Positions 1 to 64,000 of a stretch of DNA of 64,000 nucleotides are shown here, piece after piece. Within the stretch, counting starts at the first letter, position 1, and each line of letters begins with the position of its first letter. The DNA comes from a virus. The DNA is taken from positions 1 to 64,000 of the IMG/VR virus record IMGVR_UViG_3300025128_000017; one strand, given 5' to 3'. The position numbers were made by a program, and so were the translations under genes. A model generated the notes under the pieces. That model saw nothing but the letters and a program-made list of their open reading frames with translations. It did not search any database and was not told where the DNA came from.

Positions 1-1
1 T

Positions 2-25
2 GGGAAGAAGAATGTGATACTCTAA
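2..25 (+). CDS. 3' end of an upstream gene (truncated by window edge)
   Basis: A frame open from the left edge stops at a TAA whose last base is the A of the next gene's ATG (TAATG). This junction type recurs through the window, so a real upstream tail-module gene probably ends here. Only about seven residues (ending NVIL) are visible, so nothing can be said of function. The alternative is that the frame of the next gene continues upstream, since that frame is also open to the window edge. Confidence 0.4.
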   Translation, partial: GKKNVIL

Positions 26-1488
26 TGGCAGATGTAAGAAAGCCTGTTTTTGTTGATAATGCTGTACATTTTGCTAAAGTTGATGTTCACAGTTTAGATG
101 GTAAACATAAGGTTACAATAGAATCTGAAAATAAAAATGAGTATAAACTTGCCACTGAAAAAGCCTATCAATACGTAGAATCTGGTGATTCTTTGTTAAT
201 AACGCATTTTGAAACACCCGGCCATTCCTTAAAAAGTGACATTTGGACACCGGAAGGTAGAAATGTTACAACTAAAATTGTATTTTCTTCTTTAAATCCT
301 CAAAAAAGATTGACTACTAGTACACAGAGTAGTACTTCTGACGGTCTGTTATTAGAACTTCGCAACATGAGAAAAAGAACATTAACAGATTTAGGGTTTA
401 GTCCTACTCCGATTTATCATGATGCTTTCATTAGACAAGGAATAAGAGATGGGGTAATTGACCCTCTAATGTTAAATCCACCTTTATCTTTACATTTTGG
501 TAGAACGGTAGATATAGGTTTTAGAACTACAGATTTAGTATTAAAAATGACATCTCGAATGGAAGATTCTGCTACATCTGTGGGTATTGGTGAAACTATG
601 AATTTGACTAGTGCTGGTACAAATAGAAGAAAACACAGTAATGTATTTCTTGCCCATGATTTCAATTCTATGAATACTATAACTGCTCTAAATTTAATTT
701 CAAAATACGATAATAGGTCATTAAATATGAATAAATACGGTAATTTACAATATATTCCAGCATCTCATCAAAAAGTACCTTCTTTGTTGTTGGAAGAAAA
801 AAGACGTGGCTCAGAAAATACAAATCCTCTAAATGATGAAGACAATAGAGTTACAATACAAGGCATTCCTTCTACTTTGAATGATGATGTAATAATTACT
901 ATGGAAGATGCTGAAAGTCAACAAAGTAAATTTAATGTGAATGTTAGAGAACAAATTGCTCCTACAATAGATGTTACTGTAAAAACATCAGAAGCCGCTA
1001 GGAAAGTAGCACGAAAGATGTTACAGATAAATAAACTTGCAAAAGGTGCTATTGATAGTAGAGGTCATCCTGATGCTTGGAAATTTAGACCGGGTGATTT
1101 AGTTTCTTACAAAGGTGAAATTTTATCTATTATCGATGCAAAACATGATACACAAAAAAATCTAAGTGACTTTAAATTTGTTCACTCATCAAGTGGTTTA
1201 AGCGGCATATTACAACTGTTATCTGAAAATTCAGCATTAAATGTAGCAACTCGTATGCCTGAAAAAACTACGCAAATAAGAGATTACAATTTTTCATTCT
1301 TCAATTCTTTAGAAGTAAAAGTAATACCATCCATACTTGTGCGGTCAGTAGCAGAGGAGAAAATTTTGTTAGGTCAACACGCCGGAAGGAGAAGTATTGG
1401 AGGTGCTGCTACAATAAGTGGTAGCACTACTGTTTCTAGTATTGGATTAAACAAAGGAGTTTATATCAACATAGAAGGTGATTATTAA
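25..1488 (+). CDS. Putative tail/baseplate structural protein (487 aa)
   Basis: First complete gene of the plus-strand tail module, coupled to the next gene by TAATG. The protein is hydrophilic, has no signal peptide or clear membrane segment, and is rich in Ser, Thr and Asn. A central segment around residues 354-375 (WKFRPGDLVSYKGE) resembles the short beta-barrel style of hub or baseplate proteins, and the C-terminus is Gly/Ser/Thr-rich. Position directly before three tail-fibre genes supports a distal-tail or baseplate role; this is inferred from context rather than from a recognised family. The frame is open upstream to the window edge, so a longer N-terminus cannot be excluded, but the TAATG junction favours the ATG at 25. 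Confidence 0.55.
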   Translation: MADVRKPVFVDNAVHFAKVDVHSLDGKHKVTIESENKNEYKLATEKAYQYVESGDSLLITHFETPGHSLKSDIWTPEGRNVTTKIVFSSLNPQKRLTTSTQSSTSDGLLLELRNMRKRTLTDLGFSPTPIYHDAFIRQGIRDGVIDPLMLNPPLSLHFGRTVDIGFRTTDLVLKMTSRMEDSATSVGIGETMNLTSAGTNRRKHSNVFLAHDFNSMNTITALNLISKYDNRSLNMNKYGNLQYIPASHQKVPSLLLEEKRRGSENTNPLNDEDNRVTIQGIPSTLNDDVIITMEDAESQQSKFNVNVREQIAPTIDVTVKTSEAARKVARKMLQINKLAKGAIDSRGHPDAWKFRPGDLVSYKGEILSIIDAKHDTQKNLSDFKFVHSSSGLSGILQLLSENSALNVATRMPEKTTQIRDYNFSFFNSLEVKVIPSILVRSVAEEKILLGQHAGRRSIGGAATISGSTTVSSIGLNKGVYINIEGDY

Positions 1489-1832
1489 TGCCTGTAAACG
1501 ACCACTTGAAACGACTTATGGTAGAAACAATTGCCGATAATATAAATGAACTAACACTGGGTTTTGATGGTACACCTTCTACAAGTAGCGATGGTAGTGC
1601 AGGAAGACCTGCGTTAACCCTGTCTCCAACTGTTAAAGTGATAGACAATTCTACATTATTGGTAGAAGCAGATATCCCTACAACATACGCTTTCGATGAA
1701 AGTTTGAAGGAAGTTTATATTCAAATGCGTACTAGTACTGGGTTTACGCCAGTATCAAGACATGTTTTTAGACCAATATTAAAAACAGACACAAATGAAA
1801 TGAAAATACAATTACTAATCGAGGTGAAATAA
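1488..1832 (+). CDS. Small tail-module protein (114 aa), possible fibre-attachment protein
   Basis: Starts inside the stop of the previous gene (TAATG) and ends one base before the next gene. The N-terminal 25 residues look helical (DHLKRLMVETIADNINEL), followed by a Ser/Gly linker and a beta-rich C-terminal half. A small protein between a baseplate-like gene and long fibre genes is often an adaptor joining fibre to baseplate. I recognise no family, so the role is inferred from position only. Confidence 0.55.
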   Translation: MPVNDHLKRLMVETIADNINELTLGFDGTPSTSSDGSAGRPALTLSPTVKVIDNSTLLVEADIPTTYAFDESLKEVYIQMRTSTGFTPVSRHVFRPILKTDTNEMKIQLLIEVK

Positions 1833-1833
1833 T

Positions 1834-4464
1834 ATGGCAGACCCAATTTCTGGACACACAACAACATTGACTGATGGCGGATTTATACTATCCCCATCTT
1901 TAACTAATTTGATAGCAGCAACACATGGCAACGGGATATTGTCTTTGGAAGATACGGCTACTACAGCAAGCACTCGTAATACACCAGCGTCTTTACCCGG
2001 TGCTGTAACACATGATGGTAATTACACTATAACAATAAAAGGCGGTCATGCTGTAATAGATGGTCTGATTTGTGATTTTGCTGATGGTTACACCAACAAC
2101 GCTCCAACAGCAATGACCTTACAATTAACTGCCGCTAATACTAGTGGAAGTAATTCTGCTTTAGGTTCAGGAGAGCAATGTCTGTTTGTTGTATACGTCA
2201 CATCTGATACTGGTAGTGGTAACACTAACAAGGGTATTAGAGTAGAAAAAGGTACTAACACTACGACTTTTCCTAGTACACCAAGTGCATTTTTGACAGA
2301 CCCCGATAGTAGTTTAGATGTCAAACAATCTACTGTATTGGCTGTAGTAAGAGCGACATATCAAGCATCTAATGGTGGAGATTTAAATGTCGATATACAA
2401 GAAGTATTCGATGTTAGAACTTTTTTGAAACCATCTCCAATATACTTTACACCGATGGTGAAGAGTGCTGTTGGTGCAGCAATTAATGATACTACTAGAA
2501 TAAACGAGTTTCAAGATTTAGATGCTATGCATGGTGCAGGTAATGAGAACGGACAGTTAGAGGACTCGACGTTAGGTGCTATGTGGATGAGTAAAGATGT
2601 ACACGGTAACGATGCATTGTATTTTTCTGGAAAGTTAGGAGGTTCAAGAAGAACTTTCAAATTAGGTCCAGATAATTTATATCAAGCCTCAACTAGTTCT
2701 AATATCACATTTGAATATGACGATTACAATTATTTCCTAATTACTCCGGGTGCTGGTATAACATTAAATCCTGATGTTTCAGATGCTGCGTTTCCTCCCG
2801 GCCATACTGTGATAGTCACTAATTTAGCGGCTAATACACATAGTATCGCTTTTGATAGTACAGGAATAAACATATCAATTGGTCCTCAATCTTGGGGTAT
2901 TTTCAGTTATACTGGTAGTGCATGGGTTAAAGTTTTAGATGCGAGTCTTTCTACATCTACGTCTGCTGGTAATGCTAATGAAGTTCAACTTGGTACTGCT
3001 TCAGCAGCCTTTGCTGCTTCTAGTTCTCTAACATTTAATGCATCTAGTAACCCCAAGTTATTGACTTTAGGGGGTAATGCTAGTATTAGTGGTTTAGTGT
3101 ATAACCCAACAGGATTACAATTTACGAAAGTTAACGATAATCCCGGTAATGCATTTACATTATGGGTGGATGAAGATGATAGTGATAAATTAAAATTTGG
3201 TACTAGTGAAGTATCTGTAGGGGCAGGAACAACAACGTTTCTAGGTTTATCAGACACTCCTAGTAGTTTCACTAATGGACATATTTTGAAAACATCCGGT
3301 AGTGCTGTAACATCTGCTGCTCTTACTAATTCTGATTTACCTACTGCTTTGACCTCTGTAGTAAGTATAGGTAGAACTAACGATGTATTGACTGTAAGTA
3401 AAGATTTGACTGTAACAGGTAATTTTATTGTCAACGGTGAAACTACTACAATAAATAGTAATACACTTACTGTAGACGATAAATTTATTCAATTAGGTAA
3501 CATAGTAAGTGGTACTATAACAGGTAATTTTTCTAATGCGTCTGCCGTTGTTACCAACATTGCAGATACCAGTTCTCTAGTAGTTGGTATGGCTATAACT
3601 AATGGTGATGGTGGTGCAGGTGGTTTTACCGGAATAGCCGGAGGTACTACAATAGCAAGCATTGCTGGTAATGGTACTGAAATAACTTTGAGTCAAGCAG
3701 TTACTGGTACTGGAAGTACAAGAATTGTGAATTTTGGTGCTTCTAGCGATTTAACATCTGATGGTGGTGGTATAAAATTAGCAGGTACTTCAACAAATAA
3801 AGAAATAACTTGGAGCAACGCTAACGATGCTTGGACATTTAATCAAAATATCTATCCTAGTGCTGACAGTACTTACAATTTAGGTTCTTCAGCAATAAGA
3901 TTTGCTAATGGGTATTTAGACGCTATTGATGTGACTAGTGTAGTTGCTGGCACTATTACAGGTTCAGGTGATTTGAATATAAAGAAAAATAACGGAGATA
4001 GTGGTCTATTGTTTGTTGATAAATCTGCTGATAAGGTTGGAATAAACACAGGTACAGACCCTGCAATTGATTTGGAAGTTGGTGGTGCTGGATTTTCCAG
4101 TGTAATAACTGTTGGCACTGGTACAACGGCTGCTGGTAGTGGTGTAAATAATTTTACTATATTAGATGCTACGAAAACTGCTAAATTTAAGGCTTTGAGA
4201 TTATTTATGGCAATTACTGGTGGCGACCCAGCGATAACAGAATTATCTACTGCACATGTCATTGTAAATGGAACTAGCAATGCTGTAATAGGCACTCCTT
4301 ATGGAGTCACTTTGAGTTCAGGTTCAACTGCTGTTGTTGGCACTTATGCAATTGGTTTGGGTAGTAGTAATGAATTGGTGCTAAAAATTACAGCAAACAG
4401 CGGAGCACCACAAAGCAACCCAATATCAGGAAAAATTACAATTCAAGGTATGGACTTAAGTTGA
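1834..4464 (+). CDS. Tail fibre protein 1 (876 aa)
   Basis: Long, low-complexity, Thr/Ser/Gly/Asn-rich protein made of short beta-strand repeats, typical of trimeric tail fibres. Fibre-type motifs include LTVTGNFIVNGETT (about residue 530) followed by TLTVDDKFIQLGN, and a KVGINT unit near residue 730. Residues about 555-640 form an Ig-like or beta-sandwich module (GMAITN, GGTTIASI, ITLSQAV) that is also present in the third fibre. The N-terminus (GHTTTLTDGGFILSPSLTNLI) is probably the virion-attachment part and the C-terminal 130 residues a possible receptor-binding tip. It is the first of three consecutive fibre genes and is expected to decide host binding. Confidence 0.8.
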   Translation: MADPISGHTTTLTDGGFILSPSLTNLIAATHGNGILSLEDTATTASTRNTPASLPGAVTHDGNYTITIKGGHAVIDGLICDFADGYTNNAPTAMTLQLTAANTSGSNSALGSGEQCLFVVYVTSDTGSGNTNKGIRVEKGTNTTTFPSTPSAFLTDPDSSLDVKQSTVLAVVRATYQASNGGDLNVDIQEVFDVRTFLKPSPIYFTPMVKSAVGAAINDTTRINEFQDLDAMHGAGNENGQLEDSTLGAMWMSKDVHGNDALYFSGKLGGSRRTFKLGPDNLYQASTSSNITFEYDDYNYFLITPGAGITLNPDVSDAAFPPGHTVIVTNLAANTHSIAFDSTGINISIGPQSWGIFSYTGSAWVKVLDASLSTSTSAGNANEVQLGTASAAFAASSSLTFNASSNPKLLTLGGNASISGLVYNPTGLQFTKVNDNPGNAFTLWVDEDDSDKLKFGTSEVSVGAGTTTFLGLSDTPSSFTNGHILKTSGSAVTSAALTNSDLPTALTSVVSIGRTNDVLTVSKDLTVTGNFIVNGETTTINSNTLTVDDKFIQLGNIVSGTITGNFSNASAVVTNIADTSSLVVGMAITNGDGGAGGFTGIAGGTTIASIAGNGTEITLSQAVTGTGSTRIVNFGASSDLTSDGGGIKLAGTSTNKEITWSNANDAWTFNQNIYPSADSTYNLGSSAIRFANGYLDAIDVTSVVAGTITGSGDLNIKKNNGDSGLLFVDKSADKVGINTGTDPAIDLEVGGAGFSSVITVGTGTTAAGSGVNNFTILDATKTAKFKALRLFMAITGGDPAITELSTAHVIVNGTSNAVIGTPYGVTLSSGSTAVVGTYAIGLGSSNELVLKITANSGAPQSNPISGKITIQGMDLS

Positions 4465-4473
4465 GGTGATTAA

Positions 4474-6102
4474 ATGACGGAAGTAGATTTTAAGGTCAAA
4501 AAGGGTTTTGTGTCCGAAAATGGGGATTTAACTCTACAGAATGGTAATATCGTATTAGCGAATGGTCATGCTGATATAGATAACATCAGGATTGATGCTA
4601 ATACTATAACAAGTCAAAATACTAATGGTGATATTAAACTAGTACCTAATGGTGACGGTTTAGTGAAAATTAATACTGGTGATTCAGAGTTTTATCTTCC
4701 AACAAGTACTTCTCCTACTAATGGACATGTAATTACTTATAACGGTAAACAAACAATATGGTCAGCCCCTACTGCTGGTGGTGTAGCAGCAGATGATATT
4801 ACAACTGGTGATGCAGCCATAAATATCGTAACAACGTCTGGAAATATTACATTAGACGCTCAAGCGACAGATGCTGATATTATCTTTAAAGTAGATGATG
4901 GTGATACTCCTGTTACTGCTTTGACATTAGATGGTTCTGATGCTGGTAGAGGTATTTTTGCAGGTAATGTTACTGTAACTGGTAATGAAGTTGCATTCGG
5001 TAATGGTGCAACTATTGTAAACACTAATGCTAATTTATTAACAATTACTGAAGCAACTACAACCTTTAGTGGAGATGTCATTGTTGGTGGAGATTTGGAA
5101 GTCACAGGTAATGATATCAAATCATCCGGTGGTACTACTGCGATTACTCTGAGTGGGGCAAACGTTTCAGTTGCTGGAGATTTGACTGTAACGGGAAAAA
5201 CAATTACTACTGAAGTGGAAACTGTATCGACATCTAATGGTGTAATCTTTGAAGGAAGTCAAGCGAATGACCATGAGGTATTATTGAAAGCAGGTGCAGT
5301 TAGTGCAGATAGAATTATTACTTTACCTGATGAACAAGGTACTGTACTAACTAGTGTATCTACAGCATCTGCACTTACATCTGTAGGTACATTAACTGCT
5401 TTAACAGTAGACAATATAAGTATTAATGGTTCTACAATCGGACACACTAGTGATACTGATTTATTAACACTTGCTAATGGATTATTAACAGTAGCAGGAG
5501 AGATATCAGTAACAACACTTGACATTGGTGGAACTAACGTCACAGCAACAGCAACAGAACTCAATGTTTTGGATAATGTGACGGCTGGAACTGTTACTGC
5601 AAGTTTAGGACTAGTTGTTGATAGCAATAAAGATATCGCTACATTAAATCAACTAGATTCAGCAACGCTCAAGGCAGGTGCTGGTGTTGCTGTAGGGACT
5701 GGTGGAGACCATATAATAATTGGAGATGACGATAAAACCAGTATTTATTCTAAAACTTCTACATCTACTAGTTTTAGTGCAGGTACTGCAACAACCATAT
5801 TTACACTTGACAGCACTACAAATAAAGGTGTTAAACTTTTAATTCATTTTAAACAACATGATAGTCCTTATAACGTTCACATGGAAGAAATGTTAGTTAC
5901 ATGGGGTGGCTCTAGCAGTAATAGTCAAGCAGGGGCTGATGCAGATGTACATGTAGTACAATACGGTCTAATCCGTACCGATGTATCGGGTGCAGGTTCG
6001 GGTACAATAACTGTGGCTCGTAGTAGTGCTAACATAAATGTTCAGTGGACTTCAGCAGTACTTGAAAATTGGGTTTATAAAATACATGCTGTCAAAATAT
6101 GA
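4474..6102 (+). CDS. Tail fibre protein 2 (542 aa)
   Basis: Same style as the preceding protein: the N-terminal third has stacked strands (LTLQNGNIVLANGHADIDNI), then repeated units such as FAGNVTVTGNEVAFGNG and FSGDVIVGGDLEVTGNDIKSS that form the beta-helical shafts of phage fibres. The last 120 residues are less repetitive and more aromatic, consistent with a globular receptor-binding head. An AGGTGA-type ribosome binding site precedes the ATG. The shaft unit is related to that of the other two fibres, suggesting descent by duplication with different C-terminal heads. Confidence 0.78.
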   Translation: MTEVDFKVKKGFVSENGDLTLQNGNIVLANGHADIDNIRIDANTITSQNTNGDIKLVPNGDGLVKINTGDSEFYLPTSTSPTNGHVITYNGKQTIWSAPTAGGVAADDITTGDAAINIVTTSGNITLDAQATDADIIFKVDDGDTPVTALTLDGSDAGRGIFAGNVTVTGNEVAFGNGATIVNTNANLLTITEATTTFSGDVIVGGDLEVTGNDIKSSGGTTAITLSGANVSVAGDLTVTGKTITTEVETVSTSNGVIFEGSQANDHEVLLKAGAVSADRIITLPDEQGTVLTSVSTASALTSVGTLTALTVDNISINGSTIGHTSDTDLLTLANGLLTVAGEISVTTLDIGGTNVTATATELNVLDNVTAGTVTASLGLVVDSNKDIATLNQLDSATLKAGAGVAVGTGGDHIIIGDDDKTSIYSKTSTSTSFSAGTATTIFTLDSTTNKGVKLLIHFKQHDSPYNVHMEEMLVTWGGSSSNSQAGADADVHVVQYGLIRTDVSGAGSGTITVARSSANINVQWTSAVLENWVYKIHAVKI

Positions 6103-6111
6103 GGTGAAAAA

Positions 6112-9100
6112 ATGGTAACATATACACCTTTTAAGGCATTACACGGTGCAAAAATTGAAGATGATGGTAATGCTGAAATCAATGTAGAGAGGTACAGTGG
6201 TACAAATCTCCGTATACAATCACAAGCATCTGCTGGTAGAATTGAGACAACAACTGCACATCCATTATGGTTAGGTGCGAATGGCAGCGGTAGAATTGAA
6301 ATTCAATCCGGTGGATTAGTGAGCATACCCGGTGCTTTGACAGTTAGTGGTACATTTAATGCAACACTTGCTACTGCTGCTCAAACCAACATAACATCTG
6401 TTGGTTCTTTAACTTCTTTAGATGTAAATGGTGATACTACAATATCAGGTACACTTTCATTAGATGGTTCTGCTAATGAATTAAGATTTTATGAAGGTTC
6501 TAATTATGTAGGGTTTGAAGCCCCTGCTTTATCTGCTGACCAAATATGGGTATTACCTGCTGCTGACGGTAGTGCTAATCAAGCCTTAACTACGGATGGT
6601 AGCGGTAATTTTCAGTGGTCTAGTGCAAGCAGTATTGCAGGAGCAGGTAGTAATTTATCTCTTGCCAACGGTACTAACAATCGCATTGTAACTGCGGTAG
6701 ATGGTAGTAATCTAAACGGTGAAGCAAATTTAACTTTTAATGGTTCTACATTAACCGTTGCAGGTGATATGTTAGTTAACAATAATGGCTCAATAAAGGC
6801 AAACGGAAGTGGGTCTTTACTACTTGGAAATACAAATGCTGGTCTTATTAAAGTTCATGGTGGCACAGGTTCGTCTATTGTAGAAGGTCATAGTAATCAC
6901 CTAGTTCTACAAACAGTACGTGATAGTGATGATATTATATTCAACGTAAATGCAGGAGGTACTGATTCAGATACTACTGTTGTTGAAGCGATGAGAATAC
7001 ATGGGCCGGATGCTAATATTGGAATAGGCACTACTTCCCCCGAATATACGTTAGATGTTCAAGATGGTTCAGTTAGAATATTACCTACTATTTCATCCAA
7101 TGCAGGAACGGCTATTAGAATAGGAGCAAGAGGTAATAGTAATGATATTACCTTGCTAAGAATAGACGGAGAAGGTTCGGGTGCAGATGGGGCAGGTAAT
7201 TCGGGAGAATCTGATAGTGCTAAGTATGGTTTCTCAATGAAATACATGGGTAGTGGTAGTGGTGAAGGTAATAGATATGCTATGTTTATGGATAATCAAG
7301 CCGGAAGTGCCATTGAAGCCATGAGTATTTTACAAGGTGGTAATGTCGGAATAGGCACTACAAGTCCTTCAAGTGAATTAGAAGTTGCAGGTAATACAAC
7401 AGGTAATGTGGCAATTACCATAGATAATGACAATACGGCAGGTTTGGGTTCTTTTATGCTACAAGAAGATGGTACAACTACCGGAATATTCCAATATAGA
7501 GGAAGCACTAATGGAACTTTACCAAATACAGTTCGTGTAGGTTCTAATGTCGCAGGTGGCAATCTTGCATTTACTTATGCAGGTGGAACTACTGGAATGT
7601 ATCTGAAAGGTAGTGATGGTAATGTTGGAATAGGAACTACAAGTCCTTCTGCTCCATTACACATTGTAAGTTCAACTACTTCTGATATGTTAAGATTAGA
7701 AGGAACAGATGCAGGTAGTTCTTCTGCTCCCGATTTAATATTATATAGAAACTCATCAAGTCCGGCAGTAAATGATTTTGTTGGAATTATTGATTTTAAA
7801 GGTAAAGATGATGGTGGTAATGAAAAATATTATGCTAGAATGGGTGCTAAAATAAGAGATGCTTCAGCAGGTAGTGAATATGGACAACTATTCTTTATGC
7901 CCGCTAGAAATGGTTCAACAGATGTTAGTAACGCTTCATTATTATTAGATTCAGGATTTGGTGCAGTTTTCAATGAAGGTGGACAAGCCGCATTGGATTT
8001 CCGTGTAGAATCAGACACAAAAGATAAAGCAATTTTTGTTGATAGTGGTTCTAATACTGCCGCCTTCATTAACGATGCCTTGATAGTTAGTGCCACACTA
8101 GTACATATAAATTCAAATAATGCTAATTTTGATTTTAGGGTTGATGCTGAATACGCTGATAATTTATTAAGAACTGATGGTTCAACGGGTGCTGTTGGAA
8201 TTAATACTGCACCGGATAGTGATGTTTCTTTACATGTTAAAGATTATAATAGTCAAGATACAGTCGTAAGAATAGAAAGTGATGAAAATAGTACCGATAA
8301 ATCACCTGCTTTAGAATTATATAAAAGTTCTACGGCTGATGTTCAAGACCCAATCGGTAGAGTTTTATTTGCAGGGAAAAATGACGGCGGAAGTAAAACA
8401 GAATATGCTTCAATTGTAGCATATATTCAAGATGAAACGGCGAGTTCTGAAGACGGTTCAATGAGATTTGAAATACTAAAAGGAAATTCAAACAAAGAAT
8501 ATCTTAGAATGAACTCTTACGGAGTTATATTTAATGAATTAGGTGCTGACCAAGATTTCAAAGTCGAATCTAATAATAATGCAAATATGTTCGTTATTAA
8601 TGGTGGAACAGATAGAGTAGGAATAGGCACTGCAAGTCCTTCCAATACATTACACGTTGAAAGTGCAGATGAAAAATTGGCTCTTTTCAAATCCACAGAT
8701 GCAGGAGCAGGAATACAAATAGATTCTCCCGATGATGGGTATAGCGTAGTCTTCTTTTCAGAAGGGGGAACTGATAAATGGAGTCTTGGTAAATTAGCAA
8801 ATAATTCAGATAAGTTTTCTATATATGATGAAGTAAATAATGCTCCTAGATTAGTTATTGCCTCATCGGGTTATGTTGGAATAGGTACTACAAGTCCTAC
8901 CCATAAGTTACATCTTAGTGATAGTAGTAGAGTTGATATTAAATTTTCAAAAGACAGTTCAGAAGACCATTACATTAGAAAAGACGGTGATTATCTTAGA
9001 TTTAGAGGACATGACGATAGCACGATATTGATGGAAATGAGAAATAATTCATCAAGCAACCATGTTAGTTTTCCTAGTGGTAAGGTTGGAATAGGCACTA

Positions 9101-12100
9101 ACACTCCTTCTTCTCTACTACATATTCACGGAGATATGGCTGATGGCAAGCAAGGGATACTGATAACAAGAAATGATACTAGTACTGCCGACACTAATCT
9201 TCTTGGGGCGATTGGTTTTGATTCTAGTGACGGCAATATCCCTAGTAAAGTGACAGAGGCATCTGCGGGTATTGCTGCTTATGCCGCAGAAGACCACAGT
9301 ACAGGAGATAAAGGTGGAGACTTAGTATTCTTTACTTCGCCTATTGACCAAGACGATGATACTGCCTCTCTTGAGAGAATGCGTATTAATTCAGAAGGCA
9401 AGATTGGGATAGGTACTAATGACCCTTGCGATTTAGTACATATAGCAGGTTATGGTAGAGTATTTACTGAAACTGCGGGCTATCTTGATGGTAATATTTT
9501 CAATAGTTATTCATGGTCGCCAATGTCCGATTTGAGTAGCCCACCTGCCGGATTTACAATTAATGGTGGAACAGATGAAAATAGTATAGTCTATGGTGAA
9601 ACCCCGTTAGGCTCAGATGATTATTATTATGCTAGAGGATTACTATGGCGTTTTCAAGATAGTGGTAATAGTAGTGCAAGTGGTGGATTCTTAACTGCCA
9701 CACCATATCCTAAAATTGATGTAAATAAAAGTTATAGAATGTCTGTATGGATAAAAAGAAGTCATCTTACAGAAGGTTCTTACTATATGGGTATGTATGG
9801 TATGGATGGTCCTAGTGGGGCTAACGTAGGTATACAAGACGTAACTAGGAGAGGTACTTTAGATGGTGCAATAACTGCTACAGGTACTTTTACTGCTAAT
9901 TTCTCTAGCGGTAGTGCCACTCTTACAAATATTAGCATAAATACTAATTTATTAGTAACAGGAATGTCTTTGTTTGATGTGGCAGATGGTACATTTGATG
10001 GTATACCCGACAACACTACTATTCAATCAATAGATTCATCTTCTCAAATAACCATGAGTGCTAATGCTACAGCCACAGGTACAGGTAGAGGTGTTAATTA
10101 CGGTAAAACAAGTATTCTTTTAAATTCCGGTCATGGTTTACTTGATGGTAATGGTAGCACGACAAGATATGCAGTGATAAATAACGTAGATAGAATATCT
10201 TATACTGATATAGATAACAATATGCTAACGGGCATTCCATTAACCGGAGAGTATGCTATAGGTCAATCACATGCTGATGGTGCAAAGATAATGCAGAATG
10301 AAACTAACGCTTATTTTACGAGTGGCGATTTACCGGAAGTAGATAAGTGGTATTTAGTTGTAGGTTACGTTCAAGGAATGGGAGATACAGATTATACAGA
10401 TAGAGGTGCGGTATATGATGGTGAGACAGGTAATAGGGTAGGTGTTTGCGGTAATTTCCAATGGTGGTCGCAAACTACATATGTTAAAAATAGAGTTTAT
10501 ATGTATTACAGTGATGATAGTCCTGAACAGATTCAACACGCTTTTGACCCACGTTTTGAAGAAATAAGTGGTGCTCCACAGATAAACACTCTTCTAGGTG
10601 GAAAAATAACAACAGGTATGACGATTAAAAATGATGTATCTGATATAAGTCCTACAAGTGGTTATGTTTCTCTTGGAGAACATTCAGGTACATTAGAGGT
10701 GAATACTGAACACGGTTATCTTCGTTTAGGTGCTGCAAATAGTAGTTATAACCATATACAGGGAGAAAATGCAAAATTCTATTTCAATAAACCTTTAGTT
10801 ATAGATGGTGGAAATACATCGGGTAGTGCTTACCAAATTTCTTCTTACTCTTCTGAAGATTTAGTGTTGGCAACTCAAGATGGTGCAGAAAATAGAATAA
10901 CAATAAAATCGGACACAGGTAATGTAGGAATAGGTGTTACAAGTCCGGCAGCAAAATTACAAGTTCTTCAAAATAATGCTGCATGGACTATACTTGCGGG
11001 TGCTGATTTAAGTAATCCAACTTTAACTGATGATACTAGAAAATTTATGAGATTAGGTATGCCACATTATGATACTGACGAACAATCATTTTCTCTAATA
11101 ACAGGTGATACCGATAATGGTACTAACAAGTTATTCATAGGTGGTGGAACAAGTGTTGGAAATGCGGCAACTCACATTTTCTTCAATACTGCGGCTGACT
11201 CAACTACAACTACCGGAACAACAAGAATGACAATAAAAGATAGTGGTAAAGTTGGAATAGGTACTACAAGTCCAGATGGTCCACTTCATATCTATCATAC
11301 AGACAACACAGGAGTTCCGGCACTGAAAATAGAAACAGATGCAAGTGCTTCTCCCTCGGATTGTATATTTAGAATGCAAGAGTCTCATGGTTCTGATACT
11401 TATATAGATTTCACAGTCAACACATTCGGGCAATTGGAGATATCGGGTGGTGCTGGTACAAGAAGACCGATATTAACAGCAGATGACCCCGATACAGATA
11501 CATCGGGTGTAATCAGCCTGAACAAAAGCCACTATGAGTGGGACACACAGATATTCGGTGATTCAAGCACTCCTGTCATCTTTGTGGATGGAACTAACAA
11601 TCGAATGGGTGTAAACACTGGAAGTCCTGCTTCATTGCTTCATGTTTATGGTGAAGACCCTATTCTAACTCTTGAAGACACATCAATAGGCGTTTCCGCA
11701 CTTAGTAGAACTATGGCAGGAATAAATATAATCTCAGGAGGCATGAATGCGAGTTCTGCTCAATACGGTACTGCGGTTAAGTTTTTATCTCATGATGACC
11801 AATTTACAACGGAAAATCCTAAATTTTTAGCGGCTATTGCTCCAAGAGCAACAGAAACCTATGATGGTGATACTGATGGTGGAATGGCGTTAGATTTCGC
11901 AGTAACAGATAATGCACAAGGAACAACAAATGTTCCGCTTGTTAGAATGACAGTTGACCACACAGGTTATGTTGGAATAGGTACTACACACCCTGCAAGA
12001 AAATTACATGTTCAAGGTAGTGCTAATGATGAAGTTGTAGCGTTATTCACGACAGTAGGTGGAACAGGTGGTTCTACTCAAGGTAAAGCACATATCGGTT

Positions 12101-12747
12101 TATCTCATTTTAGTTCTGATAGTACTCCTAGTGTTACTATTAGTGCAGAAGAAATTGACGATTCCGACCATAGAGCAGATTTAGTTCTTAGCACTAGAAC
12201 AAGTGCTTCTAGTAACGCTACACCTACTGAAAAATTAAGAATTACTTCTGATGGTAGTATAAAATCTTCATTGACTAACCTTAACACTTGTGTGGCGTAT
12301 TTTTGGAATAGAAGTGATATGAACACAAATTCTGCTAATTTAAAGGCAGTATCACATGATGCCGCTTCAAGTCAAAACCATTGGGGATTCATTATGCCTA
12401 AATCGGGAAGAGTAAAATATTTCACATTAAACACTAGAAATCATACAGTAACAAGTTCAAACGTACAAACTTGGAAAATAAATAGAAATAATAATAATGG
12501 TGGAACTACCGGAGTTGACCATTTTGTAATTGATGTAGCGAAAGGTGCAACTCAAGATGATACAGGAGTCAGTGGAGATGCTACAATGGAATTAACGCAA
12601 TCTTCTCATTCAAGTACAATATGGAGAGGGGCAGTAGTTGTTAATTTCTCTTTTAACGCCTTAGATGAAATTAGAATACAAAGAACAAATGCCAACAGTG
12701 TTGACATGGGAGATACTTCGGGTGTGATGTATGTGGAGTTTGATTGA
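6112..12747 (+). CDS. Giant tail fibre/adhesin (2211 aa) with VGIGTTSP repeats
   Basis: The largest gene in the window. It contains about twelve units of the form (G)-x-VGIGTTSPxxxLHV, spaced 50-150 residues apart, a fibre repeat widespread in long marine phage fibres. Two of these are degenerate (VGINTAPDSD, MGVNTGSP). Around residues 1130-1500 lies a non-repeat insertion with a carbohydrate-binding, jelly-roll-like look (PYPKIDVNKSYRMSVWIKR) into which is set the same beta-sandwich module found in fibre 1 (GMSLFDV, NTTIQSI, ITMSANA). The final 120 residues (from about 2090) are a separate aromatic head (SGRVKYFTLNTRNH). It is expected to be the main receptor-binding fibre. It overlaps the following gene region by a few bases. 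Confidence 0.85.
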   Translation: MVTYTPFKALHGAKIEDDGNAEINVERYSGTNLRIQSQASAGRIETTTAHPLWLGANGSGRIEIQSGGLVSIPGALTVSGTFNATLATAAQTNITSVGSLTSLDVNGDTTISGTLSLDGSANELRFYEGSNYVGFEAPALSADQIWVLPAADGSANQALTTDGSGNFQWSSASSIAGAGSNLSLANGTNNRIVTAVDGSNLNGEANLTFNGSTLTVAGDMLVNNNGSIKANGSGSLLLGNTNAGLIKVHGGTGSSIVEGHSNHLVLQTVRDSDDIIFNVNAGGTDSDTTVVEAMRIHGPDANIGIGTTSPEYTLDVQDGSVRILPTISSNAGTAIRIGARGNSNDITLLRIDGEGSGADGAGNSGESDSAKYGFSMKYMGSGSGEGNRYAMFMDNQAGSAIEAMSILQGGNVGIGTTSPSSELEVAGNTTGNVAITIDNDNTAGLGSFMLQEDGTTTGIFQYRGSTNGTLPNTVRVGSNVAGGNLAFTYAGGTTGMYLKGSDGNVGIGTTSPSAPLHIVSSTTSDMLRLEGTDAGSSSAPDLILYRNSSSPAVNDFVGIIDFKGKDDGGNEKYYARMGAKIRDASAGSEYGQLFFMPARNGSTDVSNASLLLDSGFGAVFNEGGQAALDFRVESDTKDKAIFVDSGSNTAAFINDALIVSATLVHINSNNANFDFRVDAEYADNLLRTDGSTGAVGINTAPDSDVSLHVKDYNSQDTVVRIESDENSTDKSPALELYKSSTADVQDPIGRVLFAGKNDGGSKTEYASIVAYIQDETASSEDGSMRFEILKGNSNKEYLRMNSYGVIFNELGADQDFKVESNNNANMFVINGGTDRVGIGTASPSNTLHVESADEKLALFKSTDAGAGIQIDSPDDGYSVVFFSEGGTDKWSLGKLANNSDKFSIYDEVNNAPRLVIASSGYVGIGTTSPTHKLHLSDSSRVDIKFSKDSSEDHYIRKDGDYLRFRGHDDSTILMEMRNNSSSNHVSFPSGKVGIGTNTPSSLLHIHGDMADGKQGILITRNDTSTADTNLLGAIGFDSSDGNIPSKVTEASAGIAAYAAEDHSTGDKGGDLVFFTSPIDQDDDTASLERMRINSEGKIGIGTNDPCDLVHIAGYGRVFTETAGYLDGNIFNSYSWSPMSDLSSPPAGFTINGGTDENSIVYGETPLGSDDYYYARGLLWRFQDSGNSSASGGFLTATPYPKIDVNKSYRMSVWIKRSHLTEGSYYMGMYGMDGPSGANVGIQDVTRRGTLDGAITATGTFTANFSSGSATLTNISINTNLLVTGMSLFDVADGTFDGIPDNTTIQSIDSSSQITMSANATATGTGRGVNYGKTSILLNSGHGLLDGNGSTTRYAVINNVDRISYTDIDNNMLTGIPLTGEYAIGQSHADGAKIMQNETNAYFTSGDLPEVDKWYLVVGYVQGMGDTDYTDRGAVYDGETGNRVGVCGNFQWWSQTTYVKNRVYMYYSDDSPEQIQHAFDPRFEEISGAPQINTLLGGKITTGMTIKNDVSDISPTSGYVSLGEHSGTLEVNTEHGYLRLGAANSSYNHIQGENAKFYFNKPLVIDGGNTSGSAYQISSYSSEDLVLATQDGAENRITIKSDTGNVGIGVTSPAAKLQVLQNNAAWTILAGADLSNPTLTDDTRKFMRLGMPHYDTDEQSFSLITGDTDNGTNKLFIGGGTSVGNAATHIFFNTAADSTTTTGTTRMTIKDSGKVGIGTTSPDGPLHIYHTDNTGVPALKIETDASASPSDCIFRMQESHGSDTYIDFTVNTFGQLEISGGAGTRRPILTADDPDTDTSGVISLNKSHYEWDTQIFGDSSTPVIFVDGTNNRMGVNTGSPASLLHVYGEDPILTLEDTSIGVSALSRTMAGINIISGGMNASSAQYGTAVKFLSHDDQFTTENPKFLAAIAPRATETYDGDTDGGMALDFAVTDNAQGTTNVPLVRMTVDHTGYVGIGTTHPARKLHVQGSANDEVVALFTTVGGTGGSTQGKAHIGLSHFSSDSTPSVTISAEEIDDSDHRADLVLSTRTSASSNATPTEKLRITSDGSIKSSLTNLNTCVAYFWNRSDMNTNSANLKAVSHDAASSQNHWGFIMPKSGRVKYFTLNTRNHTVTSSNVQTWKINRNNNNGGTTGVDHFVIDVAKGATQDDTGVSGDATMELTQSSHSSTIWRGAVVVNFSFNALDEIRIQRTNANSVDMGDTSGVMYVEFD

Positions 12748-12749
12748 TT

Positions 12750-12980
12750 ATGAGTGAAATAACGGCAGAAGAAACGGCTTGGGATATACTAAGAGAAGAT
12801 AGAAATGCACTATTACGTGGCATAGATAAATACCAAGGTGTATTATTTTATGAATCATTAACAGATACACAAAAACAAGAACTGATTACTTATAGACAGG
12901 CACTTTTAGATTTACCTGCGGCATACGATAATCCCGAAGATTGTTATGCTAACATTCCAACAAAACCTTCTTGGGTTTAA
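12750..12980 (+). CDS. Tail fibre assembly / tail assembly chaperone-like protein (76 aa)
   Basis: Short acidic protein just after the giant fibre gene, the usual place for a fibre-assembly chaperone. The pattern AWDILREDRNALL, then LTDTQKQELITYRQALLDLP, then a final NIPTKPSWV matches the small phage tail-assembly proteins of the Phage_tail_APC type (PF16778), whose hallmark is the YRQ-x-LxDLP stretch and a C-terminal P-x-K-P. The ATG at 12750 is chosen; an in-frame TTG at 12744 overlapping the fibre stop is possible. The closing gene of the plus-strand tail operon. Confidence 0.7.
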   Translation: MSEITAEETAWDILREDRNALLRGIDKYQGVLFYESLTDTQKQELITYRQALLDLPAAYDNPEDCYANIPTKPSWV

Positions 12981-13054
12981 TTTTTCTTTCTAAGTGCTAA
13001 CCACACAAAGAACTTATTTGATAAAGTCCAAAATGCTTTATCTATTTTGTTCAT
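12977..13054 (-). CDS. Possible mini-protein (25 aa)
   Basis: Last ORF of a chain of tiny overlapping minus-strand ORFs. It encodes an aromatic, basic peptide (KAFWTLSNKFFVWLALRKKN). It overlaps the end of the convergent tail operon by 4 nt and the ORF upstream of it by 17 nt. Support is limited to its place in the chain. Confidence 0.25.
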   Translation of the reverse strand: MNKIDKAFWTLSNKFFVWLALRKKN

Positions 13055-13106
13055 TAATCGTACCTTCCAATATAACTTCCCAATAATCCCAATTGATGTC
13101 AGTCAT
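13038..13106 (-). CDS. Possible mini-protein (22 aa)
   Basis: A 22-codon ORF (begins MTDINWDYWEVILEG) that starts inside the last codons of the upstream membrane mini-protein with an 8-nt overlap, the same junction seen at several certain gene pairs. Aromatic and acidic; no function suggested. Confidence 0.25.
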   Translation of the reverse strand: MTDINWDYWEVILEGTINEQNR

Positions 13107-13251
13107 GATTCAAATTCCACCTATAAATTATATTGCCAAAAATCATCGACATTGTACCTATAAATAACATCAATGTAAAAACTGAAGAGTCTAAACTTAC
13201 TGGAATATCACTTTCCAAAAATCTCATAGTATGGTCAATGTTCAATTTCAT
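13099..13251 (-). CDS. Small single-pass membrane protein (50 aa)
   Basis: Encodes a 50-residue protein with one clear hydrophobic segment (SSVFTLMLFIGTMSMIFG, about residues 22-40) followed by a basic tail, so a small membrane protein with a cytoplasmic or surface tail. The start overlaps the previous ORF's stop (ATGA). Belongs to the chain of tiny ORFs between the chaperonin unit and the tail operon. Function unknown. Confidence 0.45.
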   Translation of the reverse strand: MKLNIDHTMRFLESDIPVSLDSSVFTLMLFIGTMSMIFGNIIYRWNLNHD

Positions 13252-13331
13252 TCATCCCACTCTCCAAATGCTTCTTCCATAAATTCTTTTATCCACTTAC
13301 ATGACCCGTTGTGATGTTTTCTATCTTTCAT
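13248..13331 (-). CDS. Possible mini-protein (27 aa)
   Basis: A 27-residue ORF (contains CKWIKEFMEEAFGEWDE) joined by ATGA overlaps to both its neighbours. The C-terminus is a short amphipathic acidic helix. No family recognised; supported by its coupling only. Confidence 0.35.
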   Translation of the reverse strand: MKDRKHHNGSCKWIKEFMEEAFGEWDE

Positions 13332-13411
13332 TCAAAATCCTCTTCTGTTTTGCCAAACCAATTTAGAAATGCTTCTCTCATAGGTTTATTAGTTATCCAA
13401 CCTTTAGGCAT
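13328..13411 (-). CDS. Possible mini-protein (27 aa), first of a chain of tiny genes
   Basis: A 27-residue ORF (MPKGWITNKPMREAFLNW...) whose ATG lies at the foot of a perfect 19-nt inverted repeat (13411-13429). It resembles its downstream neighbour in pattern (K-x-W-I near the start, E-A-F then W), so the two may be diverged copies. It is the first of five tiny ORFs that run to 12977. Confidence 0.35.
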   Translation of the reverse strand: MPKGWITNKPMREAFLNWFGKTEEDFE

Positions 13412-13429
13412 GGTGTAAAAATTACACCA
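13411..13429. promoter_or_regulatory. Perfect inverted repeat at a mini-gene start
   Basis: TGGTGTAA-AAA-TTACACCA, an 8-bp stem with a 3-nt loop, abuts the start codon of the first tiny ORF on the minus strand. It could be a repressor operator or an RNA hairpin gating translation. There is no T-run after it, so a terminator is less likely. Confidence 0.45.
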
Positions 13430-13616
13430 ACGGTTCTTCTATATTTCCCTTTCTTGCATCATGAGTAAAGGGCGGGGGAACAGTATCAGAGGAGAAAGAA
13501 GTGCCCCTGTTCTACGGCGGGTAATACACGATAATATGCATAGAACGATGTAATAAAAGAAAATATGTTGCAAACTGTTTTTAAAATGTAGAAACCCCCG
13601 ATAACCCTAAGAGGTT
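13430..13616. other. Noncoding gap with a weak terminator-like hairpin
   Basis: No convincing gene. At 13592-13617 the top strand reads AAACCCC...GAGGTTT, which can pair over seven bases with one G-T pair, directly after the zinc-ribbon gene's stop on the minus strand. On the plus strand it is followed by a T-rich stretch. It may end the thermosome transcript, the convergent tail transcript, or both. A locally GC-richer stretch lies at 13465-13535. Confidence 0.35.
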
Positions 13617-13793
13617 TTATTTTATAGTTTTTTTGAATATAGAGTCTTCCCAAAGATGACCACATTCTCTACATTTCCAAATGTAAACTCTTGTTCTTTT
13701 TTCATCGTGAAATCTTCCAGAAATCCTGATGGGTATATGTTTGTGGTTACATTTTCTACAAGATACTTTTAATCGCTCAGAAAGTTTTTTCAT
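13617..13793 (-). CDS. Small zinc-ribbon protein (58 aa)
   Basis: Begins at the thermosome stop (TGATG, one-base overlap), so it is translationally coupled to it. It encodes a basic 58-residue protein with two CxxC knuckles (CRKC near residue 12 and CREC near 41), the spacing of a zinc ribbon; the second is followed by GHLWEDS. Likely a nucleic-acid- or protein-binding accessory factor. One of about a dozen zinc-ribbon mini-proteins in this genome. Confidence 0.7.
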   Translation of the reverse strand: MKKLSERLKVSCRKCNHKHIPIRISGRFHDEKRTRVYIWKCRECGHLWEDSIFKKTIK

Positions 13794-15286
13794 CAATCCA
13801 TGCCTCTTTTTGCAATGATGTCGTCAATTTTTAATATTGCAGTTGTTACCTCGGTTGCACTAAGAATTGCTTGTCTAACCAAATCACATGGTTCAACAAC
13901 ACCATCTTCCAACATATTTGCAATACCACCTTCTTCTACATCAACACCCATATGATAGTCGCCATCTGATATAGCGTGTCTCATGTCAAGAATTACATCT
14001 AATGGGTCGTGTCCTGCGTTTTCCGCTATAGTTGCTGGTAATATTTCTAAAGAATCTGCAAATGCGTTAATAGCCATCTGTGCTCTACCCTCAACGGTAT
14101 TAGACTTCATTCTCAAATGATTAGCCAAAGCCGCATATGTAGACCCTCCACCTGTAACGATTTTTCCTCCATTTAATACTAAAGACACTACACCTAATGC
14201 GTCATCAAAACCACGAGCGACTTCATCAAGAGTTGAACTTGTTGCACCTCTCAAAATTAATGTTGATTGATTAGATTCAACTTTCCCACTAACGAATAAA
14301 TAATTTATTTCATTGAATGTTTTTCTATTAATTAAACCTGAAATTACATTTTCTATATCATCAGGAGTCTGTGCTATACGAGAACCTAATGCTAATCCTA
14401 ATGCTTTCATTGATGATTCAGGCACTCTTCTAACAATTGCTATATTCTGTTTTGCTAAGTAAGCAGCAACGTCATCGGTAACTCCATCCCTGATGAATAC
14501 TACTCCACCATTTGGCAACATATTACCAATTCTTTTTGCTTGTGTGAGTAAATCATCTGTGTCGCTTTTCTTAAATGCGTTGTAACCTTTCATATCTACT
14601 TGCACTGTAACATTTTCTTCTCTCTTTACAGGTTCTAAACCAGTGTTAAGTAATATAACATTAGAAAGATTTTCTTCCTGTACTTCATAAACAAAATCTT
14701 TGTTGACTACAACACCATTGAAGAAATAAGAATCAGATAATGCACCGCCAGCCAATCCAACAACTTTTACTTTGTCTGCACTTCCTGCGACATTGACTGC
14801 TTCAACACATAGTTTAGACACTTGGTCTATTGCTGCTTCTAATGTTTTTCCAGTAACTGAAGTTTTTGCTATTTGTAATATTTCTTGTTCATTTGCTTCA
14901 TAAGATAGTTTGTTATCTAAGAAATCAATAGCCATAGTAGCCGCTTGATTATATCCTTTACATACTAAGTTAGGATGTAATCCTTTTGTGAAAAGATTTT
15001 CTGAATCTGCTAATAATTGACCTGCCAGTATTACAGTAGATGTTGTACCATCGTAACACAATGCTTCTTGTGTTTTAGCAATATCAACCATCATTTTTGC
15101 ACCGGGATGACTAACATCTAATTCTCTTAGTATTGTTGCACCATCATTAGTGATTATTGTATCACCGCCAGCATCAACCATCATTTTATCTCGACCCATT
15201 GGACCAAGTGTACTTTTGACAGTATCTACAATCGTTCTTGCTGCTCTTATATTATTTTGTAAGGGGTTCATTCTCTCATCTTTCAT
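13793..15286 (-). CDS. Thermosome subunit (group II chaperonin, 497 aa)
   Basis: An ATP-driven protein-folding chamber of the archaeal/eukaryotic type. Family signatures are clear: STLGPMGRDKMMVD (residues 25-38), TNDGATIL (46-53), the nucleotide-binding DGTTS (79-83, with Tyr where cellular proteins have Gly before the Asp) and GGGS (379-382), then LPATIAENAGHDP. It is shorter than cellular subunits (about 540-550 aa) and lacks the Gly-Gly-Met C-terminal tail. A GGTGAT ribosome binding site precedes the ATG. Magroviruses are known to carry such chaperonins. It may fold viral capsid or tail proteins or form mixed rings with host subunits; the latter is inference. Confidence 0.95.
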   Translation of the reverse strand: MKDERMNPLQNNIRAARTIVDTVKSTLGPMGRDKMMVDAGGDTIITNDGATILRELDVSHPGAKMMVDIAKTQEALCYDGTTSTVILAGQLLADSENLFTKGLHPNLVCKGYNQAATMAIDFLDNKLSYEANEQEILQIAKTSVTGKTLEAAIDQVSKLCVEAVNVAGSADKVKVVGLAGGALSDSYFFNGVVVNKDFVYEVQEENLSNVILLNTGLEPVKREENVTVQVDMKGYNAFKKSDTDDLLTQAKRIGNMLPNGGVVFIRDGVTDDVAAYLAKQNIAIVRRVPESSMKALGLALGSRIAQTPDDIENVISGLINRKTFNEINYLFVSGKVESNQSTLILRGATSSTLDEVARGFDDALGVVSLVLNGGKIVTGGGSTYAALANHLRMKSNTVEGRAQMAINAFADSLEILPATIAENAGHDPLDVILDMRHAISDGDYHMGVDVEEGGIANMLEDGVVEPCDLVRQAILSATEVTTAILKIDDIIAKRGMD

Positions 15287-15290
15287 TATA

Positions 15291-15896
15291 TCACCATTCT
15301 ACGGGTATTTCGATTATCGCACCTGTATCTAAAGACCTAGATTTTATAATACCATTGTCCTTACCATACATATACAAATCGAATGTTAATTTACTATCTT
15401 TGAGACAGTATTCTGCTACTTCATTATATTTACCATTTCTCCAAGCAGTGGGTGCATCAATACTAGACATACTTTTTTGCATTTCTAAAGTACATCTTGA
15501 AAGTGACTGTAAAGTAGTTTCTACTTTATTACCAATTGCTGCTTTAGCAACTAAATTTTTAGTATCAATGATGTTTTCTGATTTACTCATAACGTCACCT
15601 ATAGCCCAACAATCTAATGACTCTTTGAGTACAGGAAAATCAAATCCCATGATGTTATGTCCTAAAATCTGTCCTCCTTCTTGTATATGTTTTGTAATAT
15701 GGTCTCCTAAAATTTGTGGGTGTAAGGGGTGTATAATCGCTCCTTCTACAGTAATATCTTCTTTACAAAATATATGTGCATTACTACCATCCCATGTTGC
15801 AACTACCGATGTATCAAACATATTTTTATTATTCCACCCACCAATTTCCCAAGAAAAATTTGCTGTTTCTATATCTAATGCCATCACTTTATTCAT
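15291..15896 (-). CDS. DEDDy 3'-5' exonuclease (201 aa)
   Basis: An RNase H-fold exonuclease of the DnaQ/PolB-proofreading class. Exo I is DIE at residues 8-10 (ALDIETANF), Exo II is GHNIMGFDFP at 79-88 and Exo III is YCLKD at 163-167 (Tyr-x3-Asp), giving all four metal-binding acidic residues plus Tyr. The size is that of a stand-alone exonuclease domain with no polymerase attached. It overlaps the upstream ATPase by ATGA. Since the viral PolB has its own exonuclease motifs, this protein may act in recombination, end processing or degradation of host DNA. Confidence 0.8.
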   Translation of the reverse strand: MNKVMALDIETANFSWEIGGWNNKNMFDTSVVATWDGSNAHIFCKEDITVEGAIIHPLHPQILGDHITKHIQEGGQILGHNIMGFDFPVLKESLDCWAIGDVMSKSENIIDTKNLVAKAAIGNKVETTLQSLSRCTLEMQKSMSSIDAPTAWRNGKYNEVAEYCLKDSKLTFDLYMYGKDNGIIKSRSLDTGAIIEIPVEW

Positions 15897-17293
15897 TTGT
15901 CAATCCCTTCTTTGAGCCTAATGAACACTGTACGCCCATCCTTCGCTACATCAAACAAAGATTCGCCCCATTTATCAAAATTGTTGTAAGCACTACCTCT
16001 TGAACAATCATTTTGAGTTTCATAAACTTTGATTACTTTACTCTTCATTTGCCAACCTTCACCCTTGTTGCCTAATTCTATTTTCTCTACTTGTTGAGAT
16101 GCAATGACCCACTTTCCTCTTTGTTGTGCTTTTTGTGCTACCTTTGGTCCTATTTCAACTTCGTCTTCTAACCACAATATCAATGCTTTAAATAAATCAT
16201 ATAATATATCTTTAGCCATGTCAACATGGTCGCCTGTAACTATCCAAGAATCATCCAACATAGCCATGTGTGTAGCAAAGATTACTGTATTATTCTCCAT
16301 AGCAGGTACGAAAGAAGCAACTACTTCTGTAATTGCTGGATTTAAACCTGTGAGCAAATCGTAGTAATCTTCAATCGCATCGTATAATGCAGGGTAAAAA
16401 GTATTATCTTCTGCTGAAAACATATTACTCATACATGACTGAACTAAATCTTCTTGGCTATCTCTATCCATATCATTCCATTCTACAAATGTTGTTTGTG
16501 TTTCTTCCAATACTCTATTTCTTAGTTTCACTTCTAAACTTTTGAAATAACTTGTTATATCATCATAACTAATTTTCATTTTAGGTTGTATTTTAAATGC
16601 TGATTCACTTCTTGTGTGGCTTACTGCTTTTCTTCTATCTAAATTCCAATGAGACCAATATAATAACACTCTTTGAAATATTCCTTTCGTTAATACATAT
16701 TCTTTAACCCCACTAGGTGGATATGTTGTTATCCATAAAGACACTAACGATTCAGTTTCTATACGACCTACTTTAGTATGCTTTACCAATTTATTGTTAT
16801 TACTACCAACAGGGTTACAGGCTGACTGAAGATACAATACGGTCTCTTGGCTGTGTTTGTTAGGGTTAAGTATGATAGAACCTTCATCAAAATTCAATGC
16901 CTTTCTACCCCCAAGCATACCTTCTTTCAATACATCTTCTTTAGTACCGTCTTCATGTTGTATAACATCAAAACCACCTATGAGACCAGCATCAGTTCCA
17001 GTAGTAAATAAGTCAGAAGGTACACCAATGTCGCCCAACACATCACCAATAAACTCCCATGCTATTGATTTACCAGTTCTACTAGATTGTATCCAAAAAG
17101 TATGAACTCTAGGGTCTAAATGACTTGAACCCCATGGTATTCTGATGTAAGGTACAGACACTTGACCTTGAATAAAAAAGAAAGATAACATGCCGGGTAT
17201 ATCATTATCAATTGATGTTTGGTTAAAATGGTCAATGTAACCTGCAAATATTGGAAATTTTTTAACCGCTTGATAGTTTTTCGCTGCTCTCAT
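15893..17293 (-). CDS. P-loop ATPase, possible replicative helicase (DUF3987-like)
   Basis: A 466-residue ATPase with a degenerate Walker A (SSRTGKS, 70-76, lacking the usual first Gly), Walker B NFDEG (134-138), a sensor-like WITTYPP (about 188-194) and an arginine-finger-like GIFQRVLLYW (204-213). This order resembles the DUF3987/D5-like viral helicase ATPases that pair with archaeo-eukaryotic primases. The gene sits three genes from the primase and no MCM is present in the window, so it is a candidate replicative helicase. Preceded by a GAGGTC ribosome binding site and an AT-rich upstream region. The family assignment is uncertain; the ATPase call is firmer. Confidence 0.6.
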   Translation of the reverse strand: MRAAKNYQAVKKFPIFAGYIDHFNQTSIDNDIPGMLSFFFIQGQVSVPYIRIPWGSSHLDPRVHTFWIQSSRTGKSIAWEFIGDVLGDIGVPSDLFTTGTDAGLIGGFDVIQHEDGTKEDVLKEGMLGGRKALNFDEGSIILNPNKHSQETVLYLQSACNPVGSNNNKLVKHTKVGRIETESLVSLWITTYPPSGVKEYVLTKGIFQRVLLYWSHWNLDRRKAVSHTRSESAFKIQPKMKISYDDITSYFKSLEVKLRNRVLEETQTTFVEWNDMDRDSQEDLVQSCMSNMFSAEDNTFYPALYDAIEDYYDLLTGLNPAITEVVASFVPAMENNTVIFATHMAMLDDSWIVTGDHVDMAKDILYDLFKALILWLEDEVEIGPKVAQKAQQRGKWVIASQQVEKIELGNKGEGWQMKSKVIKVYETQNDCSRGSAYNNFDKWGESLFDVAKDGRTVFIRLKEGIDK

Positions 17294-17315
17294 AATTTGA
17301 CCTCACAAATAGCAA

Positions 17316-17362
17316 CCTTATAATTATTATGTATAGAAAGAAAAATAGAATAATTAGATACA
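17316..17362. repeat. AT-rich intergenic element, copy 1
   Basis: Top strand ATTATGTATAGAAAGAAAAA followed by TAGAATAATTAGATACAT. Very similar sequences in the same top-strand orientation occur near 51898-51937 and 59506-59547. Lies upstream of the P-loop ATPase gene (minus strand). Just beyond it (17372-17384, minus strand) is a TATA-like GTATATAAAAC, so the element may be part of a promoter or leader. Confidence 0.45.
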
Positions 17363-17379
17363 TAATGTTGTTTTATATA

Positions 17380-18081
17380 CTACCGTCTTTTTGTTCTTTC
17401 AATATGAACTGGTTCTTCGCTTGTTAGAACATTCATTATTTTCTGCCTTAGTGCTGGTCCTAAACCTTTTATATGTTTTAATGATTCTTCAAAACACATT
17501 TCTTCAATACTTCCGCATTGTTCTAACATCTTTTCTCCTGTTTCTCTCCCAATACCGGGTATAGCCATTAACATGTCTAACCTTACATCATTTGTACTAA
17601 CTCTTCTTATTGCTCTCGCACCGTGGCTAGATGCAGGTTTATGTAATTTATCATGTAATTTTACAATAAACATAGCCGCTTCTGATTGATTTTCTGTAAA
17701 GAAAACTTGACATTCAAAGTCGCTCATGATTCTCGCAATAGTGCCTAGTAATTCGTTTTGCACTTTACTATACGTCACTTTGTAACCATTACTTTTAGAC
17801 ATAGCAACATGTTTTGCTATTGAGCCGTGTATCAAAAGAAAGAACCTACTGTAATTGGCATCTAAGTTTTCTAGTTGTCTCCATAAGTGCCCACTATGAC
17901 TAGACATAAATAAATCCGATATCGATTTAGCCTCTATGCAAGCCTCACCTAATAGATAATCTCCTACTATCAATGTCTTACGAACTACTGTTAATCCTTC
18001 TTTCTGTGCTCTCCTAATAACGGACTCACACAAACCGCCTCTCTCGTTACTATCAACAAATAAGTCCGGTTTATGTCTCAT
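17380..18081 (-). CDS. ERCC4-family structure-specific nuclease (XPF/Hef type, 233 aa)
   Basis: An XPF/Hef-like endonuclease that would cut branched or stalled replication structures. The N-terminal nuclease domain shows FVDSNERGG (8-16), VGDYLL (39-44) and EAKSISD (50-56), which corresponds to the family's ERKxxxD with the Arg replaced by Ala. The C-terminal 65 residues hold two helix-hairpin-helix units (AIPGIGRETGEKML and IKGLGPALRQKI). It lacks the helicase half of Hef, like crenarchaeal XPF. It overlaps a zinc-ribbon gene upstream and lies beside the primase. Domain order and motifs make the family call strong; the altered catalytic triad residue is worth checking. Confidence 0.88.
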   Translation of the reverse strand: MRHKPDLFVDSNERGGLCESVIRRAQKEGLTVVRKTLIVGDYLLGEACIEAKSISDLFMSSHSGHLWRQLENLDANYSRFFLLIHGSIAKHVAMSKSNGYKVTYSKVQNELLGTIARIMSDFECQVFFTENQSEAAMFIVKLHDKLHKPASSHGARAIRRVSTNDVRLDMLMAIPGIGRETGEKMLEQCGSIEEMCFEESLKHIKGLGPALRQKIMNVLTSEEPVHIERTKRR

Positions 18082-18220
18082 TTTGTACCCTCCTTATTTC
18101 TCTTTTCCACTCTAAATAACATGAACCACATCTCAACGTTTTAGGTTTCCTTGCTCTCCATAAACCTTTAGTGTTATAACTATTAAGTTCAACATGACAA
18201 TCTTCACAATAGTGTATCAT
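18071..18220 (-). CDS. Zinc-ribbon mini-protein (49 aa)
   Basis: A 49-residue basic protein with CEDC at residues 5-8 and CGSC about 30 residues later, forming a zinc ribbon. It starts in an ATGA overlap with the primase stop and its own 3' end overlaps the nuclease gene by 11 nt, where a GGAGGGT ribosome binding site for the nuclease is embedded. Likely a small DNA-binding accessory of the primase/nuclease cluster; no family recognised. Confidence 0.65.
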   Translation of the reverse strand: MIHYCEDCHVELNSYNTKGLWRARKPKTLRCGSCYLEWKREIRRVQNET

Positions 18221-19311
18221 ATAATGTCCTCCGCAGTACCATCGTAATAATTACAGATACCTGTACACAAACCTTCCATCATTAAAGTTTTACAATTAGA
18301 ATAATTATAGTTACCAAAAACTATACTTTTAACTTGAGTTGTTGTAATATTTCTATCGAAATCAACCCAACCTTGTGCCTCACATATATTTACAATTTTA
18401 TTAGAATGTTCGTGTTTATCTTGTTCTGTTGCGTACTCAGGAGGAAACCAATATCTTAACCTAGCCGCTAAATAATTTGCTAAATGAAATCGTGCCCTAT
18501 GAGTTGGATTACCTTCACCTAATGCTGCTTGAGCAATACAAGGTAGTACTAGAATTTTATCAAGAGATACATCGGGTAAATCTATATTTCTTTTAGTTTT
18601 CGTGAAAGTCACTTTTTGTTTCTCAGGTATCATCAATTCAAATTTAATATCACCGTGTTTGATTGCACCACTTCTAGGTTCTTGTGCTAATTCTATCAAA
18701 TCATCGTGAGATAAATTCATTATTTCATCATGTTTCAATGGTATACTCCAACAACCTCTTTTTGTGTTATATGAATTGGGTATTCTAATCATACCAGCGG
18801 TATCAAATGCAACTGTAGGGTCGTTAGAAGGTAAATCTAATTCTTTATGTAATTTAACTAAATACTTTTTACCTGCATTTTTTATTCTACTGACTTCTAA
18901 TCCAGTGCTTGGTGTCAAAGTTTTATTCAGTGGAATCCAAATATGAAATCCACCCCCTGACATCCAAATATAGTGTTCATAATCATTTAATAAAAAATGC
19001 TGATGTAATCTTTTGACTTGTTCTTGTACAAATGCAAATTCAACTTCACGCCCTTTATTTCTGAAATCTTTACAATCGAAATCTAAGACAAAATGCCTTA
19101 TGATTGGTGTATTATAATCTACTCTGTGATGACGTGGTGCTTGTGTCGCTCTATAACCATAGGCTGTCATATATACATTACCGCTTCCGTTTTTACCTTT
19201 CCAATAGTTTGACAACTGTTTAGAATTATTTACTAATCTTCTAAATCCTTTATCACCATTAGAATCAATGTCTAATACTTCTCTAGGATAATCAAACTCT
19301 ATGAAACCCAT
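18217..19311 (-). CDS. Archaeo-eukaryotic primase with fused PriL-like Fe-S domain (364 aa)
   Basis: Makes primers for replication. The N-terminal catalytic part has the AEP motifs: VLDFDCKD (75-82, metal-binding DxD), SGGGFHIW (118-125, SxH) and FDTAGMIRIPNSYN (169-182). The C-terminal part (from about 255) has Cys258, Cys340, Cys349 and Cys353 in the context LPC...NC...GLCTGIC, the arrangement of the 4Fe-4S domain of the large primase subunit PriL. One polypeptide therefore seems to combine PriS and PriL-C functions. Start ATG is preceded by GTGATT. The catalytic call is firm; the Fe-S reading is inferred from Cys spacing. Confidence 0.88.
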   Translation of the reverse strand: MGFIEFDYPREVLDIDSNGDKGFRRLVNNSKQLSNYWKGKNGSGNVYMTAYGYRATQAPRHHRVDYNTPIIRHFVLDFDCKDFRNKGREVEFAFVQEQVKRLHQHFLLNDYEHYIWMSGGGFHIWIPLNKTLTPSTGLEVSRIKNAGKKYLVKLHKELDLPSNDPTVAFDTAGMIRIPNSYNTKRGCWSIPLKHDEIMNLSHDDLIELAQEPRSGAIKHGDIKFELMIPEKQKVTFTKTKRNIDLPDVSLDKILVLPCIAQAALGEGNPTHRARFHLANYLAARLRYWFPPEYATEQDKHEHSNKIVNICEAQGWVDFDRNITTTQVKSIVFGNYNYSNCKTLMMEGLCTGICNYYDGTAEDII

Positions 19312-19315
19312 CTAA

Positions 19316-19636
19316 TCACTTTTGCATTTTTTTGTATTTTAATAAAGCATTCTTTGAGCAATAATCTATACCTTCACTGTGTCCATGTAAATCAAACACT
19401 GCTGGATTAATCACAACATCTAATGCTTGAAACCCGCCATTGACATCGTCTTCAGTAAAAGCATCTAATGTAATTTGTTTACCGTTAAAAACTCTTATCA
19501 AAGGTCTTCTATTGCTACCCTTTTGTGTAAAAGATATATTTATTACAGGTTTTTCATTTTTTGTAAAATATTCATCTTTTTCCATATCGCTCATCATTAT
19601 CATCATTAAATCATTTTTTATTTTCATTTCATTCAT
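19316..19636 (-). CDS. Hypothetical protein (106 aa) in the replication operon
   Basis: The start chosen is the ATG that overlaps the nuclease stop as ATGA, rather than one ten codons upstream. The N-terminus is unusually Met- and Lys-rich (about residues 1-20). The rest predicts mixed alpha/beta (KPVINISFTQKGSNRRPLIRVF). No motif or family recognised. Sandwiched between Cas4-like nuclease and primase, so a replication or recombination accessory is likely but inferred. Confidence 0.6.
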   Translation of the reverse strand: MNEMKIKNDLMMIMMSDMEKDEYFTKNEKPVINISFTQKGSNRRPLIRVFNGKQITLDAFTEDDVNGGFQALDVVINPAVFDLHGHSEGIDYCSKNALLKYKKMQK

Positions 19637-20598
19637 AGTTTTATACCCCCGTTCCAAGATGGACACAAATCCATAAAGTCACACCAAGAACATAAATTCT
19701 CGTGCCTACAATACGACTTACATGTGTCCTTGTGTATTGGTGGAAATTCATTTTTAACATGTGCTTCAACAAGTTTTTTTATTCTATTATTAACTGTTCT
19801 AGGTGCATACTTTGTCTTCCTTGTACCTATTTCTTCTATCTCCCATTCTTTCTTTGTACCGTTTCTTACATCGCCATCAGGAAATTCCCACGCCCAATGT
19901 GTAACAGGTAGAAACTCTTCCATGTGACCTTCTTCTAATAACATTTTATAAAACTGCATTTCTGTACGCATACTTGTTGCTTTCTTTGGATTCCATTTAC
20001 CAGTTTTTAATTCCATAAGCACGAAGCCGCCTTCACTATCTGAAAAGATTCTATCAATGAAACCTTTCAGATGTACTGGATATTTTTTACCATTGACTTC
20101 AACTTCAATTCTAGCATGACCCTCTACTTCATTACCAACAGGCTTCCAATCTTTACCTTTAGTTACCAGTAATCTATCCCATTGCCATCTCAACCAAGTA
20201 TCAATAATTGTATCTTCACCATACATGTAAGGTGATGGTGGTTTTGGTATCACTGTTTTTAGTTTTTCATAACCAAGAAGATGTTTTTCTTCTTCTATTA
20301 ATTTCAATACTTCAGGTAAGACACTATCTACATTTTTCCAAAAGTATTCACAAACATCATGCACGTTTGTTCCTTTTATCATATGTTCAGTTTCTTGTCC
20401 CCTATGACCTAATATTTTAGTAAGATAATATTGATATGGACACCAGTTAAAATCACCAAGACTTGACTTAGTTATTCTAAGGATACCATCATCGTTAGGT
20501 TTCCAAGCATAACTGCTTTCTTCATACGATTTTATCATTTCCACATTAGCGTAATCAGAACTTTTCGTAAAAGATTCACCGTTTGGATTAAACTTCAT
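19633..20598 (-). CDS. Cas4/AddB-like PD-(D/E)XK Fe-S nuclease (321 aa)
   Basis: A RecB-family nuclease with an iron-sulfur cluster. The catalytic motifs are Asp182 (GFIDRIF), Glu196-x-Lys198 (LMELKTG) and a following QFY at 215-217. Cluster ligands are a lone Cys53 (NWCPYQYYL) and C-terminal Cys at 293, 297, 303, 306 and 312, one more than the minimal four. The layout matches Cas4-like 5'-3' exonucleases that resect DNA ends. No cas1 or CRISPR array is nearby, so the job is probably recombination-dependent replication or end processing. Confidence 0.85.
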   Translation of the reverse strand: MKFNPNGESFTKSSDYANVEMIKSYEESSYAWKPNDDGILRITKSSLGDFNWCPYQYYLTKILGHRGQETEHMIKGTNVHDVCEYFWKNVDSVLPEVLKLIEEEKHLLGYEKLKTVIPKPPSPYMYGEDTIIDTWLRWQWDRLLVTKGKDWKPVGNEVEGHARIEVEVNGKKYPVHLKGFIDRIFSDSEGGFVLMELKTGKWNPKKATSMRTEMQFYKMLLEEGHMEEFLPVTHWAWEFPDGDVRNGTKKEWEIEEIGTRKTKYAPRTVNNRIKKLVEAHVKNEFPPIHKDTCKSYCRHENLCSWCDFMDLCPSWNGGIKL

Positions 20599-20599
20599 A

Positions 20600-20770
20600 T
20601 TAATACCCCATATCCATTTTACTAGGAGTTATTCTAATATCCCCATTTTTAATTTTCATATACATCTCTACTGCTTCTTCTATACAATTATGACAAATCA
20701 TACCTTGACTACCGACAGTTTGCATTGCAATGGTAGTATTATACAGACTTGAACAACAACTACACTGCAT
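20600..20770 (-). CDS. Zinc-finger mini-protein (56 aa)
   Basis: A 56-residue protein with CSCC at residues 3-6 and CHNC at about 26-29, likely one zinc site, followed by a helical Glu/Met-rich tail. It ends just before the Cas4-like gene. No family recognised. Confidence 0.6.
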   Translation of the reverse strand: MQCSCCSSLYNTTIAMQTVGSQGMICHNCIEEAVEMYMKIKNGDIRITPSKMDMGY

Positions 20771-20926
20771 CTATTCTTCCTCCTCACACGTACATTTATT
20801 TAATTCCCATTCTTCTATTTTTAATTCATTACCTGTATAACCTTGACATAATTCACATTCTTCTAAATCACTGGCATCTACATCGAATGAATCAAAACCT
20901 ACAACCATATGATTTTCCAAACTCAT
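20771..20926 (-). CDS. Small acidic Cys-containing protein (51 aa)
   Basis: Start chosen at the ATG overlapping the stop of the upstream membrane protein (ATGA); a longer upstream extension would overlap that gene fully. Acidic, with CELC (about 32-35) and CTC near the end, then a Glu run. The Glu run comes from the GAGGAGGAAGAA ribosome binding site of the next gene. Possible zinc site; function unknown. Confidence 0.5.
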   Translation of the reverse strand: MSLENHMVVGFDSFDVDASDLEECELCQGYTGNELKIEEWELNKCTCEEEE

Positions 20927-21150
20927 TGTAAAAACCCCCAATTTTTGTAAGTCAAACCTTGTAAAGCAACGCCTGTAAATGTACCTATCACGAATGTTGG
21001 TACTGTGATAAACATGAAACTGATAAGTGCTGCTGAAGCCCATATCCAATGATGTAGATGATACTTTTCTGTTTTTAGAGAAGGTACTCTAGGCACTGCC
21101 CATTTTGCTAAGGCGAAACCACCCAACACCGATAGACTATACAACAACAT
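20923..21150 (-). CDS. Small membrane protein, two or three TM segments (75 aa)
   Basis: Start taken at the TAATG junction with the MazG-like gene. Hydrophobic segments lie at about residues 2-18 and 34-66 (WIWASAALISFMFITVPTFV), separated by a basic loop. Could be a holin-like or other early membrane protein, but its place among replication genes argues against lysis. No family recognised. Confidence 0.55.
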   Translation of the reverse strand: MLLYSLSVLGGFALAKWAVPRVPSLKTEKYHLHHWIWASAALISFMFITVPTFVIGTFTGVALQGLTYKNWGFLQ

Positions 21151-21332
21151 TACTTTTCCTCCATGATTAACTTTTGCAAGTATATGCACAAATCCATCGC
21201 TTCCTCTTGGGCATGAATTAACCATTCTTTACGAGATAAATCAGTTCTTTCCATTGTAGTGTTATATTTACTTTCACCTAACTTTGCTCTTGCTTCTATT
21301 TTCTTTATTACTATATCTTCAATCTCACTCAT
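21150..21332 (-). CDS. Small phage-type protein, MazG-like fragment (60 aa)
   Basis: The stretch YNTTMERTDLSRKEWLIHAQ then EEAMDLCIYLQKL resembles small phage proteins with the ERTDLS...W..HA.EE..D...Y pattern, which are related to MazG-like NTP pyrophosphohydrolases through the EE...D metal-binding helix. At 60 residues it is only a partial all-alpha bundle and would need to oligomerise. Coupled upstream of the membrane protein and downstream of the clamp. The nucleotide-hydrolase role is not certain. Confidence 0.55.
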   Translation of the reverse strand: MSEIEDIVIKKIEARAKLGESKYNTTMERTDLSRKEWLIHAQEEAMDLCIYLQKLIMEEK

Positions 21333-21334
21333 AT

Positions 21335-22093
21335 TTATTCCTCATGGTCTATTATAACAACTGTCTTTTCTGTTGTCTCTGTTGTTTGTTCTATTATCAG
21401 CACAGTAGAATCACCAAAGTGTATCTGTGCTGGTGTATTCGTATCTATCATACAGATACAAGGCAATAACCAAGCACCGAAATTAGACACTGCTGTGTGG
21501 TTTGGACCTTCTGCATTTTCAAGAGTTGCCGATGCAAATATAGATGCACCGTTTCTTTTGAAAGCATTCAGAACAAACTCATTCTCATCTGCATTTGCTT
21601 TAATTTGAAAATTTGAATCACTGGATATTAATTTACCCAATGATGATATTTTTACTATCTCATCGAAATTTACTGTGCCATGAACATCTAATGCCCCACG
21701 ACCAAAGTTCTGCCATTGATTTTCTCTTGATGCTTTTACTAATCTATCAAAAGTCGGCACTCTTTGAGAACTAATATTATCAAAACATGGTAATGTCATT
21801 TTCATGCTACCACATTGCAATGATAGCCTGTTACCTCTTCCTTGTTTTATTGTAACATCGTTTTTACATTTCTTCAAGAAAGCACTTGTCTTAGATAAAT
21901 CTGATACAACTAATTGCCCTGTTGATGTCGGAGTTACTGGTAATGTCTCTTTAAAAGAGAGGTAATGTGTCATGTAAGCAATCTTGAATGATATATCGTT
22001 TTCATTAACATGTAATATTACATCTGTTACATTTCCACCTAACATTGTTAAGTATCTAAGCCACTGTTTTGGTGGTAGTGTTAATTCAACCAT
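21335..22093 (-). CDS. Sliding clamp, PCNA-like (252 aa)
   Basis: Predicted DNA sliding clamp. Length (252 aa) and the alternating beta-alpha pattern fit PCNA, with an N-terminal half (LTLPPKQWLRYLTML), an interdomain connector near the middle and a C-terminal half (VNFDEIVKISSLGKLISSDS). The gene follows PolB directly and the clamp loader is in the same block. The start ATG lies just after the PolB stop; a longer N-terminal version would overlap PolB. Sequence conservation is weak, so the call depends on size, context and pattern. Magroviruses encode a PCNA homologue. Confidence 0.65.
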   Translation of the reverse strand: MVELTLPPKQWLRYLTMLGGNVTDVILHVNENDISFKIAYMTHYLSFKETLPVTPTSTGQLVVSDLSKTSAFLKKCKNDVTIKQGRGNRLSLQCGSMKMTLPCFDNISSQRVPTFDRLVKASRENQWQNFGRGALDVHGTVNFDEIVKISSLGKLISSDSNFQIKANADENEFVLNAFKRNGASIFASATLENAEGPNHTAVSNFGAWLLPCICMIDTNTPAQIHFGDSTVLIIEQTTETTEKTVVIIDHEE

Positions 22094-22094
22094 A

Positions 22095-24443
22095 TTACCA
22101 ATACTCCTTTGGTTTTTTGTCACCACAAGCAAAACCTAAATCCCAATCTAATACTTTGTAAATAGGTTCTAGTTTCTTACGAATAAATTTCTCTACCATT
22201 AAATCATAATCTAATGAAAAATCTTTGATTTCATCTGCATCACGGAATGACACTACATTAGTCGTAGGGAAACCTTCAGGTACACCGTTAACATACACCC
22301 ATTGACCTGAATCGCCTACCCTAAACGGGTCATTAGTAGCCATGTGTTCATTGTAATACAAAGCACCTTTAGCACCATTCGGTGGTACTCTATCATAAGA
22401 TGCTTTACCTAATCTACCATAGGGTGCTAAATCCTCAATACTTTTTTCACCTTTCCTCAAGGCTAAAGATATCGGTCTAATTTCTTTACTTACATCATTT
22501 TCTTCTGCACCTTCGCTTATCATTCGGAACATAGTACGTTGAATGTCTCTTGTTAAAGGAGATGAGTTGGCCGCTTTCAGACCATAGCCTGTAACTTTCA
22601 AATCACCTTTCTTAGACTCCGGCCAAGTTATGATACCAAAGTTTCTATTCTTGCTACTAGCAGTAGTCCAATAGTCAAAGAATGCTTCAAACTCCACATC
22701 CATTAATGGCAGTTCTAATTCAGTTCTAATAGTCTTATTGAGATGTTCTACCAATGGTGGAACTTCTTCAAATGGTGCTTGTATATAGCACGAATCTGTA
22801 TGACCTGCTAGTACAGTATAGCCTTGTCTTTCTGCTTCTGTCATTAGTAGTGTAATACTCTCTCTACCCATACTTGTAATAGCCGCCCCAACGTCAGGGT
22901 CAGTCCACATACCACCTATCGCTGCTTGGCTAATATAGCCATAGATTGCGTTGGTGGTAACTTTAACCGCTAATTGCATCATATCATTTTTGAATTTATC
23001 ATCTTCATTAGTGGCTTCTTTGGCTAACTTTTTATATTCTTTACGTAATAACAACATATCCTCTACTATACTGGGTAATATGCCTTTTTCATCTTGTTCC
23101 CATCTACTACCGTCAGGTAACTGTCTGATGTTACCTTCAGTATCAAACTTACTTCTCTTAGTTGTAGGACATAAATTTAGACATACTATCAGTATTGGAT
23201 ATAGAGATGCGAAATCAACAAGTGCGACATTCTGATGTCTACCTGCTTTAGTTTCTAATACATGTGCAGCAGTTAAAGAATCTCTTTGTCTATTGTACAT
23301 AGATGGTGCTTTCAAATCAGAATACCTACCGAACAATCCTCGAACATAATTAGTAACTCTATGAACAGATTGAAATCTTACTCCACAGAATTGTTGCATT
23401 GCAACTAAGAAAGGTATAGCATTTAGTTTCTCATCACATTGACGTAATAGTGTAGTATCTCTCAAACAATAATCTACAAATAAATCAAAGTGAGTGTACC
23501 ACCATGTGCGAACATCTAACTTGTTGCCATCCTCATCTTCATCAATCTTTCCACCTAAACCTAGTGCTTTGGCTATAGTATCTAATTTTCTACTCGGTAA
23601 TTGCCCTCTACCTGACTTAATCCATAGAGTTTCAAATCCTGAACCAGTCATACCTTTAGCAGCACTATCAAAGCACAACCTACCTTTGATTGGTTGTTGT
23701 GTTTCCTTGTAGCCATACTTAGCGTGAGGCTTTACAATTTCACCTATTGGTGACAATCTTCGAGGGTCAGGTAGTCTTTCCATCATTTTGGGGATGTCAG
23801 CCCAGTGACCAGCATGAGCAGTGAGTATATCGGGGTCACATTCTTCTAAATGGTCTAAAAATGCATTGCACATGTCAGTTTCATTATCATAAAGATATAA
23901 CATGTAACCGCCTTCTCTATCAATCCAATCGACAGTATGTTCTTGATTCTCTCTCCATGCGAAAACCACAGGGTGTTCAGCATGACTATCATCAATAGCC
24001 ATAACTGTTAGGAAGCCATCGTTTACATCCCACTCCAAATCGTAATACCAAATTCGTGGTACAAACTCAGGTATCTTTTCAGGATAGGTCTGCAATAAAT
24101 ATTGGTCTTCATATGGCATATCTGCTTCATATGTATCAATCTCTTTCTTGATATCCCAAAAAGCACGAGGGTTAGGTACAATCATTTTCTTCAATTGTTT
24201 ACCATCTAACCCTTCGGCTCTTTGTTCTTCATCTACATATACACCTTGATACCTAGACATCACTCTACCTAGTCTTCGAGGATTAGTATCAACAGGTATC
24301 CAACAATGTGGTTTCACATACTTGTCATCGTCAGGACTTATCATGTTCACGTACAAGTTACCATTGGCATCTCTTGTACGCTCATACAAATGAGGAAATG
24401 ATATCTCATCAAATCCATTTGGATAGTAATAGTCTATAATCAA
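22095..24443 (-). CDS. Family B DNA polymerase (782 aa)
   Basis: Replicative polymerase with intact proofreading and synthesis motifs. Exo I YYDLEWD (133-139), Exo II HAGHWADIP (210-218, divergent from NxxxFD), Exo III YCLRD (325-329). Polymerase motif A DFASLYP (410-416), motif B KVTTNAIYG (494-502), motif C HTDS (548-551, with His-Thr replacing the usual Gly-Asp-Thr context but retaining the two-residue DS core). Length is typical of archaeal PolB. The gene lies between RadA-like and PCNA-like genes in one transcript. It is the best marker for placing this virus by phylogeny. Confidence 0.97.
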   Translation of the reverse strand: MIIDYYYPNGFDEISFPHLYERTRDANGNLYVNMISPDDDKYVKPHCWIPVDTNPRRLGRVMSRYQGVYVDEEQRAEGLDGKQLKKMIVPNPRAFWDIKKEIDTYEADMPYEDQYLLQTYPEKIPEFVPRIWYYDLEWDVNDGFLTVMAIDDSHAEHPVVFAWRENQEHTVDWIDREGGYMLYLYDNETDMCNAFLDHLEECDPDILTAHAGHWADIPKMMERLPDPRRLSPIGEIVKPHAKYGYKETQQPIKGRLCFDSAAKGMTGSGFETLWIKSGRGQLPSRKLDTIAKALGLGGKIDEDEDGNKLDVRTWWYTHFDLFVDYCLRDTTLLRQCDEKLNAIPFLVAMQQFCGVRFQSVHRVTNYVRGLFGRYSDLKAPSMYNRQRDSLTAAHVLETKAGRHQNVALVDFASLYPILIVCLNLCPTTKRSKFDTEGNIRQLPDGSRWEQDEKGILPSIVEDMLLLRKEYKKLAKEATNEDDKFKNDMMQLAVKVTTNAIYGYISQAAIGGMWTDPDVGAAITSMGRESITLLMTEAERQGYTVLAGHTDSCYIQAPFEEVPPLVEHLNKTIRTELELPLMDVEFEAFFDYWTTASSKNRNFGIITWPESKKGDLKVTGYGLKAANSSPLTRDIQRTMFRMISEGAEENDVSKEIRPISLALRKGEKSIEDLAPYGRLGKASYDRVPPNGAKGALYYNEHMATNDPFRVGDSGQWVYVNGVPEGFPTTNVVSFRDADEIKDFSLDYDLMVEKFIRKKLEPIYKVLDWDLGFACGDKKPKEYW

Positions 24444-24451
24444 ACTAACAC

Positions 24452-25411
24452 CTACAATGTGCCATCGTTTAATTCAGGTAGTCCGTAGAAGATAGGTGCT
24501 TTACCTACTTCTGTTACTAAGACTGTCCTCTTCTGTCCTTGTAAACCTGCATCCGTTTTACTCTTTTCAAAAGAAGCAGTGAACCTTTGTATCAGGACAT
24601 TGCCTTCTTCATCGAGCGTATCTTCTCTTTCCATTTTAATGATTTGGAATAAGAAATTGTTGGTACTCTTTTCCCAAGCGGGCTTCCATGAAGCATTTGC
24701 CTCATTTGCACCAAGTGCATAATTAGTTAGAGACAAATGTGTTTCCATAAACACTTTAGTTCCTCTCTTTACTAATGCTCTACACAAAGATACTAACTGT
24801 TGGAATCTAGTTTTTCTTATGCTCCAATCCCACTGGCTGCCTACTCTTTGTCCATCTCCAGCACCTCTTACGTCCGATGCACTAATCGCATCGCTCGCCA
24901 ATCCTAAGTCGTTTATCCTCATATTATTAACACATACTGCATCCCATTGGTCTACACCAGTGATAAGTAAACCCCATATATTACCACTATTTTTTATAGC
25001 GAATTGCATTATTTGCATTACTCGATTGTGTGTAGCATCATAGTCAATAGCAGTTCTATTTCCTGTCATATATACATAAGGCTCAAAAGATTTGATACCA
25101 GTATTTTCAGGATAGAATGCACTTTTGTTAGCGAACCCACCACCGTCAAAATCTAGTAACCATAGTTGTTTAGGTTCTTCATTATCTTCCCAATACTTGT
25201 TGTAAGCAGCAGTCACGATAGCAGTTTTACAAGTGTTTTCGTGACCGATTATACCAGCAAAGGTATGTGTGTTCAACGTAGGTTGTTCTGCATCTAGTTC
25301 AGCCTGTAAAGCAGCAAAAGGGTCTGCTCTTTCATGGGCAGGTAGTTCTGCGTCTGCTAAGGTTTCTGCTAAGGCTTCTTGTGCCTTCTTAGTCTGTCCA
25401 AAGCCAGCCAT
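24452..25411 (-). CDS. RadA/Sak4-like RecA-fold ATPase (319 aa)
   Basis: Recombinase-type ATPase, probably mediating single-strand annealing or strand exchange in replication. The P-loop reads GHENTCKT (56-63): the Gly before Lys is replaced by Cys. Walker B is GLLITGVDQWD (147-157). Residues 170-215 (LGLASDAISASDVRGAGDG and KTRFQQLVSLCRALVKRG) resemble phage AAA_24/Sak4 proteins. The N-terminal 45 residues are Ala/Glu-rich and helical. Starts at TAATG with the upstream gene. A 27-nt stretch here is identical to part of a distant gene at 50878-50904. Confidence 0.72.
   Translation of the reverse strand: MAGFGQTKKAQEALAETLADAELPAHERADPFAALQAELDAEQPTLNTHTFAGIIGHENTCKTAIVTAAYNKYWEDNEEPKQLWLLDFDGGGFANKSAFYPENTGIKSFEPYVYMTGNRTAIDYDATHNRVMQIMQFAIKNSGNIWGLLITGVDQWDAVCVNNMRINDLGLASDAISASDVRGAGDGQRVGSQWDWSIRKTRFQQLVSLCRALVKRGTKVFMETHLSLTNYALGANEANASWKPAWEKSTNNFLFQIIKMEREDTLDEEGNVLIQRFTASFEKSKTDAGLQGQKRTVLVTEVGKAPIFYGLPELNDGTL
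24549..24575. repeat. 27-nt exact repeat, copy 1
   Basis: GCATCCGTTTTACTCTTTTC plus AAAAGAA, identical to 50878-50904. In both places it is read in the same frame on the minus strand as FEKSKTDA, although the host genes look unrelated. Confidence 0.85.
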
Positions 25412-26115
25412 TACTCTTCCTCCTCATTTGGGTCTATGACTTTACAATAAGTGCCGTATAACCAAAGAGGAATCTTCTCCTTAGTAACGGGGTCAACACT
25501 ACCTATTAGCAAACCTTGTTCACCTGCATCAGCCATTTCCATCATTTCCCTACGTGTAAGTGCTTGAATTATATCGCCTTCCCTATTCATGTATCTCATG
25601 AACGCTTTGTCATCAGTAAGTAAATGATAATCGTCAGGGTCAATCTCTACATGTTCACCAGTGTTTGGGTTCAATAACCTGTAAGCCCATATCTCTATCT
25701 CTTGTGTATCTCCACCTTCTAGTAAAACATCTTCCATTTTTATAAATTCAGGGAATGTATTGTAGGGATTCATGTCAATTAGTTTTGTACCATCTTTATC
25801 AGCCCAACTTTTAGCAATCTGTTTCTTTTCTTCAACTTCCATACGTTGTGCTTCTTCTAAAGTTGCTGGCGGCTCTTTCCATTCCGTATTCTTTTCATTA
25901 AGAGAATATCCTAAATCAAACATAACAGTTCGTATTCCATGCAATGTTTCAATACAAGCAGGGTGCTGTATTGCTTTCTGTAATGTCCACTCTTTAGTAT
26001 CTGTTTTCAAGAAAATTAATCCTGTTCCGTCAGGACTCCAAACACCGCCCAAAGGGGAATGTGCAAAATGTTCTTTCGCCCAATCAACAACTCTAGGGTC
26101 TGTCCAATTACTCAT
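25411..26115 (-). CDS. Hypothetical replication-block protein (234 aa)
   Basis: The start is the ATG with an 8-nt overlap into the upstream coiled-coil gene; earlier in-frame ATGs would overlap that gene heavily. Acidic protein of mixed secondary structure beginning NWTDPRVVDWAKEHFAHSP, with a helical Glu/Lys stretch near 95-125 and a C-terminal Glu run that comes from the next gene's GGAGGAAGAG ribosome binding site. Always adjacent to the RadA-like gene here, which suggests a functional link. No family recognised. Confidence 0.6.
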   Translation of the reverse strand: MSNWTDPRVVDWAKEHFAHSPLGGVWSPDGTGLIFLKTDTKEWTLQKAIQHPACIETLHGIRTVMFDLGYSLNEKNTEWKEPPATLEEAQRMEVEEKKQIAKSWADKDGTKLIDMNPYNTFPEFIKMEDVLLEGGDTQEIEIWAYRLLNPNTGEHVEIDPDDYHLLTDDKAFMRYMNREGDIIQALTRREMMEMADAGEQGLLIGSVDPVTKEKIPLWLYGTYCKVIDPNEEEE

Positions 26116-26335
26116 TTGATTCACCTTGCTCAGATTCATCAACGGGTGCTTGAACCTCAGCAAAGTCTGCTCTAAGAGCATTCATGAGTGTGTTTACATC
26201 GTTGGCAAATTGCTCTAATCTTCTCATGATTAGAAGTCTATTACCAGCAAGGTTACGCACCCTATCAAGTTCCGCTTTCAACATTATATTCTCTTGTTCT
26301 ACATTTATTTCTTGTTTATCATTATTTTCAGTCAT
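26108..26335 (-). CDS. Small coiled-coil protein (75 aa)
   Basis: Predicted continuous helix (residues 10-65, heptad-like NIMLKAELDRVRNLAGNRLL) with an acidic C-terminus. A GAGGTGA ribosome binding site precedes the ATG. Could act as an oligomerisation or adaptor protein for the neighbouring ssDNA-binding candidate. No family recognised. Confidence 0.6.
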   Translation of the reverse strand: MTENNDKQEINVEQENIMLKAELDRVRNLAGNRLLIMRRLEQFANDVNTLMNALRADFAEVQAPVDESEQGESNE

Positions 26336-26345
26336 TTATTTCACC

Positions 26346-27674
26346 TCAATCAAATTGTCCTAAGTCTGTATCTCCACCACTAACTCTAGGTCTAGCCCTT
26401 CGTTGGTTTGTGTAGATACCCATAACGGTTAACTTTGGAATTTTACTATCATTTCTTTGTTGCATACCTATTCTACCGAATATTAACACAGTGGATTTTT
26501 CAGCATACTCAAATCTTTCACCTTCACTATCTACAAAAGAGAATGGGTGAGTTAAATCATAACATGCACTAGAAACGTTACATAATACTTCAGCACCATC
26601 TCCACCGCCGTATGTACTTTGTAGTTCTGATGATGTAAGACTCAAACTGTATGATATACCGGATTCATCGTATTCGGTTTCTCTTCCTTCTGTGCTCAGT
26701 CTGTTTACTGTTCCCTTTGTGATTACCAGTGGACCAACTTTACCTTGTCCATCTGCTGTTTGGAATGTTCTTAATCCACTTTCGTAAGCATCACCTAATT
26801 CTTCTATTCTAGTGAACATGTCTGTAAAGTCATCAGTAGTCCAAAATTTGAATGGCTCAAGTAAAGGTCTCATTTCCACTGGTACAAATTCATTAGTATA
26901 GTTTATACTATCAACAAAGCCAGTATTTGTATCCAAAACATCTTCAAAACCTGCTCTCGCATTATCAGAAGGTGGCTTTGCTTTGATAACGCATGGTTGT
27001 CCTATGTTTAGAGAGCGTTCCATATCATCTCCTGTGATGTCTACACGCCACATTTTTATGTCGCCATTGTCAACAAATTCTTTTTGCTCGTTACCGAGGA
27101 AATATGCATACCTGCCGAATTGAACATGAGGGTATGGATAACCTTTCTTTGATACGAAACAAATGTATTGATTGTTACCAGCAGGAATACCCATACTTGG
27201 TGTTTCTGTTATCATTTCAGATGTTTCAATAATTCCACCAGCAGTATTGATGACCCAATGACCATCTTGTTTTTCATAGACTCCACCTTTTCCATCTGAC
27301 ACAAACGCATTAGGGTCTTCTTTGTATTGTCTGACCATCCAATTAGCCAGTCCTTTTCTACGGTCTCCTGCTTTATTAGCAACACCTAAGAAATGACCAA
27401 CGTATGTTTGTGTTCCAACACCACCACTCACTGTGCTGCTTCTTAGCATAGTAGCAAATTGTTCAGCCCAATCAAGAACTAAATCTTCATCTTCTTCCTG
27501 CCAGTTATCACAACTATAATTGGTCTTGATATAATCAAAGAAACCTTCCTTGACAACGGGTAATGTTTCCCCAGTTCTTTCAGAGTGTTTCTCCAATCTC
27601 TCCATTACCCCTTGAGGTAACTCTTTCGTCATATTTTCTTCTTTCATTTTTTTAAACGGGTTTTCTTCATTCAT
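26346..27674 (-). CDS. Putative single-strand DNA-binding protein, RPA-like (442 aa)
   Basis: Large protein between the clamp loader and RadA-like genes, the place where replication protein A or SSB would be expected and is otherwise missing. Features are an N-terminal helical region (1-100), a beta-rich core, a segment SYSLSLTSSELQSTYGGGDG then an aromatic FSFVDSEGERFEYAEKSTVL (OB-fold-like, about 345-410) and a short acidic tip DTDLGQFD, as in SSB-type tails. None of this is diagnostic. An unusual, family-specific single-strand DNA-binding protein is the leading guess from context. Confidence 0.4.
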   Translation of the reverse strand: MNEENPFKKMKEENMTKELPQGVMERLEKHSERTGETLPVVKEGFFDYIKTNYSCDNWQEEDEDLVLDWAEQFATMLRSSTVSGGVGTQTYVGHFLGVANKAGDRRKGLANWMVRQYKEDPNAFVSDGKGGVYEKQDGHWVINTAGGIIETSEMITETPSMGIPAGNNQYICFVSKKGYPYPHVQFGRYAYFLGNEQKEFVDNGDIKMWRVDITGDDMERSLNIGQPCVIKAKPPSDNARAGFEDVLDTNTGFVDSINYTNEFVPVEMRPLLEPFKFWTTDDFTDMFTRIEELGDAYESGLRTFQTADGQGKVGPLVITKGTVNRLSTEGRETEYDESGISYSLSLTSSELQSTYGGGDGAEVLCNVSSACYDLTHPFSFVDSEGERFEYAEKSTVLIFGRIGMQQRNDSKIPKLTVMGIYTNQRRARPRVSGGDTDLGQFD

Positions 27675-27804
27675 TTTTTTTCATCTCCTTCAAGATTTTT
27701 TTAACAGTATCATGTAAATTCATGATTTCTAATCTATTCTCCATTATTGCGGAACGCAATGTTATTCCTAGTTCTTCAAAATCTATCGCTCTTATACTAC
27801 TCAT
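27667..27804 (-). CDS. Small helical protein (45 aa)
   Basis: A 45-codon ORF linked by 8-nt overlaps to the clamp loader upstream and the ssDNA-binding candidate downstream. The protein (IDFEELGITLRSAIMENRLE...) is helical with a Lys-rich end. Its C-terminal codons contain the AAGGAGATG ribosome binding site of the next gene, so it may serve partly as a coupling peptide. Confidence 0.5.
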   Translation of the reverse strand: MSSIRAIDFEELGITLRSAIMENRLEIMNLHDTVKKILKEMKKNE

Positions 27805-28729
27805 CTTTTTTTCCTTCCTTCATCTTTGCTACCAAATAATCACAGAATGCATAATCTCCAGCGGGCCATGCATAGACGTGAAGTAAAACATCGCCATACG
27901 CTTTCATTATGTCATATCTGAATTTCTTTCTTATTTGGTTGTAGAGACCTTGTAACAGGTTTCGTAGGGGAACTCCGTCATCCAATCCTCTATGAAGGTT
28001 GTTACGAATTTTATCCCATTCATTGTTCTCAACATATTCCATTATGTTTTCATCTTGTAATTTTTGTAGTCTCAATAATCTTGATTTTAGTGCATCGGGT
28101 TTTGGTGGTAATGTCTCTAATAAATTAATAGATGCTCTCAAATCCCCATGCATAGTTTCCACTAACAAAGGTAAATCTTGACCCCAAGTTGTAGTTGTAG
28201 GAATTTGCATTGCTGCTAAAATATCCCAAAGTCTCGCAGCACCCTCTTCATTTGAAATAGGTTTGAATTGATAGACACTACACCTACTTTTGATAGCAGG
28301 TGTAATTTTAGATTCATCGTTAGCAGTTAAAATCACCAAAGCATTTCTACTGTAAGATTCTATCAATTGTCTCATACTGTCTTGTGCTGCTTTTGTTAAT
28401 CCATCGGCTTCATCTATGAGAATTACTTTTCTTTTAGCACCAACAGGTTTAGTTCGTAAAGCATTTTTTAAATCAACTCTTACGAAATCAATTCCTCTAT
28501 CATCAGAACCATTTGTCTCTATGTAATTCATGTCATCGAAGAAATCATCTAAGACATTTCTACCGATAATTCTAGCAGCACTGGTTTTTCCCGTACCTGA
28601 AGGTCCAACAAATAGTAAAGCAGTAGGCCATCTTCTGTTATTTTTCCAAGTTTGCATATCGTTAGTTAGTGTGGATTGACCGACTAAATCTGTAATTCGT
28701 ATCGGTCTTGTAGTTTCCACCCAACTCAT
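27797..28729 (-). CDS. rfcS: Clamp loader (RFC) small subunit (310 aa)
   Basis: AAA+ ATPase that opens the sliding clamp. Walker A GPSGTGKT (42-49), Walker B LIDEAD (104-109), and the clamp-loader arginine-finger motif SRC (148-150) are all present, followed by the collar domain. Length matches archaeal RFC small subunits. No large subunit was found, so the virus may form a homo-oligomer or use the host's large subunit. The gene has its own promoter whose first base lies 32 nt before the ATG, implying a leaderless mRNA. It is the first gene of the replication unit. Confidence 0.93.
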   Translation of the reverse strand: MSWVETTRPIRITDLVGQSTLTNDMQTWKNNRRWPTALLFVGPSGTGKTSAARIIGRNVLDDFFDDMNYIETNGSDDRGIDFVRVDLKNALRTKPVGAKRKVILIDEADGLTKAAQDSMRQLIESYSRNALVILTANDESKITPAIKSRCSVYQFKPISNEEGAARLWDILAAMQIPTTTTWGQDLPLLVETMHGDLRASINLLETLPPKPDALKSRLLRLQKLQDENIMEYVENNEWDKIRNNLHRGLDDGVPLRNLLQGLYNQIRKKFRYDIMKAYGDVLLHVYAWPAGDYAFCDYLVAKMKEGKKDE

Positions 28730-28744
28730 AATTTACTTACGATG

Positions 28745-28761
28745 TGTTCTTTTATATACTG
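28745..28761 (-). promoter_or_regulatory. TATA promoter of the replication unit
   Basis: CAGTATATAAAAGAACA on the minus strand, first base 32 nt before the RFC start codon. With archaeal initiation about 25 nt after the TATA box, the transcript would start at or next to the ATG. Confidence 0.8.
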
Positions 28762-28770
28762 TTGATTTTT

Positions 28771-30126
28771 TTAGACCATTATATCTACCATTTGAACTAC
28801 GTCTTGTATCCCTTTGTCATATTGAATGCTCATAAAATAACCATCTATCATCTGAGGTAAAACGTCTTTAGTGAAACTAAGCACTGAAACAGAAAGAACG
28901 ATGCAAATTTCATCAGGTATGATGCAATCATCTTGATTTTCTATAATCATTTGTCTCTTAATTGCATCCCAAATCACAGTCTTGTCAGTCAGTCTATCGG
29001 TTGTAATTTCTCCTATTGTAAAGAAATCAACACCGTCTAAGGCTTCAACTTCTATTATTATATTACCATTTTCTTTTCTAACTCTATTCAACCTTACATC
29101 ATAAAGATGAGAACTTTTAACTAGAATATAACCACCGTAATGATTTGGATTGTATTTCTTGTTGTGAGGGATTCTAATGACTCCTTCTTTGTGTTCAGGG
29201 TCATACTTTAACAAATCTGAAATTGTTTTTACATCTTTCAGTTTTCTTAACTTATTAATTACTAAGTGGTCTTGTTCTTCACTCAACTTTTTTAACCTAG
29301 ACTTTAGTGTTAGTTCAGGGTGTTTGAAATATATTACATCGAGAATTTTCATCTCACTATCAATTTCTACCCATATTTTTTCTTCATAATTTAAACATTT
29401 CATTTTTGTTATACCGTCTTTTGGGAGTATTTGATAATCAATTTTCATATCGGTTATATCGTCACCTGTCCATCTTTCATATGTTCTTCTTTTCAATTCT
29501 ATATCCATTTCAAACCATTTCTTCTTTGAATATGTATAGAAGTTTTTATCAGTCATAGCCATCGTTAATATTTGAAAATGACTTTTATTATCACTCAATA
29601 AATTACTTAACAAATCAGATGCTTCTACATACTCTATTTCTAATCTTTGTTTTATCAGAAAAGTTAGAAATTTATTTTTTGTAATAGGTGGATAGCCGAG
29701 AAAACAAGCCCATGTTAATTCATTTTCTAATTTAGTTAAATTTCTCGCTAACCTGATGAATTTAGGTTTTATCCCATTTGCTTTTCTCTCTAAAATACTT
29801 CTAGCAGTAACATCAGTCCAAGCATCATAATATGATTCATGATTTCTTAATTCACTTTCTGAAGTTAATGCTAAACTTAGTTTCTTCCATAAAGGCATAG
29901 AGTCATTACCAAATGATTTCAATACTTCTTCTAAGACTGGTTCAAAAACATTCATCTCATCTGCTATATCTGAAAGCATAACTGTTGCTTTATATGGTAC
30001 TTCAGGAAACAATACGTAGTACACCCATTTAGCCTGTACATAGGTTTCAATAAAAGATGTATCAAAAGTCCCTTTGTATTGTTTTAATCTTGTCGCTAAG
30101 TCTAATAATTTATTATCAATAACCAT
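28771..30126 (-). CDS. Unknown protein (451 aa), possibly a distant ATP-dependent DNA ligase
   Basis: Start chosen at the ATG overlapping the upstream gene by 11 nt. The N-terminal 200 residues are helical, as in the DNA-binding domain of archaeal/eukaryotic ligases. Further on, ILPKDGITKMKC (about 235-246) loosely recalls the nucleotidyl-Lys motif ExKxDG, EGVIRI (about 335) recalls ligase motif IV and YILVKSS (about 352) recalls motif V. The catalytic motif does not match strictly, so this is a hypothesis. Last gene of its unit; the RFC promoter follows it directly. Confidence 0.4.
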   Translation of the reverse strand: MVIDNKLLDLATRLKQYKGTFDTSFIETYVQAKWVYYVLFPEVPYKATVMLSDIADEMNVFEPVLEEVLKSFGNDSMPLWKKLSLALTSESELRNHESYYDAWTDVTARSILERKANGIKPKFIRLARNLTKLENELTWACFLGYPPITKNKFLTFLIKQRLEIEYVEASDLLSNLLSDNKSHFQILTMAMTDKNFYTYSKKKWFEMDIELKRRTYERWTGDDITDMKIDYQILPKDGITKMKCLNYEEKIWVEIDSEMKILDVIYFKHPELTLKSRLKKLSEEQDHLVINKLRKLKDVKTISDLLKYDPEHKEGVIRIPHNKKYNPNHYGGYILVKSSHLYDVRLNRVRKENGNIIIEVEALDGVDFFTIGEITTDRLTDKTVIWDAIKRQMIIENQDDCIIPDEICIVLSVSVLSFTKDVLPQMIDGYFMSIQYDKGIQDVVQMVDIMV

Positions 30127-30391
30127 ATCTTTCCCTCCAAACGTGTGGTTTGGGTTGGGTAGAGACTCCATATAATTCTTTAGTAAGGTCAATCATCGTG
30201 TCTAAAGTAATACCAACTTTGTATTTTTTCCCTATAATGTATATACAATCTATTAAGAGACATTGATTGTTTCTTATGGTATCCCAATTTTTATCTCTTG
30301 AAACTTTATAGAACATATCTAGTGCTTCATGAACTTGATTAGGTGTTAAATCTATTAATAAACCTAAATGATATGCTTTTCTTTCATTCAC
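30116..30391 (-). CDS. Hypothetical protein (91 aa)
   Basis: Helical protein (DLTPNQVHEALDMFYKVSRD) with overlaps to both neighbours (8 nt upstream, 11 nt downstream). The C-terminus is basic and aromatic (PHVWRERYGY). No family recognised. Confidence 0.55.
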   Translation of the reverse strand: MNERKAYHLGLLIDLTPNQVHEALDMFYKVSRDKNWDTIRNNQCLLIDCIYIIGKKYKVGITLDTMIDLTKELYGVSTQPKPHVWRERYGY

Positions 30392-30791
30392 GCTTAATCA
30401 CCTGTGGTAAAAAACCATATGTTGCATCTTCCCAAGCAATTAAAGCATCGTTTGGGTTTGTTGTTTTTGCTTTCTTCATGTCGAATGGATTAACAAGAAC
30501 TCTAACAAATGGAACAAAATTTTTGGTATCTTTCAAACCATTTTCTAAAACTCTTTCATCTATGTAATTTTGTAAGTAGTAACATATCTTTTTTAAATCT
30601 ATATTTCTGTTAAAACTCTTCTTCCATTTCATGTCCATAAAGTTTGACTCATTTAGTACAAACAGTATATCCTCCGGTACTGTTATTCTTTGTCTTATTC
30701 TGAAACCTAATTTACTATCAACTCTCTTTTCCATCCAAGTATGAAATCTAACTTCTCTCAGAAACATACCAACTGCAATTTCTTCATTCAT
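30384..30791 (-). CDS. Hypothetical protein (135 aa)
   Basis: Basic, mostly helical, with FRIRQRITVPEDILFVL and KKICYYLQNYIDERVL segments. Starts in an ATGA overlap with a zinc-ribbon mini-gene. Possibly nucleic-acid-binding given its charge, but no motif supports a function. Confidence 0.55.
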   Translation of the reverse strand: MNEEIAVGMFLREVRFHTWMEKRVDSKLGFRIRQRITVPEDILFVLNESNFMDMKWKKSFNRNIDLKKICYYLQNYIDERVLENGLKDTKNFVPFVRVLVNPFDMKKAKTTNPNDALIAWEDATYGFLPQVIKRE

Positions 30792-30886
30792 CGGTTAACC
30801 TCCTTACATTTAGGACACTTTCTTTTTCTATCATGACCCCAATGAACGTCAGCCTTACACCATCTGCATAGTAGATTATTCCTCAT
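30788..30886 (-). CDS. Zinc-ribbon mini-protein (32 aa)
   Basis: A very short gene encoding a complete zinc-ribbon pattern: CRWC at residues 7-10 and CPKC at 24-27 with basic residues between. ATGA overlaps join it to both neighbours. The AAGGAGGT inside its 3' end is the ribosome binding site for the next gene. Confidence 0.6.
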   Translation of the reverse strand: MRNNLLCRWCKADVHWGHDRKRKCPKCKEVNR

Positions 30887-31308
30887 TCTTCCTCACCCCA
30901 AACATAGTTGTCAAACTTATCCATCAACTCTTGAGTGGAGCATCGCTTGTGACCCCACTCTATTGCTCTAACCAATGCCTCGTATAGTGAGTCAGCATAG
31001 TCCTTCCAATCTCTTTCTGTGAAAAAGTCTGTGTCGGCAGCCCATTCGCTCAATCCATCCACCATAACACGATGTCCTTTTTCTAACATCCATGTCTCAC
31101 AATGGTCAAAGCAGCAGTCATCTCTGTATTCATAGAAGGCTTGAACAATCTGTTGTTCAATGCGTAGTTCCTTCTGCAACCGCTCGACTTCTGCGAGCAG
31201 GTGTGCTATCTTCCTGTAATGGACATCAAGCCAACCGTCATTGTCATCAATGAGTCCAGCATCTTCAACCATCTTCTTCGCATCTTCGTATTTGTCTATG
31301 TCAATCAC
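30883..31308 (-). CDS. Hypothetical phage-type protein (141 aa), GTG start
   Basis: Starts at a GTG overlapping the previous stop (GTGA). Begins VIDIDKYED and is similar at its N-terminus to the protein at 37516-37854 (IDTDKYEG), with LLAEVERLQKEL also shared in style with phage Ea22-like proteins. Cys and His in CCFDHC may bind metal. Base composition is richer in GC than neighbours, suggesting separate acquisition. Function unknown. Confidence 0.6.
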   Translation of the reverse strand: MIDIDKYEDAKKMVEDAGLIDDNDGWLDVHYRKIAHLLAEVERLQKELRIEQQIVQAFYEYRDDCCFDHCETWMLEKGHRVMVDGLSEWAADTDFFTERDWKDYADSLYEALVRAIEWGHKRCSTQELMDKFDNYVWGEEE

Positions 31309-31472
31309 TCAATCAACTCCAATCCATAATACCCATTACCTCTAACAGTAAATCCCATGTAAAGAGCGTAGCATTTTTCAGAACAAAATACTCTTGTTCC
31401 TACTGCTAAATTTTCTACTATGTATTTTGGTTCGTTATCACACATCGCACAAGCCTTAAGATTACCAAACAT
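31305..31472 (-). CDS. Zinc-finger mini-protein (55 aa)
   Basis: CAMC at residues 8-11 and CSEKC at 30-34 form a treble-clef-like zinc site (similar to TRASH or MYM-type knuckles, CxxC then FCSxxC). TAATG start. Probably protein- or nucleic-acid-binding. Confidence 0.6.
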   Translation of the reverse strand: MFGNLKACAMCDNEPKYIVENLAVGTRVFCSEKCYALYMGFTVRGNGYYGLELIE

Positions 31473-31591
31473 TATTCTTCACTCTCCAGCACAAAATGAC
31501 CACCTTGATTATCAAGGAAGTTTTCTATTAAATCATCTAAGTCTTTGAAGGAGCAAATTATCTCCCCATTAGGTTCTACATAATTTATCAT
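31472..31591 (-). CDS. Hypothetical mini-protein (39 aa)
   Basis: Short acidic ORF (VEPNGEIICSFKDLDDLIEN...) with ATGA start and TAATG end, fitting the overlapping-gene style of the region. No function suggested. Confidence 0.45.
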   Translation of the reverse strand: MINYVEPNGEIICSFKDLDDLIENFLDNQGGHFVLESEE

Positions 31592-31734
31592 TCAATCCAC
31601 CCGCCTTCATCGCCTCTAAGCCGCTTGACTTCTTCACGCAACTTCTGAATTTCTGTTATGAGATTTGTTAGTGTATCTCCCAATGTTCCTCCTTCAGAAA
31701 TAAATTCTGCAAATTCAGGATGGTCTGTCATCAT
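31588..31734 (-). CDS. Hypothetical small coiled-coil protein (48 aa)
   Basis: Begins MMTDHPEFAEFISEGG and continues with a helix (NLITEIQKLREEVKRLRGD) likely to form a coiled coil. ATGA overlaps both sides. The pattern resembles small phage proteins of unknown function. Confidence 0.5.
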   Translation of the reverse strand: MMTDHPEFAEFISEGGTLGDTLTNLITEIQKLREEVKRLRGDEGGWIE

Positions 31735-32303
31735 TTTATCACCTCTTTCATTGGTGATGTTAACTCAATCATAGCATTCATCGGCACTGCTTTGACATTC
31801 AGCAATGTATCACCAGCCCTAGTAGATACAGTATGTTCTAACAAATCACTAATTGCTTTGTTCACTGCATCTGCATACTTTGTATCATCAGTCGACCATT
31901 TACTTTCGTTAGCAATTTCCGCAGCAGTATCATCAATAAATTTAGCAACCATTGTGCTGTATACTTCAGGACTAGCATCTTTAGGTACAAAGTTTCGTAC
32001 CATCATACTAACCAATCTACCTACTATTTTCTTAGTAGGTAACTTAGAAGTCATTCGTTGTGTAACTGCACTGCAACTTCTATAACCACGACCATTTGTT
32101 TTTCCTGTCGTTTTAAGTACATCAGGCTGTATCATTAAAGATGCACCCGTCACCAAATCCTGTATATACAATTGAGGGTCAGCATAGTAATCCTCATCTG
32201 CATTATGTCGTTCTTTCTCTTGCTTCGCAATCGGTCCAGCAATGGTTTTCAACACCTTCGCTATTCCATCATTCCATTCTTGTTTCATTATTTCTTCTTT
32301 CAT
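31731..32303 (-). CDS. Hypothetical protein (190 aa)
   Basis: Start chosen at the ATG preceded by AAAGGAGG at good spacing; an upstream in-frame ATG would overlap the preceding gene. Helical protein with a basic middle (SCSAVTQRMTSKLPTKKIVG) and LLNVKAVPMNAMIEL at the end. Shares the N-terminal MKEEIM with the next gene upstream, from similar sequence around the starts. Function unknown. Confidence 0.6.
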   Translation of the reverse strand: MKEEIMKQEWNDGIAKVLKTIAGPIAKQEKERHNADEDYYADPQLYIQDLVTGASLMIQPDVLKTTGKTNGRGYRSCSAVTQRMTSKLPTKKIVGRLVSMMVRNFVPKDASPEVYSTMVAKFIDDTAAEIANESKWSTDDTKYADAVNKAISDLLEHTVSTRAGDTLLNVKAVPMNAMIELTSPMKEVIK

Positions 32304-32316
32304 ATTTTTTCCTCCT

Positions 32317-33153
32317 TTATTCACCTCTCCACATGGAGTAAGTACCATCGTCATCCACTGTGTATGATGTCAGCCCACTCTCTCCCATGTATGTCATCAT
32401 GTCACTATGCCTTTCCTTCTCTGCCTCAATCTCAGCCTTGCCTTCCTCAGTCTCACTGTATCTCCAACTCTTTATCATGCTCGTATTCATATCCCAATCG
32501 AGCATCGTCTTAGTAATACTTCTCGCTACCTTCAATTGAACCGTGTTCTTGTAGAAGTACTGTCCGTATGGCTCTCTCACTGTGCGAACCTTGTCCCCTC
32601 TATCCAGCGTGACTGTCCAGTCAGTGTCGGATATCATCTTGTTCAACAAACCTCTCGCATTCTCTTGTAGTTCTTCAGGTGTAATACTGGCATCATAATT
32701 CTTCAGTATAGTCAAGAACTCACGGTATGCAACATAGCCTTCTTCGTTCCAATCATCGTTCTCTTTATGCTTTTCCCACAACGCCTTGATGTCAGGCTCA
32801 CCAAATCTAGGACCAAGCAGGTATTGCCTGAACAATGCCGCTTCCAATCGTTCTACGTCTTGATACTGAGCCTCCGACTCGAACACAGAATTACACTCAT
32901 CCTTATCAGGGTGCTGAAAATACTCCGGCATCTTAGAGTAATGATTTGCTTCTGCATTCAGTACTTCAATCAAAGCATGTACTGCTGCATCCATGTCTGT
33001 GTACACATAGGTTTTTTCTCTTTCAACAACTATACCATCGTCACAAAAATCATTGGGGTCTGCTGCCAACTCTTCTTTGGTTCTACTTACTAGCATGAAC
33101 ATTATGTCTATCTCTTCCGTACTACCGTCATCATTCATTATTTCTTCTTTCAT
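32317..33153 (-). CDS. Hypothetical protein (278 aa), GC-richer gene
   Basis: Acidic, helical protein with no recognised domain. Its codon use (CTC, GAG, GCC more frequent) differs visibly from the AT-rich replication genes, suggesting later acquisition. Two starts are plausible: ATG at 33153 (MKEEIM, kept) or 33138, which would give the 8-nt overlap seen elsewhere. Function unknown. Confidence 0.55.
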   Translation of the reverse strand: MKEEIMNDDGSTEEIDIMFMLVSRTKEELAADPNDFCDDGIVVEREKTYVYTDMDAAVHALIEVLNAEANHYSKMPEYFQHPDKDECNSVFESEAQYQDVERLEAALFRQYLLGPRFGEPDIKALWEKHKENDDWNEEGYVAYREFLTILKNYDASITPEELQENARGLLNKMISDTDWTVTLDRGDKVRTVREPYGQYFYKNTVQLKVARSITKTMLDWDMNTSMIKSWRYSETEEGKAEIEAEKERHSDMMTYMGESGLTSYTVDDDGTYSMWRGE

Positions 33154-33400
33154 TTTTCTCACTCTCTTCTTTTCCTTTTATTATCGCTTCTTGTAGTTGC
33201 GGAAGAAGCATCTCCGCTTGTTCTAGTGTAAGCCTTACACCATGTCTTGTATGTTGGGATTCACCAACGGGTCTTTGGACATTCATGATTCTCAAGTCTA
33301 TCCATTGCCTGTTGTAGTATTCAATTTGGCTTAGGACAACATGTCCTTTACCATTCTTCCACTTACCTTCAAATGATACATCTCTCCAAATTTCAGTCAT
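33131..33400 (-). CDS. PC4-like single-stranded DNA-binding/transcription cofactor (89 aa)
   Basis: The order of a strand pair (GHVVLSQIEYYNRQWIDLRI) followed by TRHGVRLTLEQAEMLLPQL and a helix is the PC4/p15 transcriptional coactivator fold, in which the strand phrase corresponds to 'DIRxWY' and 'TKKGIxLTxxQWxxL'. Such proteins bind single-stranded DNA as dimers and occur in tailed phages. It is preceded, inside the neighbouring gene, by a TATTTAAAAGAACAG promoter variant and a GGAGGAAG ribosome binding site, so it may be transcribed on its own. Confidence 0.6.
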   Translation of the reverse strand: MTEIWRDVSFEGKWKNGKGHVVLSQIEYYNRQWIDLRIMNVQRPVGESQHTRHGVRLTLEQAEMLLPQLQEAIIKGKEESEKNERRNNE

Positions 33401-33401
33401 T

Positions 33402-33740
33402 TCATTCTTCCTCCATCTTAATTAATTTTTTATTCTGTTCTTTTAAATACTGTTCTTCTTCTAATCTATCTAAAGTAAACAACTTACAACTTTTACATGC
33501 AAATATTTTACCTAAATTAGTAATCATTGAAGCACTTTTTGTATTTTCCTCACCACAACTAGGACATTTAGAATTATCTTCAGTCATCATATAGACTTCA
33601 ATTAATTCCATCTCACCTCTAAAGTTGCCCTTGAATGTGCTGTACACAATGTCAATAGTTTCATCTGAACTATACTTCGCATGACCTGCATCTACCATTA
33701 TATCATCTACACTCATATGGTTTTTACCTTTCTCTTTCAT
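33402..33740 (-). CDS. Zinc-ribbon protein (112 aa)
   Basis: Start chosen at the ATGA junction. C-terminal half has CPSC (about 59-62) and CKSC (about 82-85), a zinc ribbon reminiscent of TFIIS/TFB-type ribbons, then an acidic coiled-coil tail. N-terminal half has no motif. Possibly a transcription- or replication-associated factor. The 3' end carries the promoter variant for the PC4-like gene. Confidence 0.55.
   Translation of the reverse strand: MKEKGKNHMSVDDIMVDAGHAKYSSDETIDIVYSTFKGNFRGEMELIEVYMMTEDNSKCPSCGEENTKSASMITNLGKIFACKSCKLFTLDRLEEEQYLKEQNKKLIKMEEE
33435..33452 (-). promoter_or_regulatory. Promoter variant before the PC4-like gene
   Basis: CAGTATTTAAAAGAACAG on the minus strand. 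It matches the recurrent viral promoter except for TTT in place of TAT. The TATA-like box is about 45 nt before the ATG, so this transcript would have a short leader containing GGAGG. Confidence 0.55.
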
Positions 33741-34006
33741 TTCACTTTCACCCACACATCGACATTAGCCTTTCTGTTAATACCATATCTTGAACTATGT
33801 AATTTTATTGTATCATCTACTCTAAACTCACTACTTCTTCTTAATATGTGACTAATTTTAAATTTATTAATTGAATGATTGCTAAGTCTTAACAACTTAC
33901 CATTCTTCAATGTCGCACCTTCAAAAATTTCTAACACCGTACATGGTGTGTGTTCATTCGCATATTTCATTATCGCTTCTTCAGCCCTAGCACATATTTT
34001 CTTCAT
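33737..34006 (-). CDS. Possible winged-helix DNA-binding protein (89 aa)
   Basis: Basic protein with helix-turn-helix-like sequence (LSNHSINKFKISHILRRSSEF) and a C-terminal beta hairpin (VDVWVKVK), compatible with a small winged helix. Family not recognised. ATGA-type coupling to both neighbours. Confidence 0.4.
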   Translation of the reverse strand: MKKICARAEEAIMKYANEHTPCTVLEIFEGATLKNGKLLRLSNHSINKFKISHILRRSSEFRVDDTIKLHSSRYGINRKANVDVWVKVK

Positions 34007-34503
34007 TCATTTTTCCTCCTTTCTATAATTTCTTTATATTTATCATGTTTAAACTTCACTTTGCCACCCTTATGTAGAACTAATTCATCTAAGATACCAT
34101 CAAACATTTCAGATACATGATTTTCTAATCTCAATTGACGTGTATTCAATATTGATAAACTTCTCATATATTTCTCACGTTCTTTCTTAACACCTTTCTT
34201 AATATGTTTTTCAATGTCTTTTTTCAAATTATCTGAAACAATTTTGATGGTTTGCGTTATAGCATCATCAGGAACAATAGAATGAACTACGTGTTTTAAC
34301 TTTTCAAATTCTTCACGCATAAATTCCATATCTAATTCTTCATTGTCCTTTAATACTTTAGGTGGTTTAAGATAGACATTATTCTTTTTCCTACTGTCTC
34401 CTCCAACTCCCTTTTTACATTTGAAACAAAGACCACCCACTGCCTTCATGGAAAACTTTCTAAATTGTGTACCACATTTAGTACATGTTGCAAACATACT
34501 CAT
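34003..34503 (-). CDS. Zinc-ribbon plus coiled-coil protein (166 aa)
   Basis: N-terminal CTKCGTQFRKF...LCFKC zinc ribbon (residues 7-29) followed by a long basic helical region (60-160). Looks like a DNA- or RNA-binding scaffold. No family recognised. Confidence 0.55.
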   Translation of the reverse strand: MSMFATCTKCGTQFRKFSMKAVGGLCFKCKKGVGGDSRKKNNVYLKPPKVLKDNEELDMEFMREEFEKLKHVVHSIVPDDAITQTIKIVSDNLKKDIEKHIKKGVKKEREKYMRSLSILNTRQLRLENHVSEMFDGILDELVLHKGGKVKFKHDKYKEIIERRKNE

Positions 34504-34640
34504 ATGCTATCCCTCGAACGACTATCATCTTCGTGTACAATTTCTACTGCATCGTATTCATTTATATCTTCTAGGGGAATCCATAGTTTCTTTTCGCCCG
34601 TTACCTTATGTTTCCACTGATGTGTTTGTCTTCGCCTCAT
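34500..34640 (-). CDS. Hypothetical mini-protein (46 aa)
   Basis: Basic start (MRRRQTHQWKHKVTGEKKLW) and acidic end. Overlaps both neighbours by ATGA. No motif. Confidence 0.45.
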   Translation of the reverse strand: MRRRQTHQWKHKVTGEKKLWIPLEDINEYDAVEIVHEDDSRSRDSI

Positions 34641-35158
34641 GCGAACCACGCTCCATAGCCTGTATTGTGTTCACCAAAATCTAAGTTTTCCATAACGCTC
34701 GCAGGTAAACTTTCATACGCAGGTGGTAACGTTAACACATCTTCCATGTCCCATAACCCTAGTAATGCACCATCGTATGCTATACGTAACAAGTGGGGTG
34801 TAGATTTATTAATTCTTAACAAAGGTATAACCCCTCTGTTGACGATATACATTCTAGCAGGTTCTGTATACATTGAGAAATCAAAAGCAGTCATAAAAGA
34901 TAACGGTACATCCCACGCTTCTGCTAGTTCTTCACACAACAACAACCGAGTCATACCATCTTCAATAGATAAGGCTGAATGGATTTCTAACCATCCAGTA
35001 TGTGCAATACCAGTATCTTCTACTTTTGATACTACTTTGGTGAACAGTCTTCGCCTAGCCTCAACATGGTCTGCTACAATGGGGGGTATCAACAATTGCT
35101 TACCTATCTTCTCATTAAGTTCATCCAATGTTTTTTGTATTTGTTTTAATAATATCAT
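34637..35158 (-). CDS. Hypothetical protein (173 aa)
   Basis: Start placed at the ATGA overlap with the upstream gene. Helical N-terminus (LLKQIQKTLDELNEKIGKQL), then mixed alpha/beta. Contains no recognisable catalytic motif. Confidence 0.55.
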   Translation of the reverse strand: MILLKQIQKTLDELNEKIGKQLLIPPIVADHVEARRRLFTKVVSKVEDTGIAHTGWLEIHSALSIEDGMTRLLLCEELAEAWDVPLSFMTAFDFSMYTEPARMYIVNRGVIPLLRINKSTPHLLRIAYDGALLGLWDMEDVLTLPPAYESLPASVMENLDFGEHNTGYGAWFA

Positions 35159-35442
35159 ACTTCCACCTCCAAACATGCTCTCAACTTACCTTGCATATTT
35201 GGTAATAACTTTTTCAATTCCGCAATGAACTCTTCAACATAACCTCCACCCCAATAGTAATCACAATGTTTCAAAAGTCGTATGGTATCTTTCAGAAATT
35301 TAGGGTTAACCTTGCCACCCATATCAACGGAAGTTAAAAACTCATCGTGTACTATGTTTGCCATTCTCTTAGGTGTACCATCGTTGGCCGTTAGTTGTAA
35401 TAACATGAACTTCATTTCTTTTGACAATCTTATCTCGTTCAT
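35155..35442 (-). CDS. Hypothetical protein (95 aa)
   Basis: Helical, begins MNEIRLSKEMKFMLLQL, with paired aromatic/glycine residues (CDYYWGGGYVEEF). Could be a small DNA-binding protein of the winged-helix type (LTANDGTPKRMANIVHDEFL), but not recognised. Confidence 0.5.
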   Translation of the reverse strand: MNEIRLSKEMKFMLLQLTANDGTPKRMANIVHDEFLTSVDMGGKVNPKFLKDTIRLLKHCDYYWGGGYVEEFIAELKKLLPNMQGKLRACLEVEV

Positions 35443-35585
35443 ACTGTCACCCTCGTTTCTTCTTCACATACATTACAGAAGGGATGTTCCTCACAGTCAT
35501 CTGTAATCTCCATATCTTGATTCACCCACATCTTGAACTCCAAATCAGTAGAGCCACAGTGTTTGCATTCAAACTTGTATGTCAT
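35439..35585 (-). CDS. Zinc-ribbon mini-protein (48 aa)
   Basis: CKHC at residues 7-10 and CNVC at about 37-40, with extra Cys at 31. ATGA overlaps with both neighbours. The pattern CxxCGSTDLEFKMWV is typical of small viral zinc ribbons. Confidence 0.6.
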   Translation of the reverse strand: MTYKFECKHCGSTDLEFKMWVNQDMEITDDCEEHPFCNVCEEETRVTV

Positions 35586-36103
35586 GCTGTCACCCCCGTC
35601 CACCAGTCAGGCGGGCTTGTGTGTCTGTAATGCACACCACCTTTACTGTGTATCTTGCTGTGATAATAGGCACGATAGGCTTTGACTGCATCATCATCTT
35701 TGTACTCATCAGGCATAGCCTGAGCGAATGGTGTCAGTCTGTCTCTATTGAGATGGCTGAACCCATCAACGTGCATGGCATTCATGTAACAGATAGCATC
35801 CTCACAAGCATGTTCTTTGCCGAACCTGTGTCTGTACTCAACACACAGTGCTATCCCATGTGATGTCAACCAGTCGAAGTTCTTCCATGAGTCACCAGCC
35901 CACACAGTGCATGGGTGATATTTGTACGCACCCTTGTATGGTGTGCCACTCTTGGTCAATGGCATACGCTCATCTGTGACACCATGCCTACGTAGGGCTG
36001 ATGCCATCATCTGTGCTGTCTCAACAATCATTTTCGGCACTCTCACACAATCCATCGCCTGTGCTGCCCTAATTGGGTTTTCGTCTAATACAAATATATT
36101 CAT
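35582..36103 (-). CDS. Conserved phage protein, possible pyrimidine-dimer glycosylase relative (173 aa)
   Basis: NIFVLDENPIRAAQAMDCVR then VPKMIVETAQMMASALRR, HPCTVWAGDSWKNFDWLTSHG and CVEYRHRFGKEHACED form the signature of a family common in T4-like and marine phages, often annotated as related to pyrimidine-dimer DNA glycosylase. The catalytic relationship is uncertain. The gene is GC-richer than neighbours, consistent with acquisition from a bacteriophage. If active it would repair UV damage in surface waters. Confidence 0.6.
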   Translation of the reverse strand: MNIFVLDENPIRAAQAMDCVRVPKMIVETAQMMASALRRHGVTDERMPLTKSGTPYKGAYKYHPCTVWAGDSWKNFDWLTSHGIALCVEYRHRFGKEHACEDAICYMNAMHVDGFSHLNRDRLTPFAQAMPDEYKDDDAVKAYRAYYHSKIHSKGGVHYRHTSPPDWWTGVTA

Positions 36104-36211
36104 TTACTCTTCCTCCTCACAAACTTCAACTGTAAAACCACATCCTACACATTCTCCATATTGTAAAATCCATTGAAAATAAGTATCACAGTTTGAACAT
36201 TTTAATAACAT
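36104..36211 (-). CDS. Zinc-ribbon mini-protein (35 aa)
   Basis: CSNC at residues 5-8 and CVGC at 22-25 in a 35-residue protein ending in a Glu run generated by the next gene's GAGGAGGAAGAG ribosome binding site. One base overlap with the upstream gene (TAATG). Confidence 0.55.
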   Translation of the reverse strand: MLLKCSNCDTYFQWILQYGECVGCGFTVEVCEEEE

Positions 36212-36387
36212 TACTCTTCCTCCGCAAAGATACCTGTTGCTTTTTCATAAACAGTATAGATGTCGTTATCGGGATAGAGGTGTCTATGTGTTTCTTCTAA
36301 CCACACAACATATTGAAGGTCTTCTATAAATCTTTTCTCCAATGAGTTAAGTAAATTTCTTAGTTGTTTTATTGTTCTTGTTGGCAT
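36211..36387 (-). CDS. Hypothetical small protein (58 aa)
   Basis: Helical protein (TIKQLRNLLNSLEKRFIEDL) with aromatic, acidic C-terminal half. Follows the repeat protein gene immediately (TAA then ATG) and ends in TAATG. Confidence 0.5.
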   Translation of the reverse strand: MPTRTIKQLRNLLNSLEKRFIEDLQYVVWLEETHRHLYPDNDIYTVYEKATGIFAEEE

Positions 36388-36870
36388 TTATTCTTCCTCC
36401 TTACGTACTGCTAATACAATACTTTTGATGTCGCTTATTATTGATGAAACATCTTCAATAGATACGAAATTACCGTACACTTGAGCCGCTAACTCTGACA
36501 TATCTATTTCTGCTGCTACTTCTGCTGAACCAAATTGTGCGTCTACGTCTATCAACTTCGCTAACTTATCGTAATCAATATCTAATTCATACGCAATGTC
36601 GCTACTATTGACATGAGAAGCAACATCTTGTACATCTATCTTGTCTGCTAAGGTGTAGTAATCGACTTCCATGTGGTCAGCAATCTCACTCTCATTCATT
36701 CCACCAGCAATATCAGCAGGGTCAATAGACAGTGCTTCTGCTAATTTATCATAGTCAATATCTATCTCATGTGCTATTTCATAGACCACATCTTCAAGTT
36801 TATCAATTGGTTCACTCATCTTTTTCATTATTCTTTCATCTATCTTTTTATTTATCCATTTCATTATCAT
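36388..36870 (-). CDS. Acidic helical-repeat protein (160 aa)
   Basis: After a basic N-terminus the protein is built of repeated units of about 20-25 residues of the type ELDIDYDKLAKLIDV / EVDYYTLADKIDVQDVA, at least five copies. It resembles repeat proteins of unknown function in T4-like marine phages. It probably forms an acidic solenoid or coiled bundle. The 3' end provides the ribosome binding site (GGAGG) of the next gene. Confidence 0.55.
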   Translation of the reverse strand: MIMKWINKKIDERIMKKMSEPIDKLEDVVYEIAHEIDIDYDKLAEALSIDPADIAGGMNESEIADHMEVDYYTLADKIDVQDVASHVNSSDIAYELDIDYDKLAKLIDVDAQFGSAEVAAEIDMSELAAQVYGNFVSIEDVSSIISDIKSIVLAVRKEEE

Positions 36871-36971
36871 TCTTTTTCATCTCCTTTCTTTACTCTATAT
36901 TTACCTGCTAGGTAATGTTTATGTCTTGCTTTAAACTTACTAAAATATCTTACTTTTACTGCTGTTTTCAT
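36867..36971 (-). CDS. Basic mini-protein (34 aa)
   Basis: Strongly basic (VKVRYFSKFKARHKHYLAGK). TAATG overlap with the methyltransferase and ATGA overlap with the repeat protein. Could bind nucleic acid; no family. Confidence 0.45.
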   Translation of the reverse strand: MKTAVKVRYFSKFKARHKHYLAGKYRVKKGDEKE

Positions 36972-37519
36972 TAGTTCATCTCCTTAAACTTATCTGTTTC
37001 GTTACCCCAAATTTCCCAACCAGTTCTATTTTCCCTACTGAAAACATCTATCTTCTTAGAATTAGGATATAATTTATCTATCATTTCATAGGCATAGTTT
37101 GGTTTTCTGCTATGTTGTCTTGATTTTTCTTCAAACACTGTTAGTAATTTTCCTCTCATATTTTCTGCTATCTTAATCATTTTTGGTTTGTAATACCAAA
37201 TTAAATATTCATGAGAATATCTAACTGTAAATGCAGGTGCTACACCATTTAATTTATTCCAAATAAATATGCAGTGTTTCTTATAACCTCTCTCAAACAT
37301 ATAGTCGTCAACTACTGTAATATATTTATCAATACACCACATAAAAACAGTATTAGTTTCATTTGCTTTGGGAAATATCTCTTTATCTAGCAACGCAAAA
37401 ATATCCTCTATTTCCATAGTCACATAATCTAACTTTCTAGTTTGGTTCGGTCTAGTTTTTCTTAACCCGCCCTTACGTTTCTTCCACGGTGGGTCAATCA
37501 TCAGAATATCATACTTCAT
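36971..37519 (-). CDS. MT-A70 family N6-adenine methyltransferase (182 aa)
   Basis: Adenine methyltransferase with catalytic DPPW at residues 9-12 in MIDPPWKKR and downstream FMWCIDKYITVV, HCIFIWNKLNG and YSHEYLIWYYKP strands, typical of the MT-A70/MunI-type phage methylases; SAM-binding residues would lie in NSKKIDVFSRENRTGWEIWGN (near C-terminus: circularly permuted class). No restriction endonuclease neighbours it, so protection of viral DNA or regulatory methylation is likely. ATGA coupling upstream. Confidence 0.88.
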   Translation of the reverse strand: MKYDILMIDPPWKKRKGGLRKTRPNQTRKLDYVTMEIEDIFALLDKEIFPKANETNTVFMWCIDKYITVVDDYMFERGYKKHCIFIWNKLNGVAPAFTVRYSHEYLIWYYKPKMIKIAENMRGKLLTVFEEKSRQHSRKPNYAYEMIDKLYPNSKKIDVFSRENRTGWEIWGNETDKFKEMN

Positions 37520-37854
37520 TCTTTCACCTCACAATAGTCTCCTATTTTTCTTTCAATCAATTCCTTTACAATGACCCTATCAACATGGGGATAATCTTCC
37601 TCAAGTATCTCCCATATCGCAATCAATTCATCAGCCATTGGCTGCAACTGCTTGACTTCTGCTAGGAGAAGTGGTGCGTCTGCTATGAGTTGTGCATTGG
37701 GATGGTCGTTGTCAGTGAAGTAAGATGTCTCAGTCACCAACACCCCGTTTGCATCTACAATGTCAAGGTGAGAGCCTTCATCATCGTATGGCTGTCCTTC
37801 GGCAGTTCGCCACGGTGCTTCGTTATGTCCTTCGTATTTGTCTGTGTCAATCAT
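37516..37854 (-). CDS. Phage Ea22-like hypothetical protein (112 aa)
   Basis: NAQLIADAPLLLAEVKQLQ is a phrase common to many phage early proteins of the Ea22-like type, where residues after it form a coiled coil. N-terminal IDTDKYEG matches that of the gene at 30883-31308. Function unknown, probably an accessory early protein acquired from bacteriophages. Confidence 0.6.
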   Translation of the reverse strand: MIDTDKYEGHNEAPWRTAEGQPYDDEGSHLDIVDANGVLVTETSYFTDNDHPNAQLIADAPLLLAEVKQLQPMADELIAIWEILEEDYPHVDRVIVKELIERKIGDYCEVKE

Positions 37855-38264
37855 TCCTCTTCACTTCCCGCTGGTGTATATCTTCCGCCTATGATATTAA
37901 TTACTAAGTTCGCTTCTTCAGCAAACCGAATCATTCTTTGTATCTCTTGGTCTAAAGGTTGTAAGTCAAGCATAGCACCTTCAGGATGATTCGCTTCACT
38001 ACCTTTAATGAACATCTGATATGAACCATCTGCATACTTGAGTACATCAAATGGTATATACATCAATTCACCTGAAGCAGCCGACTTAAGTATCGCTGGT
38101 TGTTCTCTTAACCACAAAGAAACATCGTCAGCAGTACGCATCTTCAAAGCGATACCATACTTCCGACCATGTTTAACAGTAGCACTAACACCTTGTATGT
38201 GTAGTCTACCTATATCATAGTTACATTTCACTTGCATTCTTTCTTCTTCTTGTTCATTCATCAT
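37851..38264 (-). CDS. Hypothetical protein (137 aa), first gene of an early unit
   Basis: First gene after a strong TATA promoter, with a GAGGT ribosome binding site before its paired ATG codons. The protein is mixed alpha/beta with basic patch VSATVKHGRKYGIALKM. No family recognised. Coupled to the Ea22-like gene by ATGA. Confidence 0.6.
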   Translation of the reverse strand: MMNEQEEERMQVKCNYDIGRLHIQGVSATVKHGRKYGIALKMRTADDVSLWLREQPAILKSAASGELMYIPFDVLKYADGSYQMFIKGSEANHPEGAMLDLQPLDQEIQRMIRFAEEANLVINIIGGRYTPAGSEEE

Positions 38265-38292
38265 TTTTATTACCTCTTTTTATTATTTTAAT

Positions 38293-38310
38293 CTGTTCTT
38301 TTATATACTG
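38293..38310 (-). promoter_or_regulatory. TATA promoter of the accessory unit
   Basis: CAGTATATAAAAGAACAG on the minus strand. The start codon is 46 nt after its first base, so unlike four other copies this promoter gives a short leader, and that leader contains a GAGGT ribosome binding site. Confidence 0.78.
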
Positions 38311-38314
38311 TTTT

Positions 38315-39538
38315 TTAAATCCAATCATCCAAACTCCCCTTATCTAAACCTACATCTTTGTCACGTTCGACAAATTCATCAAAAGTCATTAATTTTTTAT
38401 CACTAGGTATCACAACCTCTTTTGAACATACAAGATGTTCTTCAAAGTGTAAGAATACAAGTGGTCTAACTCTACCGGATATGTCACACTTGTACTGTCT
38501 ATCTTCCCATCTTTTTCCACCATTTTTTATTCGTAAGTTTTTAGAATTACTACCGTACTTGTTTAATTTTATCAGATGTAGTTTACTAATTTCATTGTAC
38601 GTTTCTAATGGATGGAACATCTCACCAGTTTCTTCACACTTCACTTCACAGTAATCTTCATAGTTCTCATCATCCAAAGTCATTTCACCTAACCCATACA
38701 CCATATCTGTGCTACCACATATAGTACAAGGCAACTTAGCATTTGATTTCTTATCAGTTCTGAACTCGTACTGACCGCAAACATCACACCAGTATAAGAC
38801 ATAACCTTTGATATGAGTGTTAGGTATTGTCTTATGCTTACTTTTCTTGCTAGTAAAATAATTCTTACCTACCTGCTTCTTCTTACTTTTCTTCTTACTA
38901 TTCCTTTCTAACTCAAACTCAAGTTCATCAGGGTCAAATGCTTTTGATGGTGAACTCCAATCAAATACGGATGCTGAACTAGACAATGTTTGTACCTTAT
39001 CTTCACCGTGTGGTATTTGACATACTGTGGCTATATATTCTTGTTGTGACTGGGCTTCTACTGCATGGCTACAATAACTGTCTCGTACCCACTGTATCAA
39101 CTCACCTGCATCTTTCCATGTTTGATTCTTCTTCTCAATCATAAGGTGGGCTAAGATAGCCAACTGAACACCAGTACGACCATGACCACCCATACATTGA
39201 CAAGAGATAGATTTGATACCCTTGGTCTTTATATCAGCAACAAGTGATACCCAAAACTCTCTACCTACATTACTAGGTATGCTGAAGTCAGGCCACTCTA
39301 ATTCAATAATGTGTGGTGTATCAATTGCTTGTACATGATTAACACAAGTAAATCCGTCTGGTATAACATCAAACTTACGTGCTGTCCTGATAACACCTTG
39401 TGGACCAATGGCTAAATCAGGCCGTGGCTTCATTTGCATCCAACCACCATTACGTGTATTACCACCAGCGTATATTCTAATACCATCACTTGTTTCAAAC
39501 ACTAAAGGATTACCTGTGTGACAATTTACTTTACTCAT
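38315..39538 (-). CDS. Protein tyrosine/dual-specificity phosphatase-like protein with zinc-ribbon tail (407 aa)
   Basis: N-terminal 150 residues form a cysteine phosphatase: the general-acid WPD loop (EWPDFSIP, Asp84) and the CX5R catalytic loop (CMGGHGRTG, Cys115 to Arg121) are both intact. A Lys/Ser-rich linker follows (about 215-245), then a zinc ribbon (WCDVCGQYEF...LPCTICGS) and a C-terminal domain with more Cys. This would remove phosphate from Tyr/Ser/Thr, or possibly from RNA 5' ends as in baculovirus and RNA-triphosphatase relatives. Last gene of its unit, directly before the next promoter. Confidence 0.75.
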   Translation of the reverse strand: MSKVNCHTGNPLVFETSDGIRIYAGGNTRNGGWMQMKPRPDLAIGPQGVIRTARKFDVIPDGFTCVNHVQAIDTPHIIELEWPDFSIPSNVGREFWVSLVADIKTKGIKSISCQCMGGHGRTGVQLAILAHLMIEKKNQTWKDAGELIQWVRDSYCSHAVEAQSQQEYIATVCQIPHGEDKVQTLSSSASVFDWSSPSKAFDPDELEFELERNSKKKSKKKQVGKNYFTSKKSKHKTIPNTHIKGYVLYWCDVCGQYEFRTDKKSNAKLPCTICGSTDMVYGLGEMTLDDENYEDYCEVKCEETGEMFHPLETYNEISKLHLIKLNKYGSNSKNLRIKNGGKRWEDRQYKCDISGRVRPLVFLHFEEHLVCSKEVVIPSDKKLMTFDEFVERDKDVGLDKGSLDDWI

Positions 39539-41919
39539 TCTAAAACACCTCCTGACAATATTCTTGTCACTTGATTAGACCAGTCAACATTAGTGGTAAT
39601 CATTTTCTTAAGATATTTCTTAAGCATGGCTGATAATGTTTTATACATCGGGTCTGATTTAGTGAGACCATTCCAAGCATCAACAAATATTTGTGGCTCA
39701 ATATCATTGTACTGTTTCTGTTTTATTAGTTGAGCAACACCGTATGCTTGTGGACTAGACTTGTCATGCTTCAATGCAAAGAATGCCGAAGGTGCGTCTT
39801 CTGTAAGTAACATGCTAGTAAACTCATTCCCTATTTCAAGAGACACATTGATTATATTTTTATCCATACATGTTTCACAATCTTCATTACCACAAGGTAT
39901 GAACATATCATCGTTCAAAGTATACTTAGTGTTGTGATGTAACCACTTACTTCCCAACGAAAGAGCAGCACTACGTATAGAAGGTTGCATATGTTTAGAT
40001 GTTATCCAAACTTCCCTGTAATGTGATGGCTTTCTATGCTTTGCTGTATAACTAAACAAGGCCAACCAATCATTTTCAGGTTTGGTCGCCACAAATGTTT
40101 GCTCAATAAATGTACGTGTCACCTCGTAAGTTTTGAACATTCTACAAAGTGCTTTATCTTCATGTCCAAAGTAACCTGTTGTGTCATCTGCATCGTTTAA
40201 GGTAGCATAATCAAATGCTGAACCCTCAAGGAACTTATTGTATAAACTACCATTGTTGTGTGCAAAGTTCTCAGCCATATTGGTATGTTTAACTACATTT
40301 TTGATATGAACTTCATCTTGACACGCCAAGAACTTGCGAATAGATTTAGCCAATTCAGCAGCACCGAATGCACAATCAGCCCATGCTTTACCACCAAATG
40401 CACCCGACCAACCTGTTTTGAATTGTTGACCACACCAATTTAACGCTAGTTCCATTTCTTCATAAGTTAAATCAAAACTTTCCATAGCAAGATAGTAATG
40501 TTTACGTTGCTTACTAGGTGTACTTTCATGATTTAGTTCAATCAGTTTTTTAGTACCTATTGCCGATACAAGCACTGGGGCAAACTCAATCGACATATCT
40601 TTCTTCATACCGAAACCATGTCTTAACTCACCAAGACATAAACCAACAGCGGCCTTAACTAACCAACCTGAGAAAGCACCTGCTAACATCGAGTTATGTT
40701 TAGGATTCATGTTATGACCTGACAACCATTGGTGGAAATAATGTGCAAACCAACCTTGTTGTCTACGCCACTGTGTTCTACTTCGTTCTAAGCCATTAGC
40801 AAAAGCAGTAATATCATCAGATAGATATGGATTGTATGGGTTAGGGTCAATTGGAAGTCCTTCTTCTTTAGCAACATGTGTAGGGCTACCTTCTACCCAC
40901 ACATCACCAACAGATACATCAGCCACAATGTAAGGTATGTCATGTGCCCTACAATGTGCATAGACGTGACTACCTAATGAACCATTAGGGTGAGATATAA
41001 CGAAGTCTTCAGGCATCTTGTCCTTAGTAATGTTGGCCTCTAACCACGCTAGTTCTTCCAAACCTTCTGTCTTCCATACGTGCTTGACTTCTATCTTACC
41101 AACACCATTAGGTACTGCACCCATTTCCATAGAAAGAGTTTCAACTGTTACACCATCAATTAATCTATTGTATACGAAAGGTGGACCACGAACTGTATGT
41201 GCTTCACTACCTCTTAATTGTGTAAATTTAGTTGAACCGTGTGCAAATTTTTCAGTTAAGTAGTTCATGTCTTTTTCATATACATATTCTAATTCGTATG
41301 TGTTTGGCTGATGACCTATTTCCTGAAAATGTTCAGCACAAGTCTTATCGTTTGGATTAACTAAGTAACACAAGGTTACACCATCTTTACCAGCAGTAAT
41401 ACCATCATGGTCACGACCAATCCAAGCATAGACATTTGGTGCTAAAACCATACTAGATGAAGCAGGGACAAAAGGTTGTAATATCATACAACCATTAGGG
41501 TCTGCTTCTTTCATAGTGGTACGTAGTCTACTCCATGAGTCTTCTAAATTATCGATTGTTACTTCAATAGATTCTAACACACCGTGTCTAGCAAATTCAG
41601 GACATGCTCTGAGGAAAGCAACATCGCTACCTATTCTATTAAAAGCACTAAGTACAACATCGTATTCATCATCTAATAAGATTAATTCAGTATGTGGTAC
41701 TTTGTATTTACCTTTACCTGACTTCACTACTTTTATGTAATTCAAAAAGGATTTAGCCTTCTGTGACTTGACCATAAAAACACGTTCATTGGTAGTAGTT
41801 TCTTGTAAAGTCCTACCTGTGTTTTTATCATCTGTCACTACTTCGTTTACTTCTTCAACAAGTTGTTTGAACATATCTTCAAAATTCATTTCATCATATT
41901 GTTTTTCCATTTCATTCAC
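39535..41919 (-). CDS. Large unknown protein (794 aa) with a PEP-utiliser-like swivelling motif
   Basis: Residues 310-332 (HPNGSLGSHVYAHCRAHDIP) resemble the phospho-His motif of PEP-utilising enzymes (GGxxSHxAxxARxxxIP), and 140-200 (GCMILQPFVPASSSMVLAPN) loosely resembles an ATP-grasp lobe, the usual partner. The C-terminal 400 residues contain a helical region (MLAGAFSGWLVKAAVGLCLG) and a Cys cluster (CGNEDCETC). An ATP-grasp plus swivelling-domain phosphotransferase is possible; a wholly novel enzyme equally so. Coupled to the phosphatase (ATGA) and to the next unknown (8 nt). Confidence 0.4.
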   Translation of the reverse strand: MNEMEKQYDEMNFEDMFKQLVEEVNEVVTDDKNTGRTLQETTTNERVFMVKSQKAKSFLNYIKVVKSGKGKYKVPHTELILLDDEYDVVLSAFNRIGSDVAFLRACPEFARHGVLESIEVTIDNLEDSWSRLRTTMKEADPNGCMILQPFVPASSSMVLAPNVYAWIGRDHDGITAGKDGVTLCYLVNPNDKTCAEHFQEIGHQPNTYELEYVYEKDMNYLTEKFAHGSTKFTQLRGSEAHTVRGPPFVYNRLIDGVTVETLSMEMGAVPNGVGKIEVKHVWKTEGLEELAWLEANITKDKMPEDFVISHPNGSLGSHVYAHCRAHDIPYIVADVSVGDVWVEGSPTHVAKEEGLPIDPNPYNPYLSDDITAFANGLERSRTQWRRQQGWFAHYFHQWLSGHNMNPKHNSMLAGAFSGWLVKAAVGLCLGELRHGFGMKKDMSIEFAPVLVSAIGTKKLIELNHESTPSKQRKHYYLAMESFDLTYEEMELALNWCGQQFKTGWSGAFGGKAWADCAFGAAELAKSIRKFLACQDEVHIKNVVKHTNMAENFAHNNGSLYNKFLEGSAFDYATLNDADDTTGYFGHEDKALCRMFKTYEVTRTFIEQTFVATKPENDWLALFSYTAKHRKPSHYREVWITSKHMQPSIRSAALSLGSKWLHHNTKYTLNDDMFIPCGNEDCETCMDKNIINVSLEIGNEFTSMLLTEDAPSAFFALKHDKSSPQAYGVAQLIKQKQYNDIEPQIFVDAWNGLTKSDPMYKTLSAMLKKYLKKMITTNVDWSNQVTRILSGGVLE

Positions 41920-43639
41920 TCTCCACTATATTATCTGCACTATTTATTATTTTCATTTCATGTGGATGTATTGTTTTAGCATTGTCATCACTGTAACCAG
42001 CACCACTACGTCTTTTTAGATAACCTTCTTTGACTAAGTCTACCGCCTCATTAACTTCACTTGGATTACCAAACAAAAGCATATCTTTTACCTGTACAGC
42101 AGTCGGTAAATTTTCAGGGTCTTTATCCCATTTCATACTTAGAATTAAATCTCTTCGTACTATTCTTACACCTATATCTTCCTTTTCAACGTCAGTAAGA
42201 ACTTCACTACCTGTTGTTAAATCCCAAGTTCTCTTATGTTTAGCAACACTACCTGTTGGCATTTTATCTATCAACTGTGGTATAAAAGCCCTCAATCGTG
42301 CTGCATGTTCAATATCCTTAAACAAATACGGTATCTCCCAATTGTTGTACCCAAGTAAAACATAAACTCGCTGTGGTTCTATGGGAGTCCATTGGAACTT
42401 AGCAATTTCATGACCATAGGATGACTTCTTGTCATACTTTGTGTATCTCCAACCATCGCCACATCTGCATATTGATTTGTCTGTGTGTTCTTCCGTTTCA
42501 CCTGCTACATAACAAACTGAACATGCAGTATCATTTTCATTTCTGTTCTTACTTCGTGTGTCTTGAATCCAACTTGATACTTCTGTAAGCCAAGACCAGT
42601 CAGACCAACCATGTAATGCTCTCCTACCTATACCAGTTTTATTTACTAACCTACGACCATCCCAATTTCTCATACGTTGTATTGAACCTTTGATTTCGTT
42701 TATCACTACTTCATCAGGTACACTTTGTGCTAGTGAACGTTTGACTCTATTGAATGGTACTATGCGACTTAGTGCTGTATTTCTAGCAGTTATATTTCTA
42801 CGCTTAAATTGGTCATGATTCCAACCACTGTGAACAACACGACCCTTACCCCTATACCAAATAGTATCCATTTCATCGGAGTCTTTTTCTTCTCTAATCA
42901 TGTACCAATCAGTTGCAGTTACTTCATTGTGATGGGCACAACTACCATAGTTAGCATCATCTCTTGTGTAACCGCACTCACCTTTCGTACGCTCCCATAG
43001 AAAACTAGTTGAAGACAAAAGTGCATAGTTGTCACTCATAAGTTCATGACTAATATTGAATTTGTCTGTACCGAATTTTTCTGCTAGATATAGTAATAGA
43101 GGTTTACATTCTTCTCTCATGAGGTATGCAGTGAAATTTGGCAAATTTGTTAAGTCCCCGTTTGTCAATTGGGGAGAATCACATCTAAAATGACACGCTT
43201 TCTTAACCACATCAGGTGCATCATCGTAGTACTCCCATTTGCTGATGCGACTACTATTTTTCCAAGCAATTCTGCCTTCATATAGATAAGGAAGAGGTAG
43301 TTCATATTTAATAGTAAATACTTCATCATGTCCACATGATTCGACAAGAGGACTGGGTAAATTACCGTACCCTACCTTACCTGTCATCATAACTGTTGCA
43401 ATACGTGTATTTTGATTTACCATATCTTTCCAAGTAAGTTGTGCTTGCTCTCCGTGGTTAGCAAGAGTGTACGCCACTGCTGCATCAATAGGCCAACACT
43501 TACTCAATTTATCCTGTATACGACCTAGTGTATTATCTACTAGAATAGGGTCATCTGTCCATAGTAAAGTTTCTTCTACTACACCTGCCGATACATATCT
43601 TTGCCAAGTATTCCAACCTTCTCTTTCTGCTTTACCCAT
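41912..43639 (-). CDS. Large unknown protein (575 aa)
   Basis: No family recognised. Rich in Trp, with a Cys-rich segment near 375-400 (CSVCYVAGETEEHTDKSICRC) that may bind zinc and a His/Cys group near 225-235 (GSCAHHNE). C-terminal region contains a winged-helix-like part (FGNPSEVNEAVDLVKEGYLKR). Forms an operon with the PEP-utiliser-like gene and the phosphatase. Confidence 0.6.
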   Translation of the reverse strand: MGKAEREGWNTWQRYVSAGVVEETLLWTDDPILVDNTLGRIQDKLSKCWPIDAAVAYTLANHGEQAQLTWKDMVNQNTRIATVMMTGKVGYGNLPSPLVESCGHDEVFTIKYELPLPYLYEGRIAWKNSSRISKWEYYDDAPDVVKKACHFRCDSPQLTNGDLTNLPNFTAYLMREECKPLLLYLAEKFGTDKFNISHELMSDNYALLSSTSFLWERTKGECGYTRDDANYGSCAHHNEVTATDWYMIREEKDSDEMDTIWYRGKGRVVHSGWNHDQFKRRNITARNTALSRIVPFNRVKRSLAQSVPDEVVINEIKGSIQRMRNWDGRRLVNKTGIGRRALHGWSDWSWLTEVSSWIQDTRSKNRNENDTACSVCYVAGETEEHTDKSICRCGDGWRYTKYDKKSSYGHEIAKFQWTPIEPQRVYVLLGYNNWEIPYLFKDIEHAARLRAFIPQLIDKMPTGSVAKHKRTWDLTTGSEVLTDVEKEDIGVRIVRRDLILSMKWDKDPENLPTAVQVKDMLLFGNPSEVNEAVDLVKEGYLKRRSGAGYSDDNAKTIHPHEMKIINSADNIVESE

Positions 43640-43640
43640 C

Positions 43641-44273
43641 TTAGTTACCTCCTGATGGTGCGTATGTCATTTCAAAATTCAATTTTGACCAATCGAGAAC
43701 ATACCTTGCTTTCAAAATCTTAGCACTTTGAGCATCTTCTTTCAAATCCCAATCGTTCTCAAGATATTTCTTATTCGTTACACCATAAAACATACCACGA
43801 GGTATACATGCAGGGATTGGTTCTTTAACTGCTTTATCTTTCTGTGGACCATTCTCTAACGTGTAACTTACTCCAACATTATGTTCCCAAGTAAAACTAA
43901 TTGGTTTCAATTTAGATACATCAATATCTTTTTGTTTAAACCACCACAACATTTGTTCTCCATAGGGATGGTTACACAGACCAGACTCAGTCGTTGTGTA
44001 TACTTTCAAAATATCGCCGTCAGTTGTTTCAGGTTTCATCGCACTACTCAATTGCAAATACTCAACAGTATCTTTGTTCCACTTGCGGTCTCCCCAATTG
44101 GCAATTGCGAATATTTGTCCTGTCTCTTCGTGTTCCCAACCACCACATCTTTGTCCGTAGCCACTACCACCACAATAGAATAAACGCACCTTTCCATCAG
44201 GACATTCAAATCCCACTTTTTCGCCTTCTACCCATTGACCATTCTCTATCTTATCACTTATATCTTCACTCAT
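43641..44273 (-). CDS. Hypothetical protein (210 aa)
   Basis: Trp-, Gly- and Cys-rich beta protein (FYCGGSGYGQRCGGWEHE). No family recognised. Upstream ATGA coupling to the small first gene, and two bases before the 575-aa gene. Confidence 0.55.
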   Translation of the reverse strand: MSEDISDKIENGQWVEGEKVGFECPDGKVRLFYCGGSGYGQRCGGWEHEETGQIFAIANWGDRKWNKDTVEYLQLSSAMKPETTDGDILKVYTTTESGLCNHPYGEQMLWWFKQKDIDVSKLKPISFTWEHNVGVSYTLENGPQKDKAVKEPIPACIPRGMFYGVTNKKYLENDWDLKEDAQSAKILKARYVLDWSKLNFEMTYAPSGGN

Positions 44274-44515
44274 TCTTCATTCACTCCTATTACCTCATTC
44301 CACATTTCATTTGCTTCAGTTGGTGTTACAACTGTGGTAAATATTGTATCTGATGATACATGTATATCTACATCTATAACCTTTGGATGATTACTTCCCA
44401 GTACTCTCATCTGTATAGCAGTTATATCACTATATCTAATGGCAGTAGCATAATCCATACCATCTCTTTTTGTTACCACTTCAATCCATTTTTCATTCTT
44501 ATTGTCATTCAACAT
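44270..44515 (-). CDS. Hypothetical protein (81 aa), leaderless first gene of a unit
   Basis: The start is the ATG exactly 32 nt after the first base of the promoter box. Reading upstream in frame would translate the promoter itself, so the longer version is rejected. Small alpha/beta protein (WIEVVTKRDGMDYATAIRYS). No family recognised. First gene of the phosphatase/unknown unit. Confidence 0.6.
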   Translation of the reverse strand: MLNDNKNEKWIEVVTKRDGMDYATAIRYSDITAIQMRVLGSNHPKVIDVDIHVSSDTIFTTVVTPTEANEMWNEVIGVNEE

Positions 44516-44529
44516 AGTTTCTTTATGTT

Positions 44530-44547
44530 CTGTTCTTTTATATACTG
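44530..44547 (-). promoter_or_regulatory. TATA promoter of the phosphatase unit
   Basis: CAGTATATAAAAGAACAG on the minus strand, 32 nt from the start codon at 44515; predicted leaderless transcript. Confidence 0.8.
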
Positions 44548-44706
44548 AAATTTGTTTGAACAAAAAAATATAACTCTTATTGTACGTATTACATTATATA
44601 AAAGAAATATACACGTAACCCTTCATGATTTTGACTATACGCTACGCTATTATTGAATCATAAATTCATTGATATGTACGTGAAAATGGAGACTATCATC
44701 TCTCAA

Positions 44707-44721
44707 CAGTATATAAAGAAC
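44707..44721 (+). promoter_or_regulatory. Plus-strand TATA promoter facing the helicase unit
   Basis: CAGTATATAAAGAAC on the plus strand. Exactly 32 nt after its first base stands an ATG (44739), the leaderless spacing of four minus-strand genes, but the reading frame runs antisense to the gene at 44828-45160. It may make an antisense or structured RNA. A second plus-strand TATA-like TTATATAAAAG lies at 44594-44604. Confidence 0.6.
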
Positions 44722-44748
44722 GTGCGTATAGGGTACAAATGCCAAGCC

Positions 44749-44781
44749 AAAAAAAAAGGCGAGGGCCGTTAAGCCCCCGCC
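44749..44781 (-). terminator. Hairpin-plus-T-run terminator
   Basis: Minus strand GGCGGGGGC-TTAACG-GCCCTCGCC followed by nine T. Eight of nine stem positions pair. It ends the minus-strand helicase unit about 50 nt after the last stop codon. The sequence beyond the T-run resembles that beyond the terminator at 52222-52254. Confidence 0.8.
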
Positions 44782-44827
44782 AGTTTGTTATGTGTTACGT
44801 GCGTGTGTTAATAGATTCCCTTCTTCA

Positions 44828-45160
44828 TTATTTAATCTCCTCCATATATTTCTTTAAATTCTTAGGTAAGTATTTGTGTAAACGTTCATTCTGCATGGCT
44901 ATATATTCATGGTTACTTACCCATATTATACCCATACTTCTTGCTTTACTTTTGTTCTTTTTCATTATACCAAGTAACCCTTCATGTGGTGGTCTAGGAT
45001 GTTCATATAAAGCACGACAATGAAAAATAGGTTCTCCCCACCTAGTAAATGCACCTTTATCAAACCATTTTTTTAAATGCCACATAGATGGTCTTAACAT
45101 ATCATAATCCGGTACACCATTTACTAAACAAAAACCGTGTGTGCTTATACTCTCATTCAT
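44828..45160 (-). CDS. Hypothetical protein (110 aa)
   Basis: Start chosen at the ATG with 8-nt overlap of the helicase stop. Basic, aromatic protein (MRPSMWHLKKWFDKGAFTRW) with Cys and His in FHCRALYEHPRPPH. No family recognised. Last gene before the terminator. Confidence 0.55.
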   Translation of the reverse strand: MNESISTHGFCLVNGVPDYDMLRPSMWHLKKWFDKGAFTRWGEPIFHCRALYEHPRPPHEGLLGIMKKNKSKARSMGIIWVSNHEYIAMQNERLHKYLPKNLKKYMEEIK

Positions 45161-47300
45161 ATTTCTTAGCCCCTTTGTTATTTCCTTTACCTTGTCTGTA
45201 ATCATCTAGCATAGACGCTGGTACTTGACCTGACTCTACCATACCTTGTAGTATCTGTTCAACTATCTCACCCCTATTTACTGCTTCTTCAGTACCATTA
45301 AGAATGGATGATATGACTCTTCTCTTTTCCTCAACCACACGGTCGAAGTGTTGGTCTATTGTTCCATCAACTGTTAGATAGATAGCCCAACAAGTATCAC
45401 CAGTAGCACCTATCCTTAGCACTCTATCTTCTGCTTGTTCTTCCCAACCTGATACCCACTCACGTTCTAAGAATACAACAGTATCAGCGGCAGTAAGAGT
45501 AATACCTGCATTGGCAGCAGTTATAGAACAAAACAGTATATCTAAATTACCATCTTGAAAGTCATCTACAATTTCCTGTCTCTTCTTAGACAATGTATCA
45601 CCTGTTATCTTTGCTACTCTTTTGATACCCGATGCAACACACTCACTCATGCAATCCTCCAACACATCTTTGTGGTGCGTATAAACTATGATTGGTTTGT
45701 TATTATTATTAGTCCTGTAATCTTCTATGTACTTTACCGCACTGTTTACTTTTAAATGTCCACACAGTTTTCTTAAGTCAGTCATCATGTTCAATACAAA
45801 ACCTCTCGGCATACCTTTGTGTGCTTTATACATATCATATTGTGAAACCCATGACGCTTGTGTCTCCATGTAATCATCTAACTCATCTTCACTAGGTTGT
45901 ACAATAAATGACTGTCTTACTTTCTTAGGTAACTGTGGTAAGACTTCTGTTTTTAGTCTACGTATCATAAAGTCTCTACACATAGCATTTAATTCCTGTG
46001 TATTACTTGCACCTTTAGTATACCAAAAACCATGATTATCTTCAGGTCTTCTACCATCGCAATATCTTAAAACATAATCTTGCCATCTACCTCTCCAGTC
46101 AGCAGGTCTAAGCATTTGTAGTATAGTAAAGAAATCAATAGGTCTGTTAGATATGGGTGTACCTGACATACATAGTATTGATTCAGCACTACCGCCAACC
46201 TTCAAACAAGACATAGTTCTTTTTGCTTTAGGGTTCTTCATGTTATCACATTCATCAAACACAACAAGATTAAACCCACGTTTGAGTATGTTGCTCTCTT
46301 GTTTAGCCATCTTAGCGTAGGTGATTACTGTAAAGTCTACGTCTTCCAGTTCATCATCACCCCTTTCAACTACTTGCACCGTTGCATCTTTAACCCAACG
46401 TAGTATTTCTTTCTTCCAATTTTGTTCTACGATAAGTGGTACAACAACAAGCACAGGCCAATGTTCAGGATGAAGTGCTGCATACGCTATGGCTTGTATC
46501 GTTTTACCAACACCCATGTCATCAGCAATTAAACAACGACCACCCGATAGTTCAGCATATCTCACACCTACATACTGAAAGCCGAACAATTCTAAATCGG
46601 GATTAAACTGTACTGCTAGTCTACTCTTCATGTCTTCTAGTGTTTCATCATCTTCTAAAGATACTGCACCACTAATTGCTATTCTTTCAACCTTGCCTTC
46701 TAGGTATGAAGCAACTTGAGGTAACTCTCTGATTGAAGTAGCCATGTTAGCACACTCACTATGTTCATCAAGAAGCGAAAGTAATTCCATACATGAACTC
46801 AATGGCACTGACCACTCAAGTGATTCAGCCTTCCATCTTCTACCACTCATACCACTTACTATACCTCTAGCAACATCATCCTTATTCATTCTCATGTGTA
46901 TGGCATCCTTAACCATACGCACACCCAAAGGAACTACAACTTTTTCAACACCTTCAGGTGCATCATATAAATAATCATGTAAGTCATCGCACAAGTAAGA
47001 TTCTGTTATACCTAAATTGTAATACTCTTTACGCTTGTAAGCATTCTCTAGTAAATCAATTGCCTTAGCGATTGTAATCTTGTCATCTTTAAGACATCTT
47101 ACTTTTGCTTCATTATCCCATTGATAATCAGGAAACTCTATTCCATTTTTTAATATCGTATGTATGTTAGCATGGTATGGATTATTCCTATCCCAATCTG
47201 ATTCTAAATCTATGGAGATACTAGGGTTATTCCATTTTCTATACATCCTGTTATATCGTTCTGCTTCTATTGTTCTACGTCTTAATACCCTACGATTCAT
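45153..47300 (-). CDS. SNF2-family (SF2) helicase/translocase (715 aa)
   Basis: DNA-dependent ATPase. Walker A DMGVGKT (261-267), DECD box (349-352), motif III CMSGTPISN, and motif VI QAEDRVLRIG (622-631) are all present and in SNF2 order; QAEDRxxRIG is typical of the SNF2/SMARCAL1 branch. The N-terminal 200 residues contain a possible HARP-like region (YAELSGGRCLIADD follows). It may anneal or remodel replication forks or displace host proteins. Coupled to a one-TM mini-gene upstream by ATGA. Confidence 0.92.
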   Translation of the reverse strand: MNRRVLRRRTIEAERYNRMYRKWNNPSISIDLESDWDRNNPYHANIHTILKNGIEFPDYQWDNEAKVRCLKDDKITIAKAIDLLENAYKRKEYYNLGITESYLCDDLHDYLYDAPEGVEKVVVPLGVRMVKDAIHMRMNKDDVARGIVSGMSGRRWKAESLEWSVPLSSCMELLSLLDEHSECANMATSIRELPQVASYLEGKVERIAISGAVSLEDDETLEDMKSRLAVQFNPDLELFGFQYVGVRYAELSGGRCLIADDMGVGKTIQAIAYAALHPEHWPVLVVVPLIVEQNWKKEILRWVKDATVQVVERGDDELEDVDFTVITYAKMAKQESNILKRGFNLVVFDECDNMKNPKAKRTMSCLKVGGSAESILCMSGTPISNRPIDFFTILQMLRPADWRGRWQDYVLRYCDGRRPEDNHGFWYTKGASNTQELNAMCRDFMIRRLKTEVLPQLPKKVRQSFIVQPSEDELDDYMETQASWVSQYDMYKAHKGMPRGFVLNMMTDLRKLCGHLKVNSAVKYIEDYRTNNNNKPIIVYTHHKDVLEDCMSECVASGIKRVAKITGDTLSKKRQEIVDDFQDGNLDILFCSITAANAGITLTAADTVVFLEREWVSGWEEQAEDRVLRIGATGDTCWAIYLTVDGTIDQHFDRVVEEKRRVISSILNGTEEAVNRGEIVEQILQGMVESGQVPASMLDDYRQGKGNNKGAKKYE

Positions 47301-47398
47301 GCTAATCTACTCCTTACACATTCATATACTAGGTTGCCAAGCGACCACAAAAACGCAACACCAACAAGAACTATTGGAAATACATCTACTTCACTCAT
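47297..47398 (-). CDS. Single-pass membrane mini-protein (33 aa)
   Basis: One transmembrane segment (VFPIVLVGVAFLWSLGNLVY) and a basic tail (CVRSRLA). It precedes the helicase with an ATGA overlap. Confidence 0.5.
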   Translation of the reverse strand: MSEVDVFPIVLVGVAFLWSLGNLVYECVRSRLA

Positions 47399-47402
47399 AT
47401 GA

Positions 47403-47909
47403 TTACCATCCTCTCTCGTTCAAATCGTGTAACTCTTTATCTGTCAGCAGTCTATGTCCTTTTGCTTCTGCTTGTCTACATGGACGACAAACCTTGTTCA
47501 CATCATCATCTTGATATCTACCTTCACACTTTTCAGTGTAATGCCAACGGAAATCACCTACATTATGTTCAGTATCTATTGGTAGGTCAGTGTAGACGTT
47601 ACCTGTGTTACGACATTTGTATGTATATATTATACCTGCGACTTTTGGTTTTGTATCTTTCAAATAACTCGTATGGTATGCGTCCACTTCACATTCTTCT
47701 ACCCTTCTAATTGCTTCGGCTTTACTTACTGTGGCATTTGGAAACATACTTTCTTTACCATACTTAGCATCCACTGTAAAACAATCTTCTTCCCATCTTC
47801 TACGTGTCAATAGATACTGTACTCTTATTACTTCATCACCATGTTTACTTTTCTCTTTCCAATATTTATGGTGTTGAACATACGCATCTACAAATGGTAC
47901 TGAACTCAT
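47403..47909 (-). CDS. Hypothetical zinc-binding protein (168 aa)
   Basis: C-terminal Cys cluster KCEG...VNKVCRPCRQAE suggests a zinc finger of treble-clef or HNH-like type; an upstream YKCRNTGNVYTDL could supply further ligands. No catalytic residues certain. ATGA overlap upstream. Confidence 0.5.
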   Translation of the reverse strand: MSSVPFVDAYVQHHKYWKEKSKHGDEVIRVQYLLTRRRWEEDCFTVDAKYGKESMFPNATVSKAEAIRRVEECEVDAYHTSYLKDTKPKVAGIIYTYKCRNTGNVYTDLPIDTEHNVGDFRWHYTEKCEGRYQDDDVNKVCRPCRQAEAKGHRLLTDKELHDLNERGW

Positions 47910-48115
47910 TCTTCTTCCCCCATATCAAACGCTTCAGCGTACATTTCCCTCACTTGCTCATCAGTTAATTGATTGTATGGAATCCAACCATCACCTGATA
48001 GAATAGCCCAAAGAAACTCACGGTCGCCGTAAGTATAAGAGTTTTCTATTAAAGCGATGTCTGTCTCTATCAATGCGTTCACCATCATTTCTCTTGTCTT
48101 TACTACATCACTCAT
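47906..48115 (-). CDS. Hypothetical small acidic protein (69 aa)
   Basis: Helical (TREMMVNALIETDIALIEN) with a Gly-Trp loop and a C-terminal Glu run that derives from the GGGGGAAGAAGAATGA junction. No family recognised. Confidence 0.5.
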   Translation of the reverse strand: MSDVVKTREMMVNALIETDIALIENSYTYGDREFLWAILSGDGWIPYNQLTDEQVREMYAEAFDMGEEE

Positions 48116-48420
48116 TCTTCCTCGCCTCCTAATTCAGCATCTAACCTAGCCAACTCTTCACGTAATGCTACTCTTCTTGCTTTCTTCTTACGCAATTCAA
48201 CTATCGCTTTCATAGCAACAGGGTCATAGTCATCAGTGTTACCTTCAGTCTCAAACCAATCAAGCAAGTCATCGAACCTCGATATGATTTCAGGTGCATA
48301 CCAATGTCCAAACATATTCATTGTACCTGACTCCTGTACACTACGGTAATCATCCCACATGGCTTTCGTTACGTTTGCTAACATTCTTCTTTGTATTTCA
48401 TTTTGTGTTAATCCTCTCAT
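48112..48420 (-). CDS. Hypothetical coiled-coil protein (102 aa)
   Basis: Two helical parts with a basic C-terminal coiled coil (AIVELRKKKARRVALREELA). GC-richer than average for this genome. ATGA coupling to the ArdC-like gene. No function known. Confidence 0.5.
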   Translation of the reverse strand: MRGLTQNEIQRRMLANVTKAMWDDYRSVQESGTMNMFGHWYAPEIISRFDDLLDWFETEGNTDDYDPVAMKAIVELRKKKARRVALREELARLDAELGGEEE

Positions 48421-49361
48421 TCTTCCTCGCCCCCTAGTATCGCTGACAGTATGTAGTCAGCCGCTTTCTGTGCATCACCAAACGCTTTGTTCAATGCTTT
48501 GTCTTTATCTTTGCAAGCCTTGAGCCATGACTGTAAGTATGCTACGTTGTTAGCATTCTCTTCGGCCACCAAGTCAGGCTTGAACTCACCACCAAGAGTG
48601 AGTGTAACAATCAATGAACCAAGTTCAGCAATCAATTCCTCGTAGGCATACTCCGCCGAACCAAAGTGAGACTTGAGATTTCTATTTAGTCTTGTTGCAT
48701 ATCCAGTGGAGTGAACTGCCTCATGTATAGCAGTCATCACTTCACCCATGCTGTCAGTGAATGACTCATGTGGTGGTAGTACAATCTTATCGTGTACTGG
48801 TGTATAGTATGCTCTGTCGCCACCTCTTGAGTAATCAAGATTGACTTGCGATGCTACGTATTCATCCATGTGTTCCATCATTTCTGACACAGGTACAATC
48901 TCTTCAGCATTCTCAACAACGGGTGCTACGTAGTCCTCACATTGTTCAACACAAAACACTTCATAGTATCTAAGTGTACGACCGTAGTGTTCTTCTTCCT
49001 CACCCTCATCATTCTTCTTAGTGTACTTAGTAGTATTGAACCACTTGATGCTTACACCTGTACCATTCTTCAAGCCTTTGATTGACATTTTCTTAGCCAT
49101 CAACTGCTTACGTGTAGCAAACCGTAGGTCAGTCCAACCATTAGTCATCGCTTCAATCCAAAGCATGACTAGATTACCACCACGATATGATTTCTTAGAC
49201 ACTAGATTGGATGGCATACTACTCTTACCACCCTTCCAATGCTTACGCCAAGCCAACTTCTCACCCTGTATCGCACCCTCTAGTTTCTGAAACCACTCAT
49301 CGTTAGCAGTTTCTCTCTTCATCTTTGCATATTGTTTCTTCTGTTGTATACTCATCGTCAT
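48417..49361 (-). CDS. ArdC-type antirestriction protein (314 aa)
   Basis: The N-terminal 140 residues match the ArdC/DUF1738 ssDNA-binding domain (NLVSKKSYRGGNLVMLWIEA, then ATRKQLMAKK and GTGVSIKWF). The C-terminal half is a zincin metallopeptidase: HEAVH at 213-217 with EELIAELGS (241-249) as third-ligand helix. ArdC proteins, carried by conjugative plasmids and phages, protect incoming ssDNA/dsDNA from restriction. In this virus it would act early in infection. GC content is higher than in the replication block, consistent with transfer. Confidence 0.85.
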   Translation of the reverse strand: MTMSIQQKKQYAKMKRETANDEWFQKLEGAIQGEKLAWRKHWKGGKSSMPSNLVSKKSYRGGNLVMLWIEAMTNGWTDLRFATRKQLMAKKMSIKGLKNGTGVSIKWFNTTKYTKKNDEGEEEEHYGRTLRYYEVFCVEQCEDYVAPVVENAEEIVPVSEMMEHMDEYVASQVNLDYSRGGDRAYYTPVHDKIVLPPHESFTDSMGEVMTAIHEAVHSTGYATRLNRNLKSHFGSAEYAYEELIAELGSLIVTLTLGGEFKPDLVAEENANNVAYLQSWLKACKDKDKALNKAFGDAQKAADYILSAILGGEEE

Positions 49362-49362
49362 A

Positions 49363-49581
49363 TTATTTCATCTCCCTTATCTGTTTTGCTATTGATTCTC
49401 TCATCGCTTTCTTTTCTTCGTCTGTATGGCCCATGACTATCCATTGAGAACCACACTGTTCACAAAAGAAATCATTTGCATCTTCATCATAGTCCACAGT
49501 TTTCTCACTACATTCTTCTGTTACATTACAATGTAACCAATCTTTCTTCTTTATTTCCTCTATCGTCATTCTTTTATCCAT
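49363..49581 (-). CDS. Zinc-ribbon protein (72 aa)
   Basis: Cys at 18 and 24 (HCNVTEECSEK) and CEQC (about 40-43) followed by GSQWIVMG form a zinc-ribbon. A second ATG four codons on (MTIEEIKKKDW) is a possible start. GGAGATG ribosome binding site in the preceding gene's end. Confidence 0.55.
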   Translation of the reverse strand: MDKRMTIEEIKKKDWLHCNVTEECSEKTVDYDEDANDFFCEQCGSQWIVMGHTDEEKKAMRESIAKQIREMK

Positions 49582-49582
49582 A

Positions 49583-49900
49583 TTATTTCATCTCCTTTGT
49601 AGGCCAAGCAATCTTTTGTGCTTGTTCTAATTTTTCTAGTAACTCATCGTAAGTATTGAACATATTACCATTCTTACCATGTATTTTCAATTGTCTAATC
49701 AAGTAATCAATCTGTGCTTTAGCCGCTTGTTGATTCATGAGATATTCATACTTCAATTGTGAATCTCTACCCCACTTTTCTATCTTAGCCCTGTCGATTT
49801 TATTCCACTTACTCTTACTTCTTATCCTTGCTTCTTCATTAGCAGGTAAATATCTGTCATCATTCTTACTATTATATTTTCTTCTTCTCATTTTATTCAT
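49583..49900 (-). CDS. Basic hypothetical protein (105 aa)
   Basis: Lys/Arg-rich N-terminus and a helical C-terminus (YDELLEKLEQAQKIAWPTK). First gene of a promoter-led unit that continues to the ArdC gene. Two starts compete: ATG at 49900 (30 nt after the promoter's first base, close to leaderless) and ATG at 49891 with GGAG eight bases upstream. Confidence 0.6.
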   Translation of the reverse strand: MNKMRRRKYNSKNDDRYLPANEEARIRSKSKWNKIDRAKIEKWGRDSQLKYEYLMNQQAAKAQIDYLIRQLKIHGKNGNMFNTYDELLEKLEQAQKIAWPTKEMK

Positions 49901-49912
49901 CTCCTTTCTTTA

Positions 49913-49930
49913 TTGTTCTTTTATATACTG
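49913..49930 (-). promoter_or_regulatory. TATA promoter of the ArdC/helicase unit
   Basis: CAGTATATAAAAGAACAA on the minus strand, in the gap between two genes, just before the basic protein at 49583-49900. Confidence 0.78.
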
Positions 49931-49938
49931 TTTTCATT

Positions 49939-50517
49939 TTATATTATCTCCATTATATCTTTCATACTCTTTATTACTAATCCTTCTCTAAGCACTAACC
50001 AATCACCATCATCAGTCTTAAAACATCTATACCCATCCTTTTTTATGGCGGCCTTATCTTTATTCCACAAATCCCAAAACTCTTGGTTAGGTGTAGCATA
50101 CCATGTTTTGTTCCCTTTCTTATTCTTCTTGTTCGATAGATTAAATGTCAAACCGAATGCTTCGTACTTAGTATAGACAGGTCTAGGTTCTTCGTGATGC
50201 TCTACTCTTACGTTCAACCATACGCCTGAATCTGCAAGTTCTCTTGCCCTTGCGAATGCTTTTTCTGTTGCATCGTCTGCTTTATGTGATAGGTTTTGCA
50301 CAAAGTATTGGAACTGTGCCGCACCCCTTCCATTATAAACTACTCCTTCATAATACAATGTGTAGTATTGTTCTTTCTTACCTGTCCTACAAACGTGTAA
50401 TGTTATGTCATTGAAATTATTATTACCACCCTTACGTACTATATACAACTCCCTGTACCCATAACCATCTTCATCAGTCTTCTCTTCATATTCATATATC
50501 TGCTTTGTCTCTGTCAT
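49939..50517 (-). CDS. Hypothetical protein (192 aa)
   Basis: Tyr- and Lys-rich with repeated beta-strand pairs (ITLHVCRTGKKEQYYTLYYE). Ends just before the next promoter and starts in an ATGA overlap. No family recognised. Confidence 0.55.
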   Translation of the reverse strand: MTETKQIYEYEEKTDEDGYGYRELYIVRKGGNNNFNDITLHVCRTGKKEQYYTLYYEGVVYNGRGAAQFQYFVQNLSHKADDATEKAFARARELADSGVWLNVRVEHHEEPRPVYTKYEAFGLTFNLSNKKNKKGNKTWYATPNQEFWDLWNKDKAAIKKDGYRCFKTDDGDWLVLREGLVIKSMKDIMEII

Positions 50518-51047
50518 TCATCTTCACCTTCCTCTTCATCATCTAACATCCCAAATAGGGCATTTCCATACACTTCAGGGTATTTTGGATGTGTGCTATA
50601 CAACATCACCTTTGATGACCACTCTCCATTGACGAATGATACGATGTCTTTTGTAGATATATAATACACATCACCAAAGGGAAAGGATGTATTTGCATAT
50701 GTATCTTCTAAGTACCATTCCCAATTCTTTTGGAATACACGGAATCCTCTTGGTAAGTATTCATTCAATCGTGCTTTGGTAGTAACTGATTGCCAACCAC
50801 CGTCTGATGGCAAGATTCTGTCCTCGTATATGTCTATGATTCTATTACCATGTAGGCGTATTGTGTAGTATGGAAAGGCATCCGTTTTACTCTTTTCAAA
50901 AGAATATGTAAGATTATGATTCCATCCACGCGTTCCTTTAATTTCTTCGGCAGTAGTGAAGTACAACCGTGTGTTGTTTCCAATAGGCTTACCCTTTTTC
51001 TTGTTTCTCGCCGTCTTCATCAATTCTTCTGCTTCATTCCAATTCAT
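50514..51047 (-). CDS. Phage-type hypothetical protein (177 aa)
   Basis: The run PIGNNTRLYFTT, then YTIRLHGNRIIDIYEDRI and SDGGWQSVTTKARLNEYLP follows a pattern seen in many phage and plasmid proteins of unknown function (N-NTxL...IRLHGxxI...GGWxTxTTKxRLN). It carries the second copy of the 27-nt exact repeat shared with the RadA-like gene, encoding FEKSKTDA. C-terminus is very acidic. Confidence 0.6.
   Translation of the reverse strand: MNWNEAEELMKTARNKKKGKPIGNNTRLYFTTAEEIKGTRGWNHNLTYSFEKSKTDAFPYYTIRLHGNRIIDIYEDRILPSDGGWQSVTTKARLNEYLPRGFRVFQKNWEWYLEDTYANTSFPFGDVYYISTKDIVSFVNGEWSSKVMLYSTHPKYPEVYGNALFGMLDDEEEGEDE
50878..50904. repeat. 27-nt exact repeat, copy 2
   Basis: Identical to 24549-24575 and in the same reading frame; flanking bases differ on both sides. 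Confidence 0.85.
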
Positions 51048-51241
51048 TCTACATCCCTCGTTAAAACCATGTTCCCATCATCATCATGTTCCCATGTACC
51101 TAGTCTTCCGTAGTAATCTGCTATGGCATCTAATGCCTCTCGGTATAATCGGATACTAGATTTACGTAATGCGTGAGTAAATTCAGAAGCATTAAAGACA
51201 ATATCTTCGGGAGTTATTATTCTCAACCCTTCATCACTCAT
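51044..51241 (-). CDS. Small protein sharing a duplicated segment with its neighbour (65 aa)
   Basis: Residues about 25-45 (RKSSIRLYREALDAIADYYG) are identical to an internal segment of the upstream gene because of a 64-nt exact DNA repeat (51107-51170 and 51475-51538). The remaining parts are unique. It appears to have gained or donated this module recently. Function unknown. Confidence 0.55.
   Translation of the reverse strand: MSDEGLRIITPEDIVFNASEFTHALRKSSIRLYREALDAIADYYGRLGTWEHDDDGNMVLTRDVE
51107..51170. repeat. 64-nt exact direct repeat, copy 1
   Basis: Identical to 51475-51538. Encodes RKSSIRLYREALDAIADYYG on the minus strand in two adjacent genes. Confidence 0.9.
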
Positions 51242-51699
51242 TCTGTCACCACCAATGGGTCGTCTAAAGATTCCATGAGCGTTATCAGTAATTCACGATG
51301 AGTACGTATGTCAATCACACCTTTGTGTATCTCACCATTGTCCAAGATGATGTCTATACCAATCTTACCCACTGGTACTGCATCCCTTACAATGAGTATC
51401 TTACTACCACTTTCTATTTCTTCCATGATGTTCATTACCAATGGGTCGTCTAAAGATTCCATGAGCGTTATCAGTCCGTAGTAATCTGCTATGGCATCTA
51501 ATGCCTCTCGGTATAATCGGATACTAGATTTACGTAATAATTCACGATGAGCATGTATGTCAATCACACCTTGATGTATCTCACCATTGTCCAAGATGAT
51601 GTCTACACCAACCTTACCATAAGGTACTGCATCCCTTACGATGAGTAACTTACTACCATTTTCTATTTCTTCCATAATGTTCATTTTATTTTCAATCAT
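51238..51699 (-). CDS. Internally duplicated early protein (153 aa), leaderless
   Basis: ATG lies exactly 32 nt after the first base of the promoter; in-frame sequence before it is the promoter itself. The protein contains two copies of a module of about 50 residues (MNIMEEIENGSKLLIVRDAV and MNIMEEIESGSKILIVRDAV), each followed by LITLMESLDDPLV, with the RKSSIRLYREALDAIADYYG insert between. The copies differ at a handful of positions, so the duplication is recent. Mostly beta (DIILDNGEIHQGVIDI). Function unknown. Confidence 0.6.
   Translation of the reverse strand: MIENKMNIMEEIENGSKLLIVRDAVPYGKVGVDIILDNGEIHQGVIDIHAHRELLRKSSIRLYREALDAIADYYGLITLMESLDDPLVMNIMEEIESGSKILIVRDAVPVGKIGIDIILDNGEIHKGVIDIRTHRELLITLMESLDDPLVVTE
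51475..51538. repeat. 64-nt exact direct repeat, copy 2
   Basis: Identical to 51107-51170. Inserted between two longer near-identical repeats (about 51255-51436 and 51438-51684 in part), producing an A-B-C-A-C order of modules. Confidence 0.9.
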
Positions 51700-51713
51700 A
51701 TCCTTTATTAATT

Positions 51714-51731
51714 CTGTTCTTTTATATACTG
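51714..51731 (-). promoter_or_regulatory. TATA promoter of the duplicated-gene unit
   Basis: CAGTATATAAAAGAACAG on the minus strand, 32 nt from the ATG at 51699; predicted leaderless transcript. Confidence 0.8.
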
Positions 51732-52221
51732 AAAAGAATTCAAGCCCACTCACTACACGCAATCCAACAACAAAAACCCAACAACAACCTATTGCGAGGG
51801 TATTATTCTAGTGATTCCAATAATTCGTTTGTACACATGAATAATTCGGACTTTATTATTATTCATACCCCCCTACACTCAATATATACTACTATTATTA
51901 TTATGTATAGATGAATAATAGATTAATTAGAAACATTTGCTGACGTGTATTTGCTTTTTGCTTATACACATACGTGCGTATATGTATATAGGGATTGAAA
52001 ATAGTGGCACTGCATACGGGGTTACGTCATGTTCCCCAACAACAACGGTTTGATTGATATGATAGTCCTCTCTTTGTGCGTACCGCTCTATCAAAAACCT
52101 ACATATTATCAGAATATACCCATCCATATGGGTGGCAACCCCGATTTTTAGACGTATAACGCACCTTTGTTGATTTTTGACGTAATTAGGCACTATTGCG
52201 ATAGGGTGCATATCGCAAGCC
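51732..52221. other. Noncoding region related to the origin-like region
   Basis: About 490 bases without a convincing gene. It holds CCAACAACA-type repeats (51768-51793 and 52028-52039), a hairpin ATGAATAAT...ATTATTCAT (51837-51866), the second AT-rich element (51898-51937), a short inverted repeat ACCCAT-CCAT-ATGGGT with CCATATGGGTGG (near 52118-52136) and GGGGTTACG (near 52018). The CCAACAACA, CCATATGGGTGG and GTAACCC words recur in 53194-53792. It may be part of a bipartite origin or a partitioning or packaging region. Confidence 0.45.
51898..51937. repeat. AT-rich intergenic element, copy 2
   Basis: Top strand ATTATGTATAGATGAATAAT followed by AGATTAATTAGAAACAT. Compare 17316-17362 and 59506-59547. 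Confidence 0.45.
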
Positions 52222-52254
52222 AAAAAAAAAGCCCCACCCCGTGAGGGGTGAGGC
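52222..52254 (-). terminator. Strong hairpin-plus-T-run terminator
   Basis: Minus strand GCCTCACCCC-TCAC-GGGGTGGGGC followed by nine T: a 10-bp stem with one G-T pair and a 4-nt loop. It ends the transcript of the gene at 52328-53161. Another stable hairpin (52265-52295) lies between that stop codon and the terminator and may stabilise the 3' end. Confidence 0.88.
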
Positions 52255-52327
52255 GTGTGTTAGGCCACACCTATGAGCCGAAGCCCATAGGGTGGTTATG
52301 CGGTCTGAACTATACGTGAGTACACAT

Positions 52328-53161
52328 TTATTGCATTGTAGACATGGTTTGTACGTATGCTTTGACTTTCTCTGTGTCTGCACCATATATCTGAATGCCT
52401 TGTTTTACGAGTTCTTCATACCCAAGAGTAGAGGTAGGAGTATCTACAACAGGTGCATTCACAGTATTATCTAAGGCACGACCTTCCATGATAAGTCCAT
52501 GATTACGAGCATAGATGTAGGAAGCAAATCCTTTGCAGTCTTCTGGTGTATCGGCAGGGATAGGGAAGTTTTGATTGCTTGCCCATCTGATAGCGTCTTT
52601 ACGAGTACCTTCGGATTCAGCAGTTCTACCTACACCCCAATTGTAAGCCACTTTCACATCAGCCATTTTCTCTTCGTGTGGTCTAGCATTCTTAGGAGTA
52701 CGTGTGATTGCTCTATATGCAATACCAGCACCGAAAGAAGCACCACTTAGGCCATATGCCATTAGGTTAATCTTACGTGGGTTTTGCCCACCTACTTGGT
52801 ATGGTATATTCATCAATGCACTGGTGGATTTACCACGTAGTGCGGCTGGCCCAACTATGCTTACTTCACCTTTAGCAGTACGTATGACACTTGTTGCTTT
52901 ATCCGCATCCCTAGATAGGTTAGCAGCCCATGTATTTAGGTATACTTGTGCTTGTTCGTAGGTTATCACAGCAGGGGTAGGTGTTTTACATACCACAGGA
53001 TAATCGACTGTATCACAATCGAAGTGTTCGTTACGTAGTACTTGACCCGCCTTAAGGGATGATAACCCCTTCACAAGAGAGCCATATGCACCCTCATAGG
53101 AAGACACTTTACCGTCCTCATTCATCTTTACATTCATCTTTTTCTCAGTCTGTTTTGACAT
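52328..53161 (-). CDS. Unknown abundant early protein next to the origin (277 aa)
   Basis: A one-gene unit with its own strong promoter (32 nt from the ATG, leaderless) and strong terminator, set between two repeat-rich noncoding regions. This is the arrangement of a highly expressed early or origin-linked gene. The protein has a Lys/Met-rich N-terminus, an Ala-rich middle (GLSGASFGAGIAYRAITRTP) and helical C-terminus. No family recognised; no catalytic motif seen. Candidates by position are an origin-binding or DNA-organising protein, or a host-takeover factor. Confidence 0.7.
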   Translation of the reverse strand: MSKQTEKKMNVKMNEDGKVSSYEGAYGSLVKGLSSLKAGQVLRNEHFDCDTVDYPVVCKTPTPAVITYEQAQVYLNTWAANLSRDADKATSVIRTAKGEVSIVGPAALRGKSTSALMNIPYQVGGQNPRKINLMAYGLSGASFGAGIAYRAITRTPKNARPHEEKMADVKVAYNWGVGRTAESEGTRKDAIRWASNQNFPIPADTPEDCKGFASYIYARNHGLIMEGRALDNTVNAPVVDTPTSTLGYEELVKQGIQIYGADTEKVKAYVQTMSTMQ

Positions 53162-53175
53162 GGTAACTTCATATT

Positions 53176-53193
53176 CTGTTCTTTTATATACTG
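53176..53193 (-). promoter_or_regulatory. TATA promoter of the origin-adjacent gene
   Basis: CAGTATATAAAAGAACAG on the minus strand, 32 nt before the ATG at 53161. Confidence 0.82.
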
Positions 53194-53792
53194 AAGTGGA
53201 TTTTTGATAGGACTTGTCCATTTTTTTTGACTGGTAACGGTACTTTTTTCACGTAACCCTACCGTGTGTGTGAGTTTTACCTGTCGGTAACAAGAGGAGG
53301 GTATAGTATACCCCTACCATATGGGTGGGAAGTTCCAACATTGGGAGTGGGTTGTTGGTGTTTGCATCAAGCAAATGCAGCATCACGCTGTTGTTGAAGC
53401 GTTGTTGGAAGGTTGGGGGTATCAGGCGACCCACCAACAACAAACCCTCAACACCAACAGCGTCACGCTCGGTGGGTTGTTGTTGTTGGCACGTAACCCT
53501 AGCATCACGCTGAGTTTAGCGTCACGCTCGCCCCACCAACAACCTTTGATTCCAACGTAATTAAGCACTTTTAGCGTCACGCTAAGGCGGAGTGATACGT
53601 AACCCTAGGCCACGTAACCCTCTTTTAGTCACACACAACGCTGTGAAAAAATTTGACTGAGGGCGAAAAACATAGCGGAAACGCACTTTTAAAAAAATTT
53701 TTTGTAAATTTTTGTTGTTGGGGGTGCGTTGTTGCCCCAAAACATTGTTTCCCGCTATGTTAATATCCAAACACTAAGTCGGACAAGACGTT
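53194..53792. other. Origin-like noncoding region with palindromic iterons
   Basis: About 600 bases without genes at the strand switch. Five copies of the near-palindrome AGC(A/G)TCACGCT lie at 53379-53389, 53459-53469, 53501-53511, 53518-53528 and 53573-53583, the last extended to TTAGCGTCACGCTAA. Also present are ACGTAACCCT words (53249, 53491, 53599, 53613), many GTTGTTGG/CCAACAAC tracts in both orientations, an AT-rich tract (53690-53723) and inverted arms AACATAGCGG (53668-53677) and CCGCTATGTT (53752-53761). This resembles an archaeal viral replication origin with initiator sites and an unwinding element. Confidence 0.6.
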
Positions 53793-54497
53793 ATGAGCAG
53801 CGGCTTTGGTAAAAACAGTGATTTTCATTATTTGTCGCCAAATTTTGTGTTAAAGGCGAAAAGGTCGGGCGAATATTCTACGCCTGACCATGTTTTGTTG
53901 GATAATGTTAGGAATAATAGGCCAAATTCAGCAGATGATAGGCTAACGCCGGAAGAAATGCAAAGAAAAAAAATAGAAATGGCTATGATGAACAAACCTA
54001 ACCCGGATATGATGAAAAGTGATGACAAAAAGAAACCTGCGATGGCTCTTGTGATTTCTGTTGGACCTAAAATGCCAAAAAAACCTACAGACACGGCAAC
54101 TCCTGACAAAATGAAAAAATATGGTACTATGAAAAAAGCATGGAGTGTTTTAAAAAATAACATGGAAGTTGGAATGTGCAAAAATTGTGAAGGTACTGGT
54201 AAAATTCCGTTTAGAGCATCGCAAGCAAGAGGAAGGTTTGACCCTAATCCAGAAGCAGGACAAATAGGAGACCCATGCCCATCATGCGGGGGTGATGGGA
54301 GTGCCCCTATAAGTGACCCTGCTTTTACATCAATGCAACAAAAATTAACTGGTGAGCCTATGAATTTAGCATTTAGATTACTTAAAGAGTCTATTGACCC
54401 TAAAAAATTAGCAGAAATGAGAGCAGCAAGAGATGCTGCTAGAAGACAAATGGGTCAATCAAATCCCGAAAGAGGCGGAGATGTTGACCCAATTTGA
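53793..54497 (+). CDS. Late protein with DnaJ-like zinc motifs and two AWxxLK motifs (234 aa)
   Basis: First gene of the late plus-strand module. Contains CKNCEGTG (about 130-137) and CPSCGGDG (about 164-171), the CxxCxGxG zinc knuckles of DnaJ-type proteins, plus KKAWSVLKNN (about 110-119) and MNLAFRLLKE (about 189-198), two copies of the short helical motif found throughout this module. N-terminal half is basic and Met-rich. A TATA-like TTAATATCC lies about 30 nt before the ATG, suggesting a leaderless start. Function unknown; virion or assembly role inferred. Confidence 0.65.
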   Translation: MSSGFGKNSDFHYLSPNFVLKAKRSGEYSTPDHVLLDNVRNNRPNSADDRLTPEEMQRKKIEMAMMNKPNPDMMKSDDKKKPAMALVISVGPKMPKKPTDTATPDKMKKYGTMKKAWSVLKNNMEVGMCKNCEGTGKIPFRASQARGRFDPNPEAGQIGDPCPSCGGDGSAPISDPAFTSMQQKLTGEPMNLAFRLLKESIDPKKLAEMRAARDAARRQMGQSNPERGGDVDPI

Positions 54498-55479
54498 CAT
54501 CGCTTGGTCTTTTTTGAAGGCCGATGATGATGCAAAGTTAATGGCTGAAATACAAAGGCAACTTGCTGAATTTAGAAATAATGAAAATATGAGCAACGAT
54601 GTATCTGAGCAACCCGCTACAGAACCTCAATCTTTTAATCCAAGTGAAAGAAAACTTGCTTTTCCTAGAAAACGTAGTAAAAAATATTCTATACCAATAA
54701 GACAAGACGAATCGAATGAAGAATTTAAATTAGGACCTTCGTTTAGAGAAAGAACTGATGAATCGCAAGGTTCACAAATGCAAATAGAAGAACAAAAACG
54801 ACAAGCCGTTGAAAGATTAAAAAATAAAATAAAAAGAAAAAATGAAGTTGCAGTAACGAGAGGCGGTAGTGGTGTTTACGCTGACGATGAACATGCAGAA
54901 ACAGTTAGGCAAGATTGGTTAGACTCAATGTCTGATGATGAAAGACAAAGATTTGCAGAACATGAAGAAGATTTCAACACTTTGGCTATATTGGCAGAAA
55001 TGAAAAGACAAGGTGCAGTAGACCAAGACGCATTGGGTATGTATGGAGAAAATCTTGCTAGTGGTGCTATGTTGTTGGCTACTCCTGAGTCACAGCGTGA
55101 TGAAAATTGGAATAATGCATTGAAAAACCACAAATTGGCTCATGCTGTGCATAATGATGAGTTAGACAATTCTTTTGATGGTTATGATAAAGTTTCAGAC
55201 AATGTTGGTGTGGTTGATAACAACAAAAAAATGGCTGAAAAATTATATGGTTACAAAGAAGATGTTGACGAAGAAGAAGAAGACGATGGTGATGAATTAC
55301 TTCCAGATGATTATGTTATGCCCGGTTCGCCAGTTGCTTTACAAAATGAAAAGAAAGAACAAGAAAATAATACTTTACAAAACGAAATTGCACGTCAAAT
55401 TGCAGAATACAATAAAAACATGGTTGGTGTTACAAATAAACCACAATATACTGAAGAAGACTATGAAGCAGGTGATTAA
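54481..55479 (+). CDS. Acidic late protein with N-terminal AWxxLK motif (332 aa)
   Basis: Start chosen at the ATG in GGCGGAGATG, overlapping the upstream gene by 17 nt. Begins MLTQFDIAWSFLKADDD, matching the family motif. Then a basic stretch (50-80), a long charged helix and a very acidic segment near 270 (EEEEDDGDELLPDDY). Looks like a scaffold or internal head protein, with the motif as a possible docking or cleavage site. No family recognised. Confidence 0.6.
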   Translation: MLTQFDIAWSFLKADDDAKLMAEIQRQLAEFRNNENMSNDVSEQPATEPQSFNPSERKLAFPRKRSKKYSIPIRQDESNEEFKLGPSFRERTDESQGSQMQIEEQKRQAVERLKNKIKRKNEVAVTRGGSGVYADDEHAETVRQDWLDSMSDDERQRFAEHEEDFNTLAILAEMKRQGAVDQDALGMYGENLASGAMLLATPESQRDENWNNALKNHKLAHAVHNDELDNSFDGYDKVSDNVGVVDNNKKMAEKLYGYKEDVDEEEEDDGDELLPDDYVMPGSPVALQNEKKEQENNTLQNEIARQIAEYNKNMVGVTNKPQYTEEDYEAGD

Positions 55480-55485
55480 CGCCAA

Positions 55486-55500
55486 CAGTATATAAAGCAC
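55486..55500 (+). promoter_or_regulatory. Plus-strand TATA promoter inside the late module
   Basis: CAGTATATAAAGCAC on the plus strand, directly after the acidic late protein's stop. Predicted start about 55518, giving a leader of about 20 nt before the ATG at 55538. Confidence 0.65.
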
Positions 55501-55537
55501 AAGTTTTATTTACACACTACGTGTAGCATATATACAG

Positions 55538-55741
55538 ATGAGTGCGAGCCAAAGAGCGTTTGATGATGCTTGGTTGATGTTAAAGTCTCAGCCTGTAGGT
55601 TTGTCATTTACTAAATCTCAAAGAGACAAAATTGTTCATACAATTGTTAAGATGATGCAAAGTGATAACCCTGAAATGATAGAAAAAGCCACAGAATTGT
55701 ACAGTCTCTACAATAATTCTTTTGATATTACTCTGAATTGA
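55538..55741 (+). CDS. Small late protein with AWxxLK motif (67 aa)
   Basis: Begins MSASQRAFDDAWLMLKSQ, the module's motif, followed by a helical domain (RDKIVHTIVKMMQSDNPEMI). It overlaps, tail to tail, the minus-strand glycine-zipper gene by 14 nt. It has its own promoter. Function unknown. Confidence 0.6.
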   Translation: MSASQRAFDDAWLMLKSQPVGLSFTKSQRDKIVHTIVKMMQSDNPEMIEKATELYSLYNNSFDITLN

Positions 55742-56060
55742 AACCAGTTGTTGTGCCAGCGTGTTCTCTAGCGTCCGTAGCGGCTTCTTGTATTTTATTA
55801 CCTGTGTCGCCTACTTTAGCACCAACTTTTTTCCCTGCTTTTCTGCCAGCCATACCACCGACTAGTGAACCAACTCTTGCACCAATTGCTGTTCCAATTC
55901 CCGGAACTACACTTCCAATCGCAGCACCAAGTGCAGCACCACCAGCAGCACCTGCCGCAGTTCCACCAACAGCACCACCACCAGCACCTACTTTTCCTTC
56001 AGTGGTTTTAGCATCGCCGTATTTTAAAACAGACCACGCTTCTTCAAATGGGTCGACCAT
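55728..56060 (-). CDS. Glycine-zipper protein with AWxxLK motif, on the opposite strand (110 aa)
   Basis: Minus-strand gene within the plus-strand module. It begins MVDPFEEAWSVLKYGD, the same motif as its plus-strand neighbours, which shows the minus reading is the real one. Residues 27-85 are a Gly/Ala zipper (GGAALGAAIGSVVPGIGTAI) like membrane-inserting or channel-forming proteins. Its C-terminus is polar. Possible roles are membrane penetration at entry or lysis. The plus-strand frame over it is a Pro/Ala-rich artefact. Confidence 0.65.
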   Translation of the reverse strand: MVDPFEEAWSVLKYGDAKTTEGKVGAGGGAVGGTAAGAAGGAALGAAIGSVVPGIGTAIGARVGSLVGGMAGRKAGKKVGAKVGDTGNKIQEAATDAREHAGTTTGFNSE

Positions 56061-56087
56061 AATAAGCGGAGGAAGGGGAAGGTAAAA

Positions 56088-56858
56088 ATGCTGTCGCCTT
56101 TCGTAAGACCTATCATGTACGTAGGTGTTATACGGAAAGCACCTGTAGATTTCTCAACATATCAGCAAGTACAAGACAATGGAAGAACAATTCATACTGC
56201 TGATGCTTATGAAGATGGAACTGAAGCAAACGAATACACCTCTCCTAATTATCAATTAAGAGCAGAAACAGAAGGTTTAGGTGGTAGAAAACCGTTTGCA
56301 CAAGTTGTTGCAGGAAAAGTAGGTAGAACACCAATAGGTACAGATACAGAAGACCAAAGTTTTGGAGAACCTACAAACATTAGAGGTAAGGCTACCTTTA
56401 GTAGAGTACCTGCAAGAGAAGATTTCAAATTAGATGATGAAGAAGCGGGAAATTTAGCAGCAGACAATGTTTATGTTGATGAAGCAGATAGAAGACGAGG
56501 TATTGGTTCTGACATGTACGATTTAATGGCACATATAGGTGAACGAAAAAATATGAATTTAGTTCCATCTGAAAATCAAACCGCTGATGGAAAAAAATTT
56601 TGGAGTAAAAGTGGTCAAGAAGGTCAATGGAGGATTAATAGAAGTGAACCTATGAATATAACTTTACAACTACTAAAGGGAAAAAGTTACATTCAAGATA
56701 GACCAAAACGACTCGCACAAGCCAAAGTTCAACGTCTTAGCCGAAAAGTTAAGAACGCACGCACTCAACACAAGTACAAACGTAATTTGGCTCGTGGAGC
56801 AATTAGACCAAAAATGAGGACACAAACCGGATTAATTAGAGTAACAAGGAGTAGATGA
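56088..56858 (+). CDS. GNAT-like acetyltransferase domain protein with LLK motif and basic tail (256 aa)
   Basis: Residues 100-175 have the acetyl-CoA-binding signature of GNAT enzymes (NVYVDEADRRRGIGSDMYDL, RRRGIG at 135-140). Then SEPMNITLQLLKG matches the module's internal motif, and the last 55 residues are highly basic (KVQRLSRKVKNARTQHKYKR). GGAGGAAGGGGAAGG precedes the ATG. Such enzymes in phage heads could acetylate host or capsid proteins; the basic tail suggests DNA contact. The GNAT call is moderately supported. Confidence 0.6.
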   Translation: MLSPFVRPIMYVGVIRKAPVDFSTYQQVQDNGRTIHTADAYEDGTEANEYTSPNYQLRAETEGLGGRKPFAQVVAGKVGRTPIGTDTEDQSFGEPTNIRGKATFSRVPAREDFKLDDEEAGNLAADNVYVDEADRRRGIGSDMYDLMAHIGERKNMNLVPSENQTADGKKFWSKSGQEGQWRINRSEPMNITLQLLKGKSYIQDRPKRLAQAKVQRLSRKVKNARTQHKYKRNLARGAIRPKMRTQTGLIRVTRSR

Positions 56859-56859
56859 T

Positions 56860-57153
56860 ATGAAACCAATAGACGCAGCATTTTCTTTTTTAAAAGCAGC
56901 AGGACCAATGAGACAATTAATGGATAATCCAGCCGACCCACAGAGTGAGTTAGTTGCTGGTGATGATGAAAAATTACAACAAGCGTATGAAGAAGCACAT
57001 AAAGAAATAGATGAGCATCATAAAAAGAAGCAGACTGCACAAAAAAGAAGAGATGAAATGAATCATCGCAATTCCAAGAAAGATGTTGACAAATTCTATG
57101 AAGATAATCACCCTGATTTCTTTAGCAGTTTAACTAAACCTGAATTAGATTAA
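56860..57153 (+). CDS. Small late protein with AFSFLKA motif (97 aa)
   Basis: Begins MKPIDAAFSFLKAAGP, the module's motif at the extreme N-terminus, followed by a charged coiled coil (EEAHKEIDEHHKKKQTAQKR). The Asp/Phe-rich C-terminus (NHPDFFSSL) is unique. Function unknown. Confidence 0.6.
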   Translation: MKPIDAAFSFLKAAGPMRQLMDNPADPQSELVAGDDEKLQQAYEEAHKEIDEHHKKKQTAQKRRDEMNHRNSKKDVDKFYEDNHPDFFSSLTKPELD

Positions 57154-57159
57154 GTGATT

Positions 57160-58338
57160 ATGATGAACCCGTTTGACGTTGCTTTTGAATTTATTAAAGC
57201 ACCTCCACCTGATTTATATTACAATGCTGAAGAAAGTGTACCATACGATAATGACGCAATGCATAATATAATGGGTACTGCTAAATTACAAGAAGTATTA
57301 CAAGAAGACCCCGCTGTAATGGTAGATGCACATTTTGGTGCTTTCGATGAAGGTGTTAGAGGGGCAGATTTAAACCCAAAAGGGATGAATTATGGTATGC
57401 CTTATCATAAACTTATTACTAACCAACGAATGAAACCAGAAACAATTAATTTCATAAGAACTTTAGGAGCATCTGAAACATCTCCAGTTGGGATGAGTGT
57501 TGATGCAAAACAAATTTCAAACATAGTACATGACGGAGAAGATTGGATACACAGTAAAGAAAAAAATAAAGGTCATTGGCAATATTCAATCAAACCTCTT
57601 GTGGGTACATCAGAAACTGGAAGAAAACAATTTCCCAATTTTGATTTAGGTGATATGAGATTTTTAAATGATATGGAAAATATGTCCGATGAAGAAAAAT
57701 TTCATAGAGATTTTTTCCTATCTGAAAAAGGGCAAGACATGTTTTATAGTGATGATAATCATCATAAAGCGAAAAGAGATTCTATAGAATACTCCGTAAA
57801 TGCACCAGATGAAAATTCTACTGCTGAAGAATTGATGACTTATTATTCTAATACAGGGGCAAAAGGTGCTGAATGGTATCCACATTTATCTGAAGCAGGA
57901 AGAAAATACATAAATAAAAATTTAGGAAAACCGGGATTTGCAAAGCCTATAAAAATCCTTATAGATAATGCAATGGTGGAAAGAAAGAGAGTTTTAGAGG
58001 CAAGGGAAGAGGCAAAGAAGCGAGGTCCTTTAGACGAACAAGGTAGACAAATTTCCGTTAAAAGCGAACCAATGGATATAGCCTTCCAATTACTGAAAGA
58101 ACGTAAGTCACCTGAAGCGTTTGCCAACAAAAAGAAATACGATAGTGAATATCAAAAAACACCAAAGCGTGTAAAATATCGTGAACAACTAAATGCAGAA
58201 CGTAGAAGAAGAGGAATATATGGCAAAGGTGGAAAAGATGTCAGCCATACACAAGGTGGAAAATTAACATTAGAAAGTGTTCATGCTAATAGAGCAAGAC
58301 ACTTTAAGAATAAAGGAACGCTTAGGAGAGTGAAATGA
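57160..58338 (+). CDS. Late protein with two AxxLK motifs (392 aa)
   Basis: Start at ATG 57160 (GTGATT ribosome binding site before it). Begins MMNPFDVAFEFIKAPPP and later has SEPMDIAFQLLKERKS (about residue 305-320), then a basic C-terminal region (KRVKYREQLNAERRRRGI), the same order as the GNAT-like gene: domain, SEPM-LLK motif, basic tail. Middle region is acidic and helical with no recognised fold. Proposed internal head or assembly protein. Confidence 0.6.
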   Translation: MMNPFDVAFEFIKAPPPDLYYNAEESVPYDNDAMHNIMGTAKLQEVLQEDPAVMVDAHFGAFDEGVRGADLNPKGMNYGMPYHKLITNQRMKPETINFIRTLGASETSPVGMSVDAKQISNIVHDGEDWIHSKEKNKGHWQYSIKPLVGTSETGRKQFPNFDLGDMRFLNDMENMSDEEKFHRDFFLSEKGQDMFYSDDNHHKAKRDSIEYSVNAPDENSTAEELMTYYSNTGAKGAEWYPHLSEAGRKYINKNLGKPGFAKPIKILIDNAMVERKRVLEAREEAKKRGPLDEQGRQISVKSEPMDIAFQLLKERKSPEAFANKKKYDSEYQKTPKRVKYREQLNAERRRRGIYGKGGKDVSHTQGGKLTLESVHANRARHFKNKGTLRRVK

Positions 58339-58409
58339 AACAAACATTACCTTTGCGGAGAATAAAAACAAGTAGTAGGTTTAATTGGTGGAAGTGTGAC
58401 TTAATATGA
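58335..58409 (+). CDS. Possible basic mini-protein (24 aa)
   Basis: A 24-codon ORF (KQTLPLRRIKTSSRFNWWKC) with ATGA overlaps to both neighbours. Basic and aromatic. Supported by coupling only. Confidence 0.4.
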   Translation: MKQTLPLRRIKTSSRFNWWKCDLI

Positions 58410-58588
58410 GTTGTGAATGTGGTCATTGTGTAGGTATGGATGGAGCATGGGATATGCTTGAAAAAAAATTATGTCCTGCTGGTAAAGCGGCTGCAAAAAG
58501 AAAGTTCAAAGTTTATCCATCTGCATATGCTAATGGTTGGGCTGTACAATATTGTCGTGGTAAGTTTAAGGGGAAGAAAAAGAAATGA
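58406..58588 (+). CDS. DUF5872-like basic protein with AWDMLE motif (60 aa)
   Basis: CECGHC at the start (residues 3-8) may bind metal, followed by GAWDMLEKKL (module motif variant) and CPAGKAAAKRKFKVYPSAYA then NGWAVQYCRGKFKGK. The KxKFxVYPSAYANG-AxxxC pattern is found in small basic proteins of marine phages and large eukaryotic viruses (I recall DUF5872-type). Probably packages or condenses DNA or RNA; inferred from charge. Confidence 0.6.
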   Translation: MSCECGHCVGMDGAWDMLEKKLCPAGKAAAKRKFKVYPSAYANGWAVQYCRGKFKGKKKK

Positions 58589-58797
58589 ATCATATTGCTA
58601 ATGTGAAAGCATGGAATCTTCTCAAAGGGAAAGAGGATGCACCAAATTATCGGAAAGCCACAGGACCAAAAAAATGTGGTAATTGTAAAGCATGGGATTC
58701 TTCAAAAACAAATGACCCAATGACAGGGTATTGTGAAATGTATGATTTTACTTGTAGAGCAGACCATACTTGTGATGCATGGGTGAGTAAAAAATGA
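58585..58797 (+). CDS. Cys-rich HiPIP-like small protein with AWNLLKG motif (70 aa)
   Basis: Begins with VKAWNLLKGKED (module motif). CGNCKAWDSS...GYCEMYDFTC...CDAWVSKK matches small phage proteins with the CxxC-GxC-C-CDxW pattern, sometimes described as high-potential iron-sulfur-like. The four Cys likely bind zinc or Fe-S. ATGA/short overlaps with neighbours. Confidence 0.6.
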   Translation: MNHIANVKAWNLLKGKEDAPNYRKATGPKKCGNCKAWDSSKTNDPMTGYCEMYDFTCRADHTCDAWVSKK

Positions 58798-59102
58798 CAC
58801 GATGTACTTGTTATGATACTCTCGTAGTTAAAAACCTGAATCGTTGGTTTAAAGAAAAATGGGTAGATGTTTCAAGAAAAGACAAGGATGGCAAGCATCC
58901 ACCGTGTGGGAGAAGTAAAGCAAAACTTTCAGGTAAAGGCTATCCAAAGTGTAGACCTTCTGTAAAAGTTTCAAGCGATACACCAAAAACTTCTGGTTCA
59001 ATGAGTAGTGGACAAAAACAAGCAGCAACTAAAAGAAAAAGAGCCAAAAAACAAGGTGTTGGCGGAAAACCTACTATAGTAAAGATGGTTGGGGTGATAT
59101 AA
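58794..59102 (+). CDS. Basic DUF5872-like protein (102 aa)
   Basis: RWFKEKWVDVSRKDKDGKHP then PCGRSKAKLSGKGYPKCRPS and ATKRKRAKKQG is the hallmark of a small basic family (DUF5872-like, from memory) seen in marine phages and giant viruses. No AWxxLK motif. Likely nucleic-acid-binding virion or late protein. TAATG coupling to the next gene. Confidence 0.65.
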   Translation: MTRCTCYDTLVVKNLNRWFKEKWVDVSRKDKDGKHPPCGRSKAKLSGKGYPKCRPSVKVSSDTPKTSGSMSSGQKQAATKRKRAKKQGVGGKPTIVKMVGVI

Positions 59103-59455
59103 TGGAGCACGAGCCTTGTAATTGTTGCACACCTTTCCAACAAGCAACAGTCGCTTTGATGGATAATGTTTTTGAAAAGGCTAAAAAGAAATCTAAACCA
59201 TTTCACGGTTACAATCCAAACAGACATAGCAGAAGTGGTGGTCTAAATGCAAAAGGTCGTGCAAAGTTCAAAAGAGAGACAGGTGCAAATCTTAAAAGAC
59301 CTGTTACAAAGAAACCAAGTTCTCTAAAACCCGGTAGTAAAGCGGCAAAAAGAAGAAAGTCTTTCTGTGCAAGAATGGGTGGAAGTAAAGGTCCAACGAG
59401 CAAGGGTGGGAAACTTACCCCGAAAGGTGCAGCGTTGAAAAGATGGAATTGTTGA
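59102..59455 (+). CDS. Basic DUF6321-like protein (117 aa)
   Basis: GGLNAKGRAKFKRETGANLK then RPVTKKPSSLKPGSKAAKRR and KSFCARMGGSKGPTSK, GKLTPKGAALKRWNC is the nearly complete signature of a small basic family (DUF6321-like, from memory) occurring in tailed phages and large dsDNA eukaryotic viruses. The N-terminus has CNCC and a helix LMDNVFEKAKKK reminiscent of the module motif. Probably DNA-condensing or virion-associated; inferred. Confidence 0.68.
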   Translation: MEHEPCNCCTPFQQATVALMDNVFEKAKKKSKPFHGYNPNRHSRSGGLNAKGRAKFKRETGANLKRPVTKKPSSLKPGSKAAKRRKSFCARMGGSKGPTSKGGKLTPKGAALKRWNC

Positions 59456-59505
59456 TTATTCCAATTATTCATTATTCTATCTATAATAAAGAATAATAAT
59501 ATATA

Positions 59506-59547
59506 TTGTGTATAGAAAGAATAATGAAACATTAGAAACATTAGTTG
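59506..59547. repeat. AT-rich intergenic element, copy 3
   Basis: Top strand ATTGTGTATAGAAAGAATAA followed by TGAAACATTAGAAACATTAG, matching copies near 17316 and 51898. It lies about 25-60 nt before the next gene, with a TATA-like AATATATATTG (59497-59507) at its left edge. Confidence 0.45.
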
Positions 59548-59568
59548 TTAATTTTCAAAACCCTTATT

Positions 59569-60237
59569 ATGTCAACCTCTGTGGCCTTTAACAAGGTCAT
59601 TACTATGGTAGGAGCGAACCACGATAATCACGAGATGAGATTGACAGGACTTATTCTTGCACAATCTGCACTAATTGGTGCGGCAGTAGGAATATTTGAC
59701 GCAGGTATTTGGTTGCCAGCAGGAACAACAGAAAACCATTGGGTAAACGGAATGACATACTCAATGGGTGCTTTAGCAGTGCAAATTCTAGCATACTATT
59801 TGTTTAAAATGTTCTTTGAACAGCAAATGCAAGAAAAAGTTAGAATTTCTGAAATGCAAAGGCAAAGAGATAGTAGATATAGAGAAATGCAATACAGCCA
59901 TGACCAGCGTAGACAGGATATGGAATTGAGAATGCAAGAAATGCAATTAGAAAAAGAAATTATGTGGATGCAACAAAATCCCGGTAAAGCATTTCCACAG
60001 TTTATGGATAAAACATCAAAATATAATTCTAGTAATGTTAGTGGTTTAGGGGTTGACTATAGTAGTTCTGCAAAACCACCGCAACATATGGCAGACGTAA
60101 GTAATTCTGCTTTAACTTTAGGTATGTCAGGTAACAATCTAAAAAGTGATGTTACACCACCAAGAAACATGGATGAAGATGGATATAGATTAAAAGCCGA
60201 TGGAACTATAGACAAAAGATTCAAGAAAAAAAGGTGA
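59569..60237 (+). CDS. Membrane-anchored coiled-coil late protein (222 aa)
   Basis: Start chosen at ATG 59569. Two transmembrane segments (LTGLILAQSALIGAAVGIF, about 25-45, and MGALAVQILAYYLFKMFF, about 62-82) are followed by a long charged coiled coil (EKVRISEMQRQRDSRYREMQ...) and a polar, basic C-terminus. Precedes another one-TM gene and the membrane-anchored GTPase, so the three may form a membrane-associated complex in the virion or at the host membrane. Confidence 0.65.
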   Translation: MSTSVAFNKVITMVGANHDNHEMRLTGLILAQSALIGAAVGIFDAGIWLPAGTTENHWVNGMTYSMGALAVQILAYYLFKMFFEQQMQEKVRISEMQRQRDSRYREMQYSHDQRRQDMELRMQEMQLEKEIMWMQQNPGKAFPQFMDKTSKYNSSNVSGLGVDYSSSAKPPQHMADVSNSALTLGMSGNNLKSDVTPPRNMDEDGYRLKADGTIDKRFKKKR

Positions 60238-60240
60238 TGT

Positions 60241-60507
60241 GTGAAAACGATGGGGCGTATCTTCAAGACACCAAAAGACGATTCAGTTGAAGAAACACTG
60301 AGAGCCATGCACTTGGCTAACACTGTTGATAATACCTATGAGTGGGGTGTTGGATGGTTACGAACTGTTATCTTTTCAGCAATAACTGCTCTGATTATTA
60401 GTTACGTTGAATCAGTTTCTGATTTTAGATTGTGGGGTTGGACTGTTGAATGGTCTTATGAACAGGCTAGAGATTTAGCAGACTGGCTTTATGCTAAAAT
60501 TGATTGA
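60241..60507 (+). CDS. Small single-TM late protein (88 aa)
   Basis: Starts at GTG (60241; alternative ATG 60250). A hydrophobic segment TVIFSAITALIISYVESV (about 42-60) divides an acidic N-terminal and a Trp-rich C-terminal region. Located between the coiled-coil membrane protein and the GTPase. Confidence 0.6.
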   Translation: MKTMGRIFKTPKDDSVEETLRAMHLANTVDNTYEWGVGWLRTVIFSAITALIISYVESVSDFRLWGWTVEWSYEQARDLADWLYAKID

Positions 60508-60519
60508 GGTGTATAAATT

Positions 60520-61233
60520 ATGATGACGGGTGGTAGCGTATTAGTAGGTGCTGCCTTATACGGTCAAGCGTTATATAATTCTTGGAAACCTAGAAGAGTA
60601 GGAATATATGGTACTAGTATGGTTGGTAAAACTACCTTAGATAGATATATGACAACACCGGGTGAAATGGAAGAAATTCCTGTAGATGAAAGAACTGACC
60701 ATTTTAAATTAATAACTAGATATATATTACCTAAACCTACAAGAAAACGAATTAGTTATTCCGGTGAAAAAAGAGTTGTTTATTCTTCTGATGTAGGAGG
60801 ACATGATAGATTTTGGAATCTTTGGATAGATGATATGGTTGCAAGACAAGTTGAATGCGTTGTATACATGTTTGATGATAGGGCTTTTGCAGGTGGTCCT
60901 GATGGTATAGACCAATTAGCCGGATTCAAGTTTTTAGTTGATGCTTTGATAAATCGTAATTATAGGTATAGAACTCTTAAAAGTAGATTAAAGGGTAAAA
61001 GATACGCTCCTAGATTACTTATGTTAGTAGCAAATAAGGCTGATAGATTCTTTGATAAAAGTGCAGCAGATTTATGGTCACAAGGAAGAATAGGTGAACA
61101 TAAAATATTTGACCCGTTTAGAGATGAGTTGATTAGATTGCAAAAAGCAAACCTACCAACAAAACGTGCTTTCATGGCAACTAGGGTAGGTTGGAACGTA
61201 GAGCCAACAATGGTAGATTTATTGACTACATGA
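60520..61233 (+). CDS. Membrane-anchored small GTPase, Arf/SR-beta-like (237 aa)
   Basis: G1 GTSMVGKT (31-38), G3 DVGGHD (91-96) and G4 NKAD (172-175) are in the order and spacing of a Ras-superfamily GTPase. The catalytic Gln after DVGG is His, as in SR-beta. An N-terminal hydrophobic stretch (GGSVLVGAALYGQALYNSW, 4-22) probably anchors it in the membrane like SR-beta or Arf. The C-terminal 50 residues complete the fold with a possible G5 (FMATRVG). It might steer membrane remodelling, targeting of virion membrane proteins or release. AbrB-like regulator follows. Confidence 0.82.
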   Translation: MMTGGSVLVGAALYGQALYNSWKPRRVGIYGTSMVGKTTLDRYMTTPGEMEEIPVDERTDHFKLITRYILPKPTRKRISYSGEKRVVYSSDVGGHDRFWNLWIDDMVARQVECVVYMFDDRAFAGGPDGIDQLAGFKFLVDALINRNYRYRTLKSRLKGKRYAPRLLMLVANKADRFFDKSAADLWSQGRIGEHKIFDPFRDELIRLQKANLPTKRAFMATRVGWNVEPTMVDLLTT

Positions 61234-61262
61234 GTGACCTTTTTTATGTGTAACGGTGTCGG

Positions 61263-61451
61263 ATGTATATGGCGAGAGGTGCGACGAGTACTGTTTTAGT
61301 TCCAATTGGTGGAGCAAGTAAGTCACTTAGGACTACTGTGCCTATGTGGATTATTAAACAATTTAACCTCGATGCTGGCAGTAAACTTAATTGGAGAATA
61401 GACATCGAAGGCGACGAGATGCTCATCAAAGTGTCTCCTGTGGAGAAGTGA
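61263..61451 (+). CDS. AbrB/SpoVT-like DNA-binding regulator (62 aa)
   Basis: Short protein with the swapped-hairpin AbrB pattern: SLRTTVPMWIIKQFNLDAG, then SKLNWRIDIEGDEMLIKV (T-x-P-x-x-(I/V) ... L-x-x-G-x-x-x-x-W). Such dimers bind DNA as transition-state or antitoxin-type regulators and are common in archaea. Either ATG at 61263 or 61269 may be used. Might control late transcription. Confidence 0.72.
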   Translation: MYMARGATSTVLVPIGGASKSLRTTVPMWIIKQFNLDAGSKLNWRIDIEGDEMLIKVSPVEK

Positions 61452-61455
61452 AAAA

Positions 61456-62487
61456 ATGGTTTTAGATATACCGGATAACATGTATCGAACACTTACCAAC
61501 ACACCATTACAAACACATTCTTTGTCATCGTTGAATGAGGCTGCTATGATGGCGATGGCTCAACAAGGCAATCCTCAATTTAATCAAGGAGCAATCATGG
61601 AACAAGCCACTGCACAACAACACATGCAGCAATACGGTACACAATTAAATCTTCAAGTTCCTAAAGTTAATTTTTATCCTTCTAATAATCCTGACCCACG
61701 AAAAGCAAGAAGAAAGGATATTAAACAAGCATATAAACTATTATCTCCGACAAAACGTTCTATATTCGACCCTAGAAGATGGGTAGGTAGTAAATATAGA
61801 TATAATAAAGATACAGGAGTTTGTTGTATTGATGGTTGTAATGTTAAAGAATTAATACAACATGACAATCTGTATGCTAGAATTAGTGATGAAGAAACAG
61901 GTGTAAGTCTGTGGGAACTTTACTGGACAAACCCTATCACTTCACAACCTGAAGCATTTATTGCAAGAACCGGGGTTACTAGTGGTCGTAGATTACAAGC
62001 AACTTATTGTCCTGAACATCTACATCTTTATCATTTACTTTGTAAATGGGAAACAGAACAAGATAAAGAAGATGAATTAAAACCATCTTATTTTAAAGAT
62101 AAAGTAAACAAGGGTGTAAGTTTAGTTACTGTACCTGTTACTGCCATGCAAAGTAAAGAAACACAAATGCCTGAGTTAGTACAAAAATATGAAAACTTCT
62201 TTAAAGAAATAGAAAAAGACTCTAATAGAACTAAAGGGATTAATGTTTGGCACGTACCAAATCCAGAAACTGGATTAAATGATATTACTATGATACAGTT
62301 TGACATGAGAATGTTCCAAAAAGAAGAAGTGCAACAACAAATTGCTGCTCAACAAGCATTTCAAACAGTTTTAAACCAACAGGCTCAAGTTCTTAACCCC
62401 GCCACGGTAGTGCAACCACCACCTGTAACACCAGCACCGGCGGTAATACCAGTAACAGAAATACAACAAAATGAGGTGACACAATAA
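61456..62487 (+). CDS. Late protein with Cys/His metal site (343 aa)
   Basis: N-terminal 70 residues are Gln/Met-rich and low complexity; the core (115-215) contains VCCIDGCNVKE and later TYCPEHLHLYHLLCKW, a likely zinc site (Cys-Cys ... Cys ... Cys-x2-His). The C-terminal 50 residues are Gln/Pro-rich. No family recognised. Coupled to the next gene by TAATG. Likely virion structural or head-assembly protein by position. Confidence 0.6.
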   Translation: MVLDIPDNMYRTLTNTPLQTHSLSSLNEAAMMAMAQQGNPQFNQGAIMEQATAQQHMQQYGTQLNLQVPKVNFYPSNNPDPRKARRKDIKQAYKLLSPTKRSIFDPRRWVGSKYRYNKDTGVCCIDGCNVKELIQHDNLYARISDEETGVSLWELYWTNPITSQPEAFIARTGVTSGRRLQATYCPEHLHLYHLLCKWETEQDKEDELKPSYFKDKVNKGVSLVTVPVTAMQSKETQMPELVQKYENFFKEIEKDSNRTKGINVWHVPNPETGLNDITMIQFDMRMFQKEEVQQQIAAQQAFQTVLNQQAQVLNPATVVQPPPVTPAPAVIPVTEIQQNEVTQ

Positions 62488-63110
62488 TGGGATTATTTTC
62501 TACAACACCAGCAAGCAACAATTCATCATTTAGTTTAGGAGCACCTGTAATGAATACTGCACCTCCTACACAACAAGGTTATCAGAATTCTTACGGTGCA
62601 TCACCATTGACTGCTGGCATATTAGGTGGTGCTGGTATAACTCCGCAACAGTATGGGATGCCCGTTGCCCCACCTTCTGAAACAGATGTTTTAGCAGCCA
62701 TGTTAACAACTTTACAACCGATAGATAGATTTATTGTCAGTCAAAATATGCCTGTATTCATAGAAATGCTTTCTAACATAACCACATTTTCTCTTCTGAA
62801 TGTGTTAAAAAATGCTACTTTTAAACTAGATGAAGAGGGTAACATGTCATTAGATGTTATGTCTTTACCTAGTGATTTACAGACATTAAGTGCAGAAAAT
62901 ATTGTTGCACAACTAAATAGTTTACAAAACACATCCATGCAATCCATCCAATCTGCTGAACAACAAAGGATGCAAATAAAAGCAATGGCTGACCAATCGT
63001 TATTACAAGGTGCTCTTGGTGCAGCAATGCAACCCGGCGTTATGGAAAATGTTGGACAGGCTGCTGGTGGATTTTTCAATAGAGCATTATTTGGAGGTAC
63101 AATGAAATGA
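62487..63110 (+). CDS. Low-complexity late structural protein (207 aa)
   Basis: N-terminal 60 residues rich in Ser, Pro, Gln, Gly; middle is a helical domain (LQPIDRFIVSQNMPVFIEML); C-terminal part Gln/Ala/Gly-rich ending GGFFNRALFGGTMK. Coupled by TAATG and ATGA overlaps. No family recognised. Confidence 0.55.
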   Translation: MGLFSTTPASNNSSFSLGAPVMNTAPPTQQGYQNSYGASPLTAGILGGAGITPQQYGMPVAPPSETDVLAAMLTTLQPIDRFIVSQNMPVFIEMLSNITTFSLLNVLKNATFKLDEEGNMSLDVMSLPSDLQTLSAENIVAQLNSLQNTSMQSIQSAEQQRMQIKAMADQSLLQGALGAAMQPGVMENVGQAAGGFFNRALFGGTMK

Positions 63111-63352
63111 TAAATGGAGGAAGTATAACACCTAAGCCAGTTGCCGATATGACGTTACAATTTTTTAATCCTAGACATAGCACAATTGTCGATATGATTA
63201 TGATACAATTAATTGCAGCCATCATTACTAGTTTGATTATTTTAATATACAAAGGAAATGAAATTTCACAAAATGATGCTACACTTTTCTTAGTTGGAAT
63301 CTTTGCATCTTTCATTTTATTAACTACAGTGTATTCACGTATAACGAGATGA
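63107..63352 (+). CDS. Small membrane protein, two TM segments (81 aa)
   Basis: Hydrophobic stretches about 28-46 (MIMIQLIAAIITSLIILIY) and 60-76 (FLVGIFASFILLTTVYS) with a short charged loop. ATGA start. Its position just before the terminase gene recalls holin-like or virion membrane proteins; no family. Confidence 0.6.
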   Translation: MINGGSITPKPVADMTLQFFNPRHSTIVDMIMIQLIAAIITSLIILIYKGNEISQNDATLFLVGIFASFILLTTVYSRITR

Positions 63353-63406
63353 TGATAGTCTCTTTTTCTAACAAACTTAATTTGCTACGCATGTAGTCGA
63401 CACATC

Positions 63407-64000
63407 GTGACCGAGCGTGAGCAAGTGACAAAAAGGTCCTGTGCCTTTTGTCAACATCCTGATAGGAATGACTTGGAAGACATGATAAGGAACGGAGAAA
63501 CTTCCATAAAAACTCTCGACAAAGACATGGGTTGGAGAGCCAATACAGCAGACCGTCATTTTAGAAATCATATGGGAGAATATCACATGGCTGCTAATCC
63601 TAGTTGTGTAATTTGCACACATCCTGAAAGAGCAGAATTTGAAAATAGGTTTTTTACAGATGGTTCTCAATCTGATATAATAGCCAAAGAATTAGATGTT
63701 GCTGAAAATACTGTTTACCATCATATGAAACATCACTTTCAACCTTTAGTACAAAGGTCTGCTGCTACTGAAGTTGTAGTAAAAGTAGGACATGAAGTGA
63801 ATGTGTTGAGAAATAATGTAGAAAAACTCAATAATAGATTAAATGATTTCTTAGATGAATCTACAGGTTATGAAGATGGTTTTGTTCGAGATGCAGTTAC
63901 ATTACATAAAGAAGTTAGAGAAAGCATAAAAGATTTAGTCAAGTTCAATGAAGCATGGGGTACAACCGCAGAAGGTACTCAAGTCAATCAAACAATCAAT
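63407..64000 (+). CDS. Probable terminase small subunit (5' part, at least 198 aa, cut by window edge)
   Basis: Open from a GTG at 63407 to the window's right edge. Two similar Cys/HTH units occur: SCAFCQHPDR...MGWRANTADRHFRNHMGEYH and SCVICTHPERAEFENRFF...IAKELDVAENTVYHHMKHHF, each a CxxC-HP knuckle followed by a helix-turn-helix. A coiled coil follows (NVEKLNNRLNDFLDEST). Duplicated HTH plus coiled coil is typical of small terminase proteins that recognise packaging sites. The large terminase would be expected immediately downstream. An archaeal transcription factor is the alternative. Confidence 0.55.
   Translation, partial: MTEREQVTKRSCAFCQHPDRNDLEDMIRNGETSIKTLDKDMGWRANTADRHFRNHMGEYHMAANPSCVICTHPERAEFENRFFTDGSQSDIIAKELDVAENTVYHHMKHHFQPLVQRSAATEVVVKVGHEVNVLRNNVEKLNNRLNDFLDESTGYEDGFVRDAVTLHKEVRESIKDLVKFNEAWGTTAEGTQVNQTIN

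Follow-up and report, generated by a model that had tools for sequence, protein, structure and literature searches.

A recurrent ten-residue tag on unrelated late proteins of magrovirus-like archaeal viruses, probably a docking address for head cargo

Introduction

In phage T4, the capsid targeting sequence (CTS) has been shown to route proteins into the prohead (PMC7411985). Four proteins carry the CTS, always at the N-terminus, and gp21 removes it. Likened by described features, the tag reported here resembles the CTS of IPI-III and Alt: both are short helix-like peptides on late proteins that are otherwise unrelated and include an ADP-ribosyltransferase (ART). Unlike the CTS, it can be N-terminal, internal or C-terminal, and it is carried by many proteins per virus, in more than 100 families. 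It is also like encapsulin cargo-loading peptides, which, as is generally known, are short and mark diverse cargo for an HK97-fold shell (PMC7355545); those, however, are mostly C-terminal, usually serve one or a few cargo proteins and belong to a cellular compartment.

Phage polyvalent proteins are described, in the accessible part of a survey, as late proteins that combine several domains, of ART, peptidase and anti-restriction type, and that are predicted to be packaged and injected (PMC5512222); that part reports no shared address tag. Going by the same part, the proteins studied here are like polyvalent proteins of the T4 Alt, P1 DarB/DdrB and N4 virion RNAP kind in being encoded beside late virion genes, and differ in that most of their domains are encoded by small genes of their own, which are tagged individually. 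In phage P1, the internal head proteins DarA/Hdf use helices to dock on the inner surface of the capsid, and packaging of the other Dar proteins depends on them (PMC12810830). Loading in P1 proceeds via dedicated DarA-Hdf pairs, whereas here a common short tag is present on each cargo.

Reports place magroviruses among the most abundant viruses of the ocean; all those known come from metagenomes, and the majority of their genes lack a name. They are uncultured (PMC12999244). Magrovirales are recognized by Druskaviridae-related capsid proteins, their own replisome, genomes of 90-110 kb and opposed replication and virion modules (PMC12999244, PMC10768690).

Results

Host virus

The window analyzed is a stretch of 64,000 nucleotides (positions 1 to 64,000 of IMG/VR record IMGVR_UViG_3300025128_000017), and it comes from a tailed archaeal virus of the magrovirus kind with a genome of 96 kb. 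The best matches of its MCP are from HVTV-1/HCTV-5 (32-34%). The genome encodes PolB, ERCC4, a clamp loader, a Cpn60/TCP1 chaperonin and a prohead protease, with replication genes on the minus strand and head genes on the plus strand. By capsid, replisome and module direction, the virus appears to fit Magrovirales. An early-type TATA element was found 8 times on the replication strand and 0 times on the late strand.

A ten-residue tag in adjoining genes

The initial annotation had described a recurrent A-[WF]-x-x-[LI]-K motif in neighboring genes, N-terminal in some proteins and internal after SE in others. Every motif that it listed at 53793-58797 was found in its place, as were the N-terminal placements and the SE before the tags at 56649 and 58069. 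The recurrence is real and larger than first reported; the span was drawn too short, since the tag comprises 10 residues that start at P/A, with the consensus P-[FM]-D-x-A-[WF]-x-L-L-K. Ten copies lie in nine adjoining genes, and one further copy lies 6 kb on. With 11.5 bits, the listed MNITLQLLKG belongs only weakly, and the variant GAWDMLEKKL scores below threshold. The features are as follows.

53793..54497, + strand: tagged protein 1, 234 aa, CxxC zinc domain flanked by two tags; weak DnaJ/anti-TRAP zinc-domain matches
54126..54155, + strand: tag TMKKAWSVLK, internal, in tagged protein 1; 22.3 bits
54357..54386, + strand: tag PMNLAFRLLK, internal, TGE before tag; 26.3 bits
54433..55479, + strand: tagged protein 2; probable start 54481 (MLTQFDIAW...), start choice inferred
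54490..54519, + strand: tag QFDIAWSFLK, N-terminal, in tagged protein 2; 27.7 bits
55538..55741, + strand: tagged protein 3, 67 aa; tagged homologue in G007
55556..55585, + strand: tag AFDDAWLMLK, N-terminal, in tagged protein 3; 26.5 bits
55728..56060, - strand: glycine-zipper protein with N-terminal tag; Pfam Gly-zipper_Omp, E 7.4e-6
56022..56051, - strand: tag PFEEAWSVLK, N-terminal, in the glycine-zipper protein
56088..56858, + strand: tagged protein, 256 aa, GNAT-like domain and basic tail; Acetyltransf_7, E 0.0073, under the Pfam cut-off
56649..56678, + strand: weak tag PMNITLQLLK, internal; PMNITFQLLK in the L046 homologue
56860..57153, + strand: tagged protein, 97 aa, coiled coil
56866..56895, + strand: tag PIDAAFSFLK, N-terminal, in the 97-aa protein; 26.7 bits
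57154..58338, + strand: two-tag protein; C-terminal basic domain common to cyanophage Syn5 gp50
57169..57198, + strand: tag PFDVAFEFIK, N-terminal, in the two-tag basic-domain protein; 19.2 bits
58069..58098, + strand: tag PMDIAFQLLK, internal; 30.4 bits
58433..58462, + strand: degenerate tag GMDGAWDMLE in the 60-aa protein at 58406-58588
58585..58797, + strand: tagged small cysteine-rich protein, 70 aa; tagged homologues in G017 and G021
58597..58626, + strand: tag ANVKAWNLLK, N-terminal, in the 70-aa protein; 11.7 bits (homologues ALEHAWRIIK, 20.3 bits)
genome 64480-65760, outside the span above: additional tag GEPMEIAYQLLK in the 426-aa gene

Since tagged protein 2 probably starts at 54481 and not at 54433, its tag is N-terminal. 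The degenerate GMDGAWDMLE is similar to a variant in G020, ...WDLLEK.

The ten proteins of the cluster (1,738 aa) contained 9 matches to the strict pattern A[WF]xx[LIM]K, whereas 20,000 shuffles of these proteins gave 0.07 matches on average and never more than 2; the remaining 30,188 aa called in the genome held 3 matches. For the leave-one-out scan, a PWM was trained only on other genomes, and 10 matches of at least 11 bits were obtained in this genome, compared with 0.05 per shuffle. Background frequency in shuffled proteins and absence from sister viruses had been named at the outset as grounds for dropping the motif, and neither was observed: the tag was present in 15 of 15 related records scanned, with 2-18 matches each.

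Distribution among related viruses

Those 15 records contain 161 tag matches, compared with 0-2 in shuffles, and many further contigs also bear the tag. Across related contigs of these tailed viruses of marine archaea, about 390 distinct copies of the tag were counted, carried by 342 distinct ORFs that form 118 sequence families (78 of them single). The tag was absent from HVTV-1, a halovirus with a homologous capsid, and from the homologues of the basic domain in cyanophages Syn5 and S-CBS2 and the regions covered around them. A lone 14-bit match in vir519 was taken as chance, and the sole match in cellular genomes was on a MAG contig labelled Maricaulis, which is a misbinned virus fragment.

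Position, conservation and helical character

Among 392 tag contexts, 210 were N-terminal, 164 internal and 18 C-terminal, so the tag follows neither the N-terminal-only placement of the T4 type nor the C-terminal placement of the encapsulin type. Two to four tags are carried by 64 ORFs, with a median spacing of 160 aa. Identity was 0.75 within tags and 0.44 elsewhere in the proteins (237 homologous pairs). An HExxH-type domain is a separate gene after MNPFNQAWLLLK in G004 and lies within a fusion after SEPMDIAFQLLK in G026. The tag is modular, position-independent and under selective conservation. Its hydrophobic moment was 0.50, compared with 0.29 for permuted tags, and in the ART model it forms a separate helix (3-14) followed by a low-confidence linker. 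We infer that the tag is a capped amphipathic helix from P1 to K10, helical in solution, with a hydrophobic face of F/M2, A5, W/F6, L8 and L9.

Many copies within one region, and tag-plus-linker stretches shared by neighboring genes (e.g., LLKQDTRQSTL and LLKGKTRQSTL), could point to a recent duplication or DNA-level repeat with no functional peptide. However, one tag peptide is encoded by 23 distinct DNA sequences, and the amino-acid pattern is kept while the flanks diverge. This synonymous diversity rules out a repeat or recombination artefact, and we give such an origin almost no credence.

The initial annotation had offered two functions, a docking peptide for head cargo and a maturation-protease site. 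In the latter case, the prohead protease would trim N-termini and cut multi-tag proteins into domains like a polyprotein. The virus does encode this protease, up to four tags stand between the domains of one protein, and internal tags are preceded by [ST/K]-[GS]-E, a faint resemblance to the xxE sites of the T4 and SPN3US proteases (PMC7411985). However, in 84% of internal tags this E is followed by Pro, which is unfavorable for most proteases, and N-terminal tags have no preceding E. Logos of the 392 contexts show that conservation drops to background directly after K10, so the tag is not followed by a T4-type xxE site, and cleavage at C-terminal tags would free only a few residues. The portal, capsid and protease proteins are without the tag; in alignments, the MCP and the protease, which are canonical substrates, have conserved, tag-free N-termini. 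Because nothing is conserved after K10 and the capsid and protease lack the tag, a protease site is disfavored and seems quite unlikely, while cleavage by a specificity other than xxE is possible.

Cargo domains

The tagged set includes ART-fold, SAM-lyase-like, HD, GNAT, HExxH and kinase-like proteins. For one cargo family, structure modeling (pLDDT 71) predicts an ART fold: the top Foldseek matches were ARTs (Arr, KptA/Tpt1, PARP; Arr/KptA ranked first), with a probability of up to 1.00 and a best E of only 2e-3, while sequence support was weak (PARP, E 0.013). The ART domain has an N-terminal tag in most viruses; where this is missing, the ART is fused to a tagged partner, with a clear tag in L153 and a degenerate one in L141. 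Further profile matches, all weak, were to PARP/ART-PolyVal, HD and SAM-lyase. In the ORFs with 2-4 tags, domain matches were scattered and mostly sub-threshold, and most cargo domains had no confident database match. The kinase-like assignment comes from motifs read by eye (structure model pLDDT 34), and the zincin, ParB-like and HipA-like assignments are at motif level only. Several tagged proteins look like host-modifying enzymes, a repertoire of the kind that phages package and inject.

The late-gene setting

The tags cluster in a late-strand block just upstream of the terminase and portal genes, with 121 of 134 located 0-25 kb upstream of portal. A few tagged genes were found on the downstream side of the capsid gene or at a distance from the head genes. 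Conserved, apparently membrane-anchored and GTPase-like proteins are encoded immediately downstream of the tagged genes. These proteins, together with the virus-encoded chaperonin, would suit an address inside the cell instead of the virion (a membrane site, a replication compartment, the viral chaperonin or a sliding clamp), and a short helix could bind any such target. Against this, 96 tagged genes were on the portal strand and only 4 of 100 on the opposite one, some of these within the tagged cluster; moreover, the cargo types are those of injected effectors, of no use when made late unless packaged. We therefore consider an intracellular address unlikely.

Alternatively, the tags could join to one another or to a single adaptor and so form a structural assembly, such as an inner body or tail-tip complex, with the enzymatic domains as passengers. 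The conserved 426-aa protein could be the hub, since it always adjoins the head genes and has 1-2 tags in 10 of the 11 genomes having it. However, tagged repertoires vary greatly between viruses (the 118 families), which is odd for a structural assembly, and near-universal occurrence is limited to the 426-aa protein and the basic-domain family. We regard this alternative as very unlikely.

A proposed docking mechanism

Of the two functions first offered, the head-cargo docking peptide fits all computed evidence. It is favored because the tag is position-independent, modular and helical, lies in a late-gene block and is borne by effector-like cargo. We propose that the tag is probably a position-independent docking address that loads cargo into the virion head, with packaging and injection following by inference. 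During assembly, the tag helix would dock in a groove of one head-assembly component, which may be the scaffold-protease, the inner surface of the capsid or some other conserved head protein, and any protein carrying the helix would be brought into the procapsid. Once DNA packaging is complete, tagged proteins would be ejected together with the genome to act on the new host as early effectors.

There is perhaps an even chance that this archaeal-virus lineage has evolved an address tag, universal and independent of position, through which any host-modifying enzyme that is newly acquired can be placed in the capsid for delivery together with the genome; the injected arsenal would then be programmed by tags and rapidly exchangeable. 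If true, no system of this kind would have been described before in archaeal viruses, any earlier mention in the founding magrovirus papers aside. One tag marks, genome by genome, the proteins that the particle probably carries, so for uncultured archaeal viruses the injected arsenal could be deduced from sequence. The docking address also offers a hypothesis for how so many unrelated cargoes could be chosen by one virus head, and such a peptide might serve to load proteins into HK97-type shells.

The near-universal untagged late genes are all candidates for the receptor, and a search among them singled out no one gene. The late genes with halovirus homologues were only those for the portal, MCP, protease and four structural/tail proteins. 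Two of the tagged proteins could be structural and not injected: the 426-aa protein and the glycine-zipper protein, the latter having a tagged homologue in L046 that is likewise encoded on the minus strand.

A short tag recurs on unrelated late proteins

The initial annotation had pointed to a recurrent A-[WF]-x-x-[LI]-K motif in neighbouring late genes (53793-58797), and all the instances it listed were found at their place in the sequence. Ten proteins of this cluster contain 9 copies of the strict form A[WF]xx[LIM]K, whereas shuffling them 20,000 times leads one to expect 0.07; the genome's other called proteins (30,188 aa) have 3. We found 10 matches in this genome, versus 0.05 in shuffled proteins, with a 10-position matrix trained on other genomes, P-[FM]-D-x-A-[WF]-x-[LV]-L-K (P1 to K10; hereafter the tag). 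The matrix also gave 2-18 matches in each of 14 other records (0-0.33 when shuffled).

We collected 392 distinct tag contexts, including homologous genes from related viruses: 210 N-terminal (typically M-N-P-F-D-Q-A-W-x-L-L-K), 164 internal (typically T-G-E-P-M-D-I-A-F-Q-L-L-K) and 18 C-terminal. A5, L9 and K10 were each present in >90% of N-terminal and internal contexts. P1 is preceded by N/T/S in the N-terminal class and by [GS]-E in the internal class, as would be expected of helix caps. The hydrophobic moment at 100 degrees was 0.50 for tags versus 0.29 for permuted tags. The second role first proposed for the motif, a maturation-protease site, is weakened by several features: information drops to background directly after K10, a proline follows the E of internal tags, and the major capsid protein and the protease themselves lack the tag.

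One virus lineage carries the tag in the collections searched

The full virus record comprises 96,157 bases, of which the window covers bases 1-64000. Replication genes (PolB, ERCC4 nuclease, clamp loader, Cpn60/TCP1 chaperonin) occupy the minus strand from ~13.8 to 53.2 kb. On the plus strand from 53.8 kb follow, in order, the tagged genes, small conserved proteins, terminase, portal, prohead protease, major capsid protein and tail genes. The nearest capsid protein relatives are those of haloviruses HVTV-1 and HCTV-5 (32-34% identity). Magrovirales, viruses of Poseidoniales (marine group II archaea), are 90-110 kb in size, are akin to Druskaviridae, transcribe replication and virion modules in opposite directions, and carry chaperonin and HMG-CoA lyase genes (PMC12999244, PMC10768690, PMC10160649). 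The present virus matches these published descriptions. An apparent HMG-CoA lyase was read from the sequence inside the tagged cluster of a related contig (L007:4567-5415; L and G numbers denote related viral contigs or records).

Two further observations concern the window. The protein at 60520-61233 resembles a membrane-anchored small GTPase: its N-terminus is hydrophobic, and it carries what appear to be a P-loop (GTSMVGKTT), a DVGG and an NKAD motif. It is conserved in 12 of 13 related genomes, and no Pfam or phage match was found for it. At 51044-51762, an internal duplication spans two adjoining early ORFs, with LRKSSIRLYREALDAIADYYG and NIMEEIE..GSK.LIVRDAVP repeated.

One tagged gene had relatives in 19 IMG/VR contigs. 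Scans with back-translated patterns for both flavours retrieved 31 stretches for EPM[DN]IAFQLLK and 50 for PFDxAWxLLK. Among 39 contigs tested from the latter, the capsid protein was shared by 33 (62-88% identity). The portal is present in three of the remaining six, and each of the last three, which include two short contigs (11-12 kb), has several tags. In genome_contigs (84,980 species, one genome per species), the lone EPM[DN]IAFQLLK match was L054 (NZMJ01000140.1), a piece of a virus of this group that was misbinned into a MAG labelled Maricaulis sp. We found no tag in the late half of HVTV-1 or in cyanophage regions with the Syn5 gp50 domain, and a single isolated match (14 bits) in the distant virus vir519. 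Based on these scans, the tag characterizes a single lineage of viruses in the viral and cellular collections searched.

The tag is modular and under selection

With tags masked, 342 distinct tagged ORFs (436 tags) fell into 118 families, 78 of them single; 64 proteins carry two to four tags, at a median spacing of 160 residues. Across 237 homologous pairs, mean identity was 0.75 in the tag versus 0.44 elsewhere, and was higher in the tag in 226. The peptide PMDIAFQLLK is encoded by 23 different DNA versions.

Some of the tagged proteins have recognizable folds. The L059:8473-8943 family has an ADP-ribosyltransferase (ART) fold, with Arr and KptA/Tpt1 as top Foldseek matches (probability 1.00, best E-value only 2e-3). 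In the structural model of this family (mean pLDDT 71), the helix of residues 3-14 stands apart, and the linker after it has low confidence. Members bear the tag at the N-terminus, with two exceptions: in L153 the ART domain has no tag of its own and its fused partner bears one (EAFTAAWNVLK), and in L141 the partner's tag is degenerate. In G004 the tag ahead of an HExxH-type domain is N-terminal; in G026 it is internal. The basic C-terminal domain at window 58102-58335 is shared with cyanophages Syn5 gp50, S-CBS2 and P60; there it is free-standing and bears no tag. Sub-threshold Pfam matches on tagged proteins were PARP, ART-PolyVal, HD, SAM lyase/DUF3293, SLOG, GNAT and DnaJ-type zinc. Others were assigned by eye:

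Tagged proteins assigned from sequence by eye
L059:6283, L068:2746, L103:2110, L103:3104: HExxH proteins
L063:18071, L058:3-416: kinase-like proteins
Family A4: ParB-like, DGxHR...PV

Such domains are of the kinds reported for phage effectors that are packaged and injected (PMC5512222).

Most tags lie upstream of the portal gene

Of 134 tags, 121 fall upstream of the portal gene at distances of 0-25 kb, and none was found within 10 kb downstream of the portal start, a stretch that in this genome includes the genes from portal to protease. Tagged genes share the portal strand in 96 cases and oppose it in 4. Within the tagged cluster, the opposite strand repeatedly encodes a tagged protein that is rich in glycine and apparently membrane-seeking (window 55728-56060; contigs L013-L017).

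Eight copies of TATATAAAAGAACA (<=1 mismatch) occur in the window, all on the replication strand, versus 0.24 expected; three fall inside ORF starts called there.

TATATAAAAGAACA-like elements in the window
17366, minus strand
28745, minus strand
33436, minus strand
38294, minus strand
44531, minus strand
49914, minus strand
51715, minus strand
53177, minus strand

The element looks like an early TATA-type promoter. Tagged genes lack it, which is consistent with late expression.

The tag is probably a docking helix

The tag sits at the ends of proteins or between their domains, and these proteins are exchangeable enzymes encoded late; its best explanation is a helix that docks on a single receptor in the head during assembly. 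Of the two roles first proposed, cargo docking is the better supported. Docking would lead to co-packaging of the tagged protein and its later ejection; near-universal late proteins without the tag are candidate receptors. Possible alternatives are a post-synthesis address to membrane, chaperonin or replication site, and a part in a structural assembly hub; the tagged 426-aa protein (genome 64480-65760) might provide the latter.

The systems nearest in function to such a docking helix are the T4 capsid targeting sequence and encapsulin loading peptides, but the tag does not meet the positional definition of either. As the T4 sequence combines targeting with removal, cutting at places other than the tag may also occur here. 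In the literature searched beyond the founding magrovirus papers, no description of the tag was found.

A second common C-terminal helix, MSW[DE][DE][IV]Hx[LM]A, ends two proteins in nearly all related genomes:

Proteins ending in the second helix
Genome 73815-74135 (L002:10315-10635): 106-aa coiled-coil protein
L003:2-1066: end of the scaffold-protease gene

In the prohead protease it comes after a long scaffold-like region, and through it the scaffold may itself contact the capsid. Between the portal and protease genes, L002:11236-17667 encodes a 2,143-aa protein with a weak C-terminal match to ATP-dependent DNA ligase (E 0.002), a candidate virion-packaged polyvalent protein.
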